Below are positions 1 through 64,000 of a stretch of DNA of 64,000 nt, in pieces; the stretch's first letter is position 1; the number at the start of each line of letters is the position of its first letter. The stretch spans positions 248,001 through 312,000 of the forward strand of contig QCLK01000001.1 of assembly GCA_003214615.1 (NCBI GenBank), given 5' to 3'. The stretch is from Pelagibacteraceae bacterium AG-414-E02 (GTDB lineage: Bacteria > Pseudomonadota > Alphaproteobacteria > Pelagibacterales > Pelagibacteraceae). Position numbers and translations under genes: made by a program. The notes under the pieces were generated by a model. It was not told the origin of the DNA. It was given only the letters and a program-made list of their open reading frames with translations, and ran no database searches.

Positions 1-1056
1 ATAATTCCAAATACAAAATTTATATTTAGCCGGTATGATTATCTTTCTTCTTCTTCAAAAGCTTTGTCGAATCATTACAGAAAATTAGTTAACAAACTTT
101 TAGAAAAATATAAAATTTTACCAAAAGATACTGTATTAGATATTGGTTGTAATGATGGAGTTTTATTACAACATTACCCAAAAAATTTTACAAATATAAT
201 AGGCATTGAACCGTCTGATGCCTCAAAACATATAAAACAAAAAAGAATAAAATTGTTAAATAAATTTTTTAACTATAAAACTTCAAAAGAATATTTGAAA
301 AAATTTAGAAAACCTAAGGTCGTTACTATAACAAATGTTCTAGCTCAAATATCTGATTTGAATCAATTTACAAAAAGTTTACAAAATCTCATTAGTAAAG
401 AAACCTTAATTGCTCTGGAATTTCCTTATCTTCCATATATGATAGAAAAGGGATTGTTTGACTTAATTTATCACGAACATTTATCATATTTTTCTTTAAC
501 TCCTTTAAAATTTCTTTTCAAAAAATTTGGTATAAAAATTATCAATTTTGAAAAAATAAATTTTGGTGCATCAGGTCCGGCGCTGAGATTATTTTTGTCA
601 AAAGAAAATTCAAAACATAGAATCTCTAAAAAAGTAATAAAGCAAATTAAATATGAAAAGAAATGGGGAATAAATAAAATAAAAAAATATAAATTGTTTG
701 ATAAAAATACTAATGCAAAAATTAGTAAAATTAAAAAAATTGTTTATAAAAAATACTTACAAGGTTTTAAAATAGGTTGTTTTACTGCATCTGCTAAAGG
801 TAATACATTACTCAATTCTTTAAATCTTAAAAAAAATGTTATTGAGTTTGCTTCTGAAAATAATATCAAAAAAATTGATAAATACACCCCTGGAACACAC
901 ATTAAAATTGTTAGTGATGAAAATTTTCTTAAAAAAAAAATTGATTATGCTATCTTGTTATCATGGAATTATAAAAAGTTTTTTTTATCAAAATCCCTAT
1001 TTAAAAAAAAAGGAGGAAAATTTATTATTCCATTGCCAAAACCGTATATTAAATAA
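1..1056 (+). CDS. C-methyltransferase family protein, 5' end outside window
   Basis: The reading frame is open from the first base of the window, so the gene starts upstream and only its later part is seen. A TTG at 64 opens the longest in-window ORF but is probably not the start, because codons before it fit the family (a YDYLSSSS stretch followed by the helix SNHYRKLVNKLL). The SAM-binding motif VLDIGCNDG lies just downstream, with IIGIEPS after it. The middle EHLSYFSL and the C-terminal half, with GCFTASAKGNTLLN and IDYAILLSWNY, match the C-terminal domain of sugar C-methyltransferases that act on NDP-4-keto-deoxysugars. The expected N-terminal zinc-binding domain would lie outside the window. 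A glycosyltransferase follows 6 bases downstream. The family call is firm; the sugar substrate is unknown. Confidence 0.8.
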   Translation: MIPNTKFIFSRYDYLSSSSKALSNHYRKLVNKLLEKYKILPKDTVLDIGCNDGVLLQHYPKNFTNIIGIEPSDASKHIKQKRIKLLNKFFNYKTSKEYLKKFRKPKVVTITNVLAQISDLNQFTKSLQNLISKETLIALEFPYLPYMIEKGLFDLIYHEHLSYFSLTPLKFLFKKFGIKIINFEKINFGASGPALRLFLSKENSKHRISKKVIKQIKYEKKWGINKIKKYKLFDKNTNAKISKIKKIVYKKYLQGFKIGCFTASAKGNTLLNSLNLKKNVIEFASENNIKKIDKYTPGTHIKIVSDENFLKKKIDYAILLSWNYKKFFLSKSLFKKKGGKFIIPLPKPYIK

Positions 1057-1062
1057 TTAAAT

Positions 1063-1767
1063 ATGAAACTAGATATTGTAATCCCTGTATATAATGAAGA
1101 TGAAAATATTGTCAGTCTTATTAAAAAATTAGATGAGGAGATTGCGTGCAATTTTAAAATTTTAATTTGTTACGACAGTGAATCTGACAGAACTCTAAAA
1201 CATTTAAAAAATAAAAATATAATAAAAAAAGAAATTGTATTTATTAAAAATCCTAGTCAAGGTCCTAACTCAGCTATTATTGAAGGAATTCGTTCTTCAA
1301 CGGCAGAAATAATATTAATTTACATGGCTGATGATTTTGAAAACATTAAATTAATAAACCGTATGATTAACCTAATAGAAGAAGGTAATGATTTAATAAT
1401 ACCAAGTCGTTTTGTGCCAGGAGGTCAAATGCTTGGCGCAAAAAAAATAAAAAAAACTATTACATTAATTGGTTCATATTTAATTTATTATATAGCGAGA
1501 ATACCTTTTAAAGATTGCACAAATGCATTTAAAATGTTTTCAGCAAAATTAAAAAATAAAATTAATTTAGAATCTAAAATTGGATTTACTTTTGCGTTAG
1601 AATTAGTAATAAAATCATATTCTCTAAATTTGAAAATTTTAGAGATTCCCAGTTCTTGGGTCGATCTCGAAAATAGAAAAAGTAACTTTAAAGTATTTAA
1701 GTGGCTTCCCTACTATATTTATTGGCTTACATATGCAGTGGTTAAAAACTTATTTAAAATTAAATAA
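1063..1767 (+). CDS. family 2 glycosyltransferase (DPM1-like)
   Basis: This 234-residue GT-A enzyme opens with the typical first strand LDIVIPVYNEDENI and carries a metal-binding aspartate motif in IYMADDFENI at about residues 89-98. The SQGPNSAIIEGI segment is the conserved region before that motif in polyprenyl-phosphate sugar transferases of the DPM1/DpgS type. One or two hydrophobic stretches lie towards the C-terminus (TLIGSYLIYYIARI and WLPYYIYWLTYAVV). It starts 6 bases after the methyltransferase, so the two are probably cotranscribed. The likely role is transfer of a sugar in surface glycan synthesis; donor and acceptor cannot be read from sequence. Confidence 0.85.
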   Translation: MKLDIVIPVYNEDENIVSLIKKLDEEIACNFKILICYDSESDRTLKHLKNKNIIKKEIVFIKNPSQGPNSAIIEGIRSSTAEIILIYMADDFENIKLINRMINLIEEGNDLIIPSRFVPGGQMLGAKKIKKTITLIGSYLIYYIARIPFKDCTNAFKMFSAKLKNKINLESKIGFTFALELVIKSYSLNLKILEIPSSWVDLENRKSNFKVFKWLPYYIYWLTYAVVKNLFKIK

Positions 1768-1784
1768 TTCTTTACCTAAAATTA

Positions 1785-3137
1785 TTATTTATTAAGAAAT
1801 ATTATCCATTCGTCATAAGATGGAAATGCAAAGTGCTTAAAATAGATTGATCCAATTAAATATATTCCAAAATATCCTATTAAAATAAAATTCGAAGTAG
1901 ATATATTTCTAAAATATATCTCTTTAATATTTGTGTTTATTGTTAAAAAAAATATTATTAATATTAAAGGCTCTACATATTCTTGATATAAAAGCCTTGG
2001 AAATCCATAAATAATAATCATAGGTAATAAAATTGGTAAATTATTCTTTGTATCTTCCTTAAAAAATTGAACCAATATACTAAATCCTATAGAACTAAAA
2101 ATTAAAAGTAATAAAAAATTTTCTTTTTGAATTAAATAGCTTAGTTTTAAAATAGCACCTCCTGCTACTGTGTAGCTACTTAAATAATTTAAAATATTTA
2201 TTTGCCATAAAATAATGAAAATCGCGAAAGCAATAAAAAAACTTTTAGAATATTTTTTAAAAAAATCTTTTAACCCTATGCTTAAAAATTCTGCTATTAA
2301 AATTGGTAATAAATAAAATCCAAAAAAGCTTAATAAAATTGGAAAATTTTTAAAAATATGAATAGGTTTTATCCATCCTCCAATAAATCCTCCGTGGGGA
2401 GCTTCTCCTTCTGGCAAAGAAGGATATACATCGCCCCAAGTCCACATTAGTAAAAATCCTGGTATAGCAAATAAAAAAAGTGAAATGATTGATGTTATAA
2501 TTATTTTTTTATTCACATTATTCAAAAACAAATATACTAAATATGAAATAGGTAGAAAAATAAGTGCTTGTCTAGCATAAAGTGCGCAAGCACTAGTAAA
2601 ACAAAAAAGTATAACATTTGTAATTTTATTACTTTCAGGATTTTTAGATATTTCTTTTTTTATCTCAGTAAAAAAATAAAGTGCTAGAATTAAAAAAAAC
2701 CAACCATAATTTTCATTTTTTCCCCAAAAAGCCGAGGTTCTAAAACAAGGTAAAAGTAAGATTGTTGAAGATATTAGTAAAATATCAGTAGAATGAATAT
2801 GTTGAAAAATTTTTTTAAAAACTATAGCAAAAGTTAAAAAAATAAAAAATGATATTATAGTAGTTGATAGTTGGAAGTTGTTAATGTCATTAGAAAAAGG
2901 ATTGATATATGCATTTAAAAAATGAGAAAACGGAATTGTATAGTCTCGAAATGACCCATAATTTTTTATGGTAAATAAAAAATCTTCTTTAAAACTCTGA
3001 ATTATTGGCCAAGATAATTCATAAAATTCTTTACCACCACCTGCAGAGTTTTCCCTTAAAAAATATCCTAAAAAAAAAGAAAATGATATTAGACAAATAA
3101 TTACAACTTTAAAAAAATTATTTCTATTTAAAAACAT
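1785..3137 (-). CDS. polytopic membrane protein, possible GT-C glycosyltransferase
   Basis: The protein has 450 residues and roughly ten hydrophobic segments spread over its length, with an N-terminal segment (VVIICLISFSFFLGYFL) followed by a polar loop. The general layout, with a long first outer loop containing acidic residues and a later ARQALIFLP segment, recalls GT-C transferases that use lipid-linked sugars, such as the ALG10 type. The resemblance is too weak for a firm family assignment. It runs convergently to the upstream glycosyltransferase with only 17 bases between the stops, and its start lies 40 bases from the pntB stop. I infer a surface-glycan role from context only. Confidence 0.6.
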   Translation of the reverse strand: MFLNRNNFFKVVIICLISFSFFLGYFLRENSAGGGKEFYELSWPIIQSFKEDFLFTIKNYGSFRDYTIPFSHFLNAYINPFSNDINNFQLSTTIISFFIFLTFAIVFKKIFQHIHSTDILLISSTILLLPCFRTSAFWGKNENYGWFFLILALYFFTEIKKEISKNPESNKITNVILFCFTSACALYARQALIFLPISYLVYLFLNNVNKKIIITSIISLFLFAIPGFLLMWTWGDVYPSLPEGEAPHGGFIGGWIKPIHIFKNFPILLSFFGFYLLPILIAEFLSIGLKDFFKKYSKSFFIAFAIFIILWQINILNYLSSYTVAGGAILKLSYLIQKENFLLLLIFSSIGFSILVQFFKEDTKNNLPILLPMIIIYGFPRLLYQEYVEPLILIIFFLTINTNIKEIYFRNISTSNFILIGYFGIYLIGSIYFKHFAFPSYDEWIIFLNK

Positions 3138-3177
3138 GAAAAATTATTTTTTTTCTTATTATATTATCAAAATACAA

Positions 3178-4572
3178 CTAACCAAGATTTTTTACTATCT
3201 CTTCCGTCATTTTTTTGGCATCAGCAAAAAGCATCAAGGTATTATCTCTGTAAAATAGTTCGTTATCAATGCCTGCATACCCAGGCGACAAACTTCTTTT
3301 TACAAAAAGCACTGATTTTGATTTTTCAACATCTAGTATTGGCATGCCATAAATGGGGCTTTGTGGATCTGTTTTGGCTACTGGATTAGTAACATCATTC
3401 GCTCCAATTATAAACGCAACATCTGTGCTAGCAAAATCATTATTTATATTTTCTTGTTCAAAAACTTCATCGTAAGGAACATTAGCTTCTGCTAATAAAA
3501 CATTCATGTGACCGGGCATTCTCCCTGCAACTGGGTGAACTGCATAGGAGACTTTAATTCCGTTTTTCTTTAAACAATCAGCCATTTCTCTCACAGCATG
3601 CTGGGCTTGAGCAACAGCCATTCCATAACCTGGCACAATTATTACTGAAGAAGCATTTTTCATAAGAAATGCTGCGTCTTCTGAATTTCCGCTTTTAACA
3701 GGCTTTTTGGTTTTATCTTTTTGTTGTGCAGAATTTGTACCTCCAAATCCACCTAAAATTACACTAAAAAAAGATCGATTCATTCCCTTACACATTATGT
3801 AAGACAAAATTGCTCCTGAAGAACCAACTAAAGCTCCAGTAATAATTAAGGCAGTATTTTCTAGGGTAAAACCGATTCCAGCAGCAGCCCATCCAGAATA
3901 AGAATTTAGCATTGAAATAACTACCGGCATATCTGCGCCTCCAATTGGTATAATCAATAAAAGTCCTACTAAAAAAGATATTGCAATCATGCTCCAAAAG
4001 AAACTGTCTGATTGATTTTTACAAAGGTAAAAAATCAGAACTATAATTGTTAAACCTAGTAATAAATTAATATAGTGTTGTCCTTTAAAGGTAATTGGCG
4101 AACCCGACATTATTCCCCGGAGTTTTAAAAAAGCTATTATCGAACCAGAAAAAGTGATAGCTCCCACTGCAGCTCCAATTGACATTTCAATCAAACTCGA
4201 AAGTTTAATATCTCCTGGTAAACCAAGATTAAATGCCAGCGGGTTCAAAAAAGCTGATATTGCTACAAAAACTGCAGCAAGACCTACAAGACTATGAAAG
4301 CCAGCAACTAATTCTGGCATTGCTGTCATTGGTATTTTATACGCAATAAAAGCTCCTACTGATCCGCCTGCAAGCAAGAAAATTAAAACATAAATAAAAC
4401 CACTAGAAAAATTTCCTATAGACAAAAAAGTTACAGTTATAGCAATTAACATTCCTAAAATTCCAAATAAATTTCCTCTTCTAGATGTTCCAGGGGATGA
4501 TAATCCTCTTAAAGCTAAAATAAATAATACACCCGAAATTAGGTAAAATATTGCTGATAAATTTGCTGACAT
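3178..4572 (-). CDS. pntB: NAD(P) transhydrogenase subunit beta
   Basis: This is the beta subunit of the proton-translocating NAD(P) transhydrogenase, which uses the proton gradient to reduce NADP+ with NADH in the inner membrane. The 464 residues match the usual length. The N-terminal half is a bundle of about nine hydrophobic segments; the C-terminal third is the NADP(H)-binding domain III, recognisable from IIVPGYGMAVAQAQH and the following YAVHPVAGRMPGHMNVLL. It is the last gene of a compact rpmJ-pntAA-pntAB-pntB run, 2 bases after pntAB. The block is typical housekeeping and marks the conserved flank of the island. Confidence 0.97.
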   Translation of the reverse strand: MSANLSAIFYLISGVLFILALRGLSSPGTSRRGNLFGILGMLIAITVTFLSIGNFSSGFIYVLIFLLAGGSVGAFIAYKIPMTAMPELVAGFHSLVGLAAVFVAISAFLNPLAFNLGLPGDIKLSSLIEMSIGAAVGAITFSGSIIAFLKLRGIMSGSPITFKGQHYINLLLGLTIIVLIFYLCKNQSDSFFWSMIAISFLVGLLLIIPIGGADMPVVISMLNSYSGWAAAGIGFTLENTALIITGALVGSSGAILSYIMCKGMNRSFFSVILGGFGGTNSAQQKDKTKKPVKSGNSEDAAFLMKNASSVIIVPGYGMAVAQAQHAVREMADCLKKNGIKVSYAVHPVAGRMPGHMNVLLAEANVPYDEVFEQENINNDFASTDVAFIIGANDVTNPVAKTDPQSPIYGMPILDVEKSKSVLFVKRSLSPGYAGIDNELFYRDNTLMLFADAKKMTEEIVKNLG

Positions 4573-4574
4573 AT

Positions 4575-4883
4575 CTATTTATTCTTCTTTTTCTTTTTAT
4601 ACATTTGAAGCATTCTTTGAGTTACTAAAAAACCCCCAAAAATATTTATCGCTGCTAAAAATATTGCTAAAAAACCAAATATATTTGATGTATCAAAAAT
4701 GCTTTCTATATTACCTGACAGTCCAGCAATAATAGCTCCGACTATAATAACTGATGAAATTGCATTTGTTACTGACATTAAAGGTGTATGCAAAGAAGGT
4801 GTAACACTCCAAACAACATAATATCCTACAAATATTGATAATATAAAAATGCTTAATCTAAATATAAATGGATCAATTTCCAT
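4575..4883 (-). CDS. pntAB: NAD(P) transhydrogenase subunit alpha part 2 (membrane part)
   Basis: At 102 residues this is the membrane part of the alpha subunit, encoded separately as in Rhodospirillum rubrum and other alphaproteobacteria. It shows about three hydrophobic helices and the signature VTPSLHTPLMSVTNAISSVIIVGA-type region typical of this subunit, ending in a lysine-rich tail. It sits 2 bases downstream of pntAA and 2 bases upstream of pntB, as expected for a complex made in fixed proportion. Confidence 0.95.
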   Translation of the reverse strand: MEIDPFIFRLSIFILSIFVGYYVVWSVTPSLHTPLMSVTNAISSVIIVGAIIAGLSGNIESIFDTSNIFGFLAIFLAAINIFGGFLVTQRMLQMYKKKKKNK

Positions 4884-4885
4884 GA

Positions 4886-5986
4886 TTAAAGTTCTTTTGT
4901 AATTAAAGTTTTGCTCACAATTTCATCTTCTTCATTAAGAAAAATAGATTTTTTTTTCTTATCATATAAATTATACACAAAGTTAAATAAATTTTTTGCA
5001 TATAAATTTGACGCTGTTAACGGCAAATTATTTAATATATTTTTTACACCCATCACTTTAACACCATTTACTAAATTTACTTTATCTGCTTCAGAAAATG
5101 CTGAGTTACCCCCTTGGCCAACCGCCAAGTCATAAATAATTGAGCCTGGTTTCATACTTTTCACCATATCTTCTGAAATAATTCTTGGTGCCTTTTTTCC
5201 GGGTATTAAAGCAGTACAAATAATAATATCATTTTTTTTAACAGCATTTTTTAATAAATCAGTCTGCTTTTTTTTAAAACTTTCGTCAGCTTCTTTTGCA
5301 TACCCTTCTTTTGTTTCCAAATTTTCAGCGCCTTCCACTGATAAAAATTTACCTCCCAAGCTTTCAACTTGTTCTTTTGCAATAATTCTAACATCTGTTG
5401 CTGAAACTATTCCGCCTAATCTCTTGGCGGTAGCTATAGCTTGAAGTCCAGCAACGCCTGCACCAATAACTAAAACTTTTGCAGGTGTAATTGTTCCTGC
5501 TGCAGTCATCATCATTGGAACCGCCTTTTCAAATGCTTCTACTGACTCTATAACTGCTCGATAGCCAGCTAAATTTGCCTGAGATGATAAGACATCCATT
5601 GATTGTGCTCTTGTAATTCTTGGAAGTGAGTTAAGAGAAAAAATTTTAATATCTTTTTTAATAAGTTTATTAATTATTTCTTTATTTGAAAAATCGTCAA
5701 ATTGTCCAATTAATATGGATTGATTTTTTATTAAATTAGCTTGATCATTTGACAGGCAGTTAACTCTTAAAACTATTTCTGATTTCTCTAAGACTTCTTT
5801 TGAAGAATTAACTAAACTTGCACCATTATCCTTGTATTCTTCATCTCTTATACCAAGGTGATTGCCATAGTTTTTTTCGAGATAAATAGAAAAATCTAAA
5901 TCTTTATATTTTTTTACTACATCGGGAGTAACAGAAATTCTTTTTTCCGCAGCAAGATCTTCTTTAACAGATCCAATAATTTTCAT
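4886..5986 (-). CDS. pntAA: NAD(P) transhydrogenase subunit alpha part 1 (NAD-binding)
   Basis: This 366-residue protein is the soluble NAD(H)-binding domain I of transhydrogenase, related to alanine dehydrogenase. The start [21 protein letters not shown] is characteristic, with the RVSVTP-like substrate motif, and the Rossmann glycine motif VLVIGAGVAGLQAIATAKRLG-like stretch lies near residue 170. AVGQGGNSAFSE is present in the last third. The ATG overlaps the rpmJ stop by one base (TAATG), so translation is probably coupled. The short C-terminus shows that the membrane part is carried by the next gene. Confidence 0.96.
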   Translation of the reverse strand: MKIIGSVKEDLAAEKRISVTPDVVKKYKDLDFSIYLEKNYGNHLGIRDEEYKDNGASLVNSSKEVLEKSEIVLRVNCLSNDQANLIKNQSILIGQFDDFSNKEIINKLIKKDIKIFSLNSLPRITRAQSMDVLSSQANLAGYRAVIESVEAFEKAVPMMMTAAGTITPAKVLVIGAGVAGLQAIATAKRLGGIVSATDVRIIAKEQVESLGGKFLSVEGAENLETKEGYAKEADESFKKKQTDLLKNAVKKNDIIICTALIPGKKAPRIISEDMVKSMKPGSIIYDLAVGQGGNSAFSEADKVNLVNGVKVMGVKNILNNLPLTASNLYAKNLFNFVYNLYDKKKKSIFLNEEDEIVSKTLITKEL

Positions 5987-6111
5987 TATCTTTGTCTTGC
6001 TTTGTATTTTGGGTTTTTTTTATTAATTATATAAATACGACCTCTTCTTCGTACAAGTTTTGAATTCATGTCTCTTTTTTTATGTGATTTTAGTGAGCTT
6101 ACTATTTTCAT
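5986..6111 (-). CDS. rpmJ: 50S ribosomal protein L36
   Basis: This 41-residue protein begins [20 protein letters not shown] and continues with [20 protein letters not shown], a textbook L36. It is the cysteine-free form found in many alphaproteobacteria, lacking the zinc-binding cysteines. The open frame extends upstream to 6255, but that extension runs through the 5S rRNA gene, so the internal ATG at 6111 is the true start. It lies 28 bases downstream of the 5S gene on the same strand and overlaps pntAA by one base. Confidence 0.95.
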
Positions 6112-6139
6112 AATTAAATTAAGTTTTAGTTTTTTTTGT

Positions 6140-6254
6140 GCCGGCAACGTCCTACTCTCCCATGTCTTAAGACAAAGTACCATCGGCGCTGAAGGGCTTG
6201 ACTTCCGAGTTCGGAATGGGATCGGGTATTGCCCCTTCGCAATAATCACCGGCA
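6140..6254 (-). rRNA. rrf: 5S ribosomal RNA
   Basis: Read on the minus strand the segment begins TGCCGGTGATTATTGCG, contains the universal CCCGATCCCATTCCGAACTC and the late GGGAGAGTAGG, and ends GTTGCCGGCA. The 5' TGCCGG pairs with the 3' CCGGCA to close helix I, and the length of about 115 bases is normal. The sequence pattern is alphaproteobacterial. No 23S or 16S gene lies on either side: upstream (higher coordinates) are a YqgE-family gene, tRNA-Val and a large polysaccharide island, so the 5S is unlinked from its usual operon inside this window. The ends are estimated from the helix and may be off by a few bases. Confidence 0.97.
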
Positions 6255-6259
6255 AATAG

Positions 6260-6288
6260 GGTATATATTTATTAAAGTTTTTTGTAAA
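6260..6288 (-). promoter_or_regulatory. candidate sigma-70 promoter for 5S rRNA
   Basis: On the minus strand TTTACA (6283-6288) and TATACC (6260-6265) are separated by exactly 17 bases, placing initiation at about the first base of the 5S gene. A lone 5S gene needs its own promoter unless it is read from far upstream. The -10 box is imperfect, and another TTGTCA at 6308-6313 sits slightly further upstream, so the choice of box is uncertain. Confidence 0.35.
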
Positions 6289-6364
6289 TAGATAAAATGC
6301 TGAAAAATGACAAACGTAGCCCAGATCAATAGTGAGTTTAATAAATATGTTGTAGAATTTGTTA

Positions 6365-7000
6365 ATGAAAAACTTTCTAAAAATTTTAGTTGTTGGTCTG
6401 TTATTTAATTACTGCCTTTTTGCAAAAGCAGAAGATTCATCAGAGAATTATTTAAAAGGTAAATTTTATACTAGTGTTAAAAATCATTTACTAATTGCTT
6501 CTAACAAGATGAATGATGATAGATTTAAAAAAACTGTAATTGTTATACTTGAAAGTGATAAAGAAGGAGCTTGGGGTTTTGTAATAAATAAACCTATTGG
6601 CACAATCCCAATAGCACTTCTCGTGGATCCTTCTCAAAGCTCACCTGAGGAAAGAGATAAATTATATAATATCAAAATGCCTGTCTTGTGGGGTGGGCCC
6701 GTTGAAACAAATGAAATTTATATACTACATTCAAAAGAATATAAAAGTGTAACAAGTAAAAAATATGAAAGTATTTCGGTAAGTAGGGATTACAAAATTT
6801 TATTAGATATAATAAAAAAAAAAGGACCAAAAAATATTCTGATTGTTATGGGATATTCTGGTTGGGGCCCAGGTCAGCTTGAAGGAGAAATGGAACAAGA
6901 CCATTGGGTATTATCAAATATTGATCTTGATATAATTTTTGGAAAAAAATCGAAAGAAAAATGGAAAAAAGCTTATAAAAATAGTTTTATCCGTTTATAA
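6365..7000 (+). CDS. YqgE/AlgH family protein (UPF0301) with signal peptide
   Basis: The 211-residue protein matches the DUF179/YqgE family: [20 protein letters not shown] near the start, [18 protein letters not shown] and [14 protein letters not shown]. The unusual part is the N-terminus, [24 protein letters not shown], a good Sec signal peptide with a likely AKA cleavage site, whereas family members are generally regarded as cytoplasmic. I chose the ATG at 6365 over a TTG two codons upstream. The gene is divergent from the 5S gene and ends 5 bases before the tRNA-Val 3' end, which faces it. The biochemical function of the family is not established. Confidence 0.88.
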
Positions 7001-7005
7001 ATAAG

Positions 7006-7080
7006 TGGTGGGTATGGCTAGGATCGAACTAGCGACCTCTACGATGTCAACGTAGCGTTCTACCACTGAACTACACACCC
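7006..7080 (-). tRNA. tRNA-Val (anticodon GAC)
   Basis: On the minus strand the acceptor stem GGGTGTG pairs with CATACCC (one G-T pair). A D arm GTTC-AGTGGTA-GAAC, an anticodon arm CTACG-TTGACAT-CGTAG with GAC in the loop, and a T arm CTAG-bearing stem around TTCGATC complete the cloverleaf. The discriminator A is followed by an encoded CCA (7006-7008). The gene stands at the edge between the conserved block and the polysaccharide island that starts 28 bases away. Confidence 0.97.
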
Positions 7081-7099
7081 AAATTTGTTAAAGGTATAG

Positions 7100-7128
7100 A
7101 TTATATTTTACTGTATTCTCTTCCTCAA
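7100..7128 (-). promoter_or_regulatory. promoter of tRNA-Val
   Basis: A perfect TATAAT (7100-7105) lies exactly 17 bases from TTGAGG (7123-7128) on the minus strand, placing initiation near 7093, about 13 bases before the mature tRNA. The -35 box and most of the spacer overlap the end of the upstream WecA-like gene, so the tRNA can be transcribed independently of the island. Confidence 0.6.
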
Positions 7129-8166
7129 CACTTCGTAAAAATAAATATAAACTAATAGCAAAATAAAAAAATAATATCTGCAGAATAACCCATTATGCAT
7201 AAAAATAAATGCAGGGGTAACCAACAATAAAAACATTATATTTATGTAAATTGAGACTTGGTAATTCGAATTAGATTTTGAACGATTTTTTTTAAATAAG
7301 AATTTGAAAAAAATCATATGCATGTGTTTACTATCTGGTAATAATGGACTTTGCTTGGCAATAAAAATTTTTCTGAAAAAAGAAAAAAAAACTTCAAAAA
7401 ATAAATAAATTAATAAAATGCAAAAAAAGAAGGGAGAAATTTCTGGATTTAATATACTTGTTTTTATAATAGATATAGCTATTAATGTTCCAAAGAGATA
7501 AGCTCCACTATCACCTAAAAACATTTTAGCCTTCGGAAAATTAAATTTAAGAAAAACTAATACAGATAAAATAATGAAAAATAAAATATATGCTAGGCCA
7601 TTATTATCATTAATTAAATTTATAATAAATAAAGCCACAAAAATAATTAAAGCATGAATTCCTAATAAACCGTTAAATCCATCAATAAGATTTGAACCAT
7701 TAATAATGAATAAAAAACACAAGATAACAAAAATTAGTGAAAAAATATCAATTGTCAAAAGATGATTTAAAAATGTCAATCCAGTTTTTTCAATGTAAAA
7801 CTCATTAGATATTACCAAAAATACTAACATTGAAATCATGGCTAAAAGTCTAAATTTTGGTGCAATTTTTATTTTAAAATCATCTAACAAACCCAAAATA
7901 AAAAAAAATGTACAGAATGAAGTGTATTCAGGAAAATATACATTTTTTAAAAAATAGAGATATAAAAAAGCCATAGATAATGAAAAAAAAATTGCTACAC
8001 CTCCCAATCGATAAGTAGAAATTTCATGGAACGCTTGTGGTTTTTGATAATCGTTATCAGCTAGCAAATTAGATTTTGATCTATAAAAAAATAACAGAAT
8101 ATATTTATTTAAAAAATAACTAAAAAATAATAACAATAAAGAAAATATAATATTACTTAATTCCAT
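7108..8166 (-). CDS. polyprenyl-phosphate sugar-1-phosphate transferase (WecA/MraY-type)
   Basis: This 352-residue membrane protein belongs to the glycosyl transferase 4 family that moves a HexNAc-1-phosphate from UDP-sugar to undecaprenyl phosphate and so starts O-antigen or similar glycans. Diagnostic motifs occur in order: GLLDDF with the catalytic aspartate pair (about residue 92), NGSNLIDGFNGLLG (about 155), FLGDSGAYLFG (about 216), and the cytoplasmic PDSKHMHMIFF loop replacing the usual DRRHLHH-like motif. About ten hydrophobic helices are spread along the chain. It overlaps the upstream glycosyltransferase by 14 bases. It is probably the initiating enzyme for part of this island; WecA versus a relative (WbpL, WbcO) cannot be decided. 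Confidence 0.9.
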   Translation of the reverse strand: MELSNIIFSLLLLFFSYFLNKYILLFFYRSKSNLLADNDYQKPQAFHEISTYRLGGVAIFFSLSMAFLYLYFLKNVYFPEYTSFCTFFFILGLLDDFKIKIAPKFRLLAMISMLVFLVISNEFYIEKTGLTFLNHLLTIDIFSLIFVILCFLFIINGSNLIDGFNGLLGIHALIIFVALFIINLINDNNGLAYILFFIILSVLVFLKFNFPKAKMFLGDSGAYLFGTLIAISIIKTSILNPEISPFFFCILLIYLFFEVFFSFFRKIFIAKQSPLLPDSKHMHMIFFKFLFKKNRSKSNSNYQVSIYINIMFLLLVTPAFIFMHNGLFCRYYFFILLLVYIYFYEVLRKRIQ

Positions 8167-8929
8167 ATTTTTTAATCGAATTTAACGCTATAGAAAATAT
8201 TGACATAAGATTATCAAAAAATTTTAATTTATTAAATTTTTTGTTTATATGCCAAAGCCAGTAAATATTCTTTAACTTTTTGCTTGATCGTGATTTATCC
8301 AAAATTCTATAATATGCCAAATCCTCATCTAATTTTTTGGCAATATTGCTGCTTTTAAATAACTTACACTTAAATAAATAATCTTCTAATAGCTTAACTT
8401 TTTGAAATCTATGCGTCCCTAAGATTGATCTTTCAATTATCATAGTAGTGGTATTAATAGACGAGTTTTTAACAAATGTCTCGAAGTTAAAATAATCTTT
8501 TAAAAATGTTCTTTTTTTAATTTTTTTTAATCCGTTCTTTTCAAAAAAGGGGGTGTAATCAGTATAAGTAAAACTAAAGTTATTTTTTTCCATGAAATAT
8601 AATTGTTTTTCTAATTTGCTTTTTATCCAACTGTCATCTGAGTCTATAAAAGCTATATATTTTGATTTTGATATCCTCATCGCGTAATTTCTACAAAAAG
8701 AAGGTCCTTTATTTTTGCTCAATCTAATTGCGGTTATATTTTTTAAATCTAAAAATTTTTTTATTACATTCCAAGAATTATCTGAAGAATTATCATCAAC
8801 TATATACATGTGCCAATTTTTATAACTTTGGGTAATGACTGAGTTAATTGCTTCTTCCAAAAACTCTGCCTTGTTATAATTTGGTAAGATCACATCCACG
8901 TTTGGATTTTCTCTTATAATTTTTTGCAT
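8153..8929 (-). CDS. family 2 glycosyltransferase
   Basis: This 258-residue GT-A enzyme opens VDVILPNYNKAEFLEEAINSV, followed by YIVDDNSSDNSW and the metal-binding AFIDSDDSW. The N-terminal catalytic domain is complete; the C-terminal 90 residues are basic and divergent. It overlaps the WecA-like gene and is 11 bases from the next membrane glycosyltransferase, so the three form one transcription unit. It probably adds an early sugar in the lipid-linked glycan. Confidence 0.88.
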   Translation of the reverse strand: MQKIIRENPNVDVILPNYNKAEFLEEAINSVITQSYKNWHMYIVDDNSSDNSWNVIKKFLDLKNITAIRLSKNKGPSFCRNYAMRISKSKYIAFIDSDDSWIKSKLEKQLYFMEKNNFSFTYTDYTPFFEKNGLKKIKKRTFLKDYFNFETFVKNSSINTTTMIIERSILGTHRFQKVKLLEDYLFKCKLFKSSNIAKKLDEDLAYYRILDKSRSSKKLKNIYWLWHINKKFNKLKFFDNLMSIFSIALNSIKKYGIK

Positions 8930-8940
8930 GAATAAGAAAA

Positions 8941-10188
8941 CTAATTATTTTTTCCTCGATTAAAAAACTTTTCCTTAATACGCTTGATCAAAACATTAGT
9001 AAAGATTATTTGTAAAGGTAGTATAACAAGCTTGTACCTTGGCATTATAGAAAAAGTGGAAAAAATACCAACATTTACAAAAAATAATAAAATTAAATAG
9101 TTTAATTGGCGAGATTTTTTATCTGACAAAATAATACCGATTAGAGACGTTATTCCAAATAATAGTAAGGGTATAAAGTGTAATGGATTCCAATATCTTG
9201 GATCATGAGATCTAAAATTAATAAATATATAAGATGTGATTTTTTTAAAATAAAAAATCAAGTGCCCTGGTGGATCTTCTTTGAGATTTTTAATTGCCAA
9301 ATCTAAAAAAAATCCATCCCACTTGATTCTGTAATATTTATCTATTTTCAGTGCATCAATTTGTTCTAATATATTTTCATTTGTTGTTTCAACACCTTCT
9401 ACTATTGAATTTTCTTTAGCAAGGGGATGGTTTCCTTTCCAAAGATTATAGCCAAGTGACTGCAAAACAGTAATTTTTTCAAATATTAAAAAATTTCTAA
9501 TCAAATAAGGTGAAGTTATGATCAGCGAAATAGAAGCAATCAATAAAATTTTCTTCATTTTTATTTTAAGAAATAAAAATAAATATAAAAGAGTTAGCAA
9601 AAATATAAACCAAAACTCTCCTCTCAAAAGGATCAAAAGTCCGGCTGTGATAGAAAAATAAATAACAGATAACAAATCTTTTTTATTAGTAATTTGTAAA
9701 AAAAAATATATGAAAAATATTGATAAAAAAGTTTGCAAAGAAATAGAAGATATTTGACTGCATGCATACAAATGTAATGGAAATAAAGAAAATATTAAGG
9801 AACTAAAAAAACTAATTTTTCTTGAAAAAAATAATTTATTAATTTTATAAAATATTATTACCGATATTGAAGCAAGCACAATTTGGGTTACCAAAACTAA
9901 AAAAATATAATTTTGATTTTCTAAATTAAAAAAAGAAAAAATATATAAATAATAGGCATATAAGGGTGGCATCCACAAATTTGGTAATAAAAAACCGTTA
10001 TCAAAAGTTTGATACACAAGTTGCCCGTGTTCGATTAAATTTGAAACCAAATATAGCCATTCATATTCTAAACTAGTATCTCCAAATAAAATAATGACTG
10101 GGATTCTTGAAAAAAAAGAAAATAAAAATAACAAAATTGAAATGTATATTTCTTTATTTTTTAAATAATGATAATTATCCAAGAACAT
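8941..10188 (-). CDS. GT-C membrane glycosyltransferase (ArnT/PMT-like)
   Basis: The 415-residue protein has about ten membrane segments. The first outer loop contains FGDTSLEYEWLYLVSNLIEHG with an acidic residue pair, then the NGFLLPNLWMPPLYAYYLY segment. This pattern, including the MPPLYAY turn, is that of family 39/83 transferases that use polyprenyl-phosphate sugars on the outer face of the inner membrane. The later LWKGNHPLAKENS loop is typical as well. It is transcribed with the GT2 and WecA-like genes and is divergent, with a 22-base gap, from the ligase gene. Confidence 0.75.
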   Translation of the reverse strand: MFLDNYHYLKNKEIYISILLFLFSFFSRIPVIILFGDTSLEYEWLYLVSNLIEHGQLVYQTFDNGFLLPNLWMPPLYAYYLYIFSFFNLENQNYIFLVLVTQIVLASISVIIFYKINKLFFSRKISFFSSLIFSLFPLHLYACSQISSISLQTFLSIFFIYFFLQITNKKDLLSVIYFSITAGLLILLRGEFWFIFLLTLLYLFLFLKIKMKKILLIASISLIITSPYLIRNFLIFEKITVLQSLGYNLWKGNHPLAKENSIVEGVETTNENILEQIDALKIDKYYRIKWDGFFLDLAIKNLKEDPPGHLIFYFKKITSYIFINFRSHDPRYWNPLHFIPLLLFGITSLIGIILSDKKSRQLNYLILLFFVNVGIFSTFSIMPRYKLVILPLQIIFTNVLIKRIKEKFFNRGKNN

Positions 10189-10210
10189 AGTAATAATTTA
10201 CTTAGAAATA

Positions 10211-11686
10211 ATGTTTAAATTAAAAACCTACAAAAATCAAAAAATTAGTGAAATTCATTTAGTTCAAATATTATTTTACAGCTTTCCTCTAGCTTTTATA
10301 GTTGGAAATCTGATTGTGAGCCTTAATTTGATCTTGTTTATATTTGCTTCTTTGTTTTTGATAAAAAGAAAACAATTAAAATATAGATTTAATAATTTAT
10401 ATTGGATTTTAATTATTTTTTTAGCCTATTTTTTTTCTTCAACCACACTACATTTCTTAATTCCAGAACTTTTTTGGAATTCTATATTAAGTGAAGTCCC
10501 AACATGGAAAAATCAAAGTGACAGTGAAAGAATATATAATTTCATGAATGATAATCAGCCTATTTTAAGATCTTTTCTTATATTAAGATTTTTGATTTTA
10601 ATTTTCGTCATAGATACTCTTTTTTTTAATAAAATATTAAATTTAAAAAAATTTTTTTTCTCATCTTTGATTTGTACAAGTTTTGTATCAGTAGACATAA
10701 TTTTTCAATATGTAAATTGGACTGATATATTTGGGTATAAAAGAGAAGGATCATGGAATATGGGTCCCTTCGGTGACGAATGGATTGCAGGAACTTATTT
10801 AAAAAATTTTTCATTCTTTTCCTTTTTTTATCTTTTTATGAATTATAAAAATAAAAATTTAAACAATTTTTTAATTTTTATTTTAATTACAGCTCATCTA
10901 GTGGCAGGATTTTTATCAGGAAACAGAATGCCAATGGTTTTATTCATATTTGGGTACTTTTTAACATTTTTATTAATGAAAAATTTTAGATTAATAATGT
11001 CTTCAAGTATAATTGTTTTTATACTTATTTTTTCATTTATAGTCAAAAACGATCCTTATTATAAAAATTCTTATACTAGTTTTAAGAGTTTCATTAATAT
11101 TTTAAAAATAAAAAATATTTCTGAAAATATTCAAAAAGAAAATGGGGAGGAAAAAGAAAAAGAATCAGAAGAAAACTCTTCCAATCTTGAAAAAGATGAA
11201 ATGCCCAAAAAAATAATTTTACTTAGACAAAGTGGACATAATAGAGTCTTTCGAACTGCAATTGAAATGTGGAAGGAAAGACCTGTAACAGGATTTGGAT
11301 TTAAATCCTTTAGAATAAAATGTGCTGAAATTATAGAGAAAGATAGAAAAAGGAAAGAGACTGAAAATAAGGCTCAAGATTTTACATGCGCTAATCATCC
11401 GCATAATTATTATCTTGAACTATTAAGTGAGGCAGGAATTATTGGTTTTATTTTAATAACTTTATTTTTTTTAATAATTTTAAAAGATTCTTTTATATAT
11501 TTAAAAAAACATACCAAAAAAATAAATTCAAATATAATTTTGCTTATTCCTATTATTATTTCATTTTTTCTTGAAATTTGGCCAATAAAATCTACTGGAA
11601 GTTTTTTTACCTCTTGGGGGGCTACATTTTTTTGGATAAATACTGGGATTTTACTTTCCTTCTTAAATAAAAAAAGATCAACTTAA
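10211..11686 (+). CDS. O-antigen ligase/polymerase family membrane protein (Wzy_C)
   Basis: This 491-residue protein has about twelve hydrophobic segments and a large polar loop near residues 300-400 that includes a charged EEKEKESEENSS run. The Wzy_C hallmark is clear: GHNRVFRTAIEMWKERPVTG, FGFKSFRI, and HPHNYYLELLSEAGIIG. Such proteins join completed glycan to lipid A-core (WaaL) or polymerise repeat units (Wzy) at the outer face of the inner membrane; sequence alone does not separate the two. It is one of the few plus-strand genes in the island, and its stop overlaps the convergent glycosyltransferase by 4 bases. Confidence 0.87.
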   Translation: MFKLKTYKNQKISEIHLVQILFYSFPLAFIVGNLIVSLNLILFIFASLFLIKRKQLKYRFNNLYWILIIFLAYFFSSTTLHFLIPELFWNSILSEVPTWKNQSDSERIYNFMNDNQPILRSFLILRFLILIFVIDTLFFNKILNLKKFFFSSLICTSFVSVDIIFQYVNWTDIFGYKREGSWNMGPFGDEWIAGTYLKNFSFFSFFYLFMNYKNKNLNNFLIFILITAHLVAGFLSGNRMPMVLFIFGYFLTFLLMKNFRLIMSSSIIVFILIFSFIVKNDPYYKNSYTSFKSFINILKIKNISENIQKENGEEKEKESEENSSNLEKDEMPKKIILLRQSGHNRVFRTAIEMWKERPVTGFGFKSFRIKCAEIIEKDRKRKETENKAQDFTCANHPHNYYLELLSEAGIIGFILITLFFLIILKDSFIYLKKHTKKINSNIILLIPIIISFFLEIWPIKSTGSFFTSWGATFFWINTGILLSFLNKKRST

Positions 11687-12699
11687 TTTAAAATATTTTC
11701 AATTTTTGAAATAAATTCCTTTTTTGTAGGAAGTTTATTTTTTTTTATATTTTTTTGAATATCTGAATAGTTATCCATAATAAATTTAATTGTGGTTAAT
11801 AATGATTTTGAATTTCTTTTTGAAACAAACAACCCCTGTTTATCTTTAACTATATGGTTTATTTCTTCAAATATAATCACGGGTCTTGATCTTGCCAAAG
11901 ACTCATCAACAACTTTTGGATGTGCCTCAGTATAAGAAGGTAAAATAGTAATGTTATGTTCATCATAAATCTTAATCAGTGATTCAGGGCTATTTTCAAA
12001 ACCAAGAAGATTAATTTTTTTGCTATTTATTTTATAATCCTCGTCTTTTCCTGCAATTGACAGACTTAAATCGCTATTAATTTCCTCTAAAATTTTAATA
12101 AGTGAAAATATACCTTTTTCTACTTTTATTCTGCCCACATATAATAATCGAGGTTTATCCATTAATGGTTCTTTAATATTTTGCATCCAAGTATCATCTA
12201 ATTCTGATGGAAAAACTAAACTATATTTTTTTCTACCAACTAATTTTTCTTGGCATGTAATAATTTTTGATTTGAAAGTTACTGTTAAATACATGATATG
12301 ATAAATAAAGTGGCCGAAATATCCTAAAATGGCTTTATACTCTTCATATCCATTGCTTCTTAGGTAGACAAAAATTTTTTTCCTAAAAATGAATAAAAGT
12401 AAATAGGCAAAGAAAGAATAAGGAGTTATTGAAATTACTAAATAATCTGTATCTTTGTTCTTAAAAGTTTTATAGATGGTAAATAAAAAATTAAATATAT
12501 TAGACGTTACTTGAATATTATCTAAGCTAATTTTATGTGATCTTTCTACCTTTGACTTAACTGCAATGACTGAAACGTCGAAATTCTTTTCTAGACCTTC
12601 TGGAATTGTTTTTAGGTCAATATTATCGCAAAAGAAGGAATTATTTCTTTTAGAAATTTTTTCTTTATTTATTATGACGATTTTTTTTTTATAACCCAT
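11683..12699 (-). CDS. family 4 glycosyltransferase (GT-B)
   Basis: The 338-residue protein has the GT-B two-domain form. The C-terminal nucleotide-sugar domain is clear: RLLYVGRIKVEKGIFSLIKI, LSIAGKDEDY, then LPSYTEAHPKVVDESLA with the E-x7-E type motif. The N-terminal domain is less conserved. It stands alone on the minus strand between two plus-strand genes and has an 88-base divergent intergenic region with the deacetylase gene. It is likely a retaining sugar transferase in surface glycan assembly. Confidence 0.85.
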   Translation of the reverse strand: MGYKKKIVIINKEKISKRNNSFFCDNIDLKTIPEGLEKNFDVSVIAVKSKVERSHKISLDNIQVTSNIFNFLFTIYKTFKNKDTDYLVISITPYSFFAYLLLFIFRKKIFVYLRSNGYEEYKAILGYFGHFIYHIMYLTVTFKSKIITCQEKLVGRKKYSLVFPSELDDTWMQNIKEPLMDKPRLLYVGRIKVEKGIFSLIKILEEINSDLSLSIAGKDEDYKINSKKINLLGFENSPESLIKIYDEHNITILPSYTEAHPKVVDESLARSRPVIIFEEINHIVKDKQGLFVSKRNSKSLLTTIKFIMDNYSDIQKNIKKNKLPTKKEFISKIENILN

Positions 12700-12787
12700 A
12701 ATGATAGATAACTTTAACTTTTGACTTTTGAAATAGTAGATATATTATAATTAATCACTAATTAATTTATTATAAATATTAACTTTG

Positions 12788-13525
12788 ATGTTTACAGGAT
12801 TTTTAATTCGACTAGACGATATTGCGGAGAATATGGATTGGGACATGATGGAAAAAGCCACCGATCTATTTGATAAGTTTAATATAAAACCAATTCTTGG
12901 AATCATTCCTAATAATAAAGACCCAGAACTGCTCAACTATCCAAAAAAGAATATAGAATTTTGGGATCAGGTAAGAGCTTGGAAGCAAAAAGGTTGGGAA
13001 ATTGCTATGCATGGCAACAATCATGTTTATGATAAAATTTGTTCTAAAACTGATTATTTAGGACTTGGAGGAAGTAGTGAATTTTGTGATCACACCTATG
13101 AAGAACAGTATAAAAAATTAAAAGAAGGTCTGGAAAAATTTAATAGCGAAAATATAAAAATTAAAATTTTTTTTGCTCCCAATCATACTTTTGATAAAAA
13201 TACTATACTCGCTCTTAAGAAATGTGGAATAAATCAAATATTGGACGGTTATGGATTGATGCCGTATGAAGAAAATGGCATGCAATTTGTTCCTCAACTA
13301 TTCTATAAACTGTATACTGTTCCCTTTGGTGTTCAAACTTTTCAAATACATTTAAATTATTTTAAACAAAAAGATTTTGAGGAATTTGAAAAATTTATAA
13401 AATCAAATTCAAAAAAAATAATCACATACGAGCAAGCTATTTCAAAATTAACAAACAACCTTCAACACAAAATAATCAGAATGGTCTCAAAAAAAGCTTT
13501 GCAATTAAAAAGATCGATTTGGTAA
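12788..13525 (+). CDS. polysaccharide deacetylase-like protein (DUF2334)
   Basis: This 245-residue protein resembles the DUF2334 branch of the carbohydrate esterase 4 fold. The metal site is visible as RLDDI near the start and IAMHGNNH at about residues 76-83 (H-x3-H), and a later FFAPNHTFD matches the FRPPxG-type strand. The ATG at 12788 is preferred to a TTG one codon earlier. It probably removes acetyl groups from an amino sugar of the surface polymer. No signal peptide is seen, suggesting a cytoplasmic substrate such as a lipid-linked or small glycan. Confidence 0.78.
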   Translation: MFTGFLIRLDDIAENMDWDMMEKATDLFDKFNIKPILGIIPNNKDPELLNYPKKNIEFWDQVRAWKQKGWEIAMHGNNHVYDKICSKTDYLGLGGSSEFCDHTYEEQYKKLKEGLEKFNSENIKIKIFFAPNHTFDKNTILALKKCGINQILDGYGLMPYEENGMQFVPQLFYKLYTVPFGVQTFQIHLNYFKQKDFEEFEKFIKSNSKKIITYEQAISKLTNNLQHKIIRMVSKKALQLKRSIW

Positions 13526-13540
13526 GTATTCTCTTTTAGT

Positions 13541-14440
13541 TCAATATTTTTGAATTTTTTTTAAAATGAATTTTGGTAATAATAAAGCCATTATTAGTTT
13601 TATTTTTTTAAAGCTTAAAGGGTATTTTGCAATCATTAAAATACTCTTTTTATACCCCTCATCTATAATAGCTTGAATAGCTTGAAGATATAAAATTTTT
13701 TGTTTTATTTTATCCAATCTCTGTTTTTTTGAAAAAAAGGAATCTGTTTTCATTTTTTCACACCAAATTTTTAATTCATCAATCTCTTGCTCTTTTTTTA
13801 ATAAAGACTCATTTTTTCCATGAATTCTTGCAGTAGCAACTGGAGACTGTATGCAGTCAATTTTCCATTTTTTTGCAATACGAAGATTTAAATCAAAATC
13901 TCCAATAATATGAAAATTTTCATCAAATAAATATTCCAAACTTTCAAGGGTTTTTTTTCTTATTACATAAGAAGGTGAGCCTATAACATAGTCGTTTAGT
14001 AATTCATTAGCTATGTTTCCTTTTGGTAAATTTGTCTTATAAATTTCTTTCCTATTTCTTTTTTGCAAAAGTCGAAATATGTTTCCATAAACCAAACCTA
14101 CTTCAGCATTTTCAAAAAGAGGTATTTGTTTTTCCAATTTTTCTGGCAACCAAAAATCATCGACGTCTAAAAAAGCAATAAAATCTCCTTTTGCTTTATT
14201 AAGTGCTAGATTCCTTGCTACATATAAAATATCTGCATGTGAAGATGCACAATAATATTTTAACCTGCTATCATTAAAACTTTTAAATATCTCTGCACTT
14301 TTATCTGTTGACAAGTTGTCCCAAAAAATTATTTCCCAATTTTTATAAGTTTGTTTAATTACACTGCTTACCGATTCATGAAGATATTCCTCTCCATTAA
14401 AACAATTCATAATTACACTAACTAATGGCTTGCTAGACAT
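13541..14440 (-). CDS. family 2 glycosyltransferase
   Basis: The 299-residue enzyme begins PLVSVIMNCFNGEEYLHESV and has IIFWDNLSTDKSAEI and the metal-binding AFLDVDDFWLPEKL, all conserved in GT2. The last 90 residues are helical and basic. It is the last gene of the long operon that starts at the cobalamin riboswitch, and its ATG overlaps the stop of the epimerase by one base (TAATG). It probably transfers the CDP-sugar product made by the upstream genes. Confidence 0.87.
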   Translation of the reverse strand: MSSKPLVSVIMNCFNGEEYLHESVSSVIKQTYKNWEIIFWDNLSTDKSAEIFKSFNDSRLKYYCASSHADILYVARNLALNKAKGDFIAFLDVDDFWLPEKLEKQIPLFENAEVGLVYGNIFRLLQKRNRKEIYKTNLPKGNIANELLNDYVIGSPSYVIRKKTLESLEYLFDENFHIIGDFDLNLRIAKKWKIDCIQSPVATARIHGKNESLLKKEQEIDELKIWCEKMKTDSFFSKKQRLDKIKQKILYLQAIQAIIDEGYKKSILMIAKYPLSFKKIKLIMALLLPKFILKKIQKY

Positions 14441-15354
14441 TATATATTTTTAAAAGAATTTATTGTTTTTGTAAGTCCTTTTTCAAATGAAATTTTTGGT
14501 TTCCAGTCAATTTTTTTTTTAGCTTTTTCTATATTTGGATATAGCTTTGGAACTTCAAATTTTCTAACTTTAAACATTCCGTATTGGGGAAATCCACCTT
14601 TCGAAATTTTTTTCACTTTCTCAATCACATTTTTGATTTTTTTTGGTCTACCAGATCCAATATTTATTATTTGACCTCTGGCATTTTTATTAGTTAGAGC
14701 TCTAATTATAGCTTTAACTGCGTCTTCTACATGTACAAAGTCTCTTAGCTGATCCCCTTTGGAACAGGGAAATTTTCTATTTTTTAAACATCCTTTTATG
14801 GTTATCGGAAGAAAACGATTTGCATCCTGTCTAGGCCCATACACTAAATATAACCTTAAAACAGTTGATGGAAACTTTTTTTTTTTGAAAAGTTCAATCA
14901 TATATCTTGAGGATAATAATTTTGCTCTTCCATAAATTGATTTAATTGATTTTAAACTACATCTTATATTTTCCTTTTGAGGAGAATTTGAATTTCCATA
15001 TTCTAAACTACTACCAATTTGAACAAATGATAAAGGTATTTTTTTTAAAAAGATATCTGACAAATTTTTGCAACCCTCATAATGACTTTTAAAAGTTTTT
15101 TTTCTATTTGAATGATCAACATACCCACCAAGATTAACAACATAATCAAAAGGTTCACGGATACTTCTTTTCAACAGCTTTTTATTGGTAATATCACAAC
15201 GTATATATTTTACTTTTGATAAATATCTTATTTTTTTTGGCGGATTTGTTGAAATGCTAGTTACTCTCCAACCTTTTTTTAAAGATTGTTTAGCAAGATG
15301 GTAGCCAATGAATCCTGTACCACCAACAATTAATATATTATTTTTGGGATTCAA
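14440..15354 (-). CDS. NAD-dependent sugar epimerase/reductase, extended SDR
   Basis: This 304-residue protein has the cofactor motif ILIVGGTGFIGYHLA at the N-terminus and the catalytic tyrosine-lysine pair in YGRAK, with SSLEYG supplying the serine region. LRDFVHVEDAVKAI is the usual sugar-nucleotide motif. The start is a TTG at 15354: the only upstream codon before an in-frame stop is ATT, and the TTGA overlap with the previous stop mimics the usual ATGA coupling. Directly downstream of the rfbG and rfbF equivalents, it probably reduces or epimerises CDP-4-keto-6-deoxyglucose, like the reductases of CDP-abequose or paratose synthesis. No RfbH-type C3 dehydrase is in the window, so a 6-deoxy product is as likely as a 3,6-dideoxy one. 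Confidence 0.82.
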   Translation of the reverse strand: MNPKNNILIVGGTGFIGYHLAKQSLKKGWRVTSISTNPPKKIRYLSKVKYIRCDITNKKLLKRSIREPFDYVVNLGGYVDHSNRKKTFKSHYEGCKNLSDIFLKKIPLSFVQIGSSLEYGNSNSPQKENIRCSLKSIKSIYGRAKLLSSRYMIELFKKKKFPSTVLRLYLVYGPRQDANRFLPITIKGCLKNRKFPCSKGDQLRDFVHVEDAVKAIIRALTNKNARGQIINIGSGRPKKIKNVIEKVKKISKGGFPQYGMFKVRKFEVPKLYPNIEKAKKKIDWKPKISFEKGLTKTINSFKNI

Positions 15355-16046
15355 AATTTAATCTTTTTTTTGGAACTTAAAATTTTACTAAGTTTATCTA
15401 TATCTCTTTTTGTATCAACGCATTGCCAAAAACCATTATGTTTAAATGCTTTTAATTGTTTTTTTTTGGTTACCATTTCCAAAGGTTCACGTTCTAAATA
15501 TGTATTATCATTTTTAATATATTTTAAAAATTCTGGCTCCATAACAAAAAAACCTCCGTTAATCCATCCTTCATCAAGTTTTGATTTTTCCTTAAAGTAA
15601 CTTACATACTGTCCTTTAAGTTTTATAACACCGAATCTCGCTGGAGGTCGTACAGCTGTTAACGTTACAAGTTTTTTATTTTTTTTATGAAATTTAAGTA
15701 ATCTGTTTAAATTTACATTACATAAACCATCTCCATAAGTCATCATGAACGTTTCATTCCCTAAATATTTTTTTAATCTTTTTAATCTTCCTCCGGTCAT
15801 TGTATTCTTGCCAGTTTCAATTAGATTAATATTCCAATTGGAAATTTTTTTTTTAAAAAATCTTCTGATTATTTCTCCTTTGTAACCTAAAGCTATATAG
15901 AAATTCCTAAATCCCTGCTTTGCATAAAATTTCATAATGCGCAAAAGTATAGGTTGACCAGCAATATTAATCATGGGTTTGGGAATCTTTTTAGTATACT
16001 CAGATAGTCTTGTTCCAAAACCTCCAGCGAGTATAACAACTTTCAT
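15351..16046 (-). CDS. rfbF: glucose-1-phosphate cytidylyltransferase
   Basis: This makes CDP-glucose from CTP and glucose 1-phosphate. The N-terminus MKVVILAGGFGTRLSEYTKK, the TGKNTMTGGRLKRL segment, TYGDGLCNVN, and INGGFFVMEP all match RfbF, as does the final FWQCVDTKRD. At 231 residues it is slightly shorter than the usual 257. The frame is open to a TTG at 16064, but the ATG at 16046 gives the canonical start and a 2-base gap after rfbG, the same spacing as the genes upstream. Confidence 0.93.
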   Translation of the reverse strand: MKVVILAGGFGTRLSEYTKKIPKPMINIAGQPILLRIMKFYAKQGFRNFYIALGYKGEIIRRFFKKKISNWNINLIETGKNTMTGGRLKRLKKYLGNETFMMTYGDGLCNVNLNRLLKFHKKNKKLVTLTAVRPPARFGVIKLKGQYVSYFKEKSKLDEGWINGGFFVMEPEFLKYIKNDNTYLEREPLEMVTKKKQLKAFKHNGFWQCVDTKRDIDKLSKILSSKKKIKF

Positions 16047-16048
16047 AT

Positions 16049-17146
16049 TTAGATTTTTGCCCAACTCATCCCTCTTTTAGCTGCTAAGTTCTGGTATTTT
16101 TTAATTTGTTTTGATGTAGTTTCAGATCCATATTTTTTATTTAAATAGTAATATTTATACCAATCGGCTACCATACTCATTAATTCATCAAACTTTAAAA
16201 TAGTTTTCCATTTTATTAGCGTGTTCGCTTTTTTACAATTAAGTCTCAGTAATCCAGATTCAAAATATTTTTTTTTTGATTTTGTAACTTTTTTCCAAGA
16301 AACATTCTTCCAATGATTACCCATTGTCTTAACCAAATCCAGAACGCTATATTCTTTTGACAAGTTTGGGCCAAAATTAAAAGATTCTCCATGCAGATTT
16401 TTATTAAATTTTAAATTTATTGCTAAACATAAGTAACCCCCTACAGCCTCAAGTACATGTTGCCATGGTCTAGTAGAGTTAGGATTTCTTAATTTTGCCT
16501 TTTTATTTTTTGACCATGATCTAATACAATCCGGTACAATTCTATTTTCTGACCAATCTCCTCCTCCAATTACATTCCCTGCTCTGGCAGTTGCAATTCT
16601 AATTTTGCTTTTACTATCAAAAAATGAACTGACATATGACTTGATAAGAAGTTCCGCCGATGCTTTTGAACCGCTATAAGGATCTTTGCCTCCTAAAACA
16701 TCAGTTTCCTTATACCCGTAATGCACCTCTTTATTGAAATAACATTTATCACTGGTAATGATTACAACATTGCATTCATTTTTTAATTTTCTCAAAGATT
16801 CTAAAACATTCAATGTTCCAAATACATTAGTCTGCCAAGTTAGCTGAGGATTTTTATAAGATGATCCAACTAACGCTTGAGCGGCTAAATGGAAAATAAA
16901 ATTTGGTTTAAAAGAAACTATTTTTTTTTCAAGTTTTTTTCTATCTCTAATATCTAATCTAATATCCTTAATACCTTTGTTTATTTTTGAAACTTGAAAA
17001 TGTGACGGGTAAGTATGCGGATCCAAAGAAATTCCCATTACATTAGCTCCCAATTGTTTTAACCAGGCCGTCAACCAGGAACCTTTAAATCCTGTGTGAC
17101 CAGTAACAATTACTCTAGAATTTTTAAAAACTTTTAGATTTTTCAT
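16049..17146 (-). CDS. rfbG: CDP-glucose 4,6-dehydratase
   Basis: The 365-residue enzyme converts CDP-glucose to CDP-4-keto-6-deoxyglucose. The family signature VTGHTGFKGSWLTAWLKQLG is intact, followed by GISLDPHTYPS, the conserved SSDKCY-like ITSDKCYFN, and the catalytic YSGSK. RPWQHVLEAVGGYL is also typical. It lies 2 bases from hisH and 2 bases from rfbF in the riboswitch operon. Confidence 0.95.
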   Translation of the reverse strand: MKNLKVFKNSRVIVTGHTGFKGSWLTAWLKQLGANVMGISLDPHTYPSHFQVSKINKGIKDIRLDIRDRKKLEKKIVSFKPNFIFHLAAQALVGSSYKNPQLTWQTNVFGTLNVLESLRKLKNECNVVIITSDKCYFNKEVHYGYKETDVLGGKDPYSGSKASAELLIKSYVSSFFDSKSKIRIATARAGNVIGGGDWSENRIVPDCIRSWSKNKKAKLRNPNSTRPWQHVLEAVGGYLCLAINLKFNKNLHGESFNFGPNLSKEYSVLDLVKTMGNHWKNVSWKKVTKSKKKYFESGLLRLNCKKANTLIKWKTILKFDELMSMVADWYKYYYLNKKYGSETTSKQIKKYQNLAAKRGMSWAKI

Positions 17147-17148
17147 AT

Positions 17149-17760
17149 TTATAATTTTAAAAAATTATGAATTAATTGCTGGCCTGTTTTTTGACTTTTT
17201 TCAGGGTGAAACTGAACTCCAAATATATTGTCTTTTTGAACAGCTGAGCAAAAAGTGTTTTCATAATTTGTTTCTGAAATTATAAGATTTTTATCTTTGA
17301 CATTAAATGCATAGCTATTAACAAAATAAAAATCATCCATATTTTTTAAATCTAAAAAAATAGGAGTTTGTCTTTTTATTTGTATATTGTTCCAACCAAT
17401 GTGTGGCAAAACTTTAGCTTTAAGTTTTTTTACAGTTCCTTCAATCCATCCCAAGCCATCATGTTCTCCAAACTCGAATCCCTTGTCTGCTAAGACCTGC
17501 ATACCAATGCAAATCCCAAGAAAGGGTTTTTTTTTATTTTTAACCTCATCCTCAAGTAAACCGATTTCGATTTTAGTTCTAATTTTTTCAATTGAAGCGC
17601 CAAAAGCTCCTACACCAGGTAAAATTAGGTGTGATGAATTTTTTATATCCGAAGAACTGTTTGAAATTTTGACATTATAATTTAAACGACTCAAAAGATT
17701 ATAAACTGAAGCTACGTTACCGCTTCCGTAGTCTAAAACACAGACTTTTTGATTTTTCAT
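17149..17760 (-). CDS. hisH: HisH-type glutamine amidotransferase
   Basis: This 203-residue class I glutamine amidotransferase opens CVLDYGSGNVASVYNLL, has the catalytic cysteine in FLGICIGMQ and the histidine-glutamate pair in FHPEKS, so it should be active. In histidine synthesis HisH supplies ammonia to HisF. In surface-sugar clusters a HisH paralogue works with HisF2 and a WbpG-like amidotransferase to make amidino sugars. Neither HisF nor WbpG is in this window, and the neighbours are sugar and B12-uptake genes, so which role it has is open. It has 2-base gaps on both sides. Confidence 0.88.
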   Translation of the reverse strand: MKNQKVCVLDYGSGNVASVYNLLSRLNYNVKISNSSSDIKNSSHLILPGVGAFGASIEKIRTKIEIGLLEDEVKNKKKPFLGICIGMQVLADKGFEFGEHDGLGWIEGTVKKLKAKVLPHIGWNNIQIKRQTPIFLDLKNMDDFYFVNSYAFNVKDKNLIISETNYENTFCSAVQKDNIFGVQFHPEKSQKTGQQLIHNFLKL

Positions 17761-17762
17761 TA

Positions 17763-18155
17763 TTAGATTTTTATGTCTAAATTTTTATCTTGAACGTAAT
17801 CTATATTATATTTAAGAGCTAATTCTGCCTTGCAAAGCTCTATTCCCATATCTCCCGCATGTTGCAGGCTTGATATATAATTTTCTCTTATAATAGTATT
17901 AATTATTTCTATTGCAGTTTTTCCAGTAATTTCCGCTACCATATCATTAACAGGATCATTGCCCAGCTTAGTAAATTTACAATAACCAACTCTCAATAAA
18001 TTATTTTTTCTATCTATTCCAATCAAAAAATATCCTTTGGGATCCATAACCCAATCTTTAATTCTATGATATTTTGCGGTAATTTTTTTTTCTATTTTTT
18101 TATTAATTTTATAAAATACTCCCTCGATGGAGTTGCTTTTTGAATCTAAACTCAT
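17763..18155 (-). CDS. DUF4346-like protein
   Basis: This 130-residue protein resembles the DUF4346 domain, which is also found attached to pterin-binding domains: WVMDPKGYFLIGIDRK, an ITGKTAIEIINTIIREN segment, then LQHAGDMGIELCKAELALKY and YVQDKNL at the end. The domain is present almost alone, without the pterin-binding part. Its function is unknown. Its position, 2 bases after the DUF6580-like gene in a riboswitch-controlled operon, suggests a link to cobalamin or one-carbon chemistry, but that is inference from context. I am fairly confident of the domain call and have no view on the reaction. Confidence 0.7.
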   Translation of the reverse strand: MSLDSKSNSIEGVFYKINKKIEKKITAKYHRIKDWVMDPKGYFLIGIDRKNNLLRVGYCKFTKLGNDPVNDMVAEITGKTAIEIINTIIRENYISSLQHAGDMGIELCKAELALKYNIDYVQDKNLDIKI

Positions 18156-18157
18156 TT

Positions 18158-18682
18158 TTAAGAAGAAACTTTAATAATCTTTTTCTTTAATGCGAGCTCT
18201 AAAAGTGTTTTGAAAACAAATAAGTAAATAAAAGTAGATATTAGTGAATTATGAAAAAATGGTATTGCCATAATATATGACTGCATTAAGCCATTAAAAT
18301 CTTTTGTATACATATCAATCGTTAGCCAAGCCCCAAAATTTGTTATCAGAAAGAAAACAATTGAGCTTGCTATGGTGCTGTATAAAATTTTGCTGAATTT
18401 AAGATTTTTTATTACTACGCCGATTAAAACGACAATGGCTAATGCTAGATAAGTAAAAAACATTGTGTTGTGAAATCCTAGAAATATGTCTCCTAAAAAC
18501 ATTGATAAAATAATTATAAATGAACCTAAGTAAAATTGTCTAAAATAAAATCCAGCAAATATACCAGCTGCAATCATTGGCGAAAAATTCCATGGATGAG
18601 GTATCAACCTTGAAAAAGATAGTGCCAAAATTATAAGTGCTAACGCAAAAATCCCATTTATATTTTTTTTGTAATTAAACAT
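18158..18682 (-). CDS. DUF6580-like small membrane protein, candidate B12 transporter component
   Basis: The 174-residue protein has about five to six hydrophobic segments. It resembles the DUF6580 putative transport family and the S-components of ECF vitamin transporters: RLIPHPWNFSPMIAAGIFAG at the start of the domain, FLGDIFLGFHNTMFFTY, and NFGAWL in the fourth segment. It has no cysteine. It sits 2 bases after the BtuB-like gene and under the cobalamin riboswitch. No BtuF, BtuC or BtuD is in the window, so it may move cobalamin across the inner membrane. The substrate is inferred from context only. Confidence 0.65.
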   Translation of the reverse strand: MFNYKKNINGIFALALIILALSFSRLIPHPWNFSPMIAAGIFAGFYFRQFYLGSFIIILSMFLGDIFLGFHNTMFFTYLALAIVVLIGVVIKNLKFSKILYSTIASSIVFFLITNFGAWLTIDMYTKDFNGLMQSYIMAIPFFHNSLISTFIYLFVFKTLLELALKKKIIKVSS

Positions 18683-18684
18683 AT

Positions 18685-20628
18685 TTAATATGATCTCTTT
18701 ATACCAAAATTAAATGTTCTGTCCATTTGAGAATATTGAAGCGCTGTATTGTATTTTTTATCAAATACGTTGATTACATCAAAAAAAACATTATAAGCCC
18801 CCCACAATTTATAATTCAAAGATAAATCGTTAACCATATAACTGTTTAATTTGACATCTTCATAAGATCCATCTGCGGGTTGGTTAGCGTTACCATAGTC
18901 TCTTACTTTGTCTGATACTTTAGTATGTAAAGTTAAACTTAAATTTTCATCAGGAAAAATATAATTTGTTGCTAAATTGAAAAAATGCCTTGGAACTCTA
19001 ACCATCTGAGAATTGTAATAATCAGAATTTTTATTAGGGTCATCTTGTTCAGCTCCATCATACGTAGAGGTGTAGGTATAATTAAAATCAAAGTTTAAAG
19101 AATCGTTAGTCTTCCATTTTGAAAGAAATTCCAATCCTTGTGCTTTAGTTCTGCTAGCATTATTTCTTGTATTTCCCCATGCAGCATACTCCGTATTACC
19201 TGACCATCCCTCAATTGCATCATAATAAACTGTGTTAAAATATGTTAAATCAATATTTAAACCTAAATCAAAAAAAGATTTTTCAAATCCAATGTCAAAA
19301 CCTTTACTTGTTTCAGCTTGCATTTTCTCTCTAACTTTTGGATGAGCTCCATACACATAGTAAAGTTCATAAAGCGATGGAAATCTAAATGCTTTTCCGT
19401 ACGATCCTTTAAATTTAGTTGTTTTATCGTCTAAAAGATAAGCAAGAGTTGTTCTGTAAGAGCTTTCCTCTCCAACAACAGAATGATCGTCTATTCTACC
19501 TCCCAAAGTTGCATAAAGGTTTTTGCTAAATCTTTTTTGATAGTCGGCATAAACAGAATTTGTTGTTGCGCCTTCTTTATTAAATTCTTTCCATGTTGAA
19601 GTTTGCCTATAGTTCATGGTGTCAAACTTGGTGTCAACACCGAAAACAACACTACTATCTAAATCAAAATTATAATTTCCATAATAATTTAAAGATTTCC
19701 GACTACCTTTATAATCATCTTGCTTGTCTGTATAAAGATTTGCAGTTCTTGTAATATTATATTTTGAAAAAGTTAAATGATTGGTAAATTTTTCACTTGG
19801 TTCGTATTTTAGTGCTGTGCTAAATGAAAAATCTGATTGCTCCAACTCTTCATCATCTTGTCTTGGATCAGACCCATCAGCCGTTGTATCGTATTCTACC
19901 AAGGCATCCATCAATCTAAAACTATTTTCCAGTTTTAATTTATTGCTAAATTTATGACCGAAGTTTGCAATTATAGAATTATTTCGATAATCATCAGACT
20001 CATCGTTATTATCCATAGCTGAAATACCATCTGTAATAAATCTTTCAAAGCCAATGTAGAAATCATTTTTTTCATTTGCTCCAGACATTGATACGCCTAG
20101 GTTATGAGTGCCGTTAGAACCAGTATTATAAGTTACATCTCTTTGAAAACCCGGTTTACCTCTCTTCGTTGTAACATTAATTGTGCCTCCCATTGCGCCA
20201 CTTCCATAAACTGAACTTTGATTTCCTTTTAAAATTTCTACCCTAGAGATTGAATTTGTTAATATGTGACTAAAATCAAAATCATCGGAAACGCTTGCGG
20301 GGTCTGATTGCCTGACACCATCGATATAAACTGTTGAGTATCTTTTTGGAATTCCTCTTAATTGTATTCCTGAAGTCATGCCATGACCCCCTGTTTGGAA
20401 ATAGTTAAAACTTGTAGTTCCATTACCCAAAACATCACCTAAAAAATAATCATTTGATTTATTAATTGTAGACTCATCATAAACCGTTACGGATGTGCCT
20501 ACTGTTGACTTAGATTGTGGTTTTTGACTTGGCGCGATAACAATTATGGGTATATCAGCAGCAAATGTTTTTCCGAAAGAAAAAATAAAAAATAGTATTA
20601 TAATAAATATTTTTAGCAATAGTTGCAT
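18685..20628 (-). CDS. btuB: TonB-dependent receptor, BtuB-like cobalamin transporter
   Basis: The 647-residue outer-membrane receptor starts with a signal peptide ending KTFAAD, then a TonB-box-like IPIIVIAP. The plug domain has GIQLRGIPKRYSTVYIDGVR and VEILKGNQSSVYGSGAMGGT, and the rest is the beta-barrel, ending in an aromatic strand (FNFGIKRSY). The length is close to BtuB. The strongest evidence for cobalamin is the riboswitch directly upstream. A GGAG ribosome-binding site lies 5 bases before the ATG. It should import B12 with energy from TonB-ExbBD encoded elsewhere. TonB receptors are scarce in streamlined marine alphaproteobacteria. Confidence 0.88.
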   Translation of the reverse strand: MQLLLKIFIIILFFIFSFGKTFAADIPIIVIAPSQKPQSKSTVGTSVTVYDESTINKSNDYFLGDVLGNGTTSFNYFQTGGHGMTSGIQLRGIPKRYSTVYIDGVRQSDPASVSDDFDFSHILTNSISRVEILKGNQSSVYGSGAMGGTINVTTKRGKPGFQRDVTYNTGSNGTHNLGVSMSGANEKNDFYIGFERFITDGISAMDNNDESDDYRNNSIIANFGHKFSNKLKLENSFRLMDALVEYDTTADGSDPRQDDEELEQSDFSFSTALKYEPSEKFTNHLTFSKYNITRTANLYTDKQDDYKGSRKSLNYYGNYNFDLDSSVVFGVDTKFDTMNYRQTSTWKEFNKEGATTNSVYADYQKRFSKNLYATLGGRIDDHSVVGEESSYRTTLAYLLDDKTTKFKGSYGKAFRFPSLYELYYVYGAHPKVREKMQAETSKGFDIGFEKSFFDLGLNIDLTYFNTVYYDAIEGWSGNTEYAAWGNTRNNASRTKAQGLEFLSKWKTNDSLNFDFNYTYTSTYDGAEQDDPNKNSDYYNSQMVRVPRHFFNLATNYIFPDENLSLTLHTKVSDKVRDYGNANQPADGSYEDVKLNSYMVNDLSLNYKLWGAYNVFFDVINVFDKKYNTALQYSQMDRTFNFGIKRSY

Positions 20629-20645
20629 AAAAACTCCGTTTGTTG

Positions 20646-20665
20646 ATTAGAATTTTACTTCTAAT
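20646..20665 (-). promoter_or_regulatory. hairpin before the btuB ribosome-binding site
   Basis: A perfect 7-base stem (ATTAGAA / TTCTAAT) with a 6-base loop lies about 10 bases upstream of the GGAG site. No T-run follows it, so it is not a standard terminator. It may belong to the expression platform of the riboswitch and affect translation start, which is an inference. Confidence 0.4.
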
Positions 20666-20680
20666 TATCTAACTTTAAAT

Positions 20681-20830
20681 GCCACTGCTAATTTTGCATT
20701 GTAGAACTAGACTTTTCCTGGCCTTCGTTCAACAGCGGGCTATGTCGGGTGGCGCTCGGACTTAAACTTTCGTTCACACCGTTGCAGGAACAGTCAATGA
20801 TTCGCACATTGTTCCCCACCTACTTTTCGA
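20681..20830 (-). promoter_or_regulatory. cobalamin riboswitch
   Basis: On the minus strand the conserved cobalamin aptamer pieces occur in order: GGTGGGGAAC (20811-20820), GTGCGAATCA (20798-20807), CTGCAACGGT (20778-20787) and AAGTCCGAGCGCCACCCG (20746-20763), the B12-box region. A later GTGGC (20681-20685) can pair with the GCCAC of that box (20749-20753), offering a switching helix. It lies between a good promoter and btuB, so bound cobalamin should lower expression of btuB and, through the compact operon, perhaps the sugar genes behind it. The exact ends are estimates. Confidence 0.9.
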
Positions 20831-20849
20831 CATTAGTCTCTATTTTTTG

Positions 20850-20876
20850 AATATAATTAATTTTAAAAAATGTCAA
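20850..20876 (-). promoter_or_regulatory. promoter of the riboswitch-btuB operon
   Basis: A consensus TTGACA (20871-20876) and TATATT (20850-20855) are 15 bases apart on the minus strand, placing initiation near 20843, just before the aptamer. The -35 box starts 6 bases after the stop of the B12/radical SAM gene upstream. The spacer is short, so a shifted -10 box is possible. Confidence 0.6.
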
Positions 20877-20882
20877 GCGCTT

Positions 20883-22982
20883 TTAATATATAATTTTGAA
20901 ATGTTTTTCCATGTCCGCTTTGTCTGTATCATCCCTTTCAAGATGCATAACGGACATTTCTTTTTCTAAAATTTTAATTGGACTCATAACAAATTTTCCA
21001 GTTTGCAGCATAAAAGTTTGAGATAATAGTATAATTTGCATTTGAGGGTTATCATCTATTAATTTCTCACAGTAATCAGCAACCACAGGATCTATTTTTA
21101 GATTTAAAGTTTTAGGACTTTGCAACCTTTGTCGCGCTGATATAAAACCAGAATTTTCAAGGGCTTTCATAACCTCTGGTGATAAACTTAGTGATAGTGC
21201 TCGAGTTCTATCTCCATTTTTATATCTCATAAAATAATTTCTCTCCTTACATATCATAAGTATTTGAGAGGCAATTTTCATTTGTTCTTTTGAAAAAAAT
21301 TGAGTTAAAACCTTTTTAAAAACATTATAGTAAGCATCGTACTGTTCTTGATCTAAACAAATTTTAGCAAAAAAACCTGTATTCAATTTAAGAAATGTTT
21401 CCTCTACTAACAAAGAGTCTTTTATTTTTGGTTTTGATATATGGTCTGCTGCTTTTTCAGGATTTTTATACCATTCTTCTACTGATTTTTTTAATAACCA
21501 ATTTACACTATCCTTAAAAACAGGATCTTTTTTACCTTCTTCAACTAACTTCTCGCAAACCTTTGTAAACTTAATTCCTTTTTTAGTTAAATAATTAACC
21601 AAAGGTAGATGTTCTCCTAGGGTGACGCTAGCAAAGAAAAAAGCTCGAATAGCTCGAAGTTTTAACATTTCGGCTTCAGTCATACTTTTGGTTTCTCGAA
21701 TAGCTTCTTGCAGTTCATAAACAAAGTTACCTTTGTAAAGTCCATAACCACCTTCTATAAAACGATATTTTGTCTTCAAACCAAAACGTTTTCGATGATC
21801 TTCTTCGTCCATTTCAGCACCTGGGAGCATCTGTATTTCTCCTCCAAAAATATGTGTAAGTCCCATGGATAGTGCTTTATCTAAAGATTCCATGTGACTT
21901 TTATATGTTTCTCCTGGAAGACCCACCAAAAGATCTGTTTGGGCTCCATATGAAAATCCTTTTAATTTTTCAATTAAAGAAGATAATTCTTCCGTACGTA
22001 TATTTTTTCTTTTTATATTTTCTAAAACTTTATCGTCTAAACTTTGAAAAGCGATATAGGTATGGGTCAAATGTCCCAAAATTTTTCCAATATCTACCAT
22101 GTGAGGTTTTGCAACTTTTGCCCAGTACATTCGAATACTCGAAAAAGATTTTGTTTTATTGTATAAATTTCTAATGTGTTGGGCGATTTCAACATCTCTC
22201 GGTAAAATACCGAAATTAGCATCTGCTAGTACGATTGCTGATGACTCATACGACGAGTTCGCTACATAAGAAAGTTCGTCTTTAACCCTCTTCATTGAAA
22301 ATCTTAATAGTTTGTTTAAAGCTGATATTCCCCAAATACAAAACGTACAACTAAATGGGCAACCTCTGTTAGTTTCTAAAATAGGGTAATAACCTTCTTT
22401 TAAAAAAGGATCCATTAATCCCGTTAAGTAAGGTGAAGGAACTTCATCTAGATTGTCAGGTTTTGCATAATTAGAATTACCAATTAAACGATTTTTAAAT
22501 ATAGAATAACAACCATTGACTTTGTGTCCTCGCAAAATTTCTGCTGTTCTTTTTCCTTCTGGTTGCTTTAATAAAAATTTTAATATTTCATAAACAGAAA
22601 TTTCTCCAGCAAACATGCAATAGGTATCCACATAGTTATTTTCCCTTAAAAATTCTTCAATTCCTTTTGGATAAGTACGAATGTTGGGTCCTCCCATAAT
22701 TATGGGTAAAGATGGATCTCTTTGTTTTATCCACTGTCCGGCAAATTTCGATAAAGCACTATTCCATGTATAATTTGAGAAACCTATTAAATCTGGTTTT
22801 TTTTTCTCATAAGCGTCTATAAACTTGCTCACAGACTTAAAAAGACAAAACTCTACTTTTTTTCCAAGTTTTGATTTTGCATAAGCGGCAAGATATCCTA
22901 CTCCTGTTGGGGTATACTGGTTTACTTTAAAATAATCGTGAGCCAAATCAGCTAGATAAACTAATAGAACTTTCTTTTTCAT
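20883..22982 (-). CDS. B12-binding-domain radical SAM protein (enzyme A)
   Basis: The 699-residue protein has an N-terminal cobalamin-binding-type domain (about residues 1-140: PTGVGYLAAYAKSKLG, KPDLIGFSNYTWN, IIMGGPN) and then a radical SAM domain whose cluster cysteines are C208, C212 and C215 in GCPFSCTFC. The strand QTDLLVGLPGETYKSHMESL follows as in the family. A long C-terminal part of about 250 residues has no domain I recognise. It lacks DxHxxG, normal for this radical SAM class, so cobalamin would bind without a lower histidine ligand. Many such enzymes methylate unactivated carbons; the substrate here is unknown. It resembles the protein at 59769-61802 in length, cysteine position and the PSPYLTG motif. 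It lies directly upstream of the riboswitch operon. Confidence 0.85.
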   Translation of the reverse strand: MKKKVLLVYLADLAHDYFKVNQYTPTGVGYLAAYAKSKLGKKVEFCLFKSVSKFIDAYEKKKPDLIGFSNYTWNSALSKFAGQWIKQRDPSLPIIMGGPNIRTYPKGIEEFLRENNYVDTYCMFAGEISVYEILKFLLKQPEGKRTAEILRGHKVNGCYSIFKNRLIGNSNYAKPDNLDEVPSPYLTGLMDPFLKEGYYPILETNRGCPFSCTFCIWGISALNKLLRFSMKRVKDELSYVANSSYESSAIVLADANFGILPRDVEIAQHIRNLYNKTKSFSSIRMYWAKVAKPHMVDIGKILGHLTHTYIAFQSLDDKVLENIKRKNIRTEELSSLIEKLKGFSYGAQTDLLVGLPGETYKSHMESLDKALSMGLTHIFGGEIQMLPGAEMDEEDHRKRFGLKTKYRFIEGGYGLYKGNFVYELQEAIRETKSMTEAEMLKLRAIRAFFFASVTLGEHLPLVNYLTKKGIKFTKVCEKLVEEGKKDPVFKDSVNWLLKKSVEEWYKNPEKAADHISKPKIKDSLLVEETFLKLNTGFFAKICLDQEQYDAYYNVFKKVLTQFFSKEQMKIASQILMICKERNYFMRYKNGDRTRALSLSLSPEVMKALENSGFISARQRLQSPKTLNLKIDPVVADYCEKLIDDNPQMQIILLSQTFMLQTGKFVMSPIKILEKEMSVMHLERDDTDKADMEKHFKIIY

Positions 22983-23003
22983 GAATATAAATAATTAAGT
23001 TTA

Positions 23004-24353
23004 TTAAAATATAGTTTTTAAAGTTTGATTCAACGTATTATTTTTACCAAAATTTATGTGTTTCCCCAGCGAATCTAAACTATATTGATATGTGAATTGG
23101 CTTAATTGTTTAACTTTTAGATCTGGCCATATAGTTTCACTGTAAGATTGAAATACAGGATCTGAGCAAATATGTATAACATTAATTTTTTTTTCAAGGG
23201 ACTCTAAAACTGCTGAGGTTACACCAAAAAATATGGAAGTATTTTTACTTAGAGAATCCTCAGAAAATTTACCTTTATGAGTTTCCATTATTTTTTCTAA
23301 TTCTTTCTTTAAATATAAATGTTTTTTTGAATTTGTTACCGCAGGGTGATTTCTTACACTAAATTTAGGTAAACCGTTTGCTGGTGAATCAATTACTAAT
23401 TTTTTAAATTCTGATAAAAATCTATCATAATTATGAATTGACATTGGAATAAATATTTTTTCCGATAAAATTTTTTTATCATTTAGTCGAAAACGTAAAG
23501 ATTGGATTAAAAGTAATTTATCTTTAGGCCAGTTTAATTTTGATTTCAGTATATTAACTTGAGATTCCCCATGAACCAGCAATAAATCAGGTGCCCCCTT
23601 TCTATAAATAAGCTCAGATGTTAGTGGTGATATTGAATGAAGATAACCTATGGTCATAAGTTTCTTGTTAATTTTCTTGCTCTCTAAGAAAACACTGTTT
23701 TGAAAGGGTTGAGCCTCGTAAGGCAAAATAATCGCTTTAAAATTATTATTTTTTAATTGATTTTTAATAATTTGTATAATTTTTTTTGCAAAGTATGAGT
23801 TAAAAAAAGAATAATGGAATATTTTTTTAAGTGAAAATTTGTATTCAATAATTAAAGACAATAATATTTTAACAAGATAAAAAATATTATATTTTAAAAC
23901 AGCTTCTTTTTTTTTAATTATTTTAATATTATTATCTAAATTTGAAGGTATGTAACCATCCATCGAAATTACTATCCAGTATGCGTTAGGTATATTTTTA
24001 GAATTTTCATTAAAATACCTGTCTTTAAAAGAACCATCTGATTGAAAATCTTCTTTGAAAGCCCATGAAAGAATGATCAAATCATGATTAGAATTTGGGT
24101 TCTGTTTGCTAAATTCCAAATAATTTCTGTGTGAGGCGATAGCTAAAATATTTTTTAGAAGTATGTTCCAATACTTAAATATAAAAAAACTTCCAGTAGA
24201 CTCGAGTTTTAGTTTTGCGTACCCAGGGGTTTCGGCCCAAGAAGTAAAGTAGCAAAAGCTACTTAACGCAGAATCTATATTTGTAGATTCTAAACGTATT
24301 AAATATTTTTTTATCCAATTAATTATTTGGGCTTGTCTATCTCCAACATCCAT
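23004..24353 (-). CDS. putative surface-glycan GT-B type protein, unassigned
   Basis: This 449-residue protein is not one I can assign to a named family. The C-terminal half has features of GT-B transferases that build capsule-like polymers: KAIILPYEAQPFQNSVF, GYLHS, LLVHGESQ, then FSVRNHPAV and IFFGVTSAVLESLEKKINVIHI, in which a histidine-proline and a serine-rich loop would hold the nucleotide. No membrane segment is evident. It lies between a methyltransferase gene and the B12/radical SAM gene, 21 bases from the latter. The role is inferred from fold-like motifs and context. Confidence 0.55.
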   Translation of the reverse strand: MDVGDRQAQIINWIKKYLIRLESTNIDSALSSFCYFTSWAETPGYAKLKLESTGSFFIFKYWNILLKNILAIASHRNYLEFSKQNPNSNHDLIILSWAFKEDFQSDGSFKDRYFNENSKNIPNAYWIVISMDGYIPSNLDNNIKIIKKKEAVLKYNIFYLVKILLSLIIEYKFSLKKIFHYSFFNSYFAKKIIQIIKNQLKNNNFKAIILPYEAQPFQNSVFLESKKINKKLMTIGYLHSISPLTSELIYRKGAPDLLLVHGESQVNILKSKLNWPKDKLLLIQSLRFRLNDKKILSEKIFIPMSIHNYDRFLSEFKKLVIDSPANGLPKFSVRNHPAVTNSKKHLYLKKELEKIMETHKGKFSEDSLSKNTSIFFGVTSAVLESLEKKINVIHICSDPVFQSYSETIWPDLKVKQLSQFTYQYSLDSLGKHINFGKNNTLNQTLKTIF

Positions 24354-24369
24354 AAAAATATAAAAAATG

Positions 24370-25341
24370 TTATTTTTTACAAACCACCATCATATGTGAG
24401 CTAAAATTAATATCTGAAATTAATTTTTGCATTTTGGCTTTATTAATTTCACTTGCCTGAGCCAGAAAAATTTTCCAAAAGCGATCTTTTACTAACGCTT
24501 TATCATTGCTTAATATATCAATATCAATTTTTCCGGGAGTTGAAATATCAATTATTTTAAATTTATGTTTTTTTAAAAATATTTCTATAGATTTAGGATT
24601 AAAAAAATTTATGTGATGTGGGGGGCTTACAGATCGCGAATTGCTCCATAAAGTCAAAATATCAGCTCCAGTACTAGAAAGTGTCGTAAATACAAATAAG
24701 TCCTTTTTACTCATTAATTTTTTTACATTTTTTATAAATTTTGATGGATTGTGCAAATGTTCTAAAAGTTCAAAACAAGTAAAACACTTTTTTTCGTTAG
24801 GTAAATCTTCTTTTTTCACATTTTCTAAAAACTTTTGAATGACGTTTAATTTTTTTTTTCTGCATTCATTTGCCATAAAAGGTGAAGGTTCGATAACAAC
24901 TGCACTCCTTTTTTTTAAATTTGAAATTTCCCTTGCAAAAACTCCATTGCCACCTCCTATATCAACAAAAGTATAATTTTTTATTTTATTTTTATTTATC
25001 TTTTTTAAAATCATTTTTGCTTTTGGCTTCCAAATATTTTTTACTCTAGATTTTCTTGTTTTTTTATACAAGGTATTAGCTAAAAACTTTATTGAAGATG
25101 ATTTTTTATAGTAATTTAAAAAGGCATTCTCCTTAGGTCTTGGATTTACAAATAGAGTTTCACAATTTGGACAAACACAGTAAGAAAAGTTATTCTTATT
25201 AAATGAAAACTTTCCCTTTTCCCCGCAGGCAACACAATTAATTTTTATCTTTTGATTTCTAAAATATTTTTTAACATCCAATGCTGCTAAATATAAAAAT
25301 TTTTTAAATAGCTTATTAGGTCTAATCTCTTTTTCCTGCAT
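24370..25341 (-). CDS. class I SAM methyltransferase with N-terminal zinc ribbon
   Basis: The 323-residue protein starts with a zinc-ribbon-like CVACGEKG and CVCPNCETLFVNPRP (four cysteines), then a class I methyltransferase core with FVDIGGGNGVFAREI as motif I, AVVIEPSPFM, and CFELLEHLHNPSKF. Domain order matches methyltransferases common in sugar and lipid modification clusters. The next gene upstream is an SDR 15 bases away. The substrate is not evident. Confidence 0.82.
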   Translation of the reverse strand: MQEKEIRPNKLFKKFLYLAALDVKKYFRNQKIKINCVACGEKGKFSFNKNNFSYCVCPNCETLFVNPRPKENAFLNYYKKSSSIKFLANTLYKKTRKSRVKNIWKPKAKMILKKINKNKIKNYTFVDIGGGNGVFAREISNLKKRSAVVIEPSPFMANECRKKKLNVIQKFLENVKKEDLPNEKKCFTCFELLEHLHNPSKFIKNVKKLMSKKDLFVFTTLSSTGADILTLWSNSRSVSPPHHINFFNPKSIEIFLKKHKFKIIDISTPGKIDIDILSNDKALVKDRFWKIFLAQASEINKAKMQKLISDINFSSHMMVVCKK

Positions 25342-25356
25342 AGTTAAGATTTTATT

Positions 25357-26082
25357 TTATTCGCCACCTGAAACAGTTACTGTTTGACCGGTCATATAGG
25401 AGTTTTTATCAGTTGTAAGATTAGTTATATAATTCGAAATTTCCTTTGGTTCAGCCATTCTATTCATTGGTATTAGTTTAAGCCTTTTTTTCATAATTGA
25501 AGATTTTCTTTTCATTTTTTTATGAATTTTTGTATTTGTTACTCCAATACGAAGGTTATTGATAAATACATTTTTTTTAGCCCATACTTTGTATCGGCTT
25601 GGTATAAATTCTAGGCAATGCTTAGATAATGAGTAATTGTAAGAGTTCACTCCCCCTCCAAATTTAACTCCAATGCTTGAGCAGTTTAAAATTCTACCCC
25701 AATGCTGGGATAGCATTTTTTTTAACAGCATTTTTTCAATTAAAATCGGTATTATTGCATTTGTAGATATGGACCTTAAAATACTCTTTAGGTTTGTATT
25801 TTCAAAATTTTTATTATCTACATATCCAATAAGATTAACAATTGAACTATAATTTTTGCTAAATTTCTTTTTTAAAATTTTTTCAATATTTGAATTAATA
25901 TAATTCGAAAAATCTAATTTTATAATATCTAAATTTTTTGATCTTTTTCTTAAATTAGCTAATTTCTTTTTGTTTTTGAAACAATGCGCTGTAACTTTCC
26001 ATCCTAGATTTAAAAAGTTTTTTACTACTTCTATACCTATGTCTGAACTACCACCCAAAATTAAAACATGTTTATTTTTCAT
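25357..26082 (-). CDS. SDR family oxidoreductase
   Basis: The 241-residue protein has HVLILGGSSDIGIEVVKNF (cofactor glycines) at the start, NLIGYVDN in place of NAG, a serine in LNCSSIG, and the catalytic YNYSLSK with Y-x3-K. The C-terminal MTGQTVTVSGGE is typical of classical short-chain dehydrogenases. It lies 4 bases from a SPASM radical SAM gene, so the two may act on the same sugar. The substrate cannot be named. Confidence 0.85.
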   Translation of the reverse strand: MKNKHVLILGGSSDIGIEVVKNFLNLGWKVTAHCFKNKKKLANLRKRSKNLDIIKLDFSNYINSNIEKILKKKFSKNYSSIVNLIGYVDNKNFENTNLKSILRSISTNAIIPILIEKMLLKKMLSQHWGRILNCSSIGVKFGGGVNSYNYSLSKHCLEFIPSRYKVWAKKNVFINNLRIGVTNTKIHKKMKRKSSIMKKRLKLIPMNRMAEPKEISNYITNLTTDKNSYMTGQTVTVSGGE

Positions 26083-26086
26083 TTTT

Positions 26087-27235
26087 TTAAACTAATACAC
26101 ACTTGTTGCATGGCGAAAGATTTTTTCTAAGTTTTGATTCATGCAGTTTCCGTAAATTATTATATTCATTCGATTGCCATAATTTTGAAATATTTGTGTT
26201 TTTAATATCCCCTACTGACAGTTCAGATTTATAATCAATATCACATGGATTTACTTTACCATCCCACCAAACAAACATACGTCTCCATAGATCTGAACAT
26301 GGCGTTTGTATCTTTGAATAACCTGACTCATAAACATTTTCCCAAGGCAAATATTCAACAAAAGCTACTTGGTCAACCATATCGCCCCAATATTTTTCCA
26401 TATTTTCAAGATTTTGTTGATCGTTCACTTTAACACCTGAAACGCGTGTAATGATTTTTGAATCAGAATAATTCTTTTTTTTAATTTTTTGAAAATTTTT
26501 TATATTTTTAACAATTTTATCTAATTTTCCATTAACTCTAAGTTTGCTATACAAAGAACTATCTGCAGCATCAGCCGAAAAAACCAGAGTTTTCACTCCA
26601 CTTTTTAAAATTGCATGGGACATTTCTTCGTCTAGCAAAGATGCGTTGGTATTAATTTTTAAATTAAAAAATTTATCTCTAGTATAATCTAACATTTTTA
26701 TAAAATCAGGACATAGTAAAGGTTCTCCTCTCGAAGCTAGGGAAATAAATTCAACGTTCCCTTCTGCTTGATCGATTAAAATTTTAAAAGTATCTAGGCT
26801 CATATGGCCCATATGACCTGATGAACGCTTATTAAATTTATTATCTGTTTGGTAACAAAATACACAACGGTAGTTACAAATCGATGTTGGCTCAATTTGA
26901 AGATATGGGGGAAAATCATCAGATATTCTTAATTGCGGATGAATCTCATATCTATATCGATGCACTAAATATTTAGGCGTCTGATCTAAATTAAGACTTT
27001 GAATCTCTTTTACAACATTTGGGGTTAAGTTAAATTTAGGTCTTTCACTTGTACCAGATGAAAATAAATCTTTTTTTACATAATCTAAAATTTTTAGATC
27101 ATATTGATTTAGTTTCAGTAAGTTTTTTTTATCATTTAAAATTAATTTTAGATTATCTAAAAAATTATTTTCGTTATATTTCTCTTTTAACTTAATGCCA
27201 ACAAAACTATTGTACTTTTTATATAATTGTTTCAT
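26087..27235 (-). CDS. radical SAM/SPASM domain protein
   Basis: The 382-residue protein has the radical SAM cysteines C120, C124 and C127 in CNYRCVFC, with SLASRGEPLL as the glycine-rich SAM motif. The C-terminus NPCDIDYKSELSVGDI and SPCNKC form a SPASM-like auxiliary cluster site. There is no B12 domain. SPASM proteins oxidise or modify peptides and sugars. With an SDR, a cytidylyltransferase and methyltransferases next door, a dehydrogenase acting on a nucleotide sugar is possible, but this is inference. It also differs from the other SPASM gene at 39472 in domain spacing. Confidence 0.85.
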   Translation of the reverse strand: MKQLYKKYNSFVGIKLKEKYNENNFLDNLKLILNDKKNLLKLNQYDLKILDYVKKDLFSSGTSERPKFNLTPNVVKEIQSLNLDQTPKYLVHRYRYEIHPQLRISDDFPPYLQIEPTSICNYRCVFCYQTDNKFNKRSSGHMGHMSLDTFKILIDQAEGNVEFISLASRGEPLLCPDFIKMLDYTRDKFFNLKINTNASLLDEEMSHAILKSGVKTLVFSADAADSSLYSKLRVNGKLDKIVKNIKNFQKIKKKNYSDSKIITRVSGVKVNDQQNLENMEKYWGDMVDQVAFVEYLPWENVYESGYSKIQTPCSDLWRRMFVWWDGKVNPCDIDYKSELSVGDIKNTNISKLWQSNEYNNLRKLHESKLRKNLSPCNKCVLV

Positions 27236-27249
27236 TTTTTGTATTGAAT

Positions 27250-27999
27250 TTAAGATTTAAAAATTTTATATCCATTTTTTTTAAGCCAAAACTCAACCAT
27301 TGGTAATTGCCATTCATAATCAACATCGCACCCACCCCATGAAGGAATAGCTGCTATTTTTTTACCCATCCATTTTTGTGGTAACAGTCCTTCTTTTATG
27401 TTTTCTAGACATTTAGGACGCACAATTGAAACTGACATATCAGCATAATAAACATCTCCTTGAGAATCTCTATCACAATTCAGCGTTCTTGGATTTCCAA
27501 AAGTCTTGAAAGGAACAAACGGCTGTAATAGTTTTTTACTATTAATTTTTCTAGCACGAAGAGGACTCCACATATTATAAACTGATGTTGATACCGCAGA
27601 GTCAAAGCTCTTGTTTTTTCTTAAGATATTAATGCCTCTATCAATTAATTTTCCTGTTACTGTTGGTGCATTAGCCATTAAAAGAATAATAAATTCAATA
27701 TTTTTTGCTTCTAAATTAAGAATTTTTCTAATTTGAAAATACCCATGTTGAAAAACATCTTCGCCCAAAGCTTTTTTGTTTGCCAGCTTCTTGGGTCTTT
27801 TAATATGGATAGCACCATATTTTTTACTAACTCTTGAAATAACGGGACAATCAGTTGACACAAATATTTTATCTATTTTTTTTGAGTTCCTAGAAGCAAG
27901 CAAAGGATATTCACACAAACGTCTACCTAAAACTTTTTTGATATTTTTGTTTGGAAATCCAGTACTGCCTGCTCTTCCCATCATGAGTGCACAAATCAT
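27250..27999 (-). CDS. CMP-sugar (acylneuraminate-type) cytidylyltransferase
   Basis: This 249-residue protein is of the NeuA family that activates sialic-acid-like sugars with CTP. The N-terminal ICALMMGRAGSTGFPNKN contains the usual arginine, glycine and lysine residues, and KIFVSTDCPVISRVSKKYGA follows. It ends without a phosphatase domain. It overlaps the FkbM gene by 4 bases (ATGA). A second cytidylyltransferase of PseF type lies at 55167-55877, so this one may serve another nonulosonic acid, for example the NeuB product. Confidence 0.82.
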   Translation of the reverse strand: MICALMMGRAGSTGFPNKNIKKVLGRRLCEYPLLASRNSKKIDKIFVSTDCPVISRVSKKYGAIHIKRPKKLANKKALGEDVFQHGYFQIRKILNLEAKNIEFIILLMANAPTVTGKLIDRGINILRKNKSFDSAVSTSVYNMWSPLRARKINSKKLLQPFVPFKTFGNPRTLNCDRDSQGDVYYADMSVSIVRPKCLENIKEGLLPQKWMGKKIAAIPSWGGCDVDYEWQLPMVEFWLKKNGYKIFKS

Positions 28000-28838
28000 T
28001 GTCTACTCCATATTTGGTTATATGTAGATGAAAAATCTGTATTATTAAATAAATTACTACGTTTTTTTTCTTTTAAATTAAATCCTAATTTTTTTAAATA
28101 TTGCTCACAGCTACTTTTTTGTTGCGCAAATTTTTCATTAATTTCTATTAATAATTCTCTAGTATTTAGCAATACTTCTTCTCCACCCTTCAATATTAAA
28201 TATTCTATACCATCAACATCTATTTTTATATAGTCAGGCTGAGGTATTTTTAATAAATTTTTTGCATCATTCATAGATATACCTAATGTTGAAAATTCGA
28301 AAACTTTTTTTAGATCTTTTCCATCATGACCATAGCTTTGGCCAAAAGTTGTTAAAGCTCCACTCCATTCTGTAGAAGAAAAATTTAGTGCGTTTTGTGA
28401 CATAACATCAGTTAAAGGAGTAGGAACTACAATAACTTTTCCAGAAAGTTTATTTAAAAAAATATTTCTCCCTAACCATTCCAAATTAAAAATGGAAGGC
28501 TCAAAAGCATACACTTTGCTGTCCTTATGTTTTGCTGCGTAGCAGCTATAAAGTCCTATATTTGCACCGATATCCCAGAAGATTGTTTTTTTTTCGAATT
28601 GATTTATCCAATCTAAAGTTTCGGGTTCTTTAGTAGCAAATGTGTCGACTCTAAAGTAACTGAGTCTATTAGGTGTGTAAAATTCAAGCTTTAAGTTTTT
28701 ATAGTTAATAACTTTTTTATTTTCTAAGGTGCTTTTATTTAATTCTTCCAATACAAATCTTCCTAGATTAATTTTACTTAAAAAAAGTACTATGAATTTT
28801 GAAATTGTACTAAATATTTTTTTTAAAATTTTTTTCAC
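27996..28838 (-). CDS. FkbM family methyltransferase
   Basis: The 280-residue protein has the FkbM pattern: FWDIGANIGLYSCYAAKHK as motif I, VYAFEPSIFNLEWLGRNI, and the late PDYIKIDVDGIEYLILKGGE. A GTG start at 28838 overlaps the upstream stop by 4 bases (GTGA). FkbM proteins are O-methyltransferases of sugar hydroxyls in surface glycans and natural products. It belongs to a tight run from 29704 to 27250. Confidence 0.88.
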   Translation of the reverse strand: MKKILKKIFSTISKFIVLFLSKINLGRFVLEELNKSTLENKKVINYKNLKLEFYTPNRLSYFRVDTFATKEPETLDWINQFEKKTIFWDIGANIGLYSCYAAKHKDSKVYAFEPSIFNLEWLGRNIFLNKLSGKVIVVPTPLTDVMSQNALNFSSTEWSGALTTFGQSYGHDGKDLKKVFEFSTLGISMNDAKNLLKIPQPDYIKIDVDGIEYLILKGGEEVLLNTRELLIEINEKFAQQKSSCEQYLKKLGFNLKEKKRSNLFNNTDFSSTYNQIWSRQ

Positions 28839-29704
28839 TGTTTTTCTTTTTTTATTTCACTAATCAATCGTGAAAGGCCATCGTAAAAATTTACTGTTGA
28901 TTTAAATACAAACTTTTTTCCTTTAATAGGCTTATAATTATACGGGCTAACAGTATAATGGCCTGTATATTTTTCATTTTGAAATTTTATTTTTTTCGAA
29001 ATTTTAAGCATAGTGCAAAGTTTTTTCAAAAAAACCGATACTTTTATCTTTTTAGCACCTGTCAAAACTATACTTTTATTTTCATATTTTTTTTTTAAAA
29101 TATCCACACAAGCCTCGGCAGAATCAGAAACATTTATATATTCTCTTATAGATTTTCTGTTGCCATAATAATTTACTTTGCCAGTTTTAATTGCACTTTT
29201 AACAATTTTTTTTACTCCATTTGTATCATCCGATCGTTGACCATATAATGATCCAAATCTTAGAATCGTATAATTAAGACCATAATTCTTTTTATATTCA
29301 CTAACGTAGTCTTCGGCAGCTTTTTTACTACTTCGATAAAAGCTACCGTCTGCACTATTTACATAAATAGTACTGGCATGAATAAATCTTTTAATTTTAT
29401 GTTTTCTGCTTAGTTCAAGTGTGCGAACAGTTCCAAGTATATTGGTAATTACACTGTTTACAGGTTCTCTTAAAGCTTGATTCAAATCTCCCAATGCAGC
29501 AAAATGAAATACAACGTCAGCATCTTTAATCACATTTTCAAGAGCCTTTGCATCTAAAATATCACCGATAACAATTTTCTGATCTGACCTAATCCATTTT
29601 GATTTTTTTTTATCAAAAATTGTAACTTTATGCCCCTTTTTACTAAGCGCATCAGCTACGTGCGATCCTAAAAAGCCACTTCCTCCGGTAACCGTAATTT
29701 TCAT
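28835..29704 (-). CDS. NAD-dependent sugar epimerase/dehydratase
   Basis: The 289-residue extended SDR opens ITVTGGSGFLGSHVADALSKKG. After it come the FHFAALGDLNQALREP region and an HASTIYVNSADGSFYRSSK segment, in which the catalytic YRSSK has the tyrosine-lysine spacing. It resembles UDP-sugar 4-epimerases and related enzymes. It precedes the FkbM gene with a 4-base overlap. The product sugar cannot be named. Confidence 0.82.
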   Translation of the reverse strand: MKITVTGGSGFLGSHVADALSKKGHKVTIFDKKKSKWIRSDQKIVIGDILDAKALENVIKDADVVFHFAALGDLNQALREPVNSVITNILGTVRTLELSRKHKIKRFIHASTIYVNSADGSFYRSSKKAAEDYVSEYKKNYGLNYTILRFGSLYGQRSDDTNGVKKIVKSAIKTGKVNYYGNRKSIREYINVSDSAEACVDILKKKYENKSIVLTGAKKIKVSVFLKKLCTMLKISKKIKFQNEKYTGHYTVSPYNYKPIKGKKFVFKSTVNFYDGLSRLISEIKKEKQ

Positions 29705-29718
29705 ATTTAAGATTTTTT

Positions 29719-30903
29719 TTATAATAGTTCTTTAATTATTTCGTCTACTGTTTTATCTGAGCCCCAAGATTTAATATATTCGGTTCTGTACCTATCATAA
29801 CTGTTTTCATCAATTTTAAGTTCTTTTTCTAAATTAAAATCACTCAAACTCTCAATATTAATAGGCTTTTTGTTGAAAAGACTTGCTGTTCGTCTAACTG
29901 CTTCACCAGCATTTAATTTTGGATTTTTAATTTTCATATGAATATGATTATAAATAAAAATCATAGGTTTTTTAAAAAGGACAGCAAAGTTTATTGCCGT
30001 TGTTGATTGACAAATTACAAAGGAGCAATTTTTAACGAGCTGCGGTGTTTTATTTTTTATAATTGGATATCCAGAAATTAGGCTGTTCATTTCACCTCCT
30101 GATCTTGGATGTGCACAAAATGTTGTCTTAATTGAATATTTATTTTTTAAAAAATCAAAAAAAATTTTAAGAGATTTGTACCATTTTTCTGGCTCCATAA
30201 CTTCTCCAACTCTTATTTGATCATTGTGAAAGCCAAAATTTTGATCTATCAGAACAGCATCAGATCTATATTTTTCATCATCATTATTTTTGCGCCTATG
30301 TTTTAAGTATAAATCATAATCTCTATGGTGTGATTGTATTATTTTTGTACTCCTTCCTATAAGTTTTTTTTTTAAAGAAATAGTATTATCTGCTGCTTTA
30401 TTATCTTTAAAATAAATTGGTATATATGAAATTCCAAATAATCTTGGTGAAAAAGTTCTTAATAACATATTTTGAAAATACTCCAATGCGTCTGCGGGAC
30501 TTTTATTAAAAAAAGTTTTAATTCTTTTTAAAAAGCTTCTTTTTGCCCATACAGGACTTGAATATAAAGGCCCGCTGTGTAAAAAATATTTAATCTTATG
30601 TTTGGTAAGCAGTCTAAATATTAAAAGTGTATTTATATTTATATTAATATAAACCGCAAACAAACTTGTGTTTTTTAAATTATTAAATGCAATTTTTATA
30701 TCATGAGCATTTTTAAATTTTTTTATATAATCACCTTTAGCCTCATCTACGGGTTTAACCAATCTATCAAAATTTTTATTACAAAACTCTGTTATATCCC
30801 AGACCTCAACATCAATTTTATTGTCAAGAAAAAATTGAATTCCAAATCTATCAAAATCCCTTTCGATAAAAAAGTTTTCAAATATAAAAATTAACTTTTT
30901 CAC
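29719..30903 (-). CDS. putative surface-glycan GT-B type protein, unassigned
   Basis: The 394-residue protein starts at a GTG (30903). It has FCAHPRSGGEMNSLISG and SFVICQSTTAINFAVLFKKP in its last third, the same kind of histidine-proline and serine-threonine loop as the proteins at 23004 and 52594. This points to a GT-B or polysaccharide-polymerising transferase, though I cannot assign a family. The N-terminal VEVWDITEFCN could be the first strand of the acceptor domain. It lies 15 bases from the epimerase gene and 25 from the transketolase gene. Confidence 0.55.
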   Translation of the reverse strand: MKKLIFIFENFFIERDFDRFGIQFFLDNKIDVEVWDITEFCNKNFDRLVKPVDEAKGDYIKKFKNAHDIKIAFNNLKNTSLFAVYINININTLLIFRLLTKHKIKYFLHSGPLYSSPVWAKRSFLKRIKTFFNKSPADALEYFQNMLLRTFSPRLFGISYIPIYFKDNKAADNTISLKKKLIGRSTKIIQSHHRDYDLYLKHRRKNNDDEKYRSDAVLIDQNFGFHNDQIRVGEVMEPEKWYKSLKIFFDFLKNKYSIKTTFCAHPRSGGEMNSLISGYPIIKNKTPQLVKNCSFVICQSTTAINFAVLFKKPMIFIYNHIHMKIKNPKLNAGEAVRRTASLFNKKPINIESLSDFNLEKELKIDENSYDRYRTEYIKSWGSDKTVDEIIKELL

Positions 30904-30928
30904 TATTTTTAGATTTATAACGTTTAAA

Positions 30929-31897
30929 CTAAATTGCTAGGTTCTTAGTAATAGTTGTTGCTATTCCTTCAGAATTTAAATTATATTTGTTAAGCAAATC
31001 CAAATACTCTCCTCCTTGAAAATATTTGTCTGGAAGTGAAATTGACAATTGTTTGCTTTTATTTATTAATTGACTATTGGCCTCTGATATAGCACTTGCT
31101 AAGCCTCCGATGACCGAGTGTTCTTCAACAGTTACAATTAATTTTCGGTTTTCAGAATTTTTATTAACAAAGTTAATGTCTAAAGGCTTAATTGTGTGAA
31201 CGTTAATCACGCTGGCTTTTATATTTTGTTTACTCAAAATTTTAGATGCATCGACAGCGCGTGATACCATTGAGCCAGTAGCAAAAATTGTTATATCATT
31301 TCCTTCTTCTAGTTTAATTGGCTTGCCTATTTCAAATTTATAATCATCATTATATACAATTGGATTATTAGCGACTCCAGTAAGTCTAATATAAATTGGT
31401 CCCTTATGTTTTGCGGCCGCAAAAACAGATTTAGCAACTTCTCCGCAATCTGCTGGTGATATTACGGTCATACCTGGTATCGAACGCATTAAAGACAAAT
31501 CTTCAATAGCACAATGAGTAAATCCTAAGGTTCCCAAAGCAACACCACTAGCTATCCCAACCATAGTAACTTTTTTTTTCATGTAACCCAAATTTACTTT
31601 TATTTGTTCAAAACATCGCATTGTTTGGAAAGGTGCAAAAGTTGTCGTAAACACATTGTGGCCTCCTGACGATAATCCAGTAGCAACACCAATAAGATTT
31701 TGTTCTGCTATTCCTACATCAAGATATTTATCAGGATATTTTAATTTAAAACGATCTAAACCAGCAGAGGTAGATACATCTGATGTAAGTACCATCAGGT
31801 TATCAATTTCTTTTGCCAAATCTAAGCATACCATTCCAAAAGTTGCTCTTGAGCCGATCGTTGAAAATAATTTTATCTTTGATTTATCAAGTTTCAT
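30929..31897 (-). CDS. transketolase-like C-terminal subunit
   Basis: The 322-residue protein has the pyrimidine-binding and C-terminal domains of transketolase: RFKLKYPDKYLDVGIAEQNLIGVATGLS, which contains the conserved glutamate, TFAPFQTMRCFEQIK, IAIE-like CAIEDLSLMRSIPGM, and IYIRLT. It matches the second half of the enzyme, with a separate first half encoded by the next gene. The pair overlaps by 4 bases (ATGA). Split transketolases in surface islands are thought to make unusual sugars by C2-unit transfer. Confidence 0.9.
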   Translation of the reverse strand: MKLDKSKIKLFSTIGSRATFGMVCLDLAKEIDNLMVLTSDVSTSAGLDRFKLKYPDKYLDVGIAEQNLIGVATGLSSGGHNVFTTTFAPFQTMRCFEQIKVNLGYMKKKVTMVGIASGVALGTLGFTHCAIEDLSLMRSIPGMTVISPADCGEVAKSVFAAAKHKGPIYIRLTGVANNPIVYNDDYKFEIGKPIKLEEGNDITIFATGSMVSRAVDASKILSKQNIKASVINVHTIKPLDINFVNKNSENRKLIVTVEEHSVIGGLASAISEANSQLINKSKQLSISLPDKYFQGGEYLDLLNKYNLNSEGIATTITKNLAI

Positions 31898-32721
31898 TTT
31901 GATTCAATTTCCTTTAAAGCTTTTTCATATAAAGCTTTGGTCAAAACTGTATGATGAAATTTGTTATTATTTTCTGCGAAAGACAAACCTTTACCTTTAA
32001 TTGTATTTGCTACAATGGCTTTGGGTTTTGAATCAGTTTTTTGTGAAAAAATATCATATAAATCTTTAATATTATGACCATCTATGCTGTGAGCATCCCA
32101 TCCAAAACTACTTATTTTGCTTTTTAAATCTCCTAAACTCATAATATCTTCATTTTTTCCAGTTTGCTGAAGATTATTTTTATCTATTATAATAGTCAAA
32201 TTATCCAAATTGAAATGGGGTGCTGACATCATTCCTTCCCAAATTGATCCCTCGTTACACTCACCGTCTCCGATAATAACGTAAACCTTATTTTCAGATT
32301 TTTTTTTCTTTAATGATATTGCCAGCCCAATTCCAATTGACAACCCCATTCCTAGACTACCTGTAGAAAAATCAATACCATATTTTTCATTTAAAATTGG
32401 ATGTCCTAGTAAAAAACTATCGGTTTTTTCAAAACTTTTTAAATCATCCCTTGAAAAAAAACCTAACTCAGCAAGAACCGCATAATAAACCAAACATGCA
32501 TGACCCTTGCTTAAAATGAAGTAATCCCTATCTTTTTTTGAGAAATTTTCTGGGTTAATTTTAATAAATTCCGTAAATAAAGTTGAAACAATATCAATAC
32601 AAGATAGCGCTCCACCAATATGTGCACTACTTGCTCCAGCATAATATGCAGTGTCAACGACGTTTTTCAATAACTTCTTTTTTAAGCTTTTAATATTATT
32701 AATTTTTGTATCGGTGCTCAT
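31894..32721 (-). CDS. transketolase-like N-terminal (thiamine-binding) subunit
   Basis: The 275-residue protein carries the thiamine diphosphate motif GDGECNEGSIWEGMMSAPHF, with NNLQQTGKN and the earlier HIGGALSCIDIVSTLF and SKGHACLVYYAVLAELG. It is the first half of transketolase; the second half follows with a 4-base overlap, so the two should form one enzyme. About 90 bases upstream, no promoter is obvious to me. Confidence 0.92.
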   Translation of the reverse strand: MSTDTKINNIKSLKKKLLKNVVDTAYYAGASSAHIGGALSCIDIVSTLFTEFIKINPENFSKKDRDYFILSKGHACLVYYAVLAELGFFSRDDLKSFEKTDSFLLGHPILNEKYGIDFSTGSLGMGLSIGIGLAISLKKKKSENKVYVIIGDGECNEGSIWEGMMSAPHFNLDNLTIIIDKNNLQQTGKNEDIMSLGDLKSKISSFGWDAHSIDGHNIKDLYDIFSQKTDSKPKAIVANTIKGKGLSFAENNNKFHHTVLTKALYEKALKEIESK

Positions 32722-32812
32722 AATTTAAGATTTAAAAAGTTAAGAACTTTTTTGAAATTATAACTTAAATTTATACTAGAATTAAACTTTACAAATAAAA
32801 TAGATGTATGAA

Positions 32813-34768
32813 CTAAGGTCCACCTGTAAGCATGCTTAATGTTCTGTCTTCATCACTTCTATTAAGCTTCATCATTCTCTTTGCTACTATAGTTCTCAAA
32901 GATCTGTCTTTTTGAGTAGTTTTAGATGGGTCTATCTCTTCATTTTTAATTCTGATTTCTGGTTTAGATTTTGCATTTATAGATGCATGAATATTATTGT
33001 GAGCTTCCTTTATAAAATACTTTTGAATTAAAAATTCTAAATACAGCGAATATCTTACAAATGGATCAACTAAAAAACGTGGCAACTTTGCAATTTTTTT
33101 GTTGAAAACAACATGCTGTTTTAAAAAATTTGTTATTTTATACTGATTAGCTGTACGATCTACAGTTGTCTGTGATCCTCCCATTGATCGTACTTCTTTT
33201 TGTTTGTCATATATATGTGGATTCCGGCCTTGAACTTCAAGTTTTCTTAAAAATCTTTTTTTCCATTTCTCATTAACTTTTTTACCCTTCATTAATTTTT
33301 CATATGTTCTAGTTGCTTCTAGCCAAGCTAACATATCCCAAAAAAGCACTTCCGATATTGGTGCGCCATTAAAATTTATGTAATATCTTTTGTATGATCC
33401 AACATTTGAAACTAGTTCAAGATATTTTTCTTCTTCATCAACAGTTTGACCAATTAAACCGAGTTGTTTGCCATATTCATACAATGGTGTTCCAACTAAT
33501 GGGATAGCATAGGACATATCATTGTGCGCAAAAATATAACTTACTGGAACGCCAAATCTTGCTGCAATCTCACCCATTAATTTTCCAGATTCTCTAGCGG
33601 TCTTCATACTCTCACCTGGCATACCAAGCATAAAACCTGTGGTATGAACAAAAAGATCAAGATCAATACATGAAAATAGAGAGTCTTTTATATCCTGCGT
33701 GGTATATTTTTTTTCCATAATATCCAGCATCGTTTGGCTTCCTGACTCAATGCCAAAAGAAGCGCTCGACAAACCTTTCTTTTGAAAGTATCTCAAATCT
33801 TCTTTGCTTAAACTTCCACATCTAACTCCCATTATTGACCAGAGCATATTGTATTTATCCATTATATCCGCAACTGCAAATGCATGTTTTTTATTAGATC
33901 CGAAATTTTCATCTGCAACAAAAATAAATCCCACATTATGATTGTCTCGTAAATCTTTAAGGTAAATTTCAAATTTTTTGAGATCGTAAACACTGTAGCC
34001 CTTGGCTCCTCTTTGACAAAATGTACATTTTGCTACACACCCTTTTGTTAAAAAAATATTAAAAGTCATAGGTTTTCTATCTTTGTCAAAAGCTCTATCA
34101 TCCATTATATGCATTTCGGTTCTATCAACTGGTCTAAAATAATTTTCTATAGCCTTGTCATCACCTTGCAGGCCAGTCTTTAAATAATCTAAAGATGGAA
34201 ATGCCATTTCACAATCTGATAATCTTTTTCCATAACCACTAAATCTTAATTTTTTATCATCATCAATAACAGCAATTCCTTTAACTTCTAATAATTTATC
34301 AATATCTATTTTATTTTTTCCTTTTTCTAAATGCTCTTTCATGAAATTTAAGATGCCTACCCACGCCACTTCTCCATCACCCACTACGCAAACATCAACT
34401 TCGGTTTTTCTCAAAACCGTATTAGCTGCAGCTGTTAAATATCCGCCACATACAATCAAAGCATTTTTATTCGCCTTTTTTATAATTTGGGCAAGTCTTC
34501 TGACCTGCATATATGAGGTTGAAACAACAGCGCTTAAACCTACCACGTCAGCTTTATTTTCTTTAAAATATTTTTCTATTTCTTCATCAGATGGATAAAG
34601 CATATCTACATCATAAAATTTACAAGTAGGAAAACCGTTTTTCTCGGCCCAATTATTTAAATGGGTAATCGCAATTTTAGGCAATATAGGAAGAGGACCT
34701 TCCGATCTCTTTCTACGCATCTGAGTACCTGGTATTTCTACCGGTACGCTACAAAGTACTGTTTCCAT
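32813..34768 (-). CDS. B12-binding-domain radical SAM protein (enzyme B)
   Basis: The 651-residue protein has an N-terminal cobalamin-type domain (about residues 30-145: ADVVGLSAVVSTSYMQVRRL, ALIVCGGYLTAAAN, DVCVVGDGE) and radical SAM cysteines C244, C248 and C251 in GCVAKCTFC. SFGIESGSQTMLDIMEKKY and TTGFMLGMPGESMKTA follow. The C-terminal third is unusual and basic. It has a longer gap between the domains than the other four. Three ATATACAA copies sit just upstream of its ATG. The substrate is unknown. It lies between the AAC(3)-like gene and the split transketolase. Confidence 0.85.
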   Translation of the reverse strand: METVLCSVPVEIPGTQMRRKRSEGPLPILPKIAITHLNNWAEKNGFPTCKFYDVDMLYPSDEEIEKYFKENKADVVGLSAVVSTSYMQVRRLAQIIKKANKNALIVCGGYLTAAANTVLRKTEVDVCVVGDGEVAWVGILNFMKEHLEKGKNKIDIDKLLEVKGIAVIDDDKKLRFSGYGKRLSDCEMAFPSLDYLKTGLQGDDKAIENYFRPVDRTEMHIMDDRAFDKDRKPMTFNIFLTKGCVAKCTFCQRGAKGYSVYDLKKFEIYLKDLRDNHNVGFIFVADENFGSNKKHAFAVADIMDKYNMLWSIMGVRCGSLSKEDLRYFQKKGLSSASFGIESGSQTMLDIMEKKYTTQDIKDSLFSCIDLDLFVHTTGFMLGMPGESMKTARESGKLMGEIAARFGVPVSYIFAHNDMSYAIPLVGTPLYEYGKQLGLIGQTVDEEEKYLELVSNVGSYKRYYINFNGAPISEVLFWDMLAWLEATRTYEKLMKGKKVNEKWKKRFLRKLEVQGRNPHIYDKQKEVRSMGGSQTTVDRTANQYKITNFLKQHVVFNKKIAKLPRFLVDPFVRYSLYLEFLIQKYFIKEAHNNIHASINAKSKPEIRIKNEEIDPSKTTQKDRSLRTIVAKRMMKLNRSDEDRTLSMLTGGP

Positions 34769-34776
34769 AAATAGCT

Positions 34777-34807
34777 ATATACAAAATAATATACAATTAA
34801 TATACAA
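34777..34807. repeat. three ATATACAA direct repeats before enzyme B
   Basis: ATATACAA occurs three times exactly at 34777-34784, 34789-34796 and 34800-34807, spaced 12 and 11 bases apart, close to one helical turn. It ends 9 bases before the ATG of the gene at 32813-34768 (minus strand, read as TTGTATAT). It could be an operator, but in such an AT-rich genome chance is a real possibility. Confidence 0.5.
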
Positions 34808-34854
34808 CAATAAATTCTTTTTTAAAGGCATCATTTATCAACATTTACCCCTTC

Positions 34855-35658
34855 TTAAATCAAAGGAATGGAGTTTTTTTTAAATTTAGGTTTGTTTTTT
34901 AAAAGATAGTAAAAATTTTTTTGTAATTTTGTTTTTAAAAAAGCAAAAAGCTTTTCAATAGATAATATTCTAACATACTCGTTTCCTAATCTAACTTTCT
35001 TTACCAAACCTGCTTTTTCAAGCTTTTTTTGCATATCCTTTGGTCTTAGATGTAAGACATTGCAATTTAAATATCTTACCGGGTTACAAACTGGCAGATT
35101 CACCTTTTTTCCTTTGCTATATATAGGCGTTTCAAAAAACTTATTATAAATATATGGGACTCCGACTAGAGATTCGACGTAGCGAACATACGTCACATCT
35201 CCAACTCCAATTAATAAAATTTTTCCTTTTAACTTAGTTAGTCTATCAAAAGGAGAATCTGGACCGTAACCAATAGCCGAATTCCCGCCGCAAATATATT
35301 TCGCTTTTCTTCCAATAGCTGCGACGGATGTTAAAGGATTTAAGCTTCTAACAACATTTTTTTGTTTGCAAAAAAAATTTGGAAATAAACCTAGGTCTTT
35401 CGAAACTGGAGATTTGTATACATTGAAAGGAGTTCTTTTCCTTGAATATTCATAATAAAAAGCTGGGACAACTATGGTTCCATTATGTCCGACCAATTTT
35501 TTAATTATATCTAGATAAGTTTGTAATTGTTGTCTTAAATTACCTTTAATTCTTCCTATTTTTGAAACATCTGATTGAACAAATAAAATATCATTTTTTT
35601 TAACTCCGCACTTTTTTAACGCGTTGATAATTTCTTTCTTATCTATGTAAGCGGACAT
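34855..35658 (-). CDS. AAC(3)-family N-acetyltransferase
   Basis: The 267-residue protein resembles the aminoglycoside 3-N-acetyltransferase family: VKKNDILFVQSDVSKIGRI, VVPAFYYEYSRKRTPFN, and the SAIGYGPDSPFDRLTKL and KILLIGVGDVTYVRYVE segments. Within a polysaccharide island such proteins most likely acetylate an amino sugar of the glycan, and the name of the family should not be read as antibiotic resistance. The next gene upstream, 33 bases away, is the permuted radical SAM gene. Confidence 0.82.
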   Translation of the reverse strand: MSAYIDKKEIINALKKCGVKKNDILFVQSDVSKIGRIKGNLRQQLQTYLDIIKKLVGHNGTIVVPAFYYEYSRKRTPFNVYKSPVSKDLGLFPNFFCKQKNVVRSLNPLTSVAAIGRKAKYICGGNSAIGYGPDSPFDRLTKLKGKILLIGVGDVTYVRYVESLVGVPYIYNKFFETPIYSKGKKVNLPVCNPVRYLNCNVLHLRPKDMQKKLEKAGLVKKVRLGNEYVRILSIEKLFAFLKTKLQKNFYYLLKNKPKFKKNSIPLI

Positions 35659-35691
35659 ATACGAGATGAATTTTTTAATAATTTATTTAAC

Positions 35692-37401
35692 TTAGGAAGC
35701 GATGTCGGTTATCTGTTCAAATTTATTCTCTGATGGTGAAAAAGCAATGCCAGGTATTAGCTTAAGTTCATTTTCTGAAGGTAATTTATATCCATTTTTC
35801 ATCATTTTACCTACTAGCTCAGTCAAAGTTATTTCGCTTTCACCTAGCATGCAAAGATCTACATTTTTATCTTTTAAGACTTCTTCATAATCTCCTGTTG
35901 GGTATGGACCTCCTAAAAATATAGGAGTTTTAATACCATTGCTTCTCATAGAACTTATTGCTCTATGAACAAAATCTTTATAAAAGGTCATTACACCTAT
36001 ACCAATTATATCTGGCTTAAAGTCTTTTATAATTTTGTTCATCTCCGAATAATTATCAAAATCCAATCCAGATTTAACGATCTTGCCATTAATCTTTTCT
36101 TGATACTCACGGTTCAAGTATGTCAGTAAGGCTATTAATCCTAATGGAGGTTCCATTAATTTTCTTTCCTGTGAATCAGAATCTCCTGAAAAATAACCTG
36201 AAAGATTCATAAGTAGAATTTTTAGGGCATTGGGACTTTTTTTAACTTGAGGAAATTTTTCTCTAATTCTGGCATTCAAATTAGGGATTTTCAATTTTTT
36301 TTCATCTAAAAAATCTTGTTTTTTTAATTCAGATTTGTTGATACGAGCTAATTTCAATAAATCATCAACTGTTTTAACTTTAGTTGGAAAATAACTATTG
36401 TATTTTTGATTAAGTTCATCTTCACAAAAGTTTTTCATTTGATGTGGTAATACCGAAAGCAATCTTTCTTTATTTAAAACATAATCTTTTAAAAAAATTG
36501 TTTTAACAGCTTTTGTAAAATCTTGCGAAAAAGTAAGTGATGGGGCAGTGTCCTCATAAGATATATCTTGGGATTTTTTTATTACTTCATCTGATATACC
36601 TTTTTCTCTAGCAAATTTCTCTAAATCAGTATTTGGAAAAGCCCTCACAGTTAGCAAATAGGGAAAGTGTATCCATTTTAAACTTTTTATAAAATTTAAT
36701 GTCATCATTGCTTCTTCCTCTGTCTCTGTAGGAAATCCATGCATGGCATTTAATCCCAAAACAATATGGGGGTACTTTTCAGTAATGTATCTAGCGTTAT
36801 CATAAAATTTGTCTAGGTTAAGATTTTTTCTCATAACTTTTTGCATTCTAGATGATCCACTTTCAAGCGATATATTTACACCAAGTGCTCCAGCTTCAAC
36901 CATTAAATCAATTCCTTCTTTATCAAGCAAATCTCCCTTTAATGCGCTTGGAAAGAAAAAGTTAAGTTTTAATTTATTTTTTAAAACTAGTCTAAAGAAT
37001 GCTTTGAAATCTTTATCTTTAACGTTAAAAATATCATCAATAAACTCTATTCTTTTTGCACCAAGATCAGCAAGTAGTTTTACTTCTTCAAATATATTAT
37101 CAACTGATCTTCTAAAATGATGTAAGGTTGTCTTGTACACATCGCAATAAAAACATCTGTATGGACATCCCCTTGTTGCTTGCACCGAAACAGAATGTTT
37201 GACACCGGCATGACCTATATATTTATGATAATTTTCGTAATCAACTAAAGATCTGTCATAAAAAGGTAAAGTATCTAAATTATTAATTTGCTTTCTTGCG
37301 CTGGTTTTATAAACAGTTTTTTTATTTATACCATTTGAAAGACCTAAAATTGAACTATTTGGTTTTGTTGTTTTAGGTTTATCCGTTTTAATCAAAGTCA
37401 T
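35692..37401 (-). CDS. domain-permuted radical SAM / B12-binding protein (enzyme C)
   Basis: The 569-residue protein has its domains in the reverse of the usual order. The radical SAM cysteines C79, C83 and C86 (GCPYRCFYC) come early, preceded by the linker-like INNLDTLPFYDRSLVDYENY. The cobalamin-binding-type domain is at the end (about residues 390-569: ALKILLMNLSG, PPLGLIALLTYL, KPDIIGIGVMTFY, IFLGGPYPTG, VDLCMLGESE). The last residues, LIPGIAFSPSENKFEQITDI, resemble the linker that in normal proteins joins the B12 domain to the radical SAM domain. No B12 domain precedes the start: the next gene upstream is 45 bases away. Frameshift or split-gene artefacts should be considered. Confidence 0.82.
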   Translation of the reverse strand: MTLIKTDKPKTTKPNSSILGLSNGINKKTVYKTSARKQINNLDTLPFYDRSLVDYENYHKYIGHAGVKHSVSVQATRGCPYRCFYCDVYKTTLHHFRRSVDNIFEEVKLLADLGAKRIEFIDDIFNVKDKDFKAFFRLVLKNKLKLNFFFPSALKGDLLDKEGIDLMVEAGALGVNISLESGSSRMQKVMRKNLNLDKFYDNARYITEKYPHIVLGLNAMHGFPTETEEEAMMTLNFIKSLKWIHFPYLLTVRAFPNTDLEKFAREKGISDEVIKKSQDISYEDTAPSLTFSQDFTKAVKTIFLKDYVLNKERLLSVLPHQMKNFCEDELNQKYNSYFPTKVKTVDDLLKLARINKSELKKQDFLDEKKLKIPNLNARIREKFPQVKKSPNALKILLMNLSGYFSGDSDSQERKLMEPPLGLIALLTYLNREYQEKINGKIVKSGLDFDNYSEMNKIIKDFKPDIIGIGVMTFYKDFVHRAISSMRSNGIKTPIFLGGPYPTGDYEEVLKDKNVDLCMLGESEITLTELVGKMMKNGYKLPSENELKLIPGIAFSPSENKFEQITDIAS

Positions 37402-37446
37402 TATTTTTTATTATTATAAATTCTTTTCAGTAATGCAATTAATAAA

Positions 37447-38187
37447 TTAGTAACCACCTGTTACAAAAATCACTTCTCCGGTGACATAACTTGATAAATC
37501 TGAAGCTAAAAACGCTACTACATCAGATATTTCTTCTGGTTCAGCTGGACGTTTTAGAGCCACCTTCTTTATGGCCTCATCAATAATTTTTTTCGAAATA
37601 TCTTTTCCCATCATACTTGTATTGGTTAATCCTGGGGCTACAGCATTTACTCTGATGTTAAAACTTCCTAATTCTTTAGATAATACTTTTGTAAAAGCAA
37701 TCAAAGCTGCTTTGCTGGCCGCATATCCCGATCTTCCAACATCACATTCCACAGCAGCATTAGATGAAATATTTATTATTGAGCCTTTTTTATTTTTTAT
37801 CATAATTTTCATTAGTTTTTGCGTTAATTGTAAATGGGAGAAAAAATTTATATCAAAAATTTCTTTCATTTTTTCGATTGGAGTCATTTGAAATAAGGAC
37901 ACTTGATTTACTCCCGCATTGTTCACAATAATTTCTATCTTATCTGATATTGTATTAATTTTTTCTATGCCATCCTTTATTTCTTTTTCCCTTGATAAAT
38001 CAAAATAAACTGGGGTAATTTTATTTTTGTACTTTTGAGAAATATCAAATATTAATTTTTCAAATTCGTCATTTTTGCTTCTGGCACAAGCTATGATATC
38101 CGCTCCATTTTCAGAAAATTTTTTTAAAATTGAAAGACCAATCCCTCTGTTGGCTCCTGTTATCAACGCTAATTTATTTTTAAGCAT
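37447..38187 (-). CDS. SDR family 3-oxoacyl-ACP reductase-like protein
   Basis: The 246-residue protein is a classical SDR: LALITGANRGIGLSILKKF, NNAGVNQVSLFQM, INISSNAAVE, and the catalytic YAASK, with a C-terminal SYVTGEVIFVTGGY. It is most like FabG. The ATG at 38187 is preferred to a TTG one codon upstream and overlaps the previous stop by one base (TGATG). In context it would reduce a 3-oxo group on the acyl chain carried by the adjacent ACP. Confidence 0.88.
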   Translation of the reverse strand: MLKNKLALITGANRGIGLSILKKFSENGADIIACARSKNDEFEKLIFDISQKYKNKITPVYFDLSREKEIKDGIEKINTISDKIEIIVNNAGVNQVSLFQMTPIEKMKEIFDINFFSHLQLTQKLMKIMIKNKKGSIINISSNAAVECDVGRSGYAASKAALIAFTKVLSKELGSFNIRVNAVAPGLTNTSMMGKDISKKIIDEAIKKVALKRPAEPEEISDVVAFLASDLSSYVTGEVIFVTGGY

Positions 38188-39092
38188 CAATTTATTTTAC
38201 TTCTTGTAGTTGAACCATATCCAAAACTTGCTTTTGCTGTCTGCAAAATAACAATATCCCTTGGATCGCCTTTTTTAAATGCTCTTCTGCCATGCATAAA
38301 TCTTTTATTGTCTATCATTAATAAATCTCCTTTTTCCCATTTATGTTCATAAGTAAGTTTGTTAGCTTTAGTTTCTATTTCACTTAAAATATTTTTAGGA
38401 ATTTCTTTTCCATCGGCCATGCTTCTTTTAATTAATTGAGGTTCTGTATCTAAACCAGGAAGTATGTCGTTTGCAAAGCAAAGGTTGCCTGAAATTCTTC
38501 CTTCATGAACAGCAAATTTTAGTAACACGACATGAAATATACCGGTATCCCAATCTATGTATCCATTGCCCGCTCCTACACTATTTAATAGCCACGGACG
38601 TTTACCTTTATTTTTTTTTTTTTCACCTATTGGAATTTCAAGCTCAAAACGCATTGGATTTTGTAAAAAAAAATTCTTTGTTTCAACTGACAAAACATTC
38701 CAAAGTTTTACACCATCACAAAGAATTGTGGCTCCACCATTTTGTGGCGGGACATTGCAATAAAACCAAATTAGTTCTGGCCATGCCGGTGCAAAACTTG
38801 CTTCACTGTGAAGCAAAACTTCTTTGACTCCTTCATCAACATTACGTATGGGTTTTTTGTTAAATCGAACCTTACGACGTATAGCGTCTACTGCATAAGT
38901 CTCTGTAAATCGATCTGTTATATCGGTTAGTTTTTCTGGTTTAATATTAAATTTCTTAAATAAAATTAGGCCAGTTTTTTCAAATAAAGAAACTACCTTC
39001 GAGTAAGACAAATCCTGTATCTTGGAATTTATTTTTTGAGTAACAATAGCTCCCCCGTCTTGGAATAAATTACTGATTATTTTTTTTTCCAT
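38187..39092 (-). CDS. TauD/TfdA family iron/2-oxoglutarate dioxygenase
   Basis: The 301-residue protein has the metal-binding H95-x-E97 in LLHSEASFAPAWPELIWFYC and the distal histidine in NKRFMHGRRAF, with GATILCDGVKLWN between. These are features of TauD/TfdA hydroxylases, including those acting on carrier-tethered substrates, such as the SyrP type. The last residues overlap the ketoreductase gene by one base. It probably hydroxylates an acyl or amino-acyl group of the carrier pathway. Confidence 0.85.
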   Translation of the reverse strand: MEKKIISNLFQDGGAIVTQKINSKIQDLSYSKVVSLFEKTGLILFKKFNIKPEKLTDITDRFTETYAVDAIRRKVRFNKKPIRNVDEGVKEVLLHSEASFAPAWPELIWFYCNVPPQNGGATILCDGVKLWNVLSVETKNFFLQNPMRFELEIPIGEKKKNKGKRPWLLNSVGAGNGYIDWDTGIFHVVLLKFAVHEGRISGNLCFANDILPGLDTEPQLIKRSMADGKEIPKNILSEIETKANKLTYEHKWEKGDLLMIDNKRFMHGRRAFKKGDPRDIVILQTAKASFGYGSTTRSKIN

Positions 39093-39150
39093 TTGGAATA
39101 ATTATTATACAATTGAAATATCTACTTAGAATATTTTTTCAACTAATTTC

Positions 39151-39393
39151 CTAAGCTACATTTACGTTATACTTTTTTAATAGCTCTATTCCTTTTTTGA
39201 AAGAACTAAAATCCACTATATCGTCTGTTTCAAATGTAATTTTATATTCTTCCTCGATTGCAGCTATTAGCGACATGTGACCAATGGAATCCCATTCGTC
39301 AATTTCATTATATTTTAAATTTTCGTTGAATTTTTCTGGTTCAATAGAAAGGGACTTCATAAATAATGACTTATATTTTTGCTTATCCGACAT
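39151..39393 (-). CDS. acyl carrier protein
   Basis: The 80-residue acidic protein has the phosphopantetheine attachment serine, S36, in DEWDSIGHMSLIAAIEEEYKI. The DSIGH context differs from the fatty-acid ACP DSLD, so it is a dedicated carrier rather than AcpP. It stands first after a candidate promoter and is followed by the dioxygenase and ketoreductase genes. The small size and location are consistent with a carrier on which the pathway runs. Confidence 0.92.
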   Translation of the reverse strand: MSDKQKYKSLFMKSLSIEPEKFNENLKYNEIDEWDSIGHMSLIAAIEEEYKITFETDDIVDFSSFKKGIELLKKYNVNVA

Positions 39394-39436
39394 AGTTTAA
39401 ACAGTTTAAATTTATCAATAATTTTAAAAATATTAC

Positions 39437-39465
39437 TATATATATAATAATTAAATTTTGTTCAA
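39437..39465 (-). promoter_or_regulatory. candidate promoter for the ACP gene run
   Basis: TTGAAC (39460-39465) and TATATA (39437-39442) lie 17 bases apart on the minus strand, putting initiation near 39430, about 37 bases before the ACP ATG. It falls in the 78-base gap after the SPASM gene. In this AT-rich setting TATATA alone is weak evidence. Confidence 0.35.
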
Positions 39466-39471
39466 TCCACC

Positions 39472-40530
39472 TTAGACAAAATCTTCTTTTGAAAATATAT
39501 CTTTTGCTAAAGCTGGCTTGAATATACTTTGACCACTTTTAGTCATAAATTTTTTAATAAACTCCTTATCTTCGCCTGCTAGGCATAAATTGCTATGATT
39601 TCTGAAATATTTAATGCTAAACCCATAATCAACTATTTCCTTGAGCGAATTTTTAAATATGTTTCCTATTTTTATGTGAACATAAGGACAAACTAAAACA
39701 TCTCCTATAGGAGTTATGTATAGTCTGTTAACTGTGGTACAGCCTAAAATTTTCTCATTATTTTTATCAAATGGATTCCAAATATTCCTTACAAGATTCT
39801 TGTATTCTTTCCTTATTTTTCTTAAATATTCCCTGTCTTTGTCATCACAAATAATGTCAGTCATTTTTTGCCACATACCAGAAGGTACGGCTACATTTAA
39901 TAATGTTTTATATTTTTTATTTTTTGAATAATCCAATAATTGTTTAAAATGATCAGTATTAGCATTGTAGTGTCCGACTGTTATATTTAAATAAGGATCC
40001 ATACCAGCATTCTTAACATGCTCTAATCCTTCGATTGCCCTTTTCCACGAATCTTTTCTTCCCCTTATTTCGTCATGTATTTTTTCATCCATGCTGTCAA
40101 TGCTGACTGAAACTCTACTTACTTTATACTCTGCAAGTTTTTTAGCCATGACTTCATCTAAATGGTATCCATTAGTTGTTAAATATAGATAAAATCTTTC
40201 AGGTTTAATTGCTTCGAGTACTTCAAATAATTTATCGGGTTGCAAAAGTAATTCTCCACCTTGCAGATCAAATTCAAAATAACCTAATTCATCAGCATCA
40301 TCTGCTAATTTTCTTATTGCTCCAATGTCTAAGTATTCTTTAACATGATCTCCTTTGGGAGAATTGGTAAAACAATACTTACATCTTAAGTTACACGCGT
40401 TATTAAAATTTAAATCAATACCTCTGGTCTTCGTGCCAACTTGTCCATTATTTTTTTGAACATAAGAATAAAAATCTTTCAGCTTCTTGACTAGTTTAGG
40501 TTTATTAAGCAATGATGAAGATATAGGCAT
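39472..40530 (-). CDS. radical SAM/SPASM domain protein
   Basis: The 352-residue protein has the radical SAM cysteines C46, C50 and C53 in CNLRCKYC and the glycine-rich FDLQGGELLL. A later ILGCTTVNRLYITPIGDVLVC region and the C-terminal NLCLAGED supply SPASM-like cysteines. Its ATG overlaps the stop of the FabZ-like gene by one base (TAATG). In context it may dehydrogenate or rearrange a carrier-bound or sugar intermediate. No precursor peptide gene is seen beside it, so a RiPP role is less likely. Confidence 0.85.
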   Translation of the reverse strand: MPISSSLLNKPKLVKKLKDFYSYVQKNNGQVGTKTRGIDLNFNNACNLRCKYCFTNSPKGDHVKEYLDIGAIRKLADDADELGYFEFDLQGGELLLQPDKLFEVLEAIKPERFYLYLTTNGYHLDEVMAKKLAEYKVSRVSVSIDSMDEKIHDEIRGRKDSWKRAIEGLEHVKNAGMDPYLNITVGHYNANTDHFKQLLDYSKNKKYKTLLNVAVPSGMWQKMTDIICDDKDREYLRKIRKEYKNLVRNIWNPFDKNNEKILGCTTVNRLYITPIGDVLVCPYVHIKIGNIFKNSLKEIVDYGFSIKYFRNHSNLCLAGEDKEFIKKFMTKSGQSIFKPALAKDIFSKEDFV

Positions 40531-40979
40531 TATCTAACTGTATATTTTTTTATTTTTTCTGGCAAGACCAGTGTAAATTCTGCCTTACATGCTAATTTAT
40601 CATTAACTGTTCCAACTCCTTCACACTTTCCAATCCCTCTATTCCATGATTTAAGTTTAGTTTTAAGATACAATCTATCTCCAGGAACAATTTTTCTTTT
40701 AAATGTAATTTTGTCAGCAGAAGCCAAATAAACAACTTTTCCTTTGTTGTTAGGTAGTGTCAAGATAGTTAATGCAGCCATTTGAACCATAGCCTCTATT
40801 TGAAGCATGCCTGGAACATTAGGATCTGTTGGCCAATGAACTTTGAAAAACCAATCATCTTTTAAATCTTTAAATCCATTTGCAATTTTTCCAGGAATAA
40901 CCTCATCAACATAATCTATAAAAAGATAAGGGTGCCGATTTTGTTGATATTCGTGAATTCCTTTTAAATCTAATTTCAT
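40530..40979 (-). CDS. FabZ-like 3-hydroxyacyl-ACP dehydratase (hotdog)
   Basis: The 149-residue protein shows the hotdog active site: H16 in NRHPYLFIDYV and E62 in VPGMLQIEAMVQMAAL. This matches FabZ dehydratases, with fair divergence elsewhere. It lies between the SPASM gene and the LuxC-like gene, with a 6-base gap to the latter. With the ketoreductase and ACP it gives a fatty-acid-type elongation or dehydration cycle, although no ketosynthase is in the window. Confidence 0.85.
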   Translation of the reverse strand: MKLDLKGIHEYQQNRHPYLFIDYVDEVIPGKIANGFKDLKDDWFFKVHWPTDPNVPGMLQIEAMVQMAALTILTLPNNKGKVVYLASADKITFKRKIVPGDRLYLKTKLKSWNRGIGKCEGVGTVNDKLACKAEFTLVLPEKIKKYTVR

Positions 40980-40985
40980 AGGTTT

Positions 40986-42179
40986 TTAATAAAAATCAAT
41001 TACTCTTGTAAGCTGTTTTTCAATATTATAACCATCCCATACAAAACCAAGATTATGCGATGATCCAATTGGAACAGCACGATCGATACCACTTAAATTA
41101 TTTAAAATAACAAAATCCTTAAGCTCTTTTTTACTTAAACCAAAGTAAGCTAAAGTTTGGAATTTTTGAGTAATAGAATGTTTAATTTTGTCTAAAATAT
41201 TACAATCAAATTCGTAAAAATAACCGAATTTATTGTTTAGCTTATGAACATTTTCATCTAATTTATTTATTTGCATCCTGTAAATTAAATTTTCATAATT
41301 CTGAAAATTTTTTATAAAATTATATTTTATTAAATCTTCACATGCGCTTGAATATTTTTCTATTATATTTGCAGGCTCTAATAAATACTTTTCTTTAACT
41401 ATTTTAAACAGTTCCTTCCAAAACTTTTCTTTTGCAAATTTATTTTGTTGTCTTGAACCTAACCAAATTATTAAATGTGGAGAAGAACATGCATTCTGAT
41501 CCATAAAATAAGTGTCATTATAAAACCCTCTAATAGTTTTTTGTAATAAATCACTATTACATTTGTTAATAGAGCTGGACTTAATTATACAAAAAGAATA
41601 TCTGTCTGAAAAAAAAATATCTTTAGTTCTTGGTTTCGTTTTAAAGCTTTTTAATACTTCTATGGTTTTGTCTCCTCCCCAAACCATTCTGCCATCTGCT
41701 TTTAAGGACAACTGCTGGGTCAAAATTTTGTTATCCGAATTGTATTTAAAAAATAAATTTTTTTTAATAATGTTTTTAAATCTCTTTATTTTTACAATTT
41801 TTTTAATTGCTTTACAAAAAATATCTATTTGCAAAAAGTTTTGTGAAGGTAGTTTAACAAGATTAGAATTGCCTGTTAGAAAACCAAAGGCAAATGAATA
41901 TGCAAAATTTAAAGGAACATTTGATGGAGTGACATGAAATACACATCCTAAACCTACCCTTGTTTCTGAACTTGAATATTTTTTTTTTAAATTTTCTATG
42001 TTTTTCTTTCTGCACCAAAAAGCAAAGGAAATTATGTCAGAAAATTTTTTTGCTTCTCTATTAGACATCAATTCTTTTGAAAGCTGATCTAAAAAATCAA
42101 TCTCTAGGCTGCCAAATGGCAAACTAGGCTTAACTAAAAACTCTTTTTCTTTTCCGATTAAAAATTTTATTTTATCCAT
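40986..42179 (-). CDS. LuxC-like acyl-CoA/acyl-protein reductase
   Basis: The 397-residue protein belongs to the LuxC family of NADPH-dependent acyl reductases that turn an acyl thioester into an aldehyde. The nucleotide-binding region has VFHVTPSNVPLNFAYSFAFGF (about residues 80-100), and the acyl-accepting cysteine is C231 in DQNACSSPHLIIW. It is shorter than luminous LuxC proteins (about 480). It lies 3 bases from the LuxE-like gene, the usual partner. There is no luciferase (luxA or luxB), so light production is not implied. Confidence 0.85.
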   Translation of the reverse strand: MDKIKFLIGKEKEFLVKPSLPFGSLEIDFLDQLSKELMSNREAKKFSDIISFAFWCRKKNIENLKKKYSSSETRVGLGCVFHVTPSNVPLNFAYSFAFGFLTGNSNLVKLPSQNFLQIDIFCKAIKKIVKIKRFKNIIKKNLFFKYNSDNKILTQQLSLKADGRMVWGGDKTIEVLKSFKTKPRTKDIFFSDRYSFCIIKSSSINKCNSDLLQKTIRGFYNDTYFMDQNACSSPHLIIWLGSRQQNKFAKEKFWKELFKIVKEKYLLEPANIIEKYSSACEDLIKYNFIKNFQNYENLIYRMQINKLDENVHKLNNKFGYFYEFDCNILDKIKHSITQKFQTLAYFGLSKKELKDFVILNNLSGIDRAVPIGSSHNLGFVWDGYNIEKQLTRVIDFY

Positions 42180-42182
42180 GTT

Positions 42183-43244
42183 CTAAACGTCGCTGCAACC
42201 TCTTAACTCAGTATTTTTGGCCCTTCCATGAACTAAAAAATGTTTTCCTTTTAATCCACATTTACAATCATCCTCTCCAATTATTTCTCCTACGTCTTCG
42301 GTCAAAATATTATGTCCTGGATAGCTAGTTGGTAATAAAGATAAAAGCTGTATTAATCCTCTTTGACCATTTTTGACTATGTTAAACTTTTCATCCCTGA
42401 TTAAAATATCTGAAAAAATAGAAGTTATAAAATGTCCACACTTACACTCTAAAAATATTGATCCAGTTTGTTCTACCAAACCATAATAATTATGCACATT
42501 TACTAATTTCAATTTATCAAATAATTTTTGTTTAAATATTTTATTACTAACCTTTAATGCTTCTAATTTTTTCCATCCTCCTCCATGGAGTAAAATTCCC
42601 TTATTAAAATTATAATTTAATAATTTTGTAGACATTTTTTTAATTAAATTTTCGTAAATTAAGCTTGTGAAACCAAAAATAAGAAATTTTTTATTACCAT
42701 TTTTTTCTAAAAAACTATTTAGCGTTTTATAGTCAATCTCAAAATTTTTATTTAAAAGATAACTGTGTTCTTTTCCAAATATTGAAAATCCAAATATCGC
42801 TACTGCCCTTGCATTTAAAACTGATTTTTCATTCAATCTTGGATTTTGATCAACAATTAACATTGGCAATCTTTCATTTCCTAGCAAAGTTGACATAATT
42901 TTATTTAATGCTCTTTTTTGATTATTTGCATTTTCTTTATCTAAATAGATTTTTGATGGTAACTGCCCCGTTGTTCCAGAGGAAACAAGTCTTTTTATTA
43001 TCTTATTTTCAGATACACTTTTTAAATCAAAATTTTTAAAGATTTTAGTAGGTAAAAATGGATAATCTAAAAGTTCATTATTTTTTCTATTTTTAAAATT
43101 GAAACCATTTAAAATTTTATTGTATTCCTTGCATTTTTTTCTGTGAAAATTTGTAAGGTTTTCAATACCTTTACTGAAATAAACTTTTTTATCTTTCTTG
43201 TTAAATTTATAGGGATAAATTTCAAATAACTCTTTGTGTATCAT
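42183..43244 (-). CDS. LuxE-like acyl-protein synthetase
   Basis: The 353-residue protein resembles the LuxE/PaaK acyl-protein synthetase family. The ATP-binding SSGTTGQLPSK lies at about residues 88-98, followed by the YYGLVEQTGSIFLECKCGHF region and LTEDVGEIIGEDDCKCGLKGK, with cysteine pairs that could bind a metal. It activates a fatty acid with ATP and hands it to LuxC as an acyl group. The gene overlaps the AMP ligase by 23 bases. Confidence 0.82.
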   Translation of the reverse strand: MIHKELFEIYPYKFNKKDKKVYFSKGIENLTNFHRKKCKEYNKILNGFNFKNRKNNELLDYPFLPTKIFKNFDLKSVSENKIIKRLVSSGTTGQLPSKIYLDKENANNQKRALNKIMSTLLGNERLPMLIVDQNPRLNEKSVLNARAVAIFGFSIFGKEHSYLLNKNFEIDYKTLNSFLEKNGNKKFLIFGFTSLIYENLIKKMSTKLLNYNFNKGILLHGGGWKKLEALKVSNKIFKQKLFDKLKLVNVHNYYGLVEQTGSIFLECKCGHFITSIFSDILIRDEKFNIVKNGQRGLIQLLSLLPTSYPGHNILTEDVGEIIGEDDCKCGLKGKHFLVHGRAKNTELRGCSDV

Positions 43245-44658
43245 TAACCAATCCTTTTATTTTTAATAATTCAATCAATTTACCATAAGATATCTTTCCA
43301 TTATTATTGATAGGAAATTTTTTTAAGGTTAAAATTTTATAAGTTTTTTTAGGTATGTTAGCAAAATCTTTAAGATTTAAATTTTTATTTTTACAAAAAA
43401 TGTAAATCTTTTCATCGACAGCAACGCAAGCTATAGATTGCTGATTGGTATTAATTTTTTCCTCTATATAATCAAGATTAATTCTATAACCATAAACTTT
43501 AATAAATCTGCTCTTTCTTCCTGTAATAAAAAAAATTTCATTTTTATCCTTAACAGCTAAATCTCCGGTTTTAAGCTCTGAAATATTATCAAATGAATTT
43601 AATTCATTACAGCTTTTGGCGTACCCTCCAAAAACATTTTTTCCCTTGTATATTAATTCACCTTCTACATTTGCTTTGTTAATTAAAGAGCCGCTTTCAT
43701 CTTTCAGTAGTATTTTTCCCCCGGAAATTGGTTTTCCAATTGGAATCATTTTAGATTCTAAATCTTTCTTTTTAACTTCATGGTATGAAATTCTAGGGCT
43801 TGCTTCTGTTTGACCGTACATTAAATAAAAGGAAATATCATTTTGCAAACATTCTTTTGCAATTTCTTTAAATATTTTATTTTTAATTTTTCCTCCAGCT
43901 TGAGTTATAAATCTTGGTTTGTTTTCTAATATTCTCTCAGCTCCAATCTTTTTTAATATTTCATAAAAAAAAGGGACTCCGTTTAAATTTGAGGGTTTAG
44001 TATAGTTGTACAATTTCCAAAAATTTTTATCTACCAAACTATGGTTATTTAAAACAATACTTGCTCCAGAAATTAAATGGGAATTAATTATTGAAAGTCC
44101 ATATGAATAACTCATTGGCATAGTAGTAATGGAACAATCTTTAGAATTTAAATTTAAATAAGAAATTATGGACTGAGTGTTTGATGTCATATTTTCTAAA
44201 GAAAGCTTCACAAATTTTGGCTCCGATAAACTTCCAGAAGTACTAAGCAAAAGCATTAATTTTTCATTGATTTTATAGAAGTTGCTTTCTTTAATTTGAA
44301 ACAAATTAAAATTTTTAAAAGAATGAATTAAATGAAATAAATTTTTCTGGATTTTTATTTGATTTTTTTTTGAGCAAAATATGTATTGGGGTCGAAATTT
44401 TTCTACCAAAATTTTTAAATCATTCTTTGTTATATATGGGTCTAAAACCATAACTGGATTATTCGATCTCAATAAAGAAATATAGCCACACAATGACTCT
44501 ACACAATTTTCTGAAATTAAAATTGAAAGAGAGTTTGTTTTTATTTTTTTTTGAAATTCGCTAGAAAAACTTAAAATGTCTTTATAGGAAATTTTATTAT
44601 TGCTATCAATAATCAGTGCAATATTATTTTTATGTTTCTCAATGCTGTCAAAAAACAT
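43222..44658 (-). CDS. AMP-dependent acyl ligase (ANL superfamily)
   Basis: The 478-residue protein has the P-loop LLLSTSGSLSEPKFVKLS at about residues 137-153, the A5 motif YGQTEASPR, and TGDLAVKDKNEIFFITGRKSRFIKVYGYRI, with a C-terminal lysine in the expected GKISYGK. ANL enzymes activate carboxylic or amino acids and load them on CoA or a carrier. With a dedicated ACP and a LuxE-type synthetase nearby, it probably loads the ACP at the start of the pathway. It overlaps the LuxE-like gene. Confidence 0.88.
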   Translation of the reverse strand: MFFDSIEKHKNNIALIIDSNNKISYKDILSFSSEFQKKIKTNSLSILISENCVESLCGYISLLRSNNPVMVLDPYITKNDLKILVEKFRPQYIFCSKKNQIKIQKNLFHLIHSFKNFNLFQIKESNFYKINEKLMLLLSTSGSLSEPKFVKLSLENMTSNTQSIISYLNLNSKDCSITTMPMSYSYGLSIINSHLISGASIVLNNHSLVDKNFWKLYNYTKPSNLNGVPFFYEILKKIGAERILENKPRFITQAGGKIKNKIFKEIAKECLQNDISFYLMYGQTEASPRISYHEVKKKDLESKMIPIGKPISGGKILLKDESGSLINKANVEGELIYKGKNVFGGYAKSCNELNSFDNISELKTGDLAVKDKNEIFFITGRKSRFIKVYGYRINLDYIEEKINTNQQSIACVAVDEKIYIFCKNKNLNLKDFANIPKKTYKILTLKKFPINNNGKISYGKLIELLKIKGLVNDTQRVI

Positions 44659-44689
44659 TTTGTTTTAATTTTTAATAGAATTTATAAAT

Positions 44690-45808
44690 TTATTTTATTT
44701 CAGATTTTATAGCGTTCACTACAGTCTTAATAGATTTTTCGTCCATACTTGGAAATATCGGCAAATTTAAAATTTTTTTTGTAACTTCTTCTGCAACTGG
44801 ACATGCTGTATGTCTGCATTTAGCTTGCCCCGACTTATAAAGATGCTGATCATAAACGGGCATGGGATATGCGATCCTTGTATCAATACCGTATTTTGAT
44901 CTCAATGCCTGAGCAATATTATTTCTACCATTTAATAATATAGGGTAAAAAAAATATGCGTTAGTAGTATCACTATGTTTTGTTTTGGGCACTTTTATAT
45001 CCAATTTACTTTCCTTAAATAGTTCATCATAAATTTTGGCAACTCTTTTTCTCTCTTTTAAAAATTTTGGAAGTTTTTTAAACTGAGCTAACCCTATGCC
45101 TGCTTGAAGATCTGTCATTCTTGCATTTGTTCCGAGTGCTAAATGTTCATACTTCCTATTATTTACTTCTCCCTGATTTCTCCTCATCATAATTTGTTTA
45201 AAAAAATTTTTATTATGGGTAAAAACCATACCTCCTTCTATACAGGTTAAATTTTTAGCCAAATGAAAACTCATTGTAGATATTTCAGCGTTAGCACCCA
45301 TCGGTTTTCCATGATAAGTACCTCCGAGTGACTGAGCTCCATCTTGAACTACAGTAAGATTATATTTTTTAGCAATCTCAAAAATATTTGACTGATCACT
45401 TGCATTACCTCCATAATCAATAAACATAATAGCTTTTGTTTTGTTCGTTATAGATTGAACAATTTTACTGTGGTCTAAATTATAGCTTTCTTTATCTATA
45501 TCGACAAAAACTGGTACTGCATTTTGGTAACTTACTGAAGATGCGGTAGAAAAATAAGTCATCGCTGGAACAATTATTTCGTCACCAGGTGAAATTCCAA
45601 TAGTTTTTAATGCAATATCAAGAGCAACTGTTCCATTTGAGACTGCAGCAGAATAGGGTGCATTGCAATAGTTGGCCATTTGCTTTTCAAAAAGTTTTAC
45701 CTTTGGGCCTAATGTAAACCAATTGTTTTCAAATGAGTTTTTGATTTCATCAAACTCTTCTTTTCCAATGTCTGGTTTTGCCCAAGGAATTTTTATCGTG
45801 GTATCCAT
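44690..45808 (-). CDS. DegT/DnrJ/EryC1/StrS sugar aminotransferase
   Basis: The 372-residue PLP enzyme has the family features: PAMTYFSTASSV, VQDGAQSLGGTYHGKPMG, and the PLP lysine in SFHLAKNLTCIEGGMVFT, with RMTDLQAGIGLAQFKKL after. It installs an amino group at a keto carbon of a nucleotide sugar. It follows the epimerase and PglD-like genes, giving an acetamido- or acylamido-deoxysugar route. Confidence 0.92.
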   Translation of the reverse strand: MDTTIKIPWAKPDIGKEEFDEIKNSFENNWFTLGPKVKLFEKQMANYCNAPYSAAVSNGTVALDIALKTIGISPGDEIIVPAMTYFSTASSVSYQNAVPVFVDIDKESYNLDHSKIVQSITNKTKAIMFIDYGGNASDQSNIFEIAKKYNLTVVQDGAQSLGGTYHGKPMGANAEISTMSFHLAKNLTCIEGGMVFTHNKNFFKQIMMRRNQGEVNNRKYEHLALGTNARMTDLQAGIGLAQFKKLPKFLKERKRVAKIYDELFKESKLDIKVPKTKHSDTTNAYFFYPILLNGRNNIAQALRSKYGIDTRIAYPMPVYDQHLYKSGQAKCRHTACPVAEEVTKKILNLPIFPSMDEKSIKTVVNAIKSEIK

Positions 45809-45817
45809 GTCCTAAAT

Positions 45818-46840
45818 TTATCTATCAAATAAGAATTTTTTTTCGGAAAAAAATTCGGTTAAAGCTTTAAGATTATTTGAATCATAATCTTTTTTTGTTA
45901 ATATTTTAGCTTTAAAAGCATCTAATATTTCTCGATATCCTTCATTAACTGTTTTTGAATTTGTTATTTTTGCTAAATCTTCAATCTTTTTAAATTTAAC
46001 CTTATAATCCCTTCTATCTTCACTAAAAGGCACGTATTCTATAACTAAATCAGGTATTATTTTTTCCAATATTTCAACAATATTTCTTTTGGTTAAATTT
46101 TGATTTGTAAAACCTGCATTAAATATTGTTCCTTTTATTTTGTTTTTTTCTATTTCCAACATTTTCAAAATAATCTTTGACATATCTAGAACATGGACAT
46201 ATGGCCTCCAAGTATCTGCTGAAAATATAACAATTTTTTTATCAGTTAATGCTTCGTAGGCAAAAGAGTTAACGGTTAAATCAAATCTAGTTCTAAATGA
46301 CATTCCATAAGCTGTGCCAAATCTGAGATTAATAACTGAAAATTTTTCATCTGAAATTGAAGAAAGAAATTTTTCACAGTCTATTTTTGTTTCGGCATAC
46401 AAAGAGACTGGATTTAATTTGCTTTCTTCCGTTGCGTATGAATTTGGATCGCTAATTCCATAATTTGAGCATGTTGATGCAAAAATAAATTTGTTTACAC
46501 CGTTCATTTTTGCAAGCTCACCTAAAATTTTAGTTCCAAAATAATTAATTTGATATGCAGATTCTGGTGCTGCCTGACAAGGTTTATCCCCTACAATCGC
46601 TGCTAAATGGATTACGAAATCTACATTTTTTAAACAACTATTTAATATTTTTTTGTCCCTAATATCTCCAAAAATGAATTCAAAGCGTGGATTATTTGAT
46701 AACCCTTTTAAAGCTTTATCTCCGTATATCAACATGTCAATACATCTAACATTGTAATCGCTTGCTAAAAGCTCTCTAATAAGAGTACTGCCAACGTAAC
46801 CAGCGCCCCCGGTAACTAAACAGGTTTTTCTAGATTTCAT
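45818..46840 (-). CDS. NAD-dependent nucleotide-sugar epimerase/dehydratase
   Basis: The 340-residue extended SDR has CLVTGGAGYVGSTLIREL, FVIHLAAIVGDKPCQ, the serine region FASTCSNYG, and the catalytic YAETK. It resembles UDP-glucose epimerase and dTDP-sugar enzymes. It overlaps the acyltransferase by 11 bases and precedes the aminotransferase by 9 bases, suggesting that it makes the keto sugar for amination. Confidence 0.87.
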   Translation of the reverse strand: MKSRKTCLVTGGAGYVGSTLIRELLASDYNVRCIDMLIYGDKALKGLSNNPRFEFIFGDIRDKKILNSCLKNVDFVIHLAAIVGDKPCQAAPESAYQINYFGTKILGELAKMNGVNKFIFASTCSNYGISDPNSYATEESKLNPVSLYAETKIDCEKFLSSISDEKFSVINLRFGTAYGMSFRTRFDLTVNSFAYEALTDKKIVIFSADTWRPYVHVLDMSKIILKMLEIEKNKIKGTIFNAGFTNQNLTKRNIVEILEKIIPDLVIEYVPFSEDRRDYKVKFKKIEDLAKITNSKTVNEGYREILDAFKAKILTKKDYDSNNLKALTEFFSEKKFLFDR

Positions 46841-47471
46841 TATTTTTTTTTTTTATATTATCGGCTCTTTTTAATGATGGTAGATTTTCTTTACATATTA
46901 AACCGGGTTCAATATTTTGATTTTTCCCAACCTTGATATCTCGATAAATAGTCGATCTTATTCCCACAGATACGTTTCTTTCTATTGAAGAATTTCCGCC
47001 AATAATGCTTCCGGTATCAATATTGCAATTTTCCCCTATCTTAGTATTAAATTCAGCAATAACACCTTCTCCAATAATACAATTGTCTCCTACAACAGCT
47101 TTGTGAAGCAAGATTGATCCTGGACCTACAAACACCCCTTTTCCTAGTTTTACAGTTGGTTCGATAAATGCATTTTTTGAAATAGCATTTATTGGAGCGA
47201 GTCCCGCTAACGATGCTTCATAATATGCATCTTCACGAAGATATCTGTTCCCTATAGCTGCAATAAACCCAACAACATCATTATCTTTTATTTTTTTTAA
47301 TATGCTTCTATCACCAAGATATGGGATATTGCTGTATACTTTTTTTCCAGAAAAAATTTTATTTTCTTCAGCGATTCCAACAAAACCAGCCACTGAAAAA
47401 TTATGATCTGCAACCAAAATATCCGCTGTTGTCATTGCCGATGTACCGACACCTATTATTACAACTTTCAT
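46830..47471 (-). CDS. PglD/NeuD-like sugar O/N-acyltransferase
   Basis: The 213-residue protein has an N-terminal Rossmann-like half (VVIIGVGTSAMTTADILV) and a C-terminal left-handed beta-helix with hexapeptide repeats (VFVGPGSILLHKAVVGDNC, IIGEGVIAEFNTKIG, SIIGGNSSIER). That layout is that of NeuD, PglD and WeeI enzymes, which acetylate amino sugars made by the neighbouring aminotransferase. The His of the active site is probably in ILLHKAVV. Confidence 0.87.
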   Translation of the reverse strand: MKVVIIGVGTSAMTTADILVADHNFSVAGFVGIAEENKIFSGKKVYSNIPYLGDRSILKKIKDNDVVGFIAAIGNRYLREDAYYEASLAGLAPINAISKNAFIEPTVKLGKGVFVGPGSILLHKAVVGDNCIIGEGVIAEFNTKIGENCNIDTGSIIGGNSSIERNVSVGIRSTIYRDIKVGKNQNIEPGLICKENLPSLKRADNIKKKNNEI

Positions 47472-47492
47472 AATTTATTTATCTACTTTATA

Positions 47493-48338
47493 TTATTTAA
47501 TATTCTTTTTAACCAGTTCTCTTTGATTCAGTAAAATTGATTTATCATCACACTTTATTTCTAAAGTGTAATATTCCAAATTTTTCTTTATATGTGGCCA
47601 AAACCATGAACTTTCTGTGATTAAATCATTGCTATCATACTCTCCATCATTATCGCTCAAATGATAGCCCTTGATCCATGGGTCACAAATTTTTAAAAAA
47701 TCAACAGGATTAAAATTAAGTGTTTTTGCGGCAACTTTTAAATGAGCAAAATCTACAAGTAGGTTAACATTGTTAGGAGTATTTTTCATAATATATAAAG
47801 CATCATCTGTGGATGTCATCAAAAATGGATCTTGCTCAAAAGTTTTATAATGTTCTTTATTTAAAACATTATTTTCAATCAATAATCCGACGCCCTCTTT
47901 CTTAGCAAAAACAGAAAGATTATTTAATCGTTCAACATAAACTTTTATTGCCTCTTCTTTATTATTAATTTTTTTTTTATTTATTTTTTTTCCTAGCTCT
48001 TTTGGTTGGGGGTCAATTAAAAATCCAGCATGAAAACTGTAATAGTTTCTTCCTAACTCACCTGAAAGTCTAATAGAGTTTTTGAGATGTTCATAACAAA
48101 TGTTTAAAAGATCTTTATTAAAAGTTGCAAGATTTAAAGTAAATGAAACTTTAGGAGGGGGAAAATAATTGTGAACCTGAAGTGATGCTAATTTTTTAAA
48201 TTTTTTTATTTTGTCTACAATATTTTCTTCATATAATCCTCCTGACAATTCAATTTCCTTGATGCCCAAATCTAAAAATTCTTTGGTTGTTTTTACTGCC
48301 GACTGGCCACCTATTGTACCTGTTGATATAAAAATCAT
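47493..48338 (-). CDS. TIM-barrel sugar isomerase/epimerase (AP endonuclease 2-like)
   Basis: The 281-residue protein has the TIM-barrel pattern of xylose isomerase-like proteins: FISTGTIGGQSAVKTTKEF, SFHAGFLIDPQ, LLIENNVL, NLLVDFAHLKVAAKTLN and GYHLSDNDGEYDS. Likely metal ligands are the glutamate of LIENN, the aspartate of VDFAH and the histidine of GYHLSD. It is 3 bases upstream of neuB end, so it may supply or modify the sugar for the nonulosonic acid. The exact reaction is not known. Confidence 0.78.
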   Translation of the reverse strand: MIFISTGTIGGQSAVKTTKEFLDLGIKEIELSGGLYEENIVDKIKKFKKLASLQVHNYFPPPKVSFTLNLATFNKDLLNICYEHLKNSIRLSGELGRNYYSFHAGFLIDPQPKELGKKINKKKINNKEEAIKVYVERLNNLSVFAKKEGVGLLIENNVLNKEHYKTFEQDPFLMTSTDDALYIMKNTPNNVNLLVDFAHLKVAAKTLNFNPVDFLKICDPWIKGYHLSDNDGEYDSNDLITESSWFWPHIKKNLEYYTLEIKCDDKSILLNQRELVKKNIK

Positions 48339-48341
48339 TTT

Positions 48342-49352
48342 TTAAAATATATCTTGCTTTCTTATTTGATGATCTTTTTTAAAATTTTTTTTTAATCTTT
48401 TTTTAATTATCATATAAATTTTTTGACCATTGAGACCAGTACCTGGTCTTTTCATAATAATATCTTTCTCATTTATTATTTCTCCGCGTTTCATTGATCT
48501 TTTGAGCGTTATACTTTTTCTACCTACACGTCGCATTTCTCTTTCTTCTAATTGACATTTTTTTTGGCCATCGCCAAGCATTGTTTCTGCCTCTCTTATT
48601 GTTTTAACAAAAATTGAAAATTCTTTAGGATTTAAAGAAGCTTTATGGTCTGGACCTGGTAAATTTTTATTTAGCGTAAAATGTTTTTCTATTATAGTTG
48701 CTCCTAAACCTACCGCCAAAACCGCAGCTGAATTTCCCTCGCTATGATCAGAAAAGCCAATTGGTAAGTTGAACATTTTTTTTAATTTTAATATTGTTTT
48801 TAAATTCAAACTTTTTGATGAACAAGGATAGTTTGAGACACAATGAAGTAAAGTTATGTTTGATATTTTTTTCTTTTTGTAATATTCCACAGTTTTTTTA
48901 ATCTCCGGAACTTCTGCCATACCAATAGATAAAATCAATGGTTTTTTAGTAGAACGGATTTTTTTATGTAAAATCATATCAACTAAATCTGCAGAAGCTA
49001 TTTTGTATCTTTTAACTTTTAATTCTTCTAATAATTCTACACTTTTAATATCGTATGGTGTCGAAAGAAACTCAATTTTATTTTTATCGCAATATTTTTT
49101 TACTTCTTTAAAATCCGATCTTTTTAATTCTAATTTCTTTATCATTTCATAATGGCTTTCTTTTTTATTTGTACTAAGCAATTGATATTTTGCTTTCTTG
49201 GTATTAGATTTTACAAATTCTTCAGCAAAAAAAGTTTGAAATTTTACTATATCCGCGCCACATTTAATTGCTTCTTTAATCATTTTCTTAGCCAAGCGAA
49301 CGTTTCCGTTATGATTGACTCCAATCTCAGCTACTATTGTTATTTTTTTCAT
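48342..49352 (-). CDS. neuB: N-acetylneuraminate/legionaminate synthase
   Basis: This 336-residue enzyme condenses a HexNAc-type sugar with phosphoenolpyruvate. The N-terminal barrel has ITIVAEIGVNHNGNVRLA, ADIVKFQTF, NKIEFLSTPYD, and the metal-site LLHCVSNYPC and GFSDHSEG. IIEKHFTLNKNLPGPDHKAS is typical, and a C-terminal SAF-type domain (MKRGEIINEKDI, RPGTGLNG) follows. A second synthase, PseI, lies at 51547-52590, so two different nonulosonic acids may be made. Whether this one makes neuraminic or legionaminic acid cannot be decided. Confidence 0.9.
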   Translation of the reverse strand: MKKITIVAEIGVNHNGNVRLAKKMIKEAIKCGADIVKFQTFFAEEFVKSNTKKAKYQLLSTNKKESHYEMIKKLELKRSDFKEVKKYCDKNKIEFLSTPYDIKSVELLEELKVKRYKIASADLVDMILHKKIRSTKKPLILSIGMAEVPEIKKTVEYYKKKKISNITLLHCVSNYPCSSKSLNLKTILKLKKMFNLPIGFSDHSEGNSAAVLAVGLGATIIEKHFTLNKNLPGPDHKASLNPKEFSIFVKTIREAETMLGDGQKKCQLEEREMRRVGRKSITLKRSMKRGEIINEKDIIMKRPGTGLNGQKIYMIIKKRLKKNFKKDHQIRKQDIF

Positions 49353-49389
49353 TATTCTTTTGTAAATATTTGCATTTACATCAAACTGG

Positions 49390-50244
49390 TTAAATTTTTT
49401 TACAATCTACAACAAAACCTGACGCTAATAAAAAACCCCTCCAGTCTGTTGGGTTTTCCATTTTCCAGGAAATTTTTCTAAAATAAAGTTGGTCAAAATT
49501 TTCAAAAACTGGAGGAAGAGGATGATAATGATAAAAATAAATTCCCTCACATTTCAAACCAAGTTCTAACATTTCATTTGTAATAGTTAATGGATTATGA
49601 ACTAAACTAACAACTCCTTCTTCATCAATATTTTTTAATTTATATTTTTTTCTATCTGAAAAATTTTTGGTCAAATTTTCATACTTTTTCTTCCATTCCT
49701 TTTTTAAATACTTTACTTCATAAATTTTATCTAAAAAATTTTTTGTATAATTATTCAAAGTAGCAACATCAAATAATCTATTTCTTAGTGAAAATATTAA
49801 CCTACCATTTTTCTTTAATTTACTTTTTTGATTTAAAATTGTTTTTTTAAAATTTCTTGTGTAAAAAAAGGCACCCATTCCAAGTATACAATCCATCGAA
49901 TTATCCTTAATTTTTTTTGGTTTTTCAAAATCATCATAAAATATTAAATCGGTTGATAACTTATTTTTTTTAAGGTTTTGCTGTGCTTCCAAAACCATAT
50001 TTTTTGCTTTATCGTAACCATAAATGTTAAAACCTTTCTTTTTAATTTGAATTAAAGGCATTCCAGCACCACAACCAGCATCAATAATTTTCTTTGGTTT
50101 ATGTTTTTTTAAAAGATTTATAAAAATTTCTAATCTTTTAACATTAGCAGGGTATCTAATATCTAATCTTATTTTTTTATAAAGTTCAGTATATTCATCA
50201 ATTGAATATTCTTTATTAAAAAATTTAAACGCGTCAGTTTTCAT
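49390..50244 (-). CDS. class I SAM-dependent methyltransferase
   Basis: The 284-residue protein has KKIIDAGCGAGMPLIQIKKKG as motif I, IYGYDKAKNMVLEAQQNLK as motif II, and MDCILGMGAFFYTRNFKKTI after. The C-terminal part is unlike the common small methyltransferases. It is directly adjacent to the DUF4910 gene (no gap) and 37 bases before neuB, suggesting methylation of the nonulosonic sugar or glycan. Confidence 0.82.
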   Translation of the reverse strand: MKTDAFKFFNKEYSIDEYTELYKKIRLDIRYPANVKRLEIFINLLKKHKPKKIIDAGCGAGMPLIQIKKKGFNIYGYDKAKNMVLEAQQNLKKNKLSTDLIFYDDFEKPKKIKDNSMDCILGMGAFFYTRNFKKTILNQKSKLKKNGRLIFSLRNRLFDVATLNNYTKNFLDKIYEVKYLKKEWKKKYENLTKNFSDRKKYKLKNIDEEGVVSLVHNPLTITNEMLELGLKCEGIYFYHYHPLPPVFENFDQLYFRKISWKMENPTDWRGFLLASGFVVDCKKI

Positions 50245-51537
50245 TTAATTTGTTATTAATTTATTTTTTAGAAGAATGTTATTTATTTTTTTAACTGATT
50301 TTAGTTCTAAGTTTATTAAATTGGAAATTTTTTCTAAAGAATTTGTCCCATCAACATACTGAAGAAAACTCATATAATTTCTTGTTAATTTTTTTTCACC
50401 TTTTGTTGATAATGTTGGATACAATCCTCTTTTGCCCATTTGAGGTTCACAAATTATTTTAAATTTTGGATATGTTTTATTTAATAATATTTCAATTGAT
50501 TTCTTAGCAACATTAAAACCACCTGTACAACCTTTCAAAGTTACCAATTTAAAATTATCTAATGAAGTATGATATTCAGGATATTCGCCATATTTTGTCC
50601 TAAAAATAGATGAAATTTTTAAATCTACACCTGGAGAATTATATTGTCTTTCATCTGAACCTCTTTTTAAAAATGAGTAAATTTTATAATTTTTTATTTT
50701 TAATTTTTTGTATGCCTCAATGATTGCTTCATCAGAAGGTGAATTTTGATATTTAGAAAACATGCAAGAATGTTGTCTGTCATCACCAATACAGGATAAA
50801 TTGTATCCTCCAATAACATTTTCCTTTAAATACTTTAAATTCTTGCTCAAATAAGAAATTGAACCAATTGTTTCGGGAATAAAAATAAATCTTAAAGTTT
50901 TATCTAATTTTTGTTTTCTGAAATGATTTATTAAACCCATCGAAACAATAGGTCCAGATAATTCATTATTTGCCATTGAAGGATGACAAATGTAAGTTGA
51001 AATCAAAACTTCTTTTTTAGATTTACCTTTCAAAATTAATTCGCCATAATTTAATTCTCCATAATTTTTTAAACTTGAGTTTATAACAATTTTAAATTTA
51101 TTTTTTGCAGAATACCTTTTATGAAATTGCTTGTACTGATTGTATGAAATGCAAAATCCCCATCTTTTTTTATAATATGAAGTAATATATGGAATTGCGG
51201 TAGGTTGATTTTTTAAAAAGTATAAATTTTTGAATAAATCTTTTTTTATTAAAGTTTTCTTAAAAGGAATTGAATATCCTACTAAGTGAAGATTATTTTT
51301 TTTAAAATCAATAATTTTTAAATTGTTTTTGTCTATAACATAAGCATCGGTAACATTCCATTCTGGCGGAATGTCCCAATCAAATACCTTGGTTCCTGAT
51401 TTTATTTTTTTAATTTTTAGTTCTGGAAAATTTTTCTTTATGATTTTTAAAGTTTTTCTAACTCCATTTCCAGTTATACTTCTGCATATAGGAAAAAGTT
51501 TGTTTTTTCCAAGATTATAAAATTTTTTAATCGACAT
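50245..51537 (-). CDS. DUF4910-like zinc-peptidase-fold protein
   Basis: The 430-residue protein matches the DUF4910 aminopeptidase-like family: LFPICRSITGNGVRKTLKII at the start, then STYICHPSMANNELSG with potential zinc ligands, RGSDERQYNSPG, and YHTSLDNF. The C-terminal YVDGTNSLEKISNLI resembles the winged-helix domain seen in the family. These genes are often found in nonulosonic-acid and glycan loci, yet no function is settled. Here it sits between PseI and the methyltransferase. It may remove an N-acyl group from a sugar rather than cut peptides, which is inference. Confidence 0.78.
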   Translation of the reverse strand: MSIKKFYNLGKNKLFPICRSITGNGVRKTLKIIKKNFPELKIKKIKSGTKVFDWDIPPEWNVTDAYVIDKNNLKIIDFKKNNLHLVGYSIPFKKTLIKKDLFKNLYFLKNQPTAIPYITSYYKKRWGFCISYNQYKQFHKRYSAKNKFKIVINSSLKNYGELNYGELILKGKSKKEVLISTYICHPSMANNELSGPIVSMGLINHFRKQKLDKTLRFIFIPETIGSISYLSKNLKYLKENVIGGYNLSCIGDDRQHSCMFSKYQNSPSDEAIIEAYKKLKIKNYKIYSFLKRGSDERQYNSPGVDLKISSIFRTKYGEYPEYHTSLDNFKLVTLKGCTGGFNVAKKSIEILLNKTYPKFKIICEPQMGKRGLYPTLSTKGEKKLTRNYMSFLQYVDGTNSLEKISNLINLELKSVKKINNILLKNKLITN

Positions 51538-51546
51538 TTTTTAATT

Positions 51547-52590
51547 CTATTTAAGCATGCTCCATTTTAGAGCTGTCCCTTTTTTTAATTTTTTATTCAC
51601 TTTTCTGCCTAACAATTCTTCATAATATTTTGGCGCTAGTCCCAATCCTGGGCGAATTATTCTTAAATTGTCTACTGTAAGTTTTTCATCAACATTAATA
51701 TCTTTTACGATATAGATTGATCTACGAAATTTTAACCCTTCTTTTTCTGACTCCGTTACCCCATAAAAAATTTTTCCAAGAGATTGCCAAGCACGTTCTG
51801 ATTCTTCTACCAAAATTTTTAATTCACTAGGATTGATTGAAAAGCTTGAATCAACCCCACCGTCATTTCTGTCTAGAGTCAGATGTTTTTCTATAATCGT
51901 CGCTCCATGTGATATCGCCGCTAAAGCAGCTCCTATTCCCAAAGTATGATCTGACAATCCAACTTCACAATTAAATTTTTTTCTTAAGTCTGGAATTGTT
52001 AAAATATTGCTATTTTCAGGTGATGCTGGGTATGAACTTGTGCATTTTAGAAGTGCAAATTGACTGCAGCCTCCATCTTTCAAAGCTTGTATGGACTCCT
52101 TAATTTCTAATTCGGTAGCTAAGCCAGTTGAAATTATTACTGGTTTGCCAGTACTAGCAACTTTTTTAATTAGCGGTAGATGCACATTTTCAAATGAAGC
52201 AATTTTATAAGCCGGTACATTTAGTTTTTCTAAAAAATCAACAGCAGTTTCATCAAAGGGAGAGCTAAAACAAAGTATTCCAAGTTCATTTGATCTTTTG
52301 ATAATTTTTTCGTGCCACTCCCATGGAGTGTGAGCCTGCTTATAGAGATCATACAAACTTTTTCCTTTCCATAAACTTTTTGAATTGTTTATAAAAAATT
52401 CATTATTTTTAGAATTTATTGTTATAGTGTCGGCCGTATATGTCTGAAGTTTTAACATATGAGCTCCAGCTTTCGCAGCTGCCTCAACAATTTTTAGCGC
52501 TCTATCTAAAGATTGATTGTGGTTACCAGACATTTCGGCAACTATAAAAGGTTTATTTTCTCTCGAGATTGTGTAATTTCCAATAATCAT
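51547..52590 (-). CDS. pseI: pseudaminic acid synthase
   Basis: The 347-residue enzyme condenses 2,4-diacetamido-2,4,6-trideoxy-altrose with phosphoenolpyruvate. PFIVAEMSGNHNQSLDRA, HMLKLQTYTADTITI, GILCFSSPFDETAVDFLE, CTSSYPASPEN, GLSDHTLG, and IIEKHLTLDRNDGGVDSSFS are all PseI-like, as is the C-terminal SAF-type domain with RPGLGLAPKYY. It lies downstream of pseB, pseC and pseF. The pathway is clear even though PseG is not seen. Confidence 0.93.
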   Translation of the reverse strand: MIIGNYTISRENKPFIVAEMSGNHNQSLDRALKIVEAAAKAGAHMLKLQTYTADTITINSKNNEFFINNSKSLWKGKSLYDLYKQAHTPWEWHEKIIKRSNELGILCFSSPFDETAVDFLEKLNVPAYKIASFENVHLPLIKKVASTGKPVIISTGLATELEIKESIQALKDGGCSQFALLKCTSSYPASPENSNILTIPDLRKKFNCEVGLSDHTLGIGAALAAISHGATIIEKHLTLDRNDGGVDSSFSINPSELKILVEESERAWQSLGKIFYGVTESEKEGLKFRRSIYIVKDINVDEKLTVDNLRIIRPGLGLAPKYYEELLGRKVNKKLKKGTALKWSMLK

Positions 52591-52593
52591 ATT

Positions 52594-54468
52594 TTATACT
52601 GAATTAATTAAAGTTTCTAAATTTCCAATGATTTTTTTTTTAATATTTCCTCTTTTGTCTAAATCATAAATTGTTTTGTTAAGCTCAGAGATCTCATCTT
52701 TTAATTCACTTGGATTTTTAAATAATAAAGATTTGCTTTTTTCCGATAAATCTTTGAAATCGTGACACATTAACCTAGATGGCGAATAATCAAATGTACT
52801 TGAAAATATTTGTTTCATGTTATGTGTATAATCATAAAATAAGACTGGAATTCCAATTGAAAGACACTCGTCTGCTAAAGAGGTGCTTTTAGCTATTACC
52901 AAATCTGCATTAGCACATAGTTTGTAAGAATAAAATGATTCCTTAAAATTAGAAGATATAACTATATTTTCGTAACTATTAATTTTTTCAAGAATTTTCT
53001 TAAAATATTTATTATTTGTCCAGTTTAAAGATTTATATCTAACTACTATGTAAGTATCCTTTAAAGTCTTTGAAAGTTTAATAATATCTTCCAAGAAAGT
53101 AATTTGGGATGTCCAGTTTGAATGCAGCGAAGTATATGACTCAAACCAATCCAGTGGTGAGTCATATCCCAAAACTACCAATATTTTTTTTCCATCATTT
53201 TTTGCTTTAAAAATTTCTTTGGGAATATTATTGTTTTGATATAAAGAAAGATAATCGCTTCTATGAATACCAACAGGAATTAAGTTTTTTATATCATTGT
53301 ACATAGACCTCTTAAGAAAATTTGCTGTAAATTTGCTTGCAACATAATATGTATCTACAGTTACATTTGCATAGGATTTACAAAAGGTGTGCATAAATCT
53401 TTCTTGGGTAGCAACAGTTTTAATATTATTCATTTCTAAAGCTAACAATAAAGTTTTTGGACACAAAATATCATAATCTATAATAGCTATCTTAAGATTT
53501 TTGAATTTTTTTATAACTTCATAATATTTGATATATGTATTGTATTGATGAATTAGTATTAACCATCCAAGAAAAGTTGACCAACTCCTGATCAAATAAC
53601 AAGTTTTTATGCCAGCTAATAAGGTTTGAAAAAAAAATTTAATTTTGGAAACTTTTATTTTATTAATACACACCCAACAAAAATTTTTGTCTGGACTTGC
53701 ATAGTCCGAATAGTCTAAATGTAAAATATTGTATTTATGCAAATATGAATTTGCTTCGCTTGAATAATAAAGTGACTTTTCATAAAGTTTGTTATCTTTT
53801 GAAGAACCATATAAAAGTCCCTTATGAGTAATATACGCTATATTTTTATTTTCAAATTTCTGAAAAATTTTTTTATTTATATCTTGTTCATTTTTTTCCG
53901 TAGTTTTTACTTTTTTAAAAAATGAAAATATATTTTTAATTTTTATTATTCTGATAAAATAGTTAATAAGATCAAAAGGAATTATTATTTTATAAATATT
54001 ATGTCCAGTATCAGACATGTAAAAACATCTGAACTTAAAACTTACATAGAATATTTTTTCTTTCGGATACAAGGCTGACCATGTACAAAGTTTGCTGGAA
54101 ATAGATAATTGTCTAGCATAAATAATATCTTGAATTAATAGTCTAAGTTTCTTTGTACATTTTCTATCCTTAGAAAATAAATTAGAATATTTTTCTAAAA
54201 TTGAATCTGGAATTAATTTTAAATTTTTTTTATAAGTAAATTCATTTGGGTCACTCAATAATGTTGAAAAGCCCGCCTCTGATAGAATTTCTTTTTCCAA
54301 TTCTATTGGCAATGGGTAAATTTTTTTATTTTTTAGATCTGATGCTATTCTTTCTTTTTTATTTACGTTCGTATTTATATAAAGATAGTAAACTTTAAAT
54401 TTTAAGTATCTAAGTAATTTTAAAATTGGAACTTGCCAACTCGATATATAGCCAAAAATTATTTGCAT
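52594..54468 (-). CDS. large putative surface-carbohydrate biosynthesis protein
   Basis: The 624-residue protein is not one I can name. It recalls proteins annotated as surface carbohydrate biosynthesis proteins, with a GT-B-like second half: KKILVVLGYDSPLDWFESY, TYIVVRYKSLNW, then ADLVIAKSTSLADECLSIGIPVLFYDY. It occupies the place in the pse cluster between PseH and PseI where other organisms carry pseG, but it is twice as long and I see no PseG motif. It may be a transferase that attaches pseudaminic acid. Confidence 0.55.
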   Translation of the reverse strand: MQIIFGYISSWQVPILKLLRYLKFKVYYLYINTNVNKKERIASDLKNKKIYPLPIELEKEILSEAGFSTLLSDPNEFTYKKNLKLIPDSILEKYSNLFSKDRKCTKKLRLLIQDIIYARQLSISSKLCTWSALYPKEKIFYVSFKFRCFYMSDTGHNIYKIIIPFDLINYFIRIIKIKNIFSFFKKVKTTEKNEQDINKKIFQKFENKNIAYITHKGLLYGSSKDNKLYEKSLYYSSEANSYLHKYNILHLDYSDYASPDKNFCWVCINKIKVSKIKFFFQTLLAGIKTCYLIRSWSTFLGWLILIHQYNTYIKYYEVIKKFKNLKIAIIDYDILCPKTLLLALEMNNIKTVATQERFMHTFCKSYANVTVDTYYVASKFTANFLKRSMYNDIKNLIPVGIHRSDYLSLYQNNNIPKEIFKAKNDGKKILVVLGYDSPLDWFESYTSLHSNWTSQITFLEDIIKLSKTLKDTYIVVRYKSLNWTNNKYFKKILEKINSYENIVISSNFKESFYSYKLCANADLVIAKSTSLADECLSIGIPVLFYDYTHNMKQIFSSTFDYSPSRLMCHDFKDLSEKSKSLLFKNPSELKDEISELNKTIYDLDKRGNIKKKIIGNLETLINSV

Positions 54469-54494
54469 ATATTGATTTTTAGATGAAAATTTTA

Positions 54495-54956
54495 TTAAAA
54501 AACTTTCTTGAAATAATGAATCTTGCCTTTTGAATTAGATATAAAACCCGAAGATTCAAAAATCTTAACAGAAGGTAAGTTTGCACGTCTTACCCTGCCT
54601 ACTAATACATTGTCATTTTTCGGTTTATATTTATTTATAGCCAATCTAAACATTTTTTTACCAAGACCTTTTTCCCTAAATTTCTTAGCAATTGAATAGC
54701 TAATTGTAACTGTTTTGTTTTTTTTATCGAAACGCACCTGTCCTATTTCAGTATTTTTTTTGATGAAAACAAATAAAGTACAATTCTTACTTAATAATTT
54801 TTTCTTGAACCACTTTTTGTGAGAATTCCAAGATATATGCTTTTTGCCACTTAAAGAATATTTCCGTGCTTGAATTTCATTAGTCCAAATATAAAAAAGC
54901 TTTGTATCTTTTAGTTTAGCTTTTCTACAAAAAAGTTTTCGATTTTTGCTATTCAT
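54495..54956 (-). CDS. GNAT acetyltransferase (PseH-like)
   Basis: The 153-residue protein has the GNAT acetyl-CoA motif in ISYSIAKKFREKGLGKKMFRLAI and a typical late RVRRANLPSVKIFESSGF. PseH acetylates UDP-4-amino-4,6-dideoxy-altrosamine, the product of PseC, and is of this size. The ATG at 54956 is preferred to a TTG one codon before it. The position, with pseF, pseC and pseB upstream, supports the role. Confidence 0.8.
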   Translation of the reverse strand: MNSKNRKLFCRKAKLKDTKLFYIWTNEIQARKYSLSGKKHISWNSHKKWFKKKLLSKNCTLFVFIKKNTEIGQVRFDKKNKTVTISYSIAKKFREKGLGKKMFRLAINKYKPKNDNVLVGRVRRANLPSVKIFESSGFISNSKGKIHYFKKVF

Positions 54957-54963
54957 CAAAATC

Positions 54964-55164
54964 TTATTTAACTGAAGATAGTTTTTTCAGCAAAGAAGAT
55001 ATTTTTTTGTCTTCTGAATTTACTCTTTTTAATAATTGTCTAGCTTCTTTTGGTGCGTGTCTAAAAGCTAAACGCAATATATCCATCCAATTTACGTTAT
55101 TTTTTGATCTAATTTTTTCAATTTTATTTATAATTTTTAAATGATTATTTTTATTTTTTATCAT
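54964..55164 (-). CDS. small conserved-looking protein in pse cluster
   Basis: The 66-residue basic protein contains an IEKIRSKNNVNWMDILRLAF segment, then HAPKEARQLLKRVNSEDKKISSLLKKLSS. It is predicted helical and soluble, with no membrane segment or signal. It has 2-base and 7-base gaps to pseF and the pseH-like gene, and fits codon use around it, so it is a real gene. I recall similar small proteins near other nonulosonic-acid genes, but cannot assign a function. Confidence 0.7.
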   Translation of the reverse strand: MIKNKNNHLKIINKIEKIRSKNNVNWMDILRLAFRHAPKEARQLLKRVNSEDKKISSLLKKLSSVK

Positions 55165-55166
55165 TT

Positions 55167-55877
55167 TTATTTACTATTTTTTTTATTCAATATTTTATAG
55201 CTTAATTCTGCACGTTTCCAATCGTCTGGAGTATCAATATCATGATATCTCCACTCTGGAACCACAATTATATCAGAACCTTTGGCAAAAATAATTTTAT
55301 TTTTAAGCCAGCTTTTTTTGGATCCCCAATAAAATTGGCCTGCATCACACATAATTTGTTTTAAATCTTGAGATCTTTTTTTAAAGTTTTTTTTAAATAG
55401 CATTTTTATTCCTTTTGTATATGAGTGAGTAAATGATCTAAAAAATGGAAAACGATATGGCGTCGCTGAAAATACATAATTAAATTTTTTAGACTTTATT
55501 TTTTTAAAACCCATTTTTAAATCTGAAATTTCTAAAAAAGGATTAGGTGCAAATACACAACAAACATATTCAAATTGATAATTTTGCTTAATTAAAAATC
55601 TAACGATATTTGAAATTACCGGATAAATAGTAACATAATCATTTGATAAAAGTTTTGATCTTAAAAAAGGAACTTCAGCTCCATATTTTCTAGCAATTGT
55701 GGCAATTTTCTTGCTATCGGTTGAAACTATTATTCTATTAAATATTTTGCTTTTTTTGAGCTTTCTGATTGTGTTTATTATTATAGGTACTCCATTAAAC
55801 TTTTTATAATTTTTTCCAGGTATCCTTTTGCTATTTTTTCTAGCAGGTATTATAGCAACTACTTTTTTCTTTAACAT
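55167..55877 (-). CDS. pseF: pseudaminic acid cytidylyltransferase
   Basis: The 236-residue enzyme activates pseudaminic acid to the CMP sugar. The N-terminal VVAIIPARKNSKRIPGKNYKKF has the usual arginine, serine and lysine, and FNRIIVSTDSKKIATIARKYGAEVPFLR follows. MCDAGQFYWG and YHDIDTPDDWKRAE close the protein. It sits between pseC and the small gene with gaps of 2-3 bases. The pathway context supports PseF over NeuA. Confidence 0.9.
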   Translation of the reverse strand: MLKKKVVAIIPARKNSKRIPGKNYKKFNGVPIIINTIRKLKKSKIFNRIIVSTDSKKIATIARKYGAEVPFLRSKLLSNDYVTIYPVISNIVRFLIKQNYQFEYVCCVFAPNPFLEISDLKMGFKKIKSKKFNYVFSATPYRFPFFRSFTHSYTKGIKMLFKKNFKKRSQDLKQIMCDAGQFYWGSKKSWLKNKIIFAKGSDIIVVPEWRYHDIDTPDDWKRAELSYKILNKKNSK

Positions 55878-55880
55878 TGA

Positions 55881-57050
55881 TTATCCAATTAATTTCTTAA
55901 CTTGATCTATAACGAATAACTGCTGCTTATTATTTAAATCATAGTATAACGGAATTGACAAAGCAGAATCATAATAATCAAAAGCATTGGGGAAATCATT
56001 TTCATCATAATTTTTTTTTTTAAAATAAGGATGTGAGATTACTGGTATATAGTGAACTTGAGTCATAATCCCTGTTTTTCTAAATTCATTCATTAATTTT
56101 GCTCTTGTTTTTCCTAATTTTTTAAAATTAATTTTCAAGACGTACAAATGATTACTACTAAAATCCCTCATATTTTTTTGTATAGGTTTGCAATTTTTTA
56201 AATTTTCAAAAGCTAAATCATATTTTTTTGCAATTTTTTTTCTTTTATTTATAAATTTGTCAATTTTTTTTAATTGTGATAAACCTAACGCACATTGTAT
56301 ATCTGTAATTCTATAATTGTAACCTAGTTCCTGCATTTCATAATACCAAGGATTTTTTAAATCATTTGTAAAAGCATTTTTTTTTAAAAGAAATTTTTCT
56401 TGTTCTTTTTCAAGGCCATGGTTTCTTAAACGCTTAAGCTGTTCATAAATTTTTTTGTTATTAGTAGTTATTATACCTCCTTCTCCTGTAGCTATTGATT
56501 TGACGGGATGAAATGAAAAGATCGTCATATCTGAATACTTGCAAGATCCCACTTTTGATCCATCTGAATATTTAGCTCCAAAAGCATGTGCGGCATCTTC
56601 AAAAATTATTGCATTAATTTTTTTTCCAATTTGTTTAATTTTTTTCATATCGCATGCTAAACCACCAAAATGAACTGGCGCTATAACATGAACTTTATTT
56701 TTTGAAATAGTATTTTTAATACTATCTATTGAAATATTAATTGTTGATTTATCAATATCTGCAAATATTGTCTCTCCTCCACAAAATAATGCAGAATTTG
56801 CAGTCGAAGCGAATGTTATAGCAGAAGTCAATAAAACCTTTCCCTTGTTTATTTTTGAAACAATTGATGCTAAATGAAGTCCTGCGGTACAACTTGTAAC
56901 TGCAACTGAATATTTTGCCCCAACATATTTAGAAACCTTTTTTTCAAAATAATCTATTAAAGGACCTTGTGTTAAATTTTCACTTTTTAGAACTTTAATT
57001 ACTGCTTTTATATCATCCTTATCTATATGATGTTTGCCGTAAGGTATCAT
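55881..57050 (-). CDS. pseC: UDP-4-amino-4,6-dideoxy-N-acetyl-altrosamine transaminase
   Basis: The 389-residue PLP enzyme aminates the 4-keto sugar from PseB. MIPYGKHHIDKDDIKAVI, VAVTSCTAGLHLASI, FEDAAHAFGAKYSDGSKVG and the PLP lysine in FSFHPVKSIATGEGG are diagnostic for PseC within the DegT family, and NYRITDIQCALGLSQL follows. It lies 19 bases after pseB and 3 bases before pseF. Confidence 0.93.
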   Translation of the reverse strand: MIPYGKHHIDKDDIKAVIKVLKSENLTQGPLIDYFEKKVSKYVGAKYSVAVTSCTAGLHLASIVSKINKGKVLLTSAITFASTANSALFCGGETIFADIDKSTINISIDSIKNTISKNKVHVIAPVHFGGLACDMKKIKQIGKKINAIIFEDAAHAFGAKYSDGSKVGSCKYSDMTIFSFHPVKSIATGEGGIITTNNKKIYEQLKRLRNHGLEKEQEKFLLKKNAFTNDLKNPWYYEMQELGYNYRITDIQCALGLSQLKKIDKFINKRKKIAKKYDLAFENLKNCKPIQKNMRDFSSNHLYVLKINFKKLGKTRAKLMNEFRKTGIMTQVHYIPVISHPYFKKKNYDENDFPNAFDYYDSALSIPLYYDLNNKQQLFVIDQVKKLIG

Positions 57051-57069
57051 TTCAGTTAGCGTGGTAGTT

Positions 57070-58092
<1,023 letters not shown>

Positions 58093-58169
58093 TTAGTTGA
58101 TTTCGTTTTGCAAAATTTTTCATTTTCCAATTTTATGATTAAGTAATTAAATAAATTCGCTGTAAACCC

Positions 58170-59762
58170 TTATCTCAGTGTTCCTTCTTGAGTAGCATAA
58201 TTTAAAGTTTCGATATTAGTTTTGTTTTTGTCAACTTTGTTAAATCTTTCTTTCGTATTTTGATGTTTGGAATGACTATCATAGCCACCAGTTTTTAGCA
58301 ATTTTTCTTTACTTAATGAGTTTCCAAAAGTTTTATTTAATCTCTCCAACCATTTGACCGTCTCGGTTTTGAGATCTTCTTCCTTCATCTTGGTTAGGTT
58401 TAGACTAAAGTCCTGTCTTTCTGTAATTTGAGTTAAATAATCATCTATATCTTTAATATACCCATTATCTATTGCGTATTTAAACATTCCAGTTTCTGGT
58501 AATGGTAATAGAAAACCTGTGCTTGGATAAACTTTTAGTTCTTCAAGTTGAGTCATCGTTTCTTTTATAGTTTCTGAAGTTTCCTGCGGATATCCCATTA
58601 CTAAACTAGTATTAGTTACTAACCCCGCTTCTCTGCAAATGTGAACTTGCTCCTTAAAATATTTTGATTTTACTTTTTTATTCATTGCTTTCAGTATTTC
58701 ATCACTTCCCGATTCTAAAGAATATCCAGCAGAAACACAGCCAGATTTAACAAATTTTCTTGCCAAGTTTAATCTTTCCTCTCTCGGTATTGGATTACCT
58801 TTATTGTCCTCATCTTTACCCATAAGGTCTGCTCTAATAGCACAAGTCCAGTGTATTTTTAGGTCTGCCTTAATCAACTCATCAACAAATTTTGCTGCAG
58901 GACCAACTTTATGAAATGTTAACTCATCCCAAAAATTAATAAAATTTGCATTATATTTTTTTTGGTTTTGCTTTATTTCAGCTATAACATTTTCTGCTGA
59001 TCTGTGGCGATATGGGTCATGCCAATAAACATAATGACAAAATGTACATTTAAACACACATCCTCTTGCGGTATTAACTGGCATTGGAATAGCCTCATTT
59101 GGCTTATAAAACCAAGAATGCGAAGCTCCAAACTTTTTTCCACTTTCAAGATAAGTTTCAATATCAAATAATTCCCAATCTGGAAAAGGGAAATCATCAA
59201 TGTTTTTCACAGCTTTTCTTTTTCCGTTATTTACGATTAAATTATTTTTTGCTCTATATATTATTCCTGGAATTCCAATACCTTTTATTGTAGCGGGATA
59301 ACCTTTGTTTGTGTGAGGAATTTCAATATGAGGCTCAACAATTTCACCAAAAGATTTATTAGATTTGATGGTATCAAATACCTCTTTTGTTGTAATTTCT
59401 CCTTCGCCATATATTACTATATCAACCTTAGTTGTTTGAAATAAAACCTCGGGTATACTTCCTCCCACAGAGTTTCCTACTATTACGGTTGTTTCAGGTT
59501 GATGTTTTTTTATAATATTAACACACCATTTAATCCATCTGTAGTGGGTTACAATACAACCCATACAAACCACATCATATTTATTTTTTATAAAATATTT
59601 TTCAACATAATCATCGTCATAACCTCCAGCATCAATATCCAGAAGATCAAAACTATAACCATGTTTTTTAACATAGGTCGTAACGTACCCTAAGCCAACC
59701 GGAAGAAACAAATGACCAGCCTTGCCGCCTCTCAAACTGCAATTAACAAAAAGTATTTTCAT
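58170..59762 (-). CDS. B12-binding-domain radical SAM protein (enzyme D)
   Basis: The 530-residue protein has the canonical order: B12-binding-type domain (about residues 1-135: PVGLGYVTTYVKKHGYSFDLLDIDAGG, YDVVCMGCIV, TTVIVGNSVGG, DIVIYGEGE), linker with VKNIDDFPFPDWELFD, and radical SAM cysteines C235, C239 and C242 in GCVFKCTFC. GYSLESGSDEILKAMNK and SLVMGYPQETSETI follow. It is the most standard member among the five and lies 6 bases from enzyme E, so they are cotranscribed. The substrate is unknown. Confidence 0.88.
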   Translation of the reverse strand: MKILFVNCSLRGGKAGHLFLPVGLGYVTTYVKKHGYSFDLLDIDAGGYDDDYVEKYFIKNKYDVVCMGCIVTHYRWIKWCVNIIKKHQPETTVIVGNSVGGSIPEVLFQTTKVDIVIYGEGEITTKEVFDTIKSNKSFGEIVEPHIEIPHTNKGYPATIKGIGIPGIIYRAKNNLIVNNGKRKAVKNIDDFPFPDWELFDIETYLESGKKFGASHSWFYKPNEAIPMPVNTARGCVFKCTFCHYVYWHDPYRHRSAENVIAEIKQNQKKYNANFINFWDELTFHKVGPAAKFVDELIKADLKIHWTCAIRADLMGKDEDNKGNPIPREERLNLARKFVKSGCVSAGYSLESGSDEILKAMNKKVKSKYFKEQVHICREAGLVTNTSLVMGYPQETSETIKETMTQLEELKVYPSTGFLLPLPETGMFKYAIDNGYIKDIDDYLTQITERQDFSLNLTKMKEEDLKTETVKWLERLNKTFGNSLSKEKLLKTGGYDSHSKHQNTKERFNKVDKNKTNIETLNYATQEGTLR

Positions 59763-59768
59763 TTATTT

Positions 59769-61802
59769 CTAGTAGTTTATGGAACCTAACTTTGTATCAA
59801 TATATCTTCTCATCAAACTAGAATTCATATATCTAAAAAAATGAAAGCAATCTGTTCTTTTTTGTTGTTTGTCTTTTTTAATTATTTCTTTAACAGTATA
59901 TGAATTTCTACACTTGAGCATTATTTTTTGTGGTTTTTTAAATTTATAAAAACTTAATTCTTTCGAATATCCTTGATGCATCCAGCTATGTAAATCATAT
60001 TTTGTTTCAAACTCAATATCTGGAACAAAAACTTTTTCAAAAGGATCTATTATCAATTTAATTGCTAAATCAAGTATAACTTTTGTATCTTCTTTTACTT
60101 TTTCGCTAGAATTAATCTCACATATAGCGTCTCTAATTTCTCTCAAATATTTTTTTTCTGGATCTTTTAACATGTATTTTACTATATATACTAGAAGTCC
60201 TCTCTTGCTTGCTAAGCGAATTAAATATTCTTTATCTTTTTTAAATTTTTCAAGATTATCATTTATAAAACTATATAACTCCTCTTCAGTATCAAACATA
60301 TTTTCGGTATACGATTTTACATAACTTTCAACTAACTCATTAATTGTTGGATATTTTTTGGGGTCACTTAGTACATGATCAAAGAGTGTTATAGGTTTAA
60401 TATTAATATTGTTTGCATAATACATAAGATCCTTGCCGTATCCGTAAAAATTAGTCATTAAAAGATTAATTTGATATTTTAAAAAAATTTTCCATTCTTC
60501 ATAAGTAAAGTATTTTGATTGCACAGTTATTTCATCCCTTTCGACCGATATAAAATCGTCATGTTGAGTTATCGCATTTTCTGCCACCATAAATTTACTA
60601 ACATATTGATTTGTTTCTCTAGCAGACGCTCGGTTTAGATCGGATCCCTTAAGTAACCACAGAGGGTTCATTATAACTGAGTCAAAACCATAGCTCAAAG
60701 TCCTATTTATTACTTCTTTCCACGACTCTAAAGTTTCACCAGGTAAACCAAATATTAATTCAGTAGCAGTGGGCATTCCATTTTTTCTTGCAAAGTTAAT
60801 AGAATCCACTGCCTCCTTGTGTGTTGCGGATATTCTTGTTGTTTCTTTTAAAACTTTTGGAGTGATTGTTTGAAATGATACTGTATATGTCATCAGCGGT
60901 TTTAAAATTAAACCCACTTCTCTTGTTCTATCATTTTGTTTTTTGGCTGAATAAACTTTTAATGCAGCTGGATATTTATACGTGTCAAAACATTTTCTAA
61001 TATACTTAGCAACTTCTAGATCATGCTTGATAATGCCAAAATTATCATCAGAAAATCTTATAATTCTATTTTTTGCATTATTACGTAAATAAGTTATTTC
61101 TTCTTTTATTCTTTCTAAACTAAAATTTCTAATTTTTCCTAACTGAGTTCCAGAAACACAAAATCTACATAGGTAAGGACAGCCTCTTATGTTTTGAAGA
61201 ATTGGCGTGAGTACAGGATTTTGAAGCAATTCATCAAAAACGCCGGTAAGATAGGGTGAGGGAATTTCCATTAGATCCATCACGGCATCATATGGTTCTC
61301 CATGTATAAGTTTACCATCATGTAACGTTCTGCAACCATCAATTGGAATAGATTTCAACTTTGCTCTCCATTCTTTGCACTTACCTAATTTTTTATAATT
61401 TTCGATTATATTACTGAATGGTTTTTCACCATCACCGTAAACTATGTAATCAATATTTGGATGTTTCGCTAAAAAAACTTTATTATCTTCCATGTTTATT
61501 TCTGCGTTTGCGCCACCGAAAACTACTAGACAATCTTTATTTAGATCTTTTAATTTCTTTATAGTGGTCAAGGTTAAATTATAGTTCCAATCATAACTTC
61601 CAAAACCAACAATATCAGGCGGTTGTTTATGCGCATCCTCCCAGAATTGCTTGAAAGTTCGAAAAACTTTTATCTCAATGGAATCGCCATGTATTTTTTT
61701 GCAGTAAGCACATATGAAACCAACACCTATTGGTATTGATTTATTATCAATACCATTCATATCATTCGCAAGATCACATAGTGCTACTTTAATTTTTCTC
61801 AT
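59769..61802 (-). CDS. B12-binding-domain radical SAM protein (enzyme E)
   Basis: The 677-residue protein resembles enzyme A at 20883: B12-binding-type N-terminus (PIGVGFICAYCKKIHGD, PPDIVGFGSYDWNYN, LVVFGGANAE, YIVYGDGE), PSPYLTGVFDELL, and radical SAM cysteines at the same numbers, C208, C212 and C215 (GCPYLCRFC). TELIFGLPGETLESWKEVI follows. A C-terminal part of about 250 residues has no recognised domain. It is probably a paralogue of enzyme A. A 28-residue ORF and a short leader precede it. Confidence 0.85.
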   Translation of the reverse strand: MRKIKVALCDLANDMNGIDNKSIPIGVGFICAYCKKIHGDSIEIKVFRTFKQFWEDAHKQPPDIVGFGSYDWNYNLTLTTIKKLKDLNKDCLVVFGGANAEINMEDNKVFLAKHPNIDYIVYGDGEKPFSNIIENYKKLGKCKEWRAKLKSIPIDGCRTLHDGKLIHGEPYDAVMDLMEIPSPYLTGVFDELLQNPVLTPILQNIRGCPYLCRFCVSGTQLGKIRNFSLERIKEEITYLRNNAKNRIIRFSDDNFGIIKHDLEVAKYIRKCFDTYKYPAALKVYSAKKQNDRTREVGLILKPLMTYTVSFQTITPKVLKETTRISATHKEAVDSINFARKNGMPTATELIFGLPGETLESWKEVINRTLSYGFDSVIMNPLWLLKGSDLNRASARETNQYVSKFMVAENAITQHDDFISVERDEITVQSKYFTYEEWKIFLKYQINLLMTNFYGYGKDLMYYANNINIKPITLFDHVLSDPKKYPTINELVESYVKSYTENMFDTEEELYSFINDNLEKFKKDKEYLIRLASKRGLLVYIVKYMLKDPEKKYLREIRDAICEINSSEKVKEDTKVILDLAIKLIIDPFEKVFVPDIEFETKYDLHSWMHQGYSKELSFYKFKKPQKIMLKCRNSYTVKEIIKKDKQQKRTDCFHFFRYMNSSLMRRYIDTKLGSINY

Positions 61803-61829
61803 GTTCTTCTTTTTTTAAATTTCATATAA

Positions 61830-61916
61830 CTATACAGGAATATATACAAAAGTAACTAATTCTTTTCTTGGTAATGAGCGGTTCTTTTGGGGAGACTTGT
61901 TTACTAATCTTTTCAT
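61830..61916 (-). CDS. possible 28-residue peptide before enzyme E
   Basis: An ATG at 61916 opens a frame of 28 residues, MKRLVNKSPQKNRSLPRKEL followed by VTFVYIPV, ending at a TAG. It fills the 129-base gap between the pyruvate-kinase-like gene and enzyme E. Local base use is less AT-rich than normal spacers here. There is no clear ribosome-binding site. It could be a leader peptide or a chance ORF, so I give it low confidence. Confidence 0.25.
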   Translation of the reverse strand: MKRLVNKSPQKNRSLPRKELVTFVYIPV

Positions 61917-61931
61917 TCTCAATTTTGAATT

Positions 61932-63278
61932 CTAAAAATCATTTTTCGAAATTATTGAAAAAGTGTTAGCTCTTGAATTTCTTCTAGGATATGCAACATA
62001 AATTAAAACTGCTTTGTCTTTTTTTGAGAAAATAATTTTTTTATATTTCTTAATACTGTTATAAATAAATTTACTATTTTTGCTTTTTGTGAATTTTTTT
62101 ATTAAAATGCAAACAGTATTTGATTTAAAACCGCAAAATGATTTAACTTTTTTACTATCTGTAAATACGGTTAAATCAGTCTTATCATTAGTTTCGCTAA
62201 TTTTTTCAAGTGCGTAACCTTTTTTTGTAAATATAACTATTGGTATACTTCTAATTTCTCGAACAGCTTTCCAAAAAATATCGTTTTCACTTTTTCTTTC
62301 TATATAACCTTTATTAATTTTTTTTAGAAAGCCATCCAACCATTTGATTATATTTATCCAATTCTTTGATATAGCAGTTTCGGCACTTAACATTATTCGA
62401 TCCGCTAACAAATTATTTGAATATGCAAGAGAAATAATTTCACTTTTAGTAGGATTAGTTAATCCTTTTCTAAAAATCATAGATTCTAGATTTTCTGTAG
62501 CTATTATCAGTGGCTTTCCATTTTTTTTCACAGTTTTTGAAATTTTCTGCACAGCAGGAAAAAGTTTATGTTCACCTATTTCCGCACTCAAATCTCCTCT
62601 GTCTACCATGATCACGTCGGATTTTTTAGAAATTTGATCTATATTTTTTAACCCCTTAATATTTTCAATTTTGGATACTATAATAAGTTCTTTATTGAAT
62701 TTTCTTATATGGTTAACTAAATCATCACTTTGCACATAACTTAAACCAATAGCATCAAATTTAATCCCTTTAGCTTTTTTTAAAAAGGAAAGATACATTT
62801 TTTTTTGTACTTGATCATCGTAAACTGAATTAGAAAAATTAATTCCTTTTTTCTTTTCAAGTTCAAAATTTTCCATAGACTTACCAAGAACAAAATTCTT
62901 AGTAATTTTTTTTACTCTAAAAAAATATTTTCCATCATTAACGCTAAAATTTTTAATTCTTTTTGAAGTTTTTGGTAGTGGAGCTGTGATTTTTATTTTT
63001 AAAATTTTTTTAATTTTGCATTTTTTATAGAAAAAGACGACTTTTTGATTTTTTTTAATTAAATAATTTTTATCATTATTAGTTCTTGGTTTGATTCCTG
63101 GTAAATCTAACAAAATTTCTGAATCTTTATTTTTTTTTATGCGCTTAGATATTTTTTTGTGCCATGATAAAGTATTGTGAGCACCATTAATACGAACTAA
63201 ATTTGAAAATTTTAAAATTTTATTAATACTTTTATGGGATTCAGTTATAGGTCCAATTGTAGGTAAAATCTTGCTCAT
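61932..63278 (-). CDS. divergent pyruvate kinase-like protein
   Basis: The 448-residue protein keeps many pyruvate kinase landmarks: VRINGAHNT where NFSHG-like residues are expected (altered), a LDLPGIKPRT strand, IVSKIENIKGLKNIDQI with the catalytic lysine, IMVDRGDLSAEIG, and NLESMIF and DRIMLSAETA. The conserved N-F-S-H-G is changed to N-G-A-H, so the active site may be altered. Length is near the family's (about 470), and the C-terminal domain appears present. It lies 5 bases after the ATP sulfurylase-like gene, so a role in sulfate activation or in an unusual phosphoryl reaction is possible, but not shown. Confidence 0.75.
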   Translation of the reverse strand: MSKILPTIGPITESHKSINKILKFSNLVRINGAHNTLSWHKKISKRIKKNKDSEILLDLPGIKPRTNNDKNYLIKKNQKVVFFYKKCKIKKILKIKITAPLPKTSKRIKNFSVNDGKYFFRVKKITKNFVLGKSMENFELEKKKGINFSNSVYDDQVQKKMYLSFLKKAKGIKFDAIGLSYVQSDDLVNHIRKFNKELIIVSKIENIKGLKNIDQISKKSDVIMVDRGDLSAEIGEHKLFPAVQKISKTVKKNGKPLIIATENLESMIFRKGLTNPTKSEIISLAYSNNLLADRIMLSAETAISKNWINIIKWLDGFLKKINKGYIERKSENDIFWKAVREIRSIPIVIFTKKGYALEKISETNDKTDLTVFTDSKKVKSFCGFKSNTVCILIKKFTKSKNSKFIYNSIKKYKKIIFSKKDKAVLIYVAYPRRNSRANTFSIISKNDF

Positions 63279-63283
63279 ACTAA

Positions 63284-64000
63284 TTAATAGAATAAATTTC
63301 TTTCAAATTTTCTTAAAAAATTTTGTAAATTCTTTCTTGCATGCTCAAAATACACTTTATTTAAAATAGATTTTCGAAATCTAGAGCCCGATATATTTTC
63401 CAATTTACAATTAAATTTATTACATTCATTTTTAATTACAATTTTATTACAGGTTTTGCAAAAAAAGCTCCCACCATGAGTAATAATATTTATTGAAAAA
63501 TTTTTTTTAAATTTATTAACCATTTTGGTTGCAGCATTAAATTCATAAACATCCTCACTACCAGCATGATCTCTTCCTACTACAAAATAATCAAATCCTA
63601 AACTTTCTCTTATTAACGCATGATGTATTGCTTCACGTGGTCCAGCATAATGCATATTAGCATAAACAGGTCTATAAATGACATTTTTGCCATAATATTT
63701 TCTTATTAAAAAATTGTAAATTTTTTTCAAGATCTCTGGTTTTACATCACCACGTTTTTTAGGTCCAATAACTGGATTTACTATTACAATATCGCAATAT
63801 TTCAACAATAATTGTATGATCTTTTCATGGCCTTTATGAGGTATATTTCTGGTTTGAAAAGCTCCTATTATTTTATTCTTCTTTTTAAGTTTTAAAATTA
63901 AATTTTTAAGTTTTATGTTTTCTTCATTTATTTTTTTAATTAATTTATTAAATTTTTTTTTAGGTACAGGACCAGTACAAAAATTATTTCCATAATTAAA
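63284..64000 (-). CDS. ATP sulfurylase-like protein, 5' end outside window
   Basis: The frame is open to the right end of the window, so the N-terminus is missing. The in-window part has the sulfurylase motifs GAFQTRNIPHKGHE (nucleotide binding, Q-x-R-N-P-type), VIVNPVIGPKKRGDVK, MHYAGPREAIHHALIRESLGFDYFVVGRDHAG, and a cysteine cluster FCKTCNKIVIKNEC near the C-terminus that looks zinc-binding. It ends with a GSRFRKSIL loop. It would make APS from sulfate and ATP for sulfation or assimilation. No APS kinase is visible. A shorter ORF starting at a TTG at 63808 is not the true start. Confidence 0.85.
   Translation of the reverse strand, partial: FNYGNNFCTGPVPKKKFNKLIKKINEENIKLKNLILKLKKKNKIIGAFQTRNIPHKGHEKIIQLLLKYCDIVIVNPVIGPKKRGDVKPEILKKIYNFLIRKYYGKNVIYRPVYANMHYAGPREAIHHALIRESLGFDYFVVGRDHAGSEDVYEFNAATKMVNKFKKNFSINIITHGGSFFCKTCNKIVIKNECNKFNCKLENISGSRFRKSILNKVYFEHARKNLQNFLRKFERNLFY

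Follow-up and report, generated by a model that had tools for sequence, protein, structure and literature searches.

A circularly permuted radical SAM–B12-binding protein of SAR11 with relatives inserted in NRPS adenylation domains

Class-1 cobalamin-dependent radical SAM enzymes, in which the B12-binding domain comes first, use one SAM to methylate cobalamin and a second SAM for radical chemistry; not every cobalamin-dependent radical SAM enzyme is a methyltransferase. The class-1 enzyme CysS takes a pantetheinylated substrate (PMC12846815). Among the cobalamin-dependent radical SAM enzymes characterized so far, Mmp10 is described in a recent review as the sole one to have its cobalamin domain at the C-terminus, and the DUF512 proteins are alike in this respect (PMC13331322). 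In nonribosomal peptide synthetases (NRPS), the inserts known from interrupted adenylation (A) domains are ordinary SAM methyltransferases and also oxidase and ketoreductase domains; the insert of TioN, between a2 and a3, S-methylates its amino acid, and with M-domain inserts at a2–a3 and a8–a9 the amino acid is methylated after loading onto the T domain (PMC11355689). DscE is a stand-alone radical SAM C-methyltransferase that acts on discodermin peptides in trans (PMC12858407).

The protein described here is encoded in a 64,000-nucleotide stretch (the window) of a 1.14-Mb SAR11 (Pelagibacterales) genome and has the following features.

35692..37401, minus strand: circularly permuted radical SAM–B12-binding protein, 569 aa (ORF, Pfam, AlphaFold2, rotation scan)
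37312..37401, minus strand: residues 1–30, poorly conserved tail (alignment; AlphaFold2 confidence <50 at 1–27)
37252..37311, minus strand: residues 31–50, KTSARKQINNLDTLPFYDRS, second half of the canonical B12-to-SAM linker (alignment; L118 counterpart)
36688..37179, minus strand: Radical_SAM domain, residues 75–238 (PF04055, E 7.8e-22)
37144..37167, minus strand: CxxxCxxC cluster motif CPYRCFYC, residues 79–86 (sequence)
36238..36588, minus strand: helical region, residues 272–388, now linking the SAM domain to the B12 domain (AlphaFold2, rotation scan)
35728..36237, minus strand: B12-binding Rossmann-type domain, residues 389–558, Pfam match 418–529 (PF02310, E 4.4e-11; AlphaFold2)
35692..35757, minus strand: C-terminal end IPGIAFSPSENKFEQITDIAS and stop, last B12-domain strand and first half of the canonical linker (alignment, L118)

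The open reading frame (ORF) runs uninterrupted from ATG to stop, and Pfam found Radical_SAM ahead of B12-binding, both exceeding the cut-off (for PF02310, 43.1 bits vs 32.1). An earlier note on this DNA, made from the letters alone, had described the domain order as reversed, with the cluster cysteines at residues 79–86, a B12-binding-type domain in the C-terminal part, four relatives in the window with B12 first and both termini in the usual inter-domain linker. Pfam, the sequence itself and an alignment with L118, the closest canonical-order protein, bear this description out at every point, the B12-first paralogues being those at 20883, 32813, 58170 and 59769. AlphaFold2 gave a confident model (pLDDT 85.1, pTM 0.85; low confidence at residues 1–27 and 559–569) in which strands and helices alternate in the B12-binding domain. 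The linker of L118 reads ..IEGLAVRSDKGIRLTPPRPLITDLDTLPPPDHSA.., while the window protein ends in ..IPGIAFSPSENKFEQ.. and, past the low-confidence tail, starts with ..KTSARKQINNLDTLPFYDRS..; both termini map to the canonical linker, which is to say that the linker is split mid-way. Judging from the alignment, residues 31–50 are the fold's new N-terminal end, and residues 1–30 before them include an ILGLS.. stretch resembling a second linker copy. Residues 272–388 are mostly without counterpart in canonical-order relatives. No NCBIfam equivalog model was reached at its own cut-off (the PhpK P-methyltransferase model TIGR04479 gave 109.6 bits against a cut-off of 600), and Pfam gave no DUF512 match at E 0.01.

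Circular permutation was examined by a rotation scan, in which profiles from 65 distinct homologous units were rotated at many cut points and scored against canonical-order proteins. The closest such relatives found were L118, whose genome belongs to the same phylum set, and L036 (6118–7338; Zixibacteria), which has the signature FPTETEEEAMMT in common with the permuted family. The best-domain score for L118 rose from 222.4 bits in native order to 325.0 bits on rotation at the join, and that for L036 from 199.7 to 297.4 bits; gains were also seen for L108 (122.0 to 164.4), a paralogue from the window's own genome (92.7 to 146.9) and the 58170 protein, the relative that the earlier note had picked out for comparison (88.9 to 122.4), and there was none for the 32813 protein (40.6 to 41.5). 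The rotated profile was colinear with residues 3–444 of L118 and 3–397 of L036. The score was flat for joins within residues ~272–392, the stretch mostly missing from canonical proteins, and fell when the cut entered either domain, down to 159 bits for L118 with a cut inside radical SAM. Against NCBIfam models, rotation of the window sequence brought a small gain (PhpK 109.6 to 115.2 bits; BchE 65.3 to 69.9), and rotation of the Pseudobacteroides L028 unit a larger one (KedN5 64.8 to 81.3; BchE 77.6 to 93.0). These gains, which amount to 103 bits (L118) and 98 bits (L036) and are lower for more distant canonical proteins, indicate that both halves most likely come from one canonical protein. 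With the same order in 65 distinct homologues, this upholds what the note had proposed: the window protein is a true circular permutation. The route suggested there was tandem duplication followed by loss of the outer halves, and no B12-SAM-B12-SAM intermediate was seen. The permutation is not visible by fold search, because fold search aligns in sequence order; the window protein aligned well in its SAM part only, with AprD4 as top structure match.

Some 85,000 species genomes were scanned, which yielded 28 loci. Free-standing homologues in permuted order were present in six SAR11 records at 61–80% identity, the note having proposed a search for them in related genomes, and the nearest relatives outside SAR11, at 41–49% identity, were likewise permuted. 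Apart from the canonical-order L036 and the free-standing L024 (Desulfobacteraceae), the remaining non-SAR11 loci lay in long NRPS-type open frames of up to ~4,000 aa, from Aminicenantes, Acidobacteriota, SAR324, Bacteroidales, Clostridia, Spirochaetota and other hosts. Among the 65 distinct full-length units, 57 lay within NRPS-type ORFs and eight were free-standing, namely seven from SAR11 and the one from Desulfobacteraceae, which has a possible A-domain relic. Whole-genome searches at E 1e-50, with partial matches counted, gave 34 in one Aminicenantes genome, the 10.4-Mb assembly CS4-C025 (G247), and 19 in another, Ww63 (G250); the loci of these two genomes (L014–L035, L053–L098) contain very many NRPS modules with the radical SAM/B12 insert. 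By contrast, the unit was found in 1 of 247 genomes of the Aminicenantes phylum and in 1 of 247 of the SAR11 order (E 1e-60). Viral contigs held no relative, on which ground a viral origin was rejected, and plasmids gave a single distant radical SAM match (28% identity over half). Radical SAM residues were invariant throughout the permuted family, with the cluster cysteines invariant or nearly so; in L018 / L065 the first of them is replaced by tyrosine (TRGYPYNCAYC), a copy that may be inactive.

The NRPS-type relatives are inserts between a2 and a3 of recognisable A domains. In L018, L020, L027 and L029, Pfam found the AMP-binding domain split into two halves flanking the unit; the two longer ORFs also encode condensation and carrier domains. 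Upstream of the ~530-aa radical SAM/B12 unit lies the a2 region (LKAGGAYLPIDP.. to ..LLT) and downstream a3 (TSGSTGxPKG). An a3-like motif is retained in 49 of the 57 NRPS-type copies; the eight without it have a host A domain that is either degenerate or cut off. For a Herbinix module (L025), AlphaFold2 modelling with the insert in place gave pLDDT 84.8 and pTM 0.76, and the model aligned across the insert to ordinary A domains in the PDB, with a target-normalised TM of 0.88–0.95 for several. A complete A domain is thus predicted around the permuted unit, and the two ends of the unit must meet in one host loop. Two further observations concern the hosts. In L056, L081, L085, L095, L072 and L090 the A domain lacks a3 and looks degenerate, with the cysteines of the radical SAM unit kept. 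In L028 (8440–9680), L032 (8497–9730), L021 (7310–8550) and L030 (5126–6370), a second insert of ~340 aa lies between a8 and a10 and resembles WbuX/PseA N-acetyl sugar amidotransferases (TIGR03573, E 5e-20 to 1e-27; ATP-pyrophosphatase type fold), such that a single A domain holds both the radical SAM/B12 unit and an amidotransferase-like domain.

In a careful tree the permuted proteins grouped together, apart from their two closest canonical relatives, with support of 100/100, suggesting a single permutation event, and the base of the group was a comb. The unit may have been free-standing first, as in SAR11, and have been captured later by an NRPS A domain. The canonical relatives L036 and L118 are themselves free-standing, and in an AU test with one canonical outgroup the tree with SAR11 as first branch, beside that outgroup, was not rejected (p-AU 0.974) and beat the free quick-search tree. 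On the other side, quick trees nest SAR11 among the NRPS-embedded copies, close to L024 and L027, and decay is under way in some host A domains; we consider a free-standing origin quite possible, if somewhat short of an even chance. Release from an NRPS is hinted at by the decaying host A domains together with L024, whose N-terminus weakly matches an A-domain a2-side profile (i-Evalue ~3e-5 in a search of few sequences) and which adjoins an ORF for an uninterrupted A domain. The window protein is a free-standing ORF, and the A-domain profile found no relic in the SAR11 copies. Since most relatives are embedded in NRPS A domains, an alternative reason for the permutation suggests itself: it brings both ends to one linker, which would suit insertion in a host loop with neither fold disrupted.

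As for function, the window protein, which is the free form of the NRPS-embedded unit, is best read as a cobalamin-dependent radical SAM enzyme with a class-1 Rossmann B12 domain, and probably as a methyltransferase acting on carrier-protein-bound substrates. Cobalamin binding, methylation and substrate are inferred from the family. By its pattern, one SAM would methylate the cobalamin, a second would give the 5′-deoxyadenosyl radical, and the methyl group would then be passed to an unactivated carbon. A carrier-bound substrate would follow the logic of TioN and the M domains, and that of CysS: in the NRPS units it would be an amino acid or peptide on the adjacent thiolation domain, and in SAR11 a substrate on a nearby acyl carrier protein (ACP), made by a discrete set of AMP-ligase, LuxE, LuxC, FabA-like and SDR proteins, with a product perhaps headed for a nonulosonic-acid surface glycan. 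The genes concerned lie in the window as follows.

30929..32721, minus strand: split transketolase, N and C genes, belonging to the same shared set
37447..38190, minus strand: short-chain dehydrogenase (SDR), also present in L101, L103 and L105
39151..39393, minus strand: carrier-protein-like ORF, 80 aa, EWDSIGHMSLI motif (sequence; conservation)
39472..44658, minus strand: radical SAM/SPASM, FabA-like dehydratase, LuxC, LuxE and AMP-binding ligase, common to SAR11 genomes with the permuted protein

The 80-aa ORF had no Pfam or NCBIfam match at the thresholds used; its motif and its 63–65% identity in three other SAR11 genomes point to a putative ACP. Those three genomes share the AMP-ligase, LuxE, LuxC, FabA-like, radical SAM/SPASM, SDR, split transketolase and ACP-like genes, ~3–20 kb from the permuted gene. 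The SPASM marker occurred in 5 of 6 genomes with the permuted gene vs 18 of 247 in the SAR11 order, and 17 of 18 sampled marker-bearing genomes lacked the permuted gene. The L011 genome is without the marker and has another ACP-like ORF directly downstream of the permuted gene. In three SAR11 genomes several kb separate the permuted gene from the ACP set, on opposite strands in two of them. The link between gene and set is an association, and both may merely be parts of one variable surface-glycan island.

Several other features of this neighbourhood were observed. The SPASM protein itself (39472–40530), for which no curated name was reached, is mostly 79–92% identical across the 18 of 247 SAR11 genomes holding the gene, and its neighbours are far less conserved (~37–65%). 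Two different nonulosonic acid synthases, NnaB (48342–49352) and PseI (51547–52590), exceed the curated cut-off in one island, and a PseC-like gene is also present in the window. Beside the permuted gene of L010 (3715–5936), two ORFs resemble, by eye, phosphonopyruvate decarboxylase and an iron alcohol dehydrogenase; a phosphonate pathway was considered from them and dropped, as it was not seen as a shared context.

The two synthases and the PseC-like gene, and the fact that AprD4 acts on an aminoglycoside precursor, would fit a surface-glycan enzyme whose substrate is a sugar or nucleotide sugar and is not carrier-bound. The NRPS homologues are located in carrier-protein assembly lines, however, and an ACP gene set lies nearby, and we regard a glycan enzyme as unlikely. 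A wider reading stands at about even: that the embedded units define an undescribed NRPS A-domain class whose circularly permuted, cobalamin-dependent radical SAM unit works in line to C-alkylate carrier-bound amino acids by radical chemistry, that this class has expanded to dozens of copies in some Aminicenantes, with a second, WbuX/PseA-like (ATP-pyrophosphatase) insert in the same A domain of certain modules, and that the SAR11 unit is a free enzyme for an ACP-based pathway.

The domain order might also have come from an independent fusion, in which a radical SAM protein acquired a C-terminal B12-binding domain from elsewhere and no canonical protein was ever permuted. A C-terminal cobalamin domain is able to arise by other routes, as in the Mmp10/DUF512 class (PMC13331322), but the gain on rotation is ~100 bits for L118 and L036 vs 33–54 for canonical proteins that are less related, one and the same canonical lineage is closest to both halves and the linker is divided in its middle, which makes fusion very improbable. 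An error of sequencing or assembly, or a frameshift in a canonical gene, which the note had named as what would restore the usual order, has nothing found in its favour. It is ruled out because the reversed order recurs in six SAR11 records besides the window, obtained from separate cells or assemblies, and also in the 57 NRPS-type copies, leaving a chance that is close to nil.

No description of radical SAM domains in interrupted A domains, or in circularly permuted form, was found in full-text searches of mostly open-access papers, and the novelty of both is provisional. The permuted unit represents a second, apparently unrelated way to a C-terminal cobalamin domain, here with a class-1 fold. 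Close canonical relatives can be set directly beside it, so that nature offers a way to test whether the connection of the domains bears on the meeting of cobalamin and cluster. Should the NRPS units be functional, they would serve as modules for in-line radical C-methylation, located at a site where interrupted A domains have already been engineered, and would point to bacteria that are for the most part unstudied as rich in pathways of this kind.

Compared with known systems, the window protein has the CxxxCxxC radical SAM and PF02310 B12 domains of class 1 (TsrM, OxsB, TokK, CysS and, by sequence, PhpK and BchE), and both its halves are matched in the class-1-like, canonical-order L036 and L118; in class 1, B12 is N-terminal to SAM, an order that circular permutation has reversed here. 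The C-terminal position of the cobalamin domain is shared with Mmp10 and DUF512 (class 2), whose domain is 4-stranded and CFeSP-like (PMC13331322), whereas that of the window protein is a PF02310 match with class-1 kin, indicating that the order arose differently and ruling out membership of class 2. The interrupted A domains of TioN and MarQ carry their insertion at a2–a3, the same site as in the homologues and presumably likewise for in-line tailoring, but the known inserts are ordinary SAM methyltransferases, besides oxidase and ketoreductase domains (PMC11355689), whereas that of the homologues is a radical SAM/B12 unit and the window protein is free-standing. DscE ties radical C-methylation to NRPS pathways, as the NRPS-embedded units would; unlike them, it is a separate protein and is not embedded.
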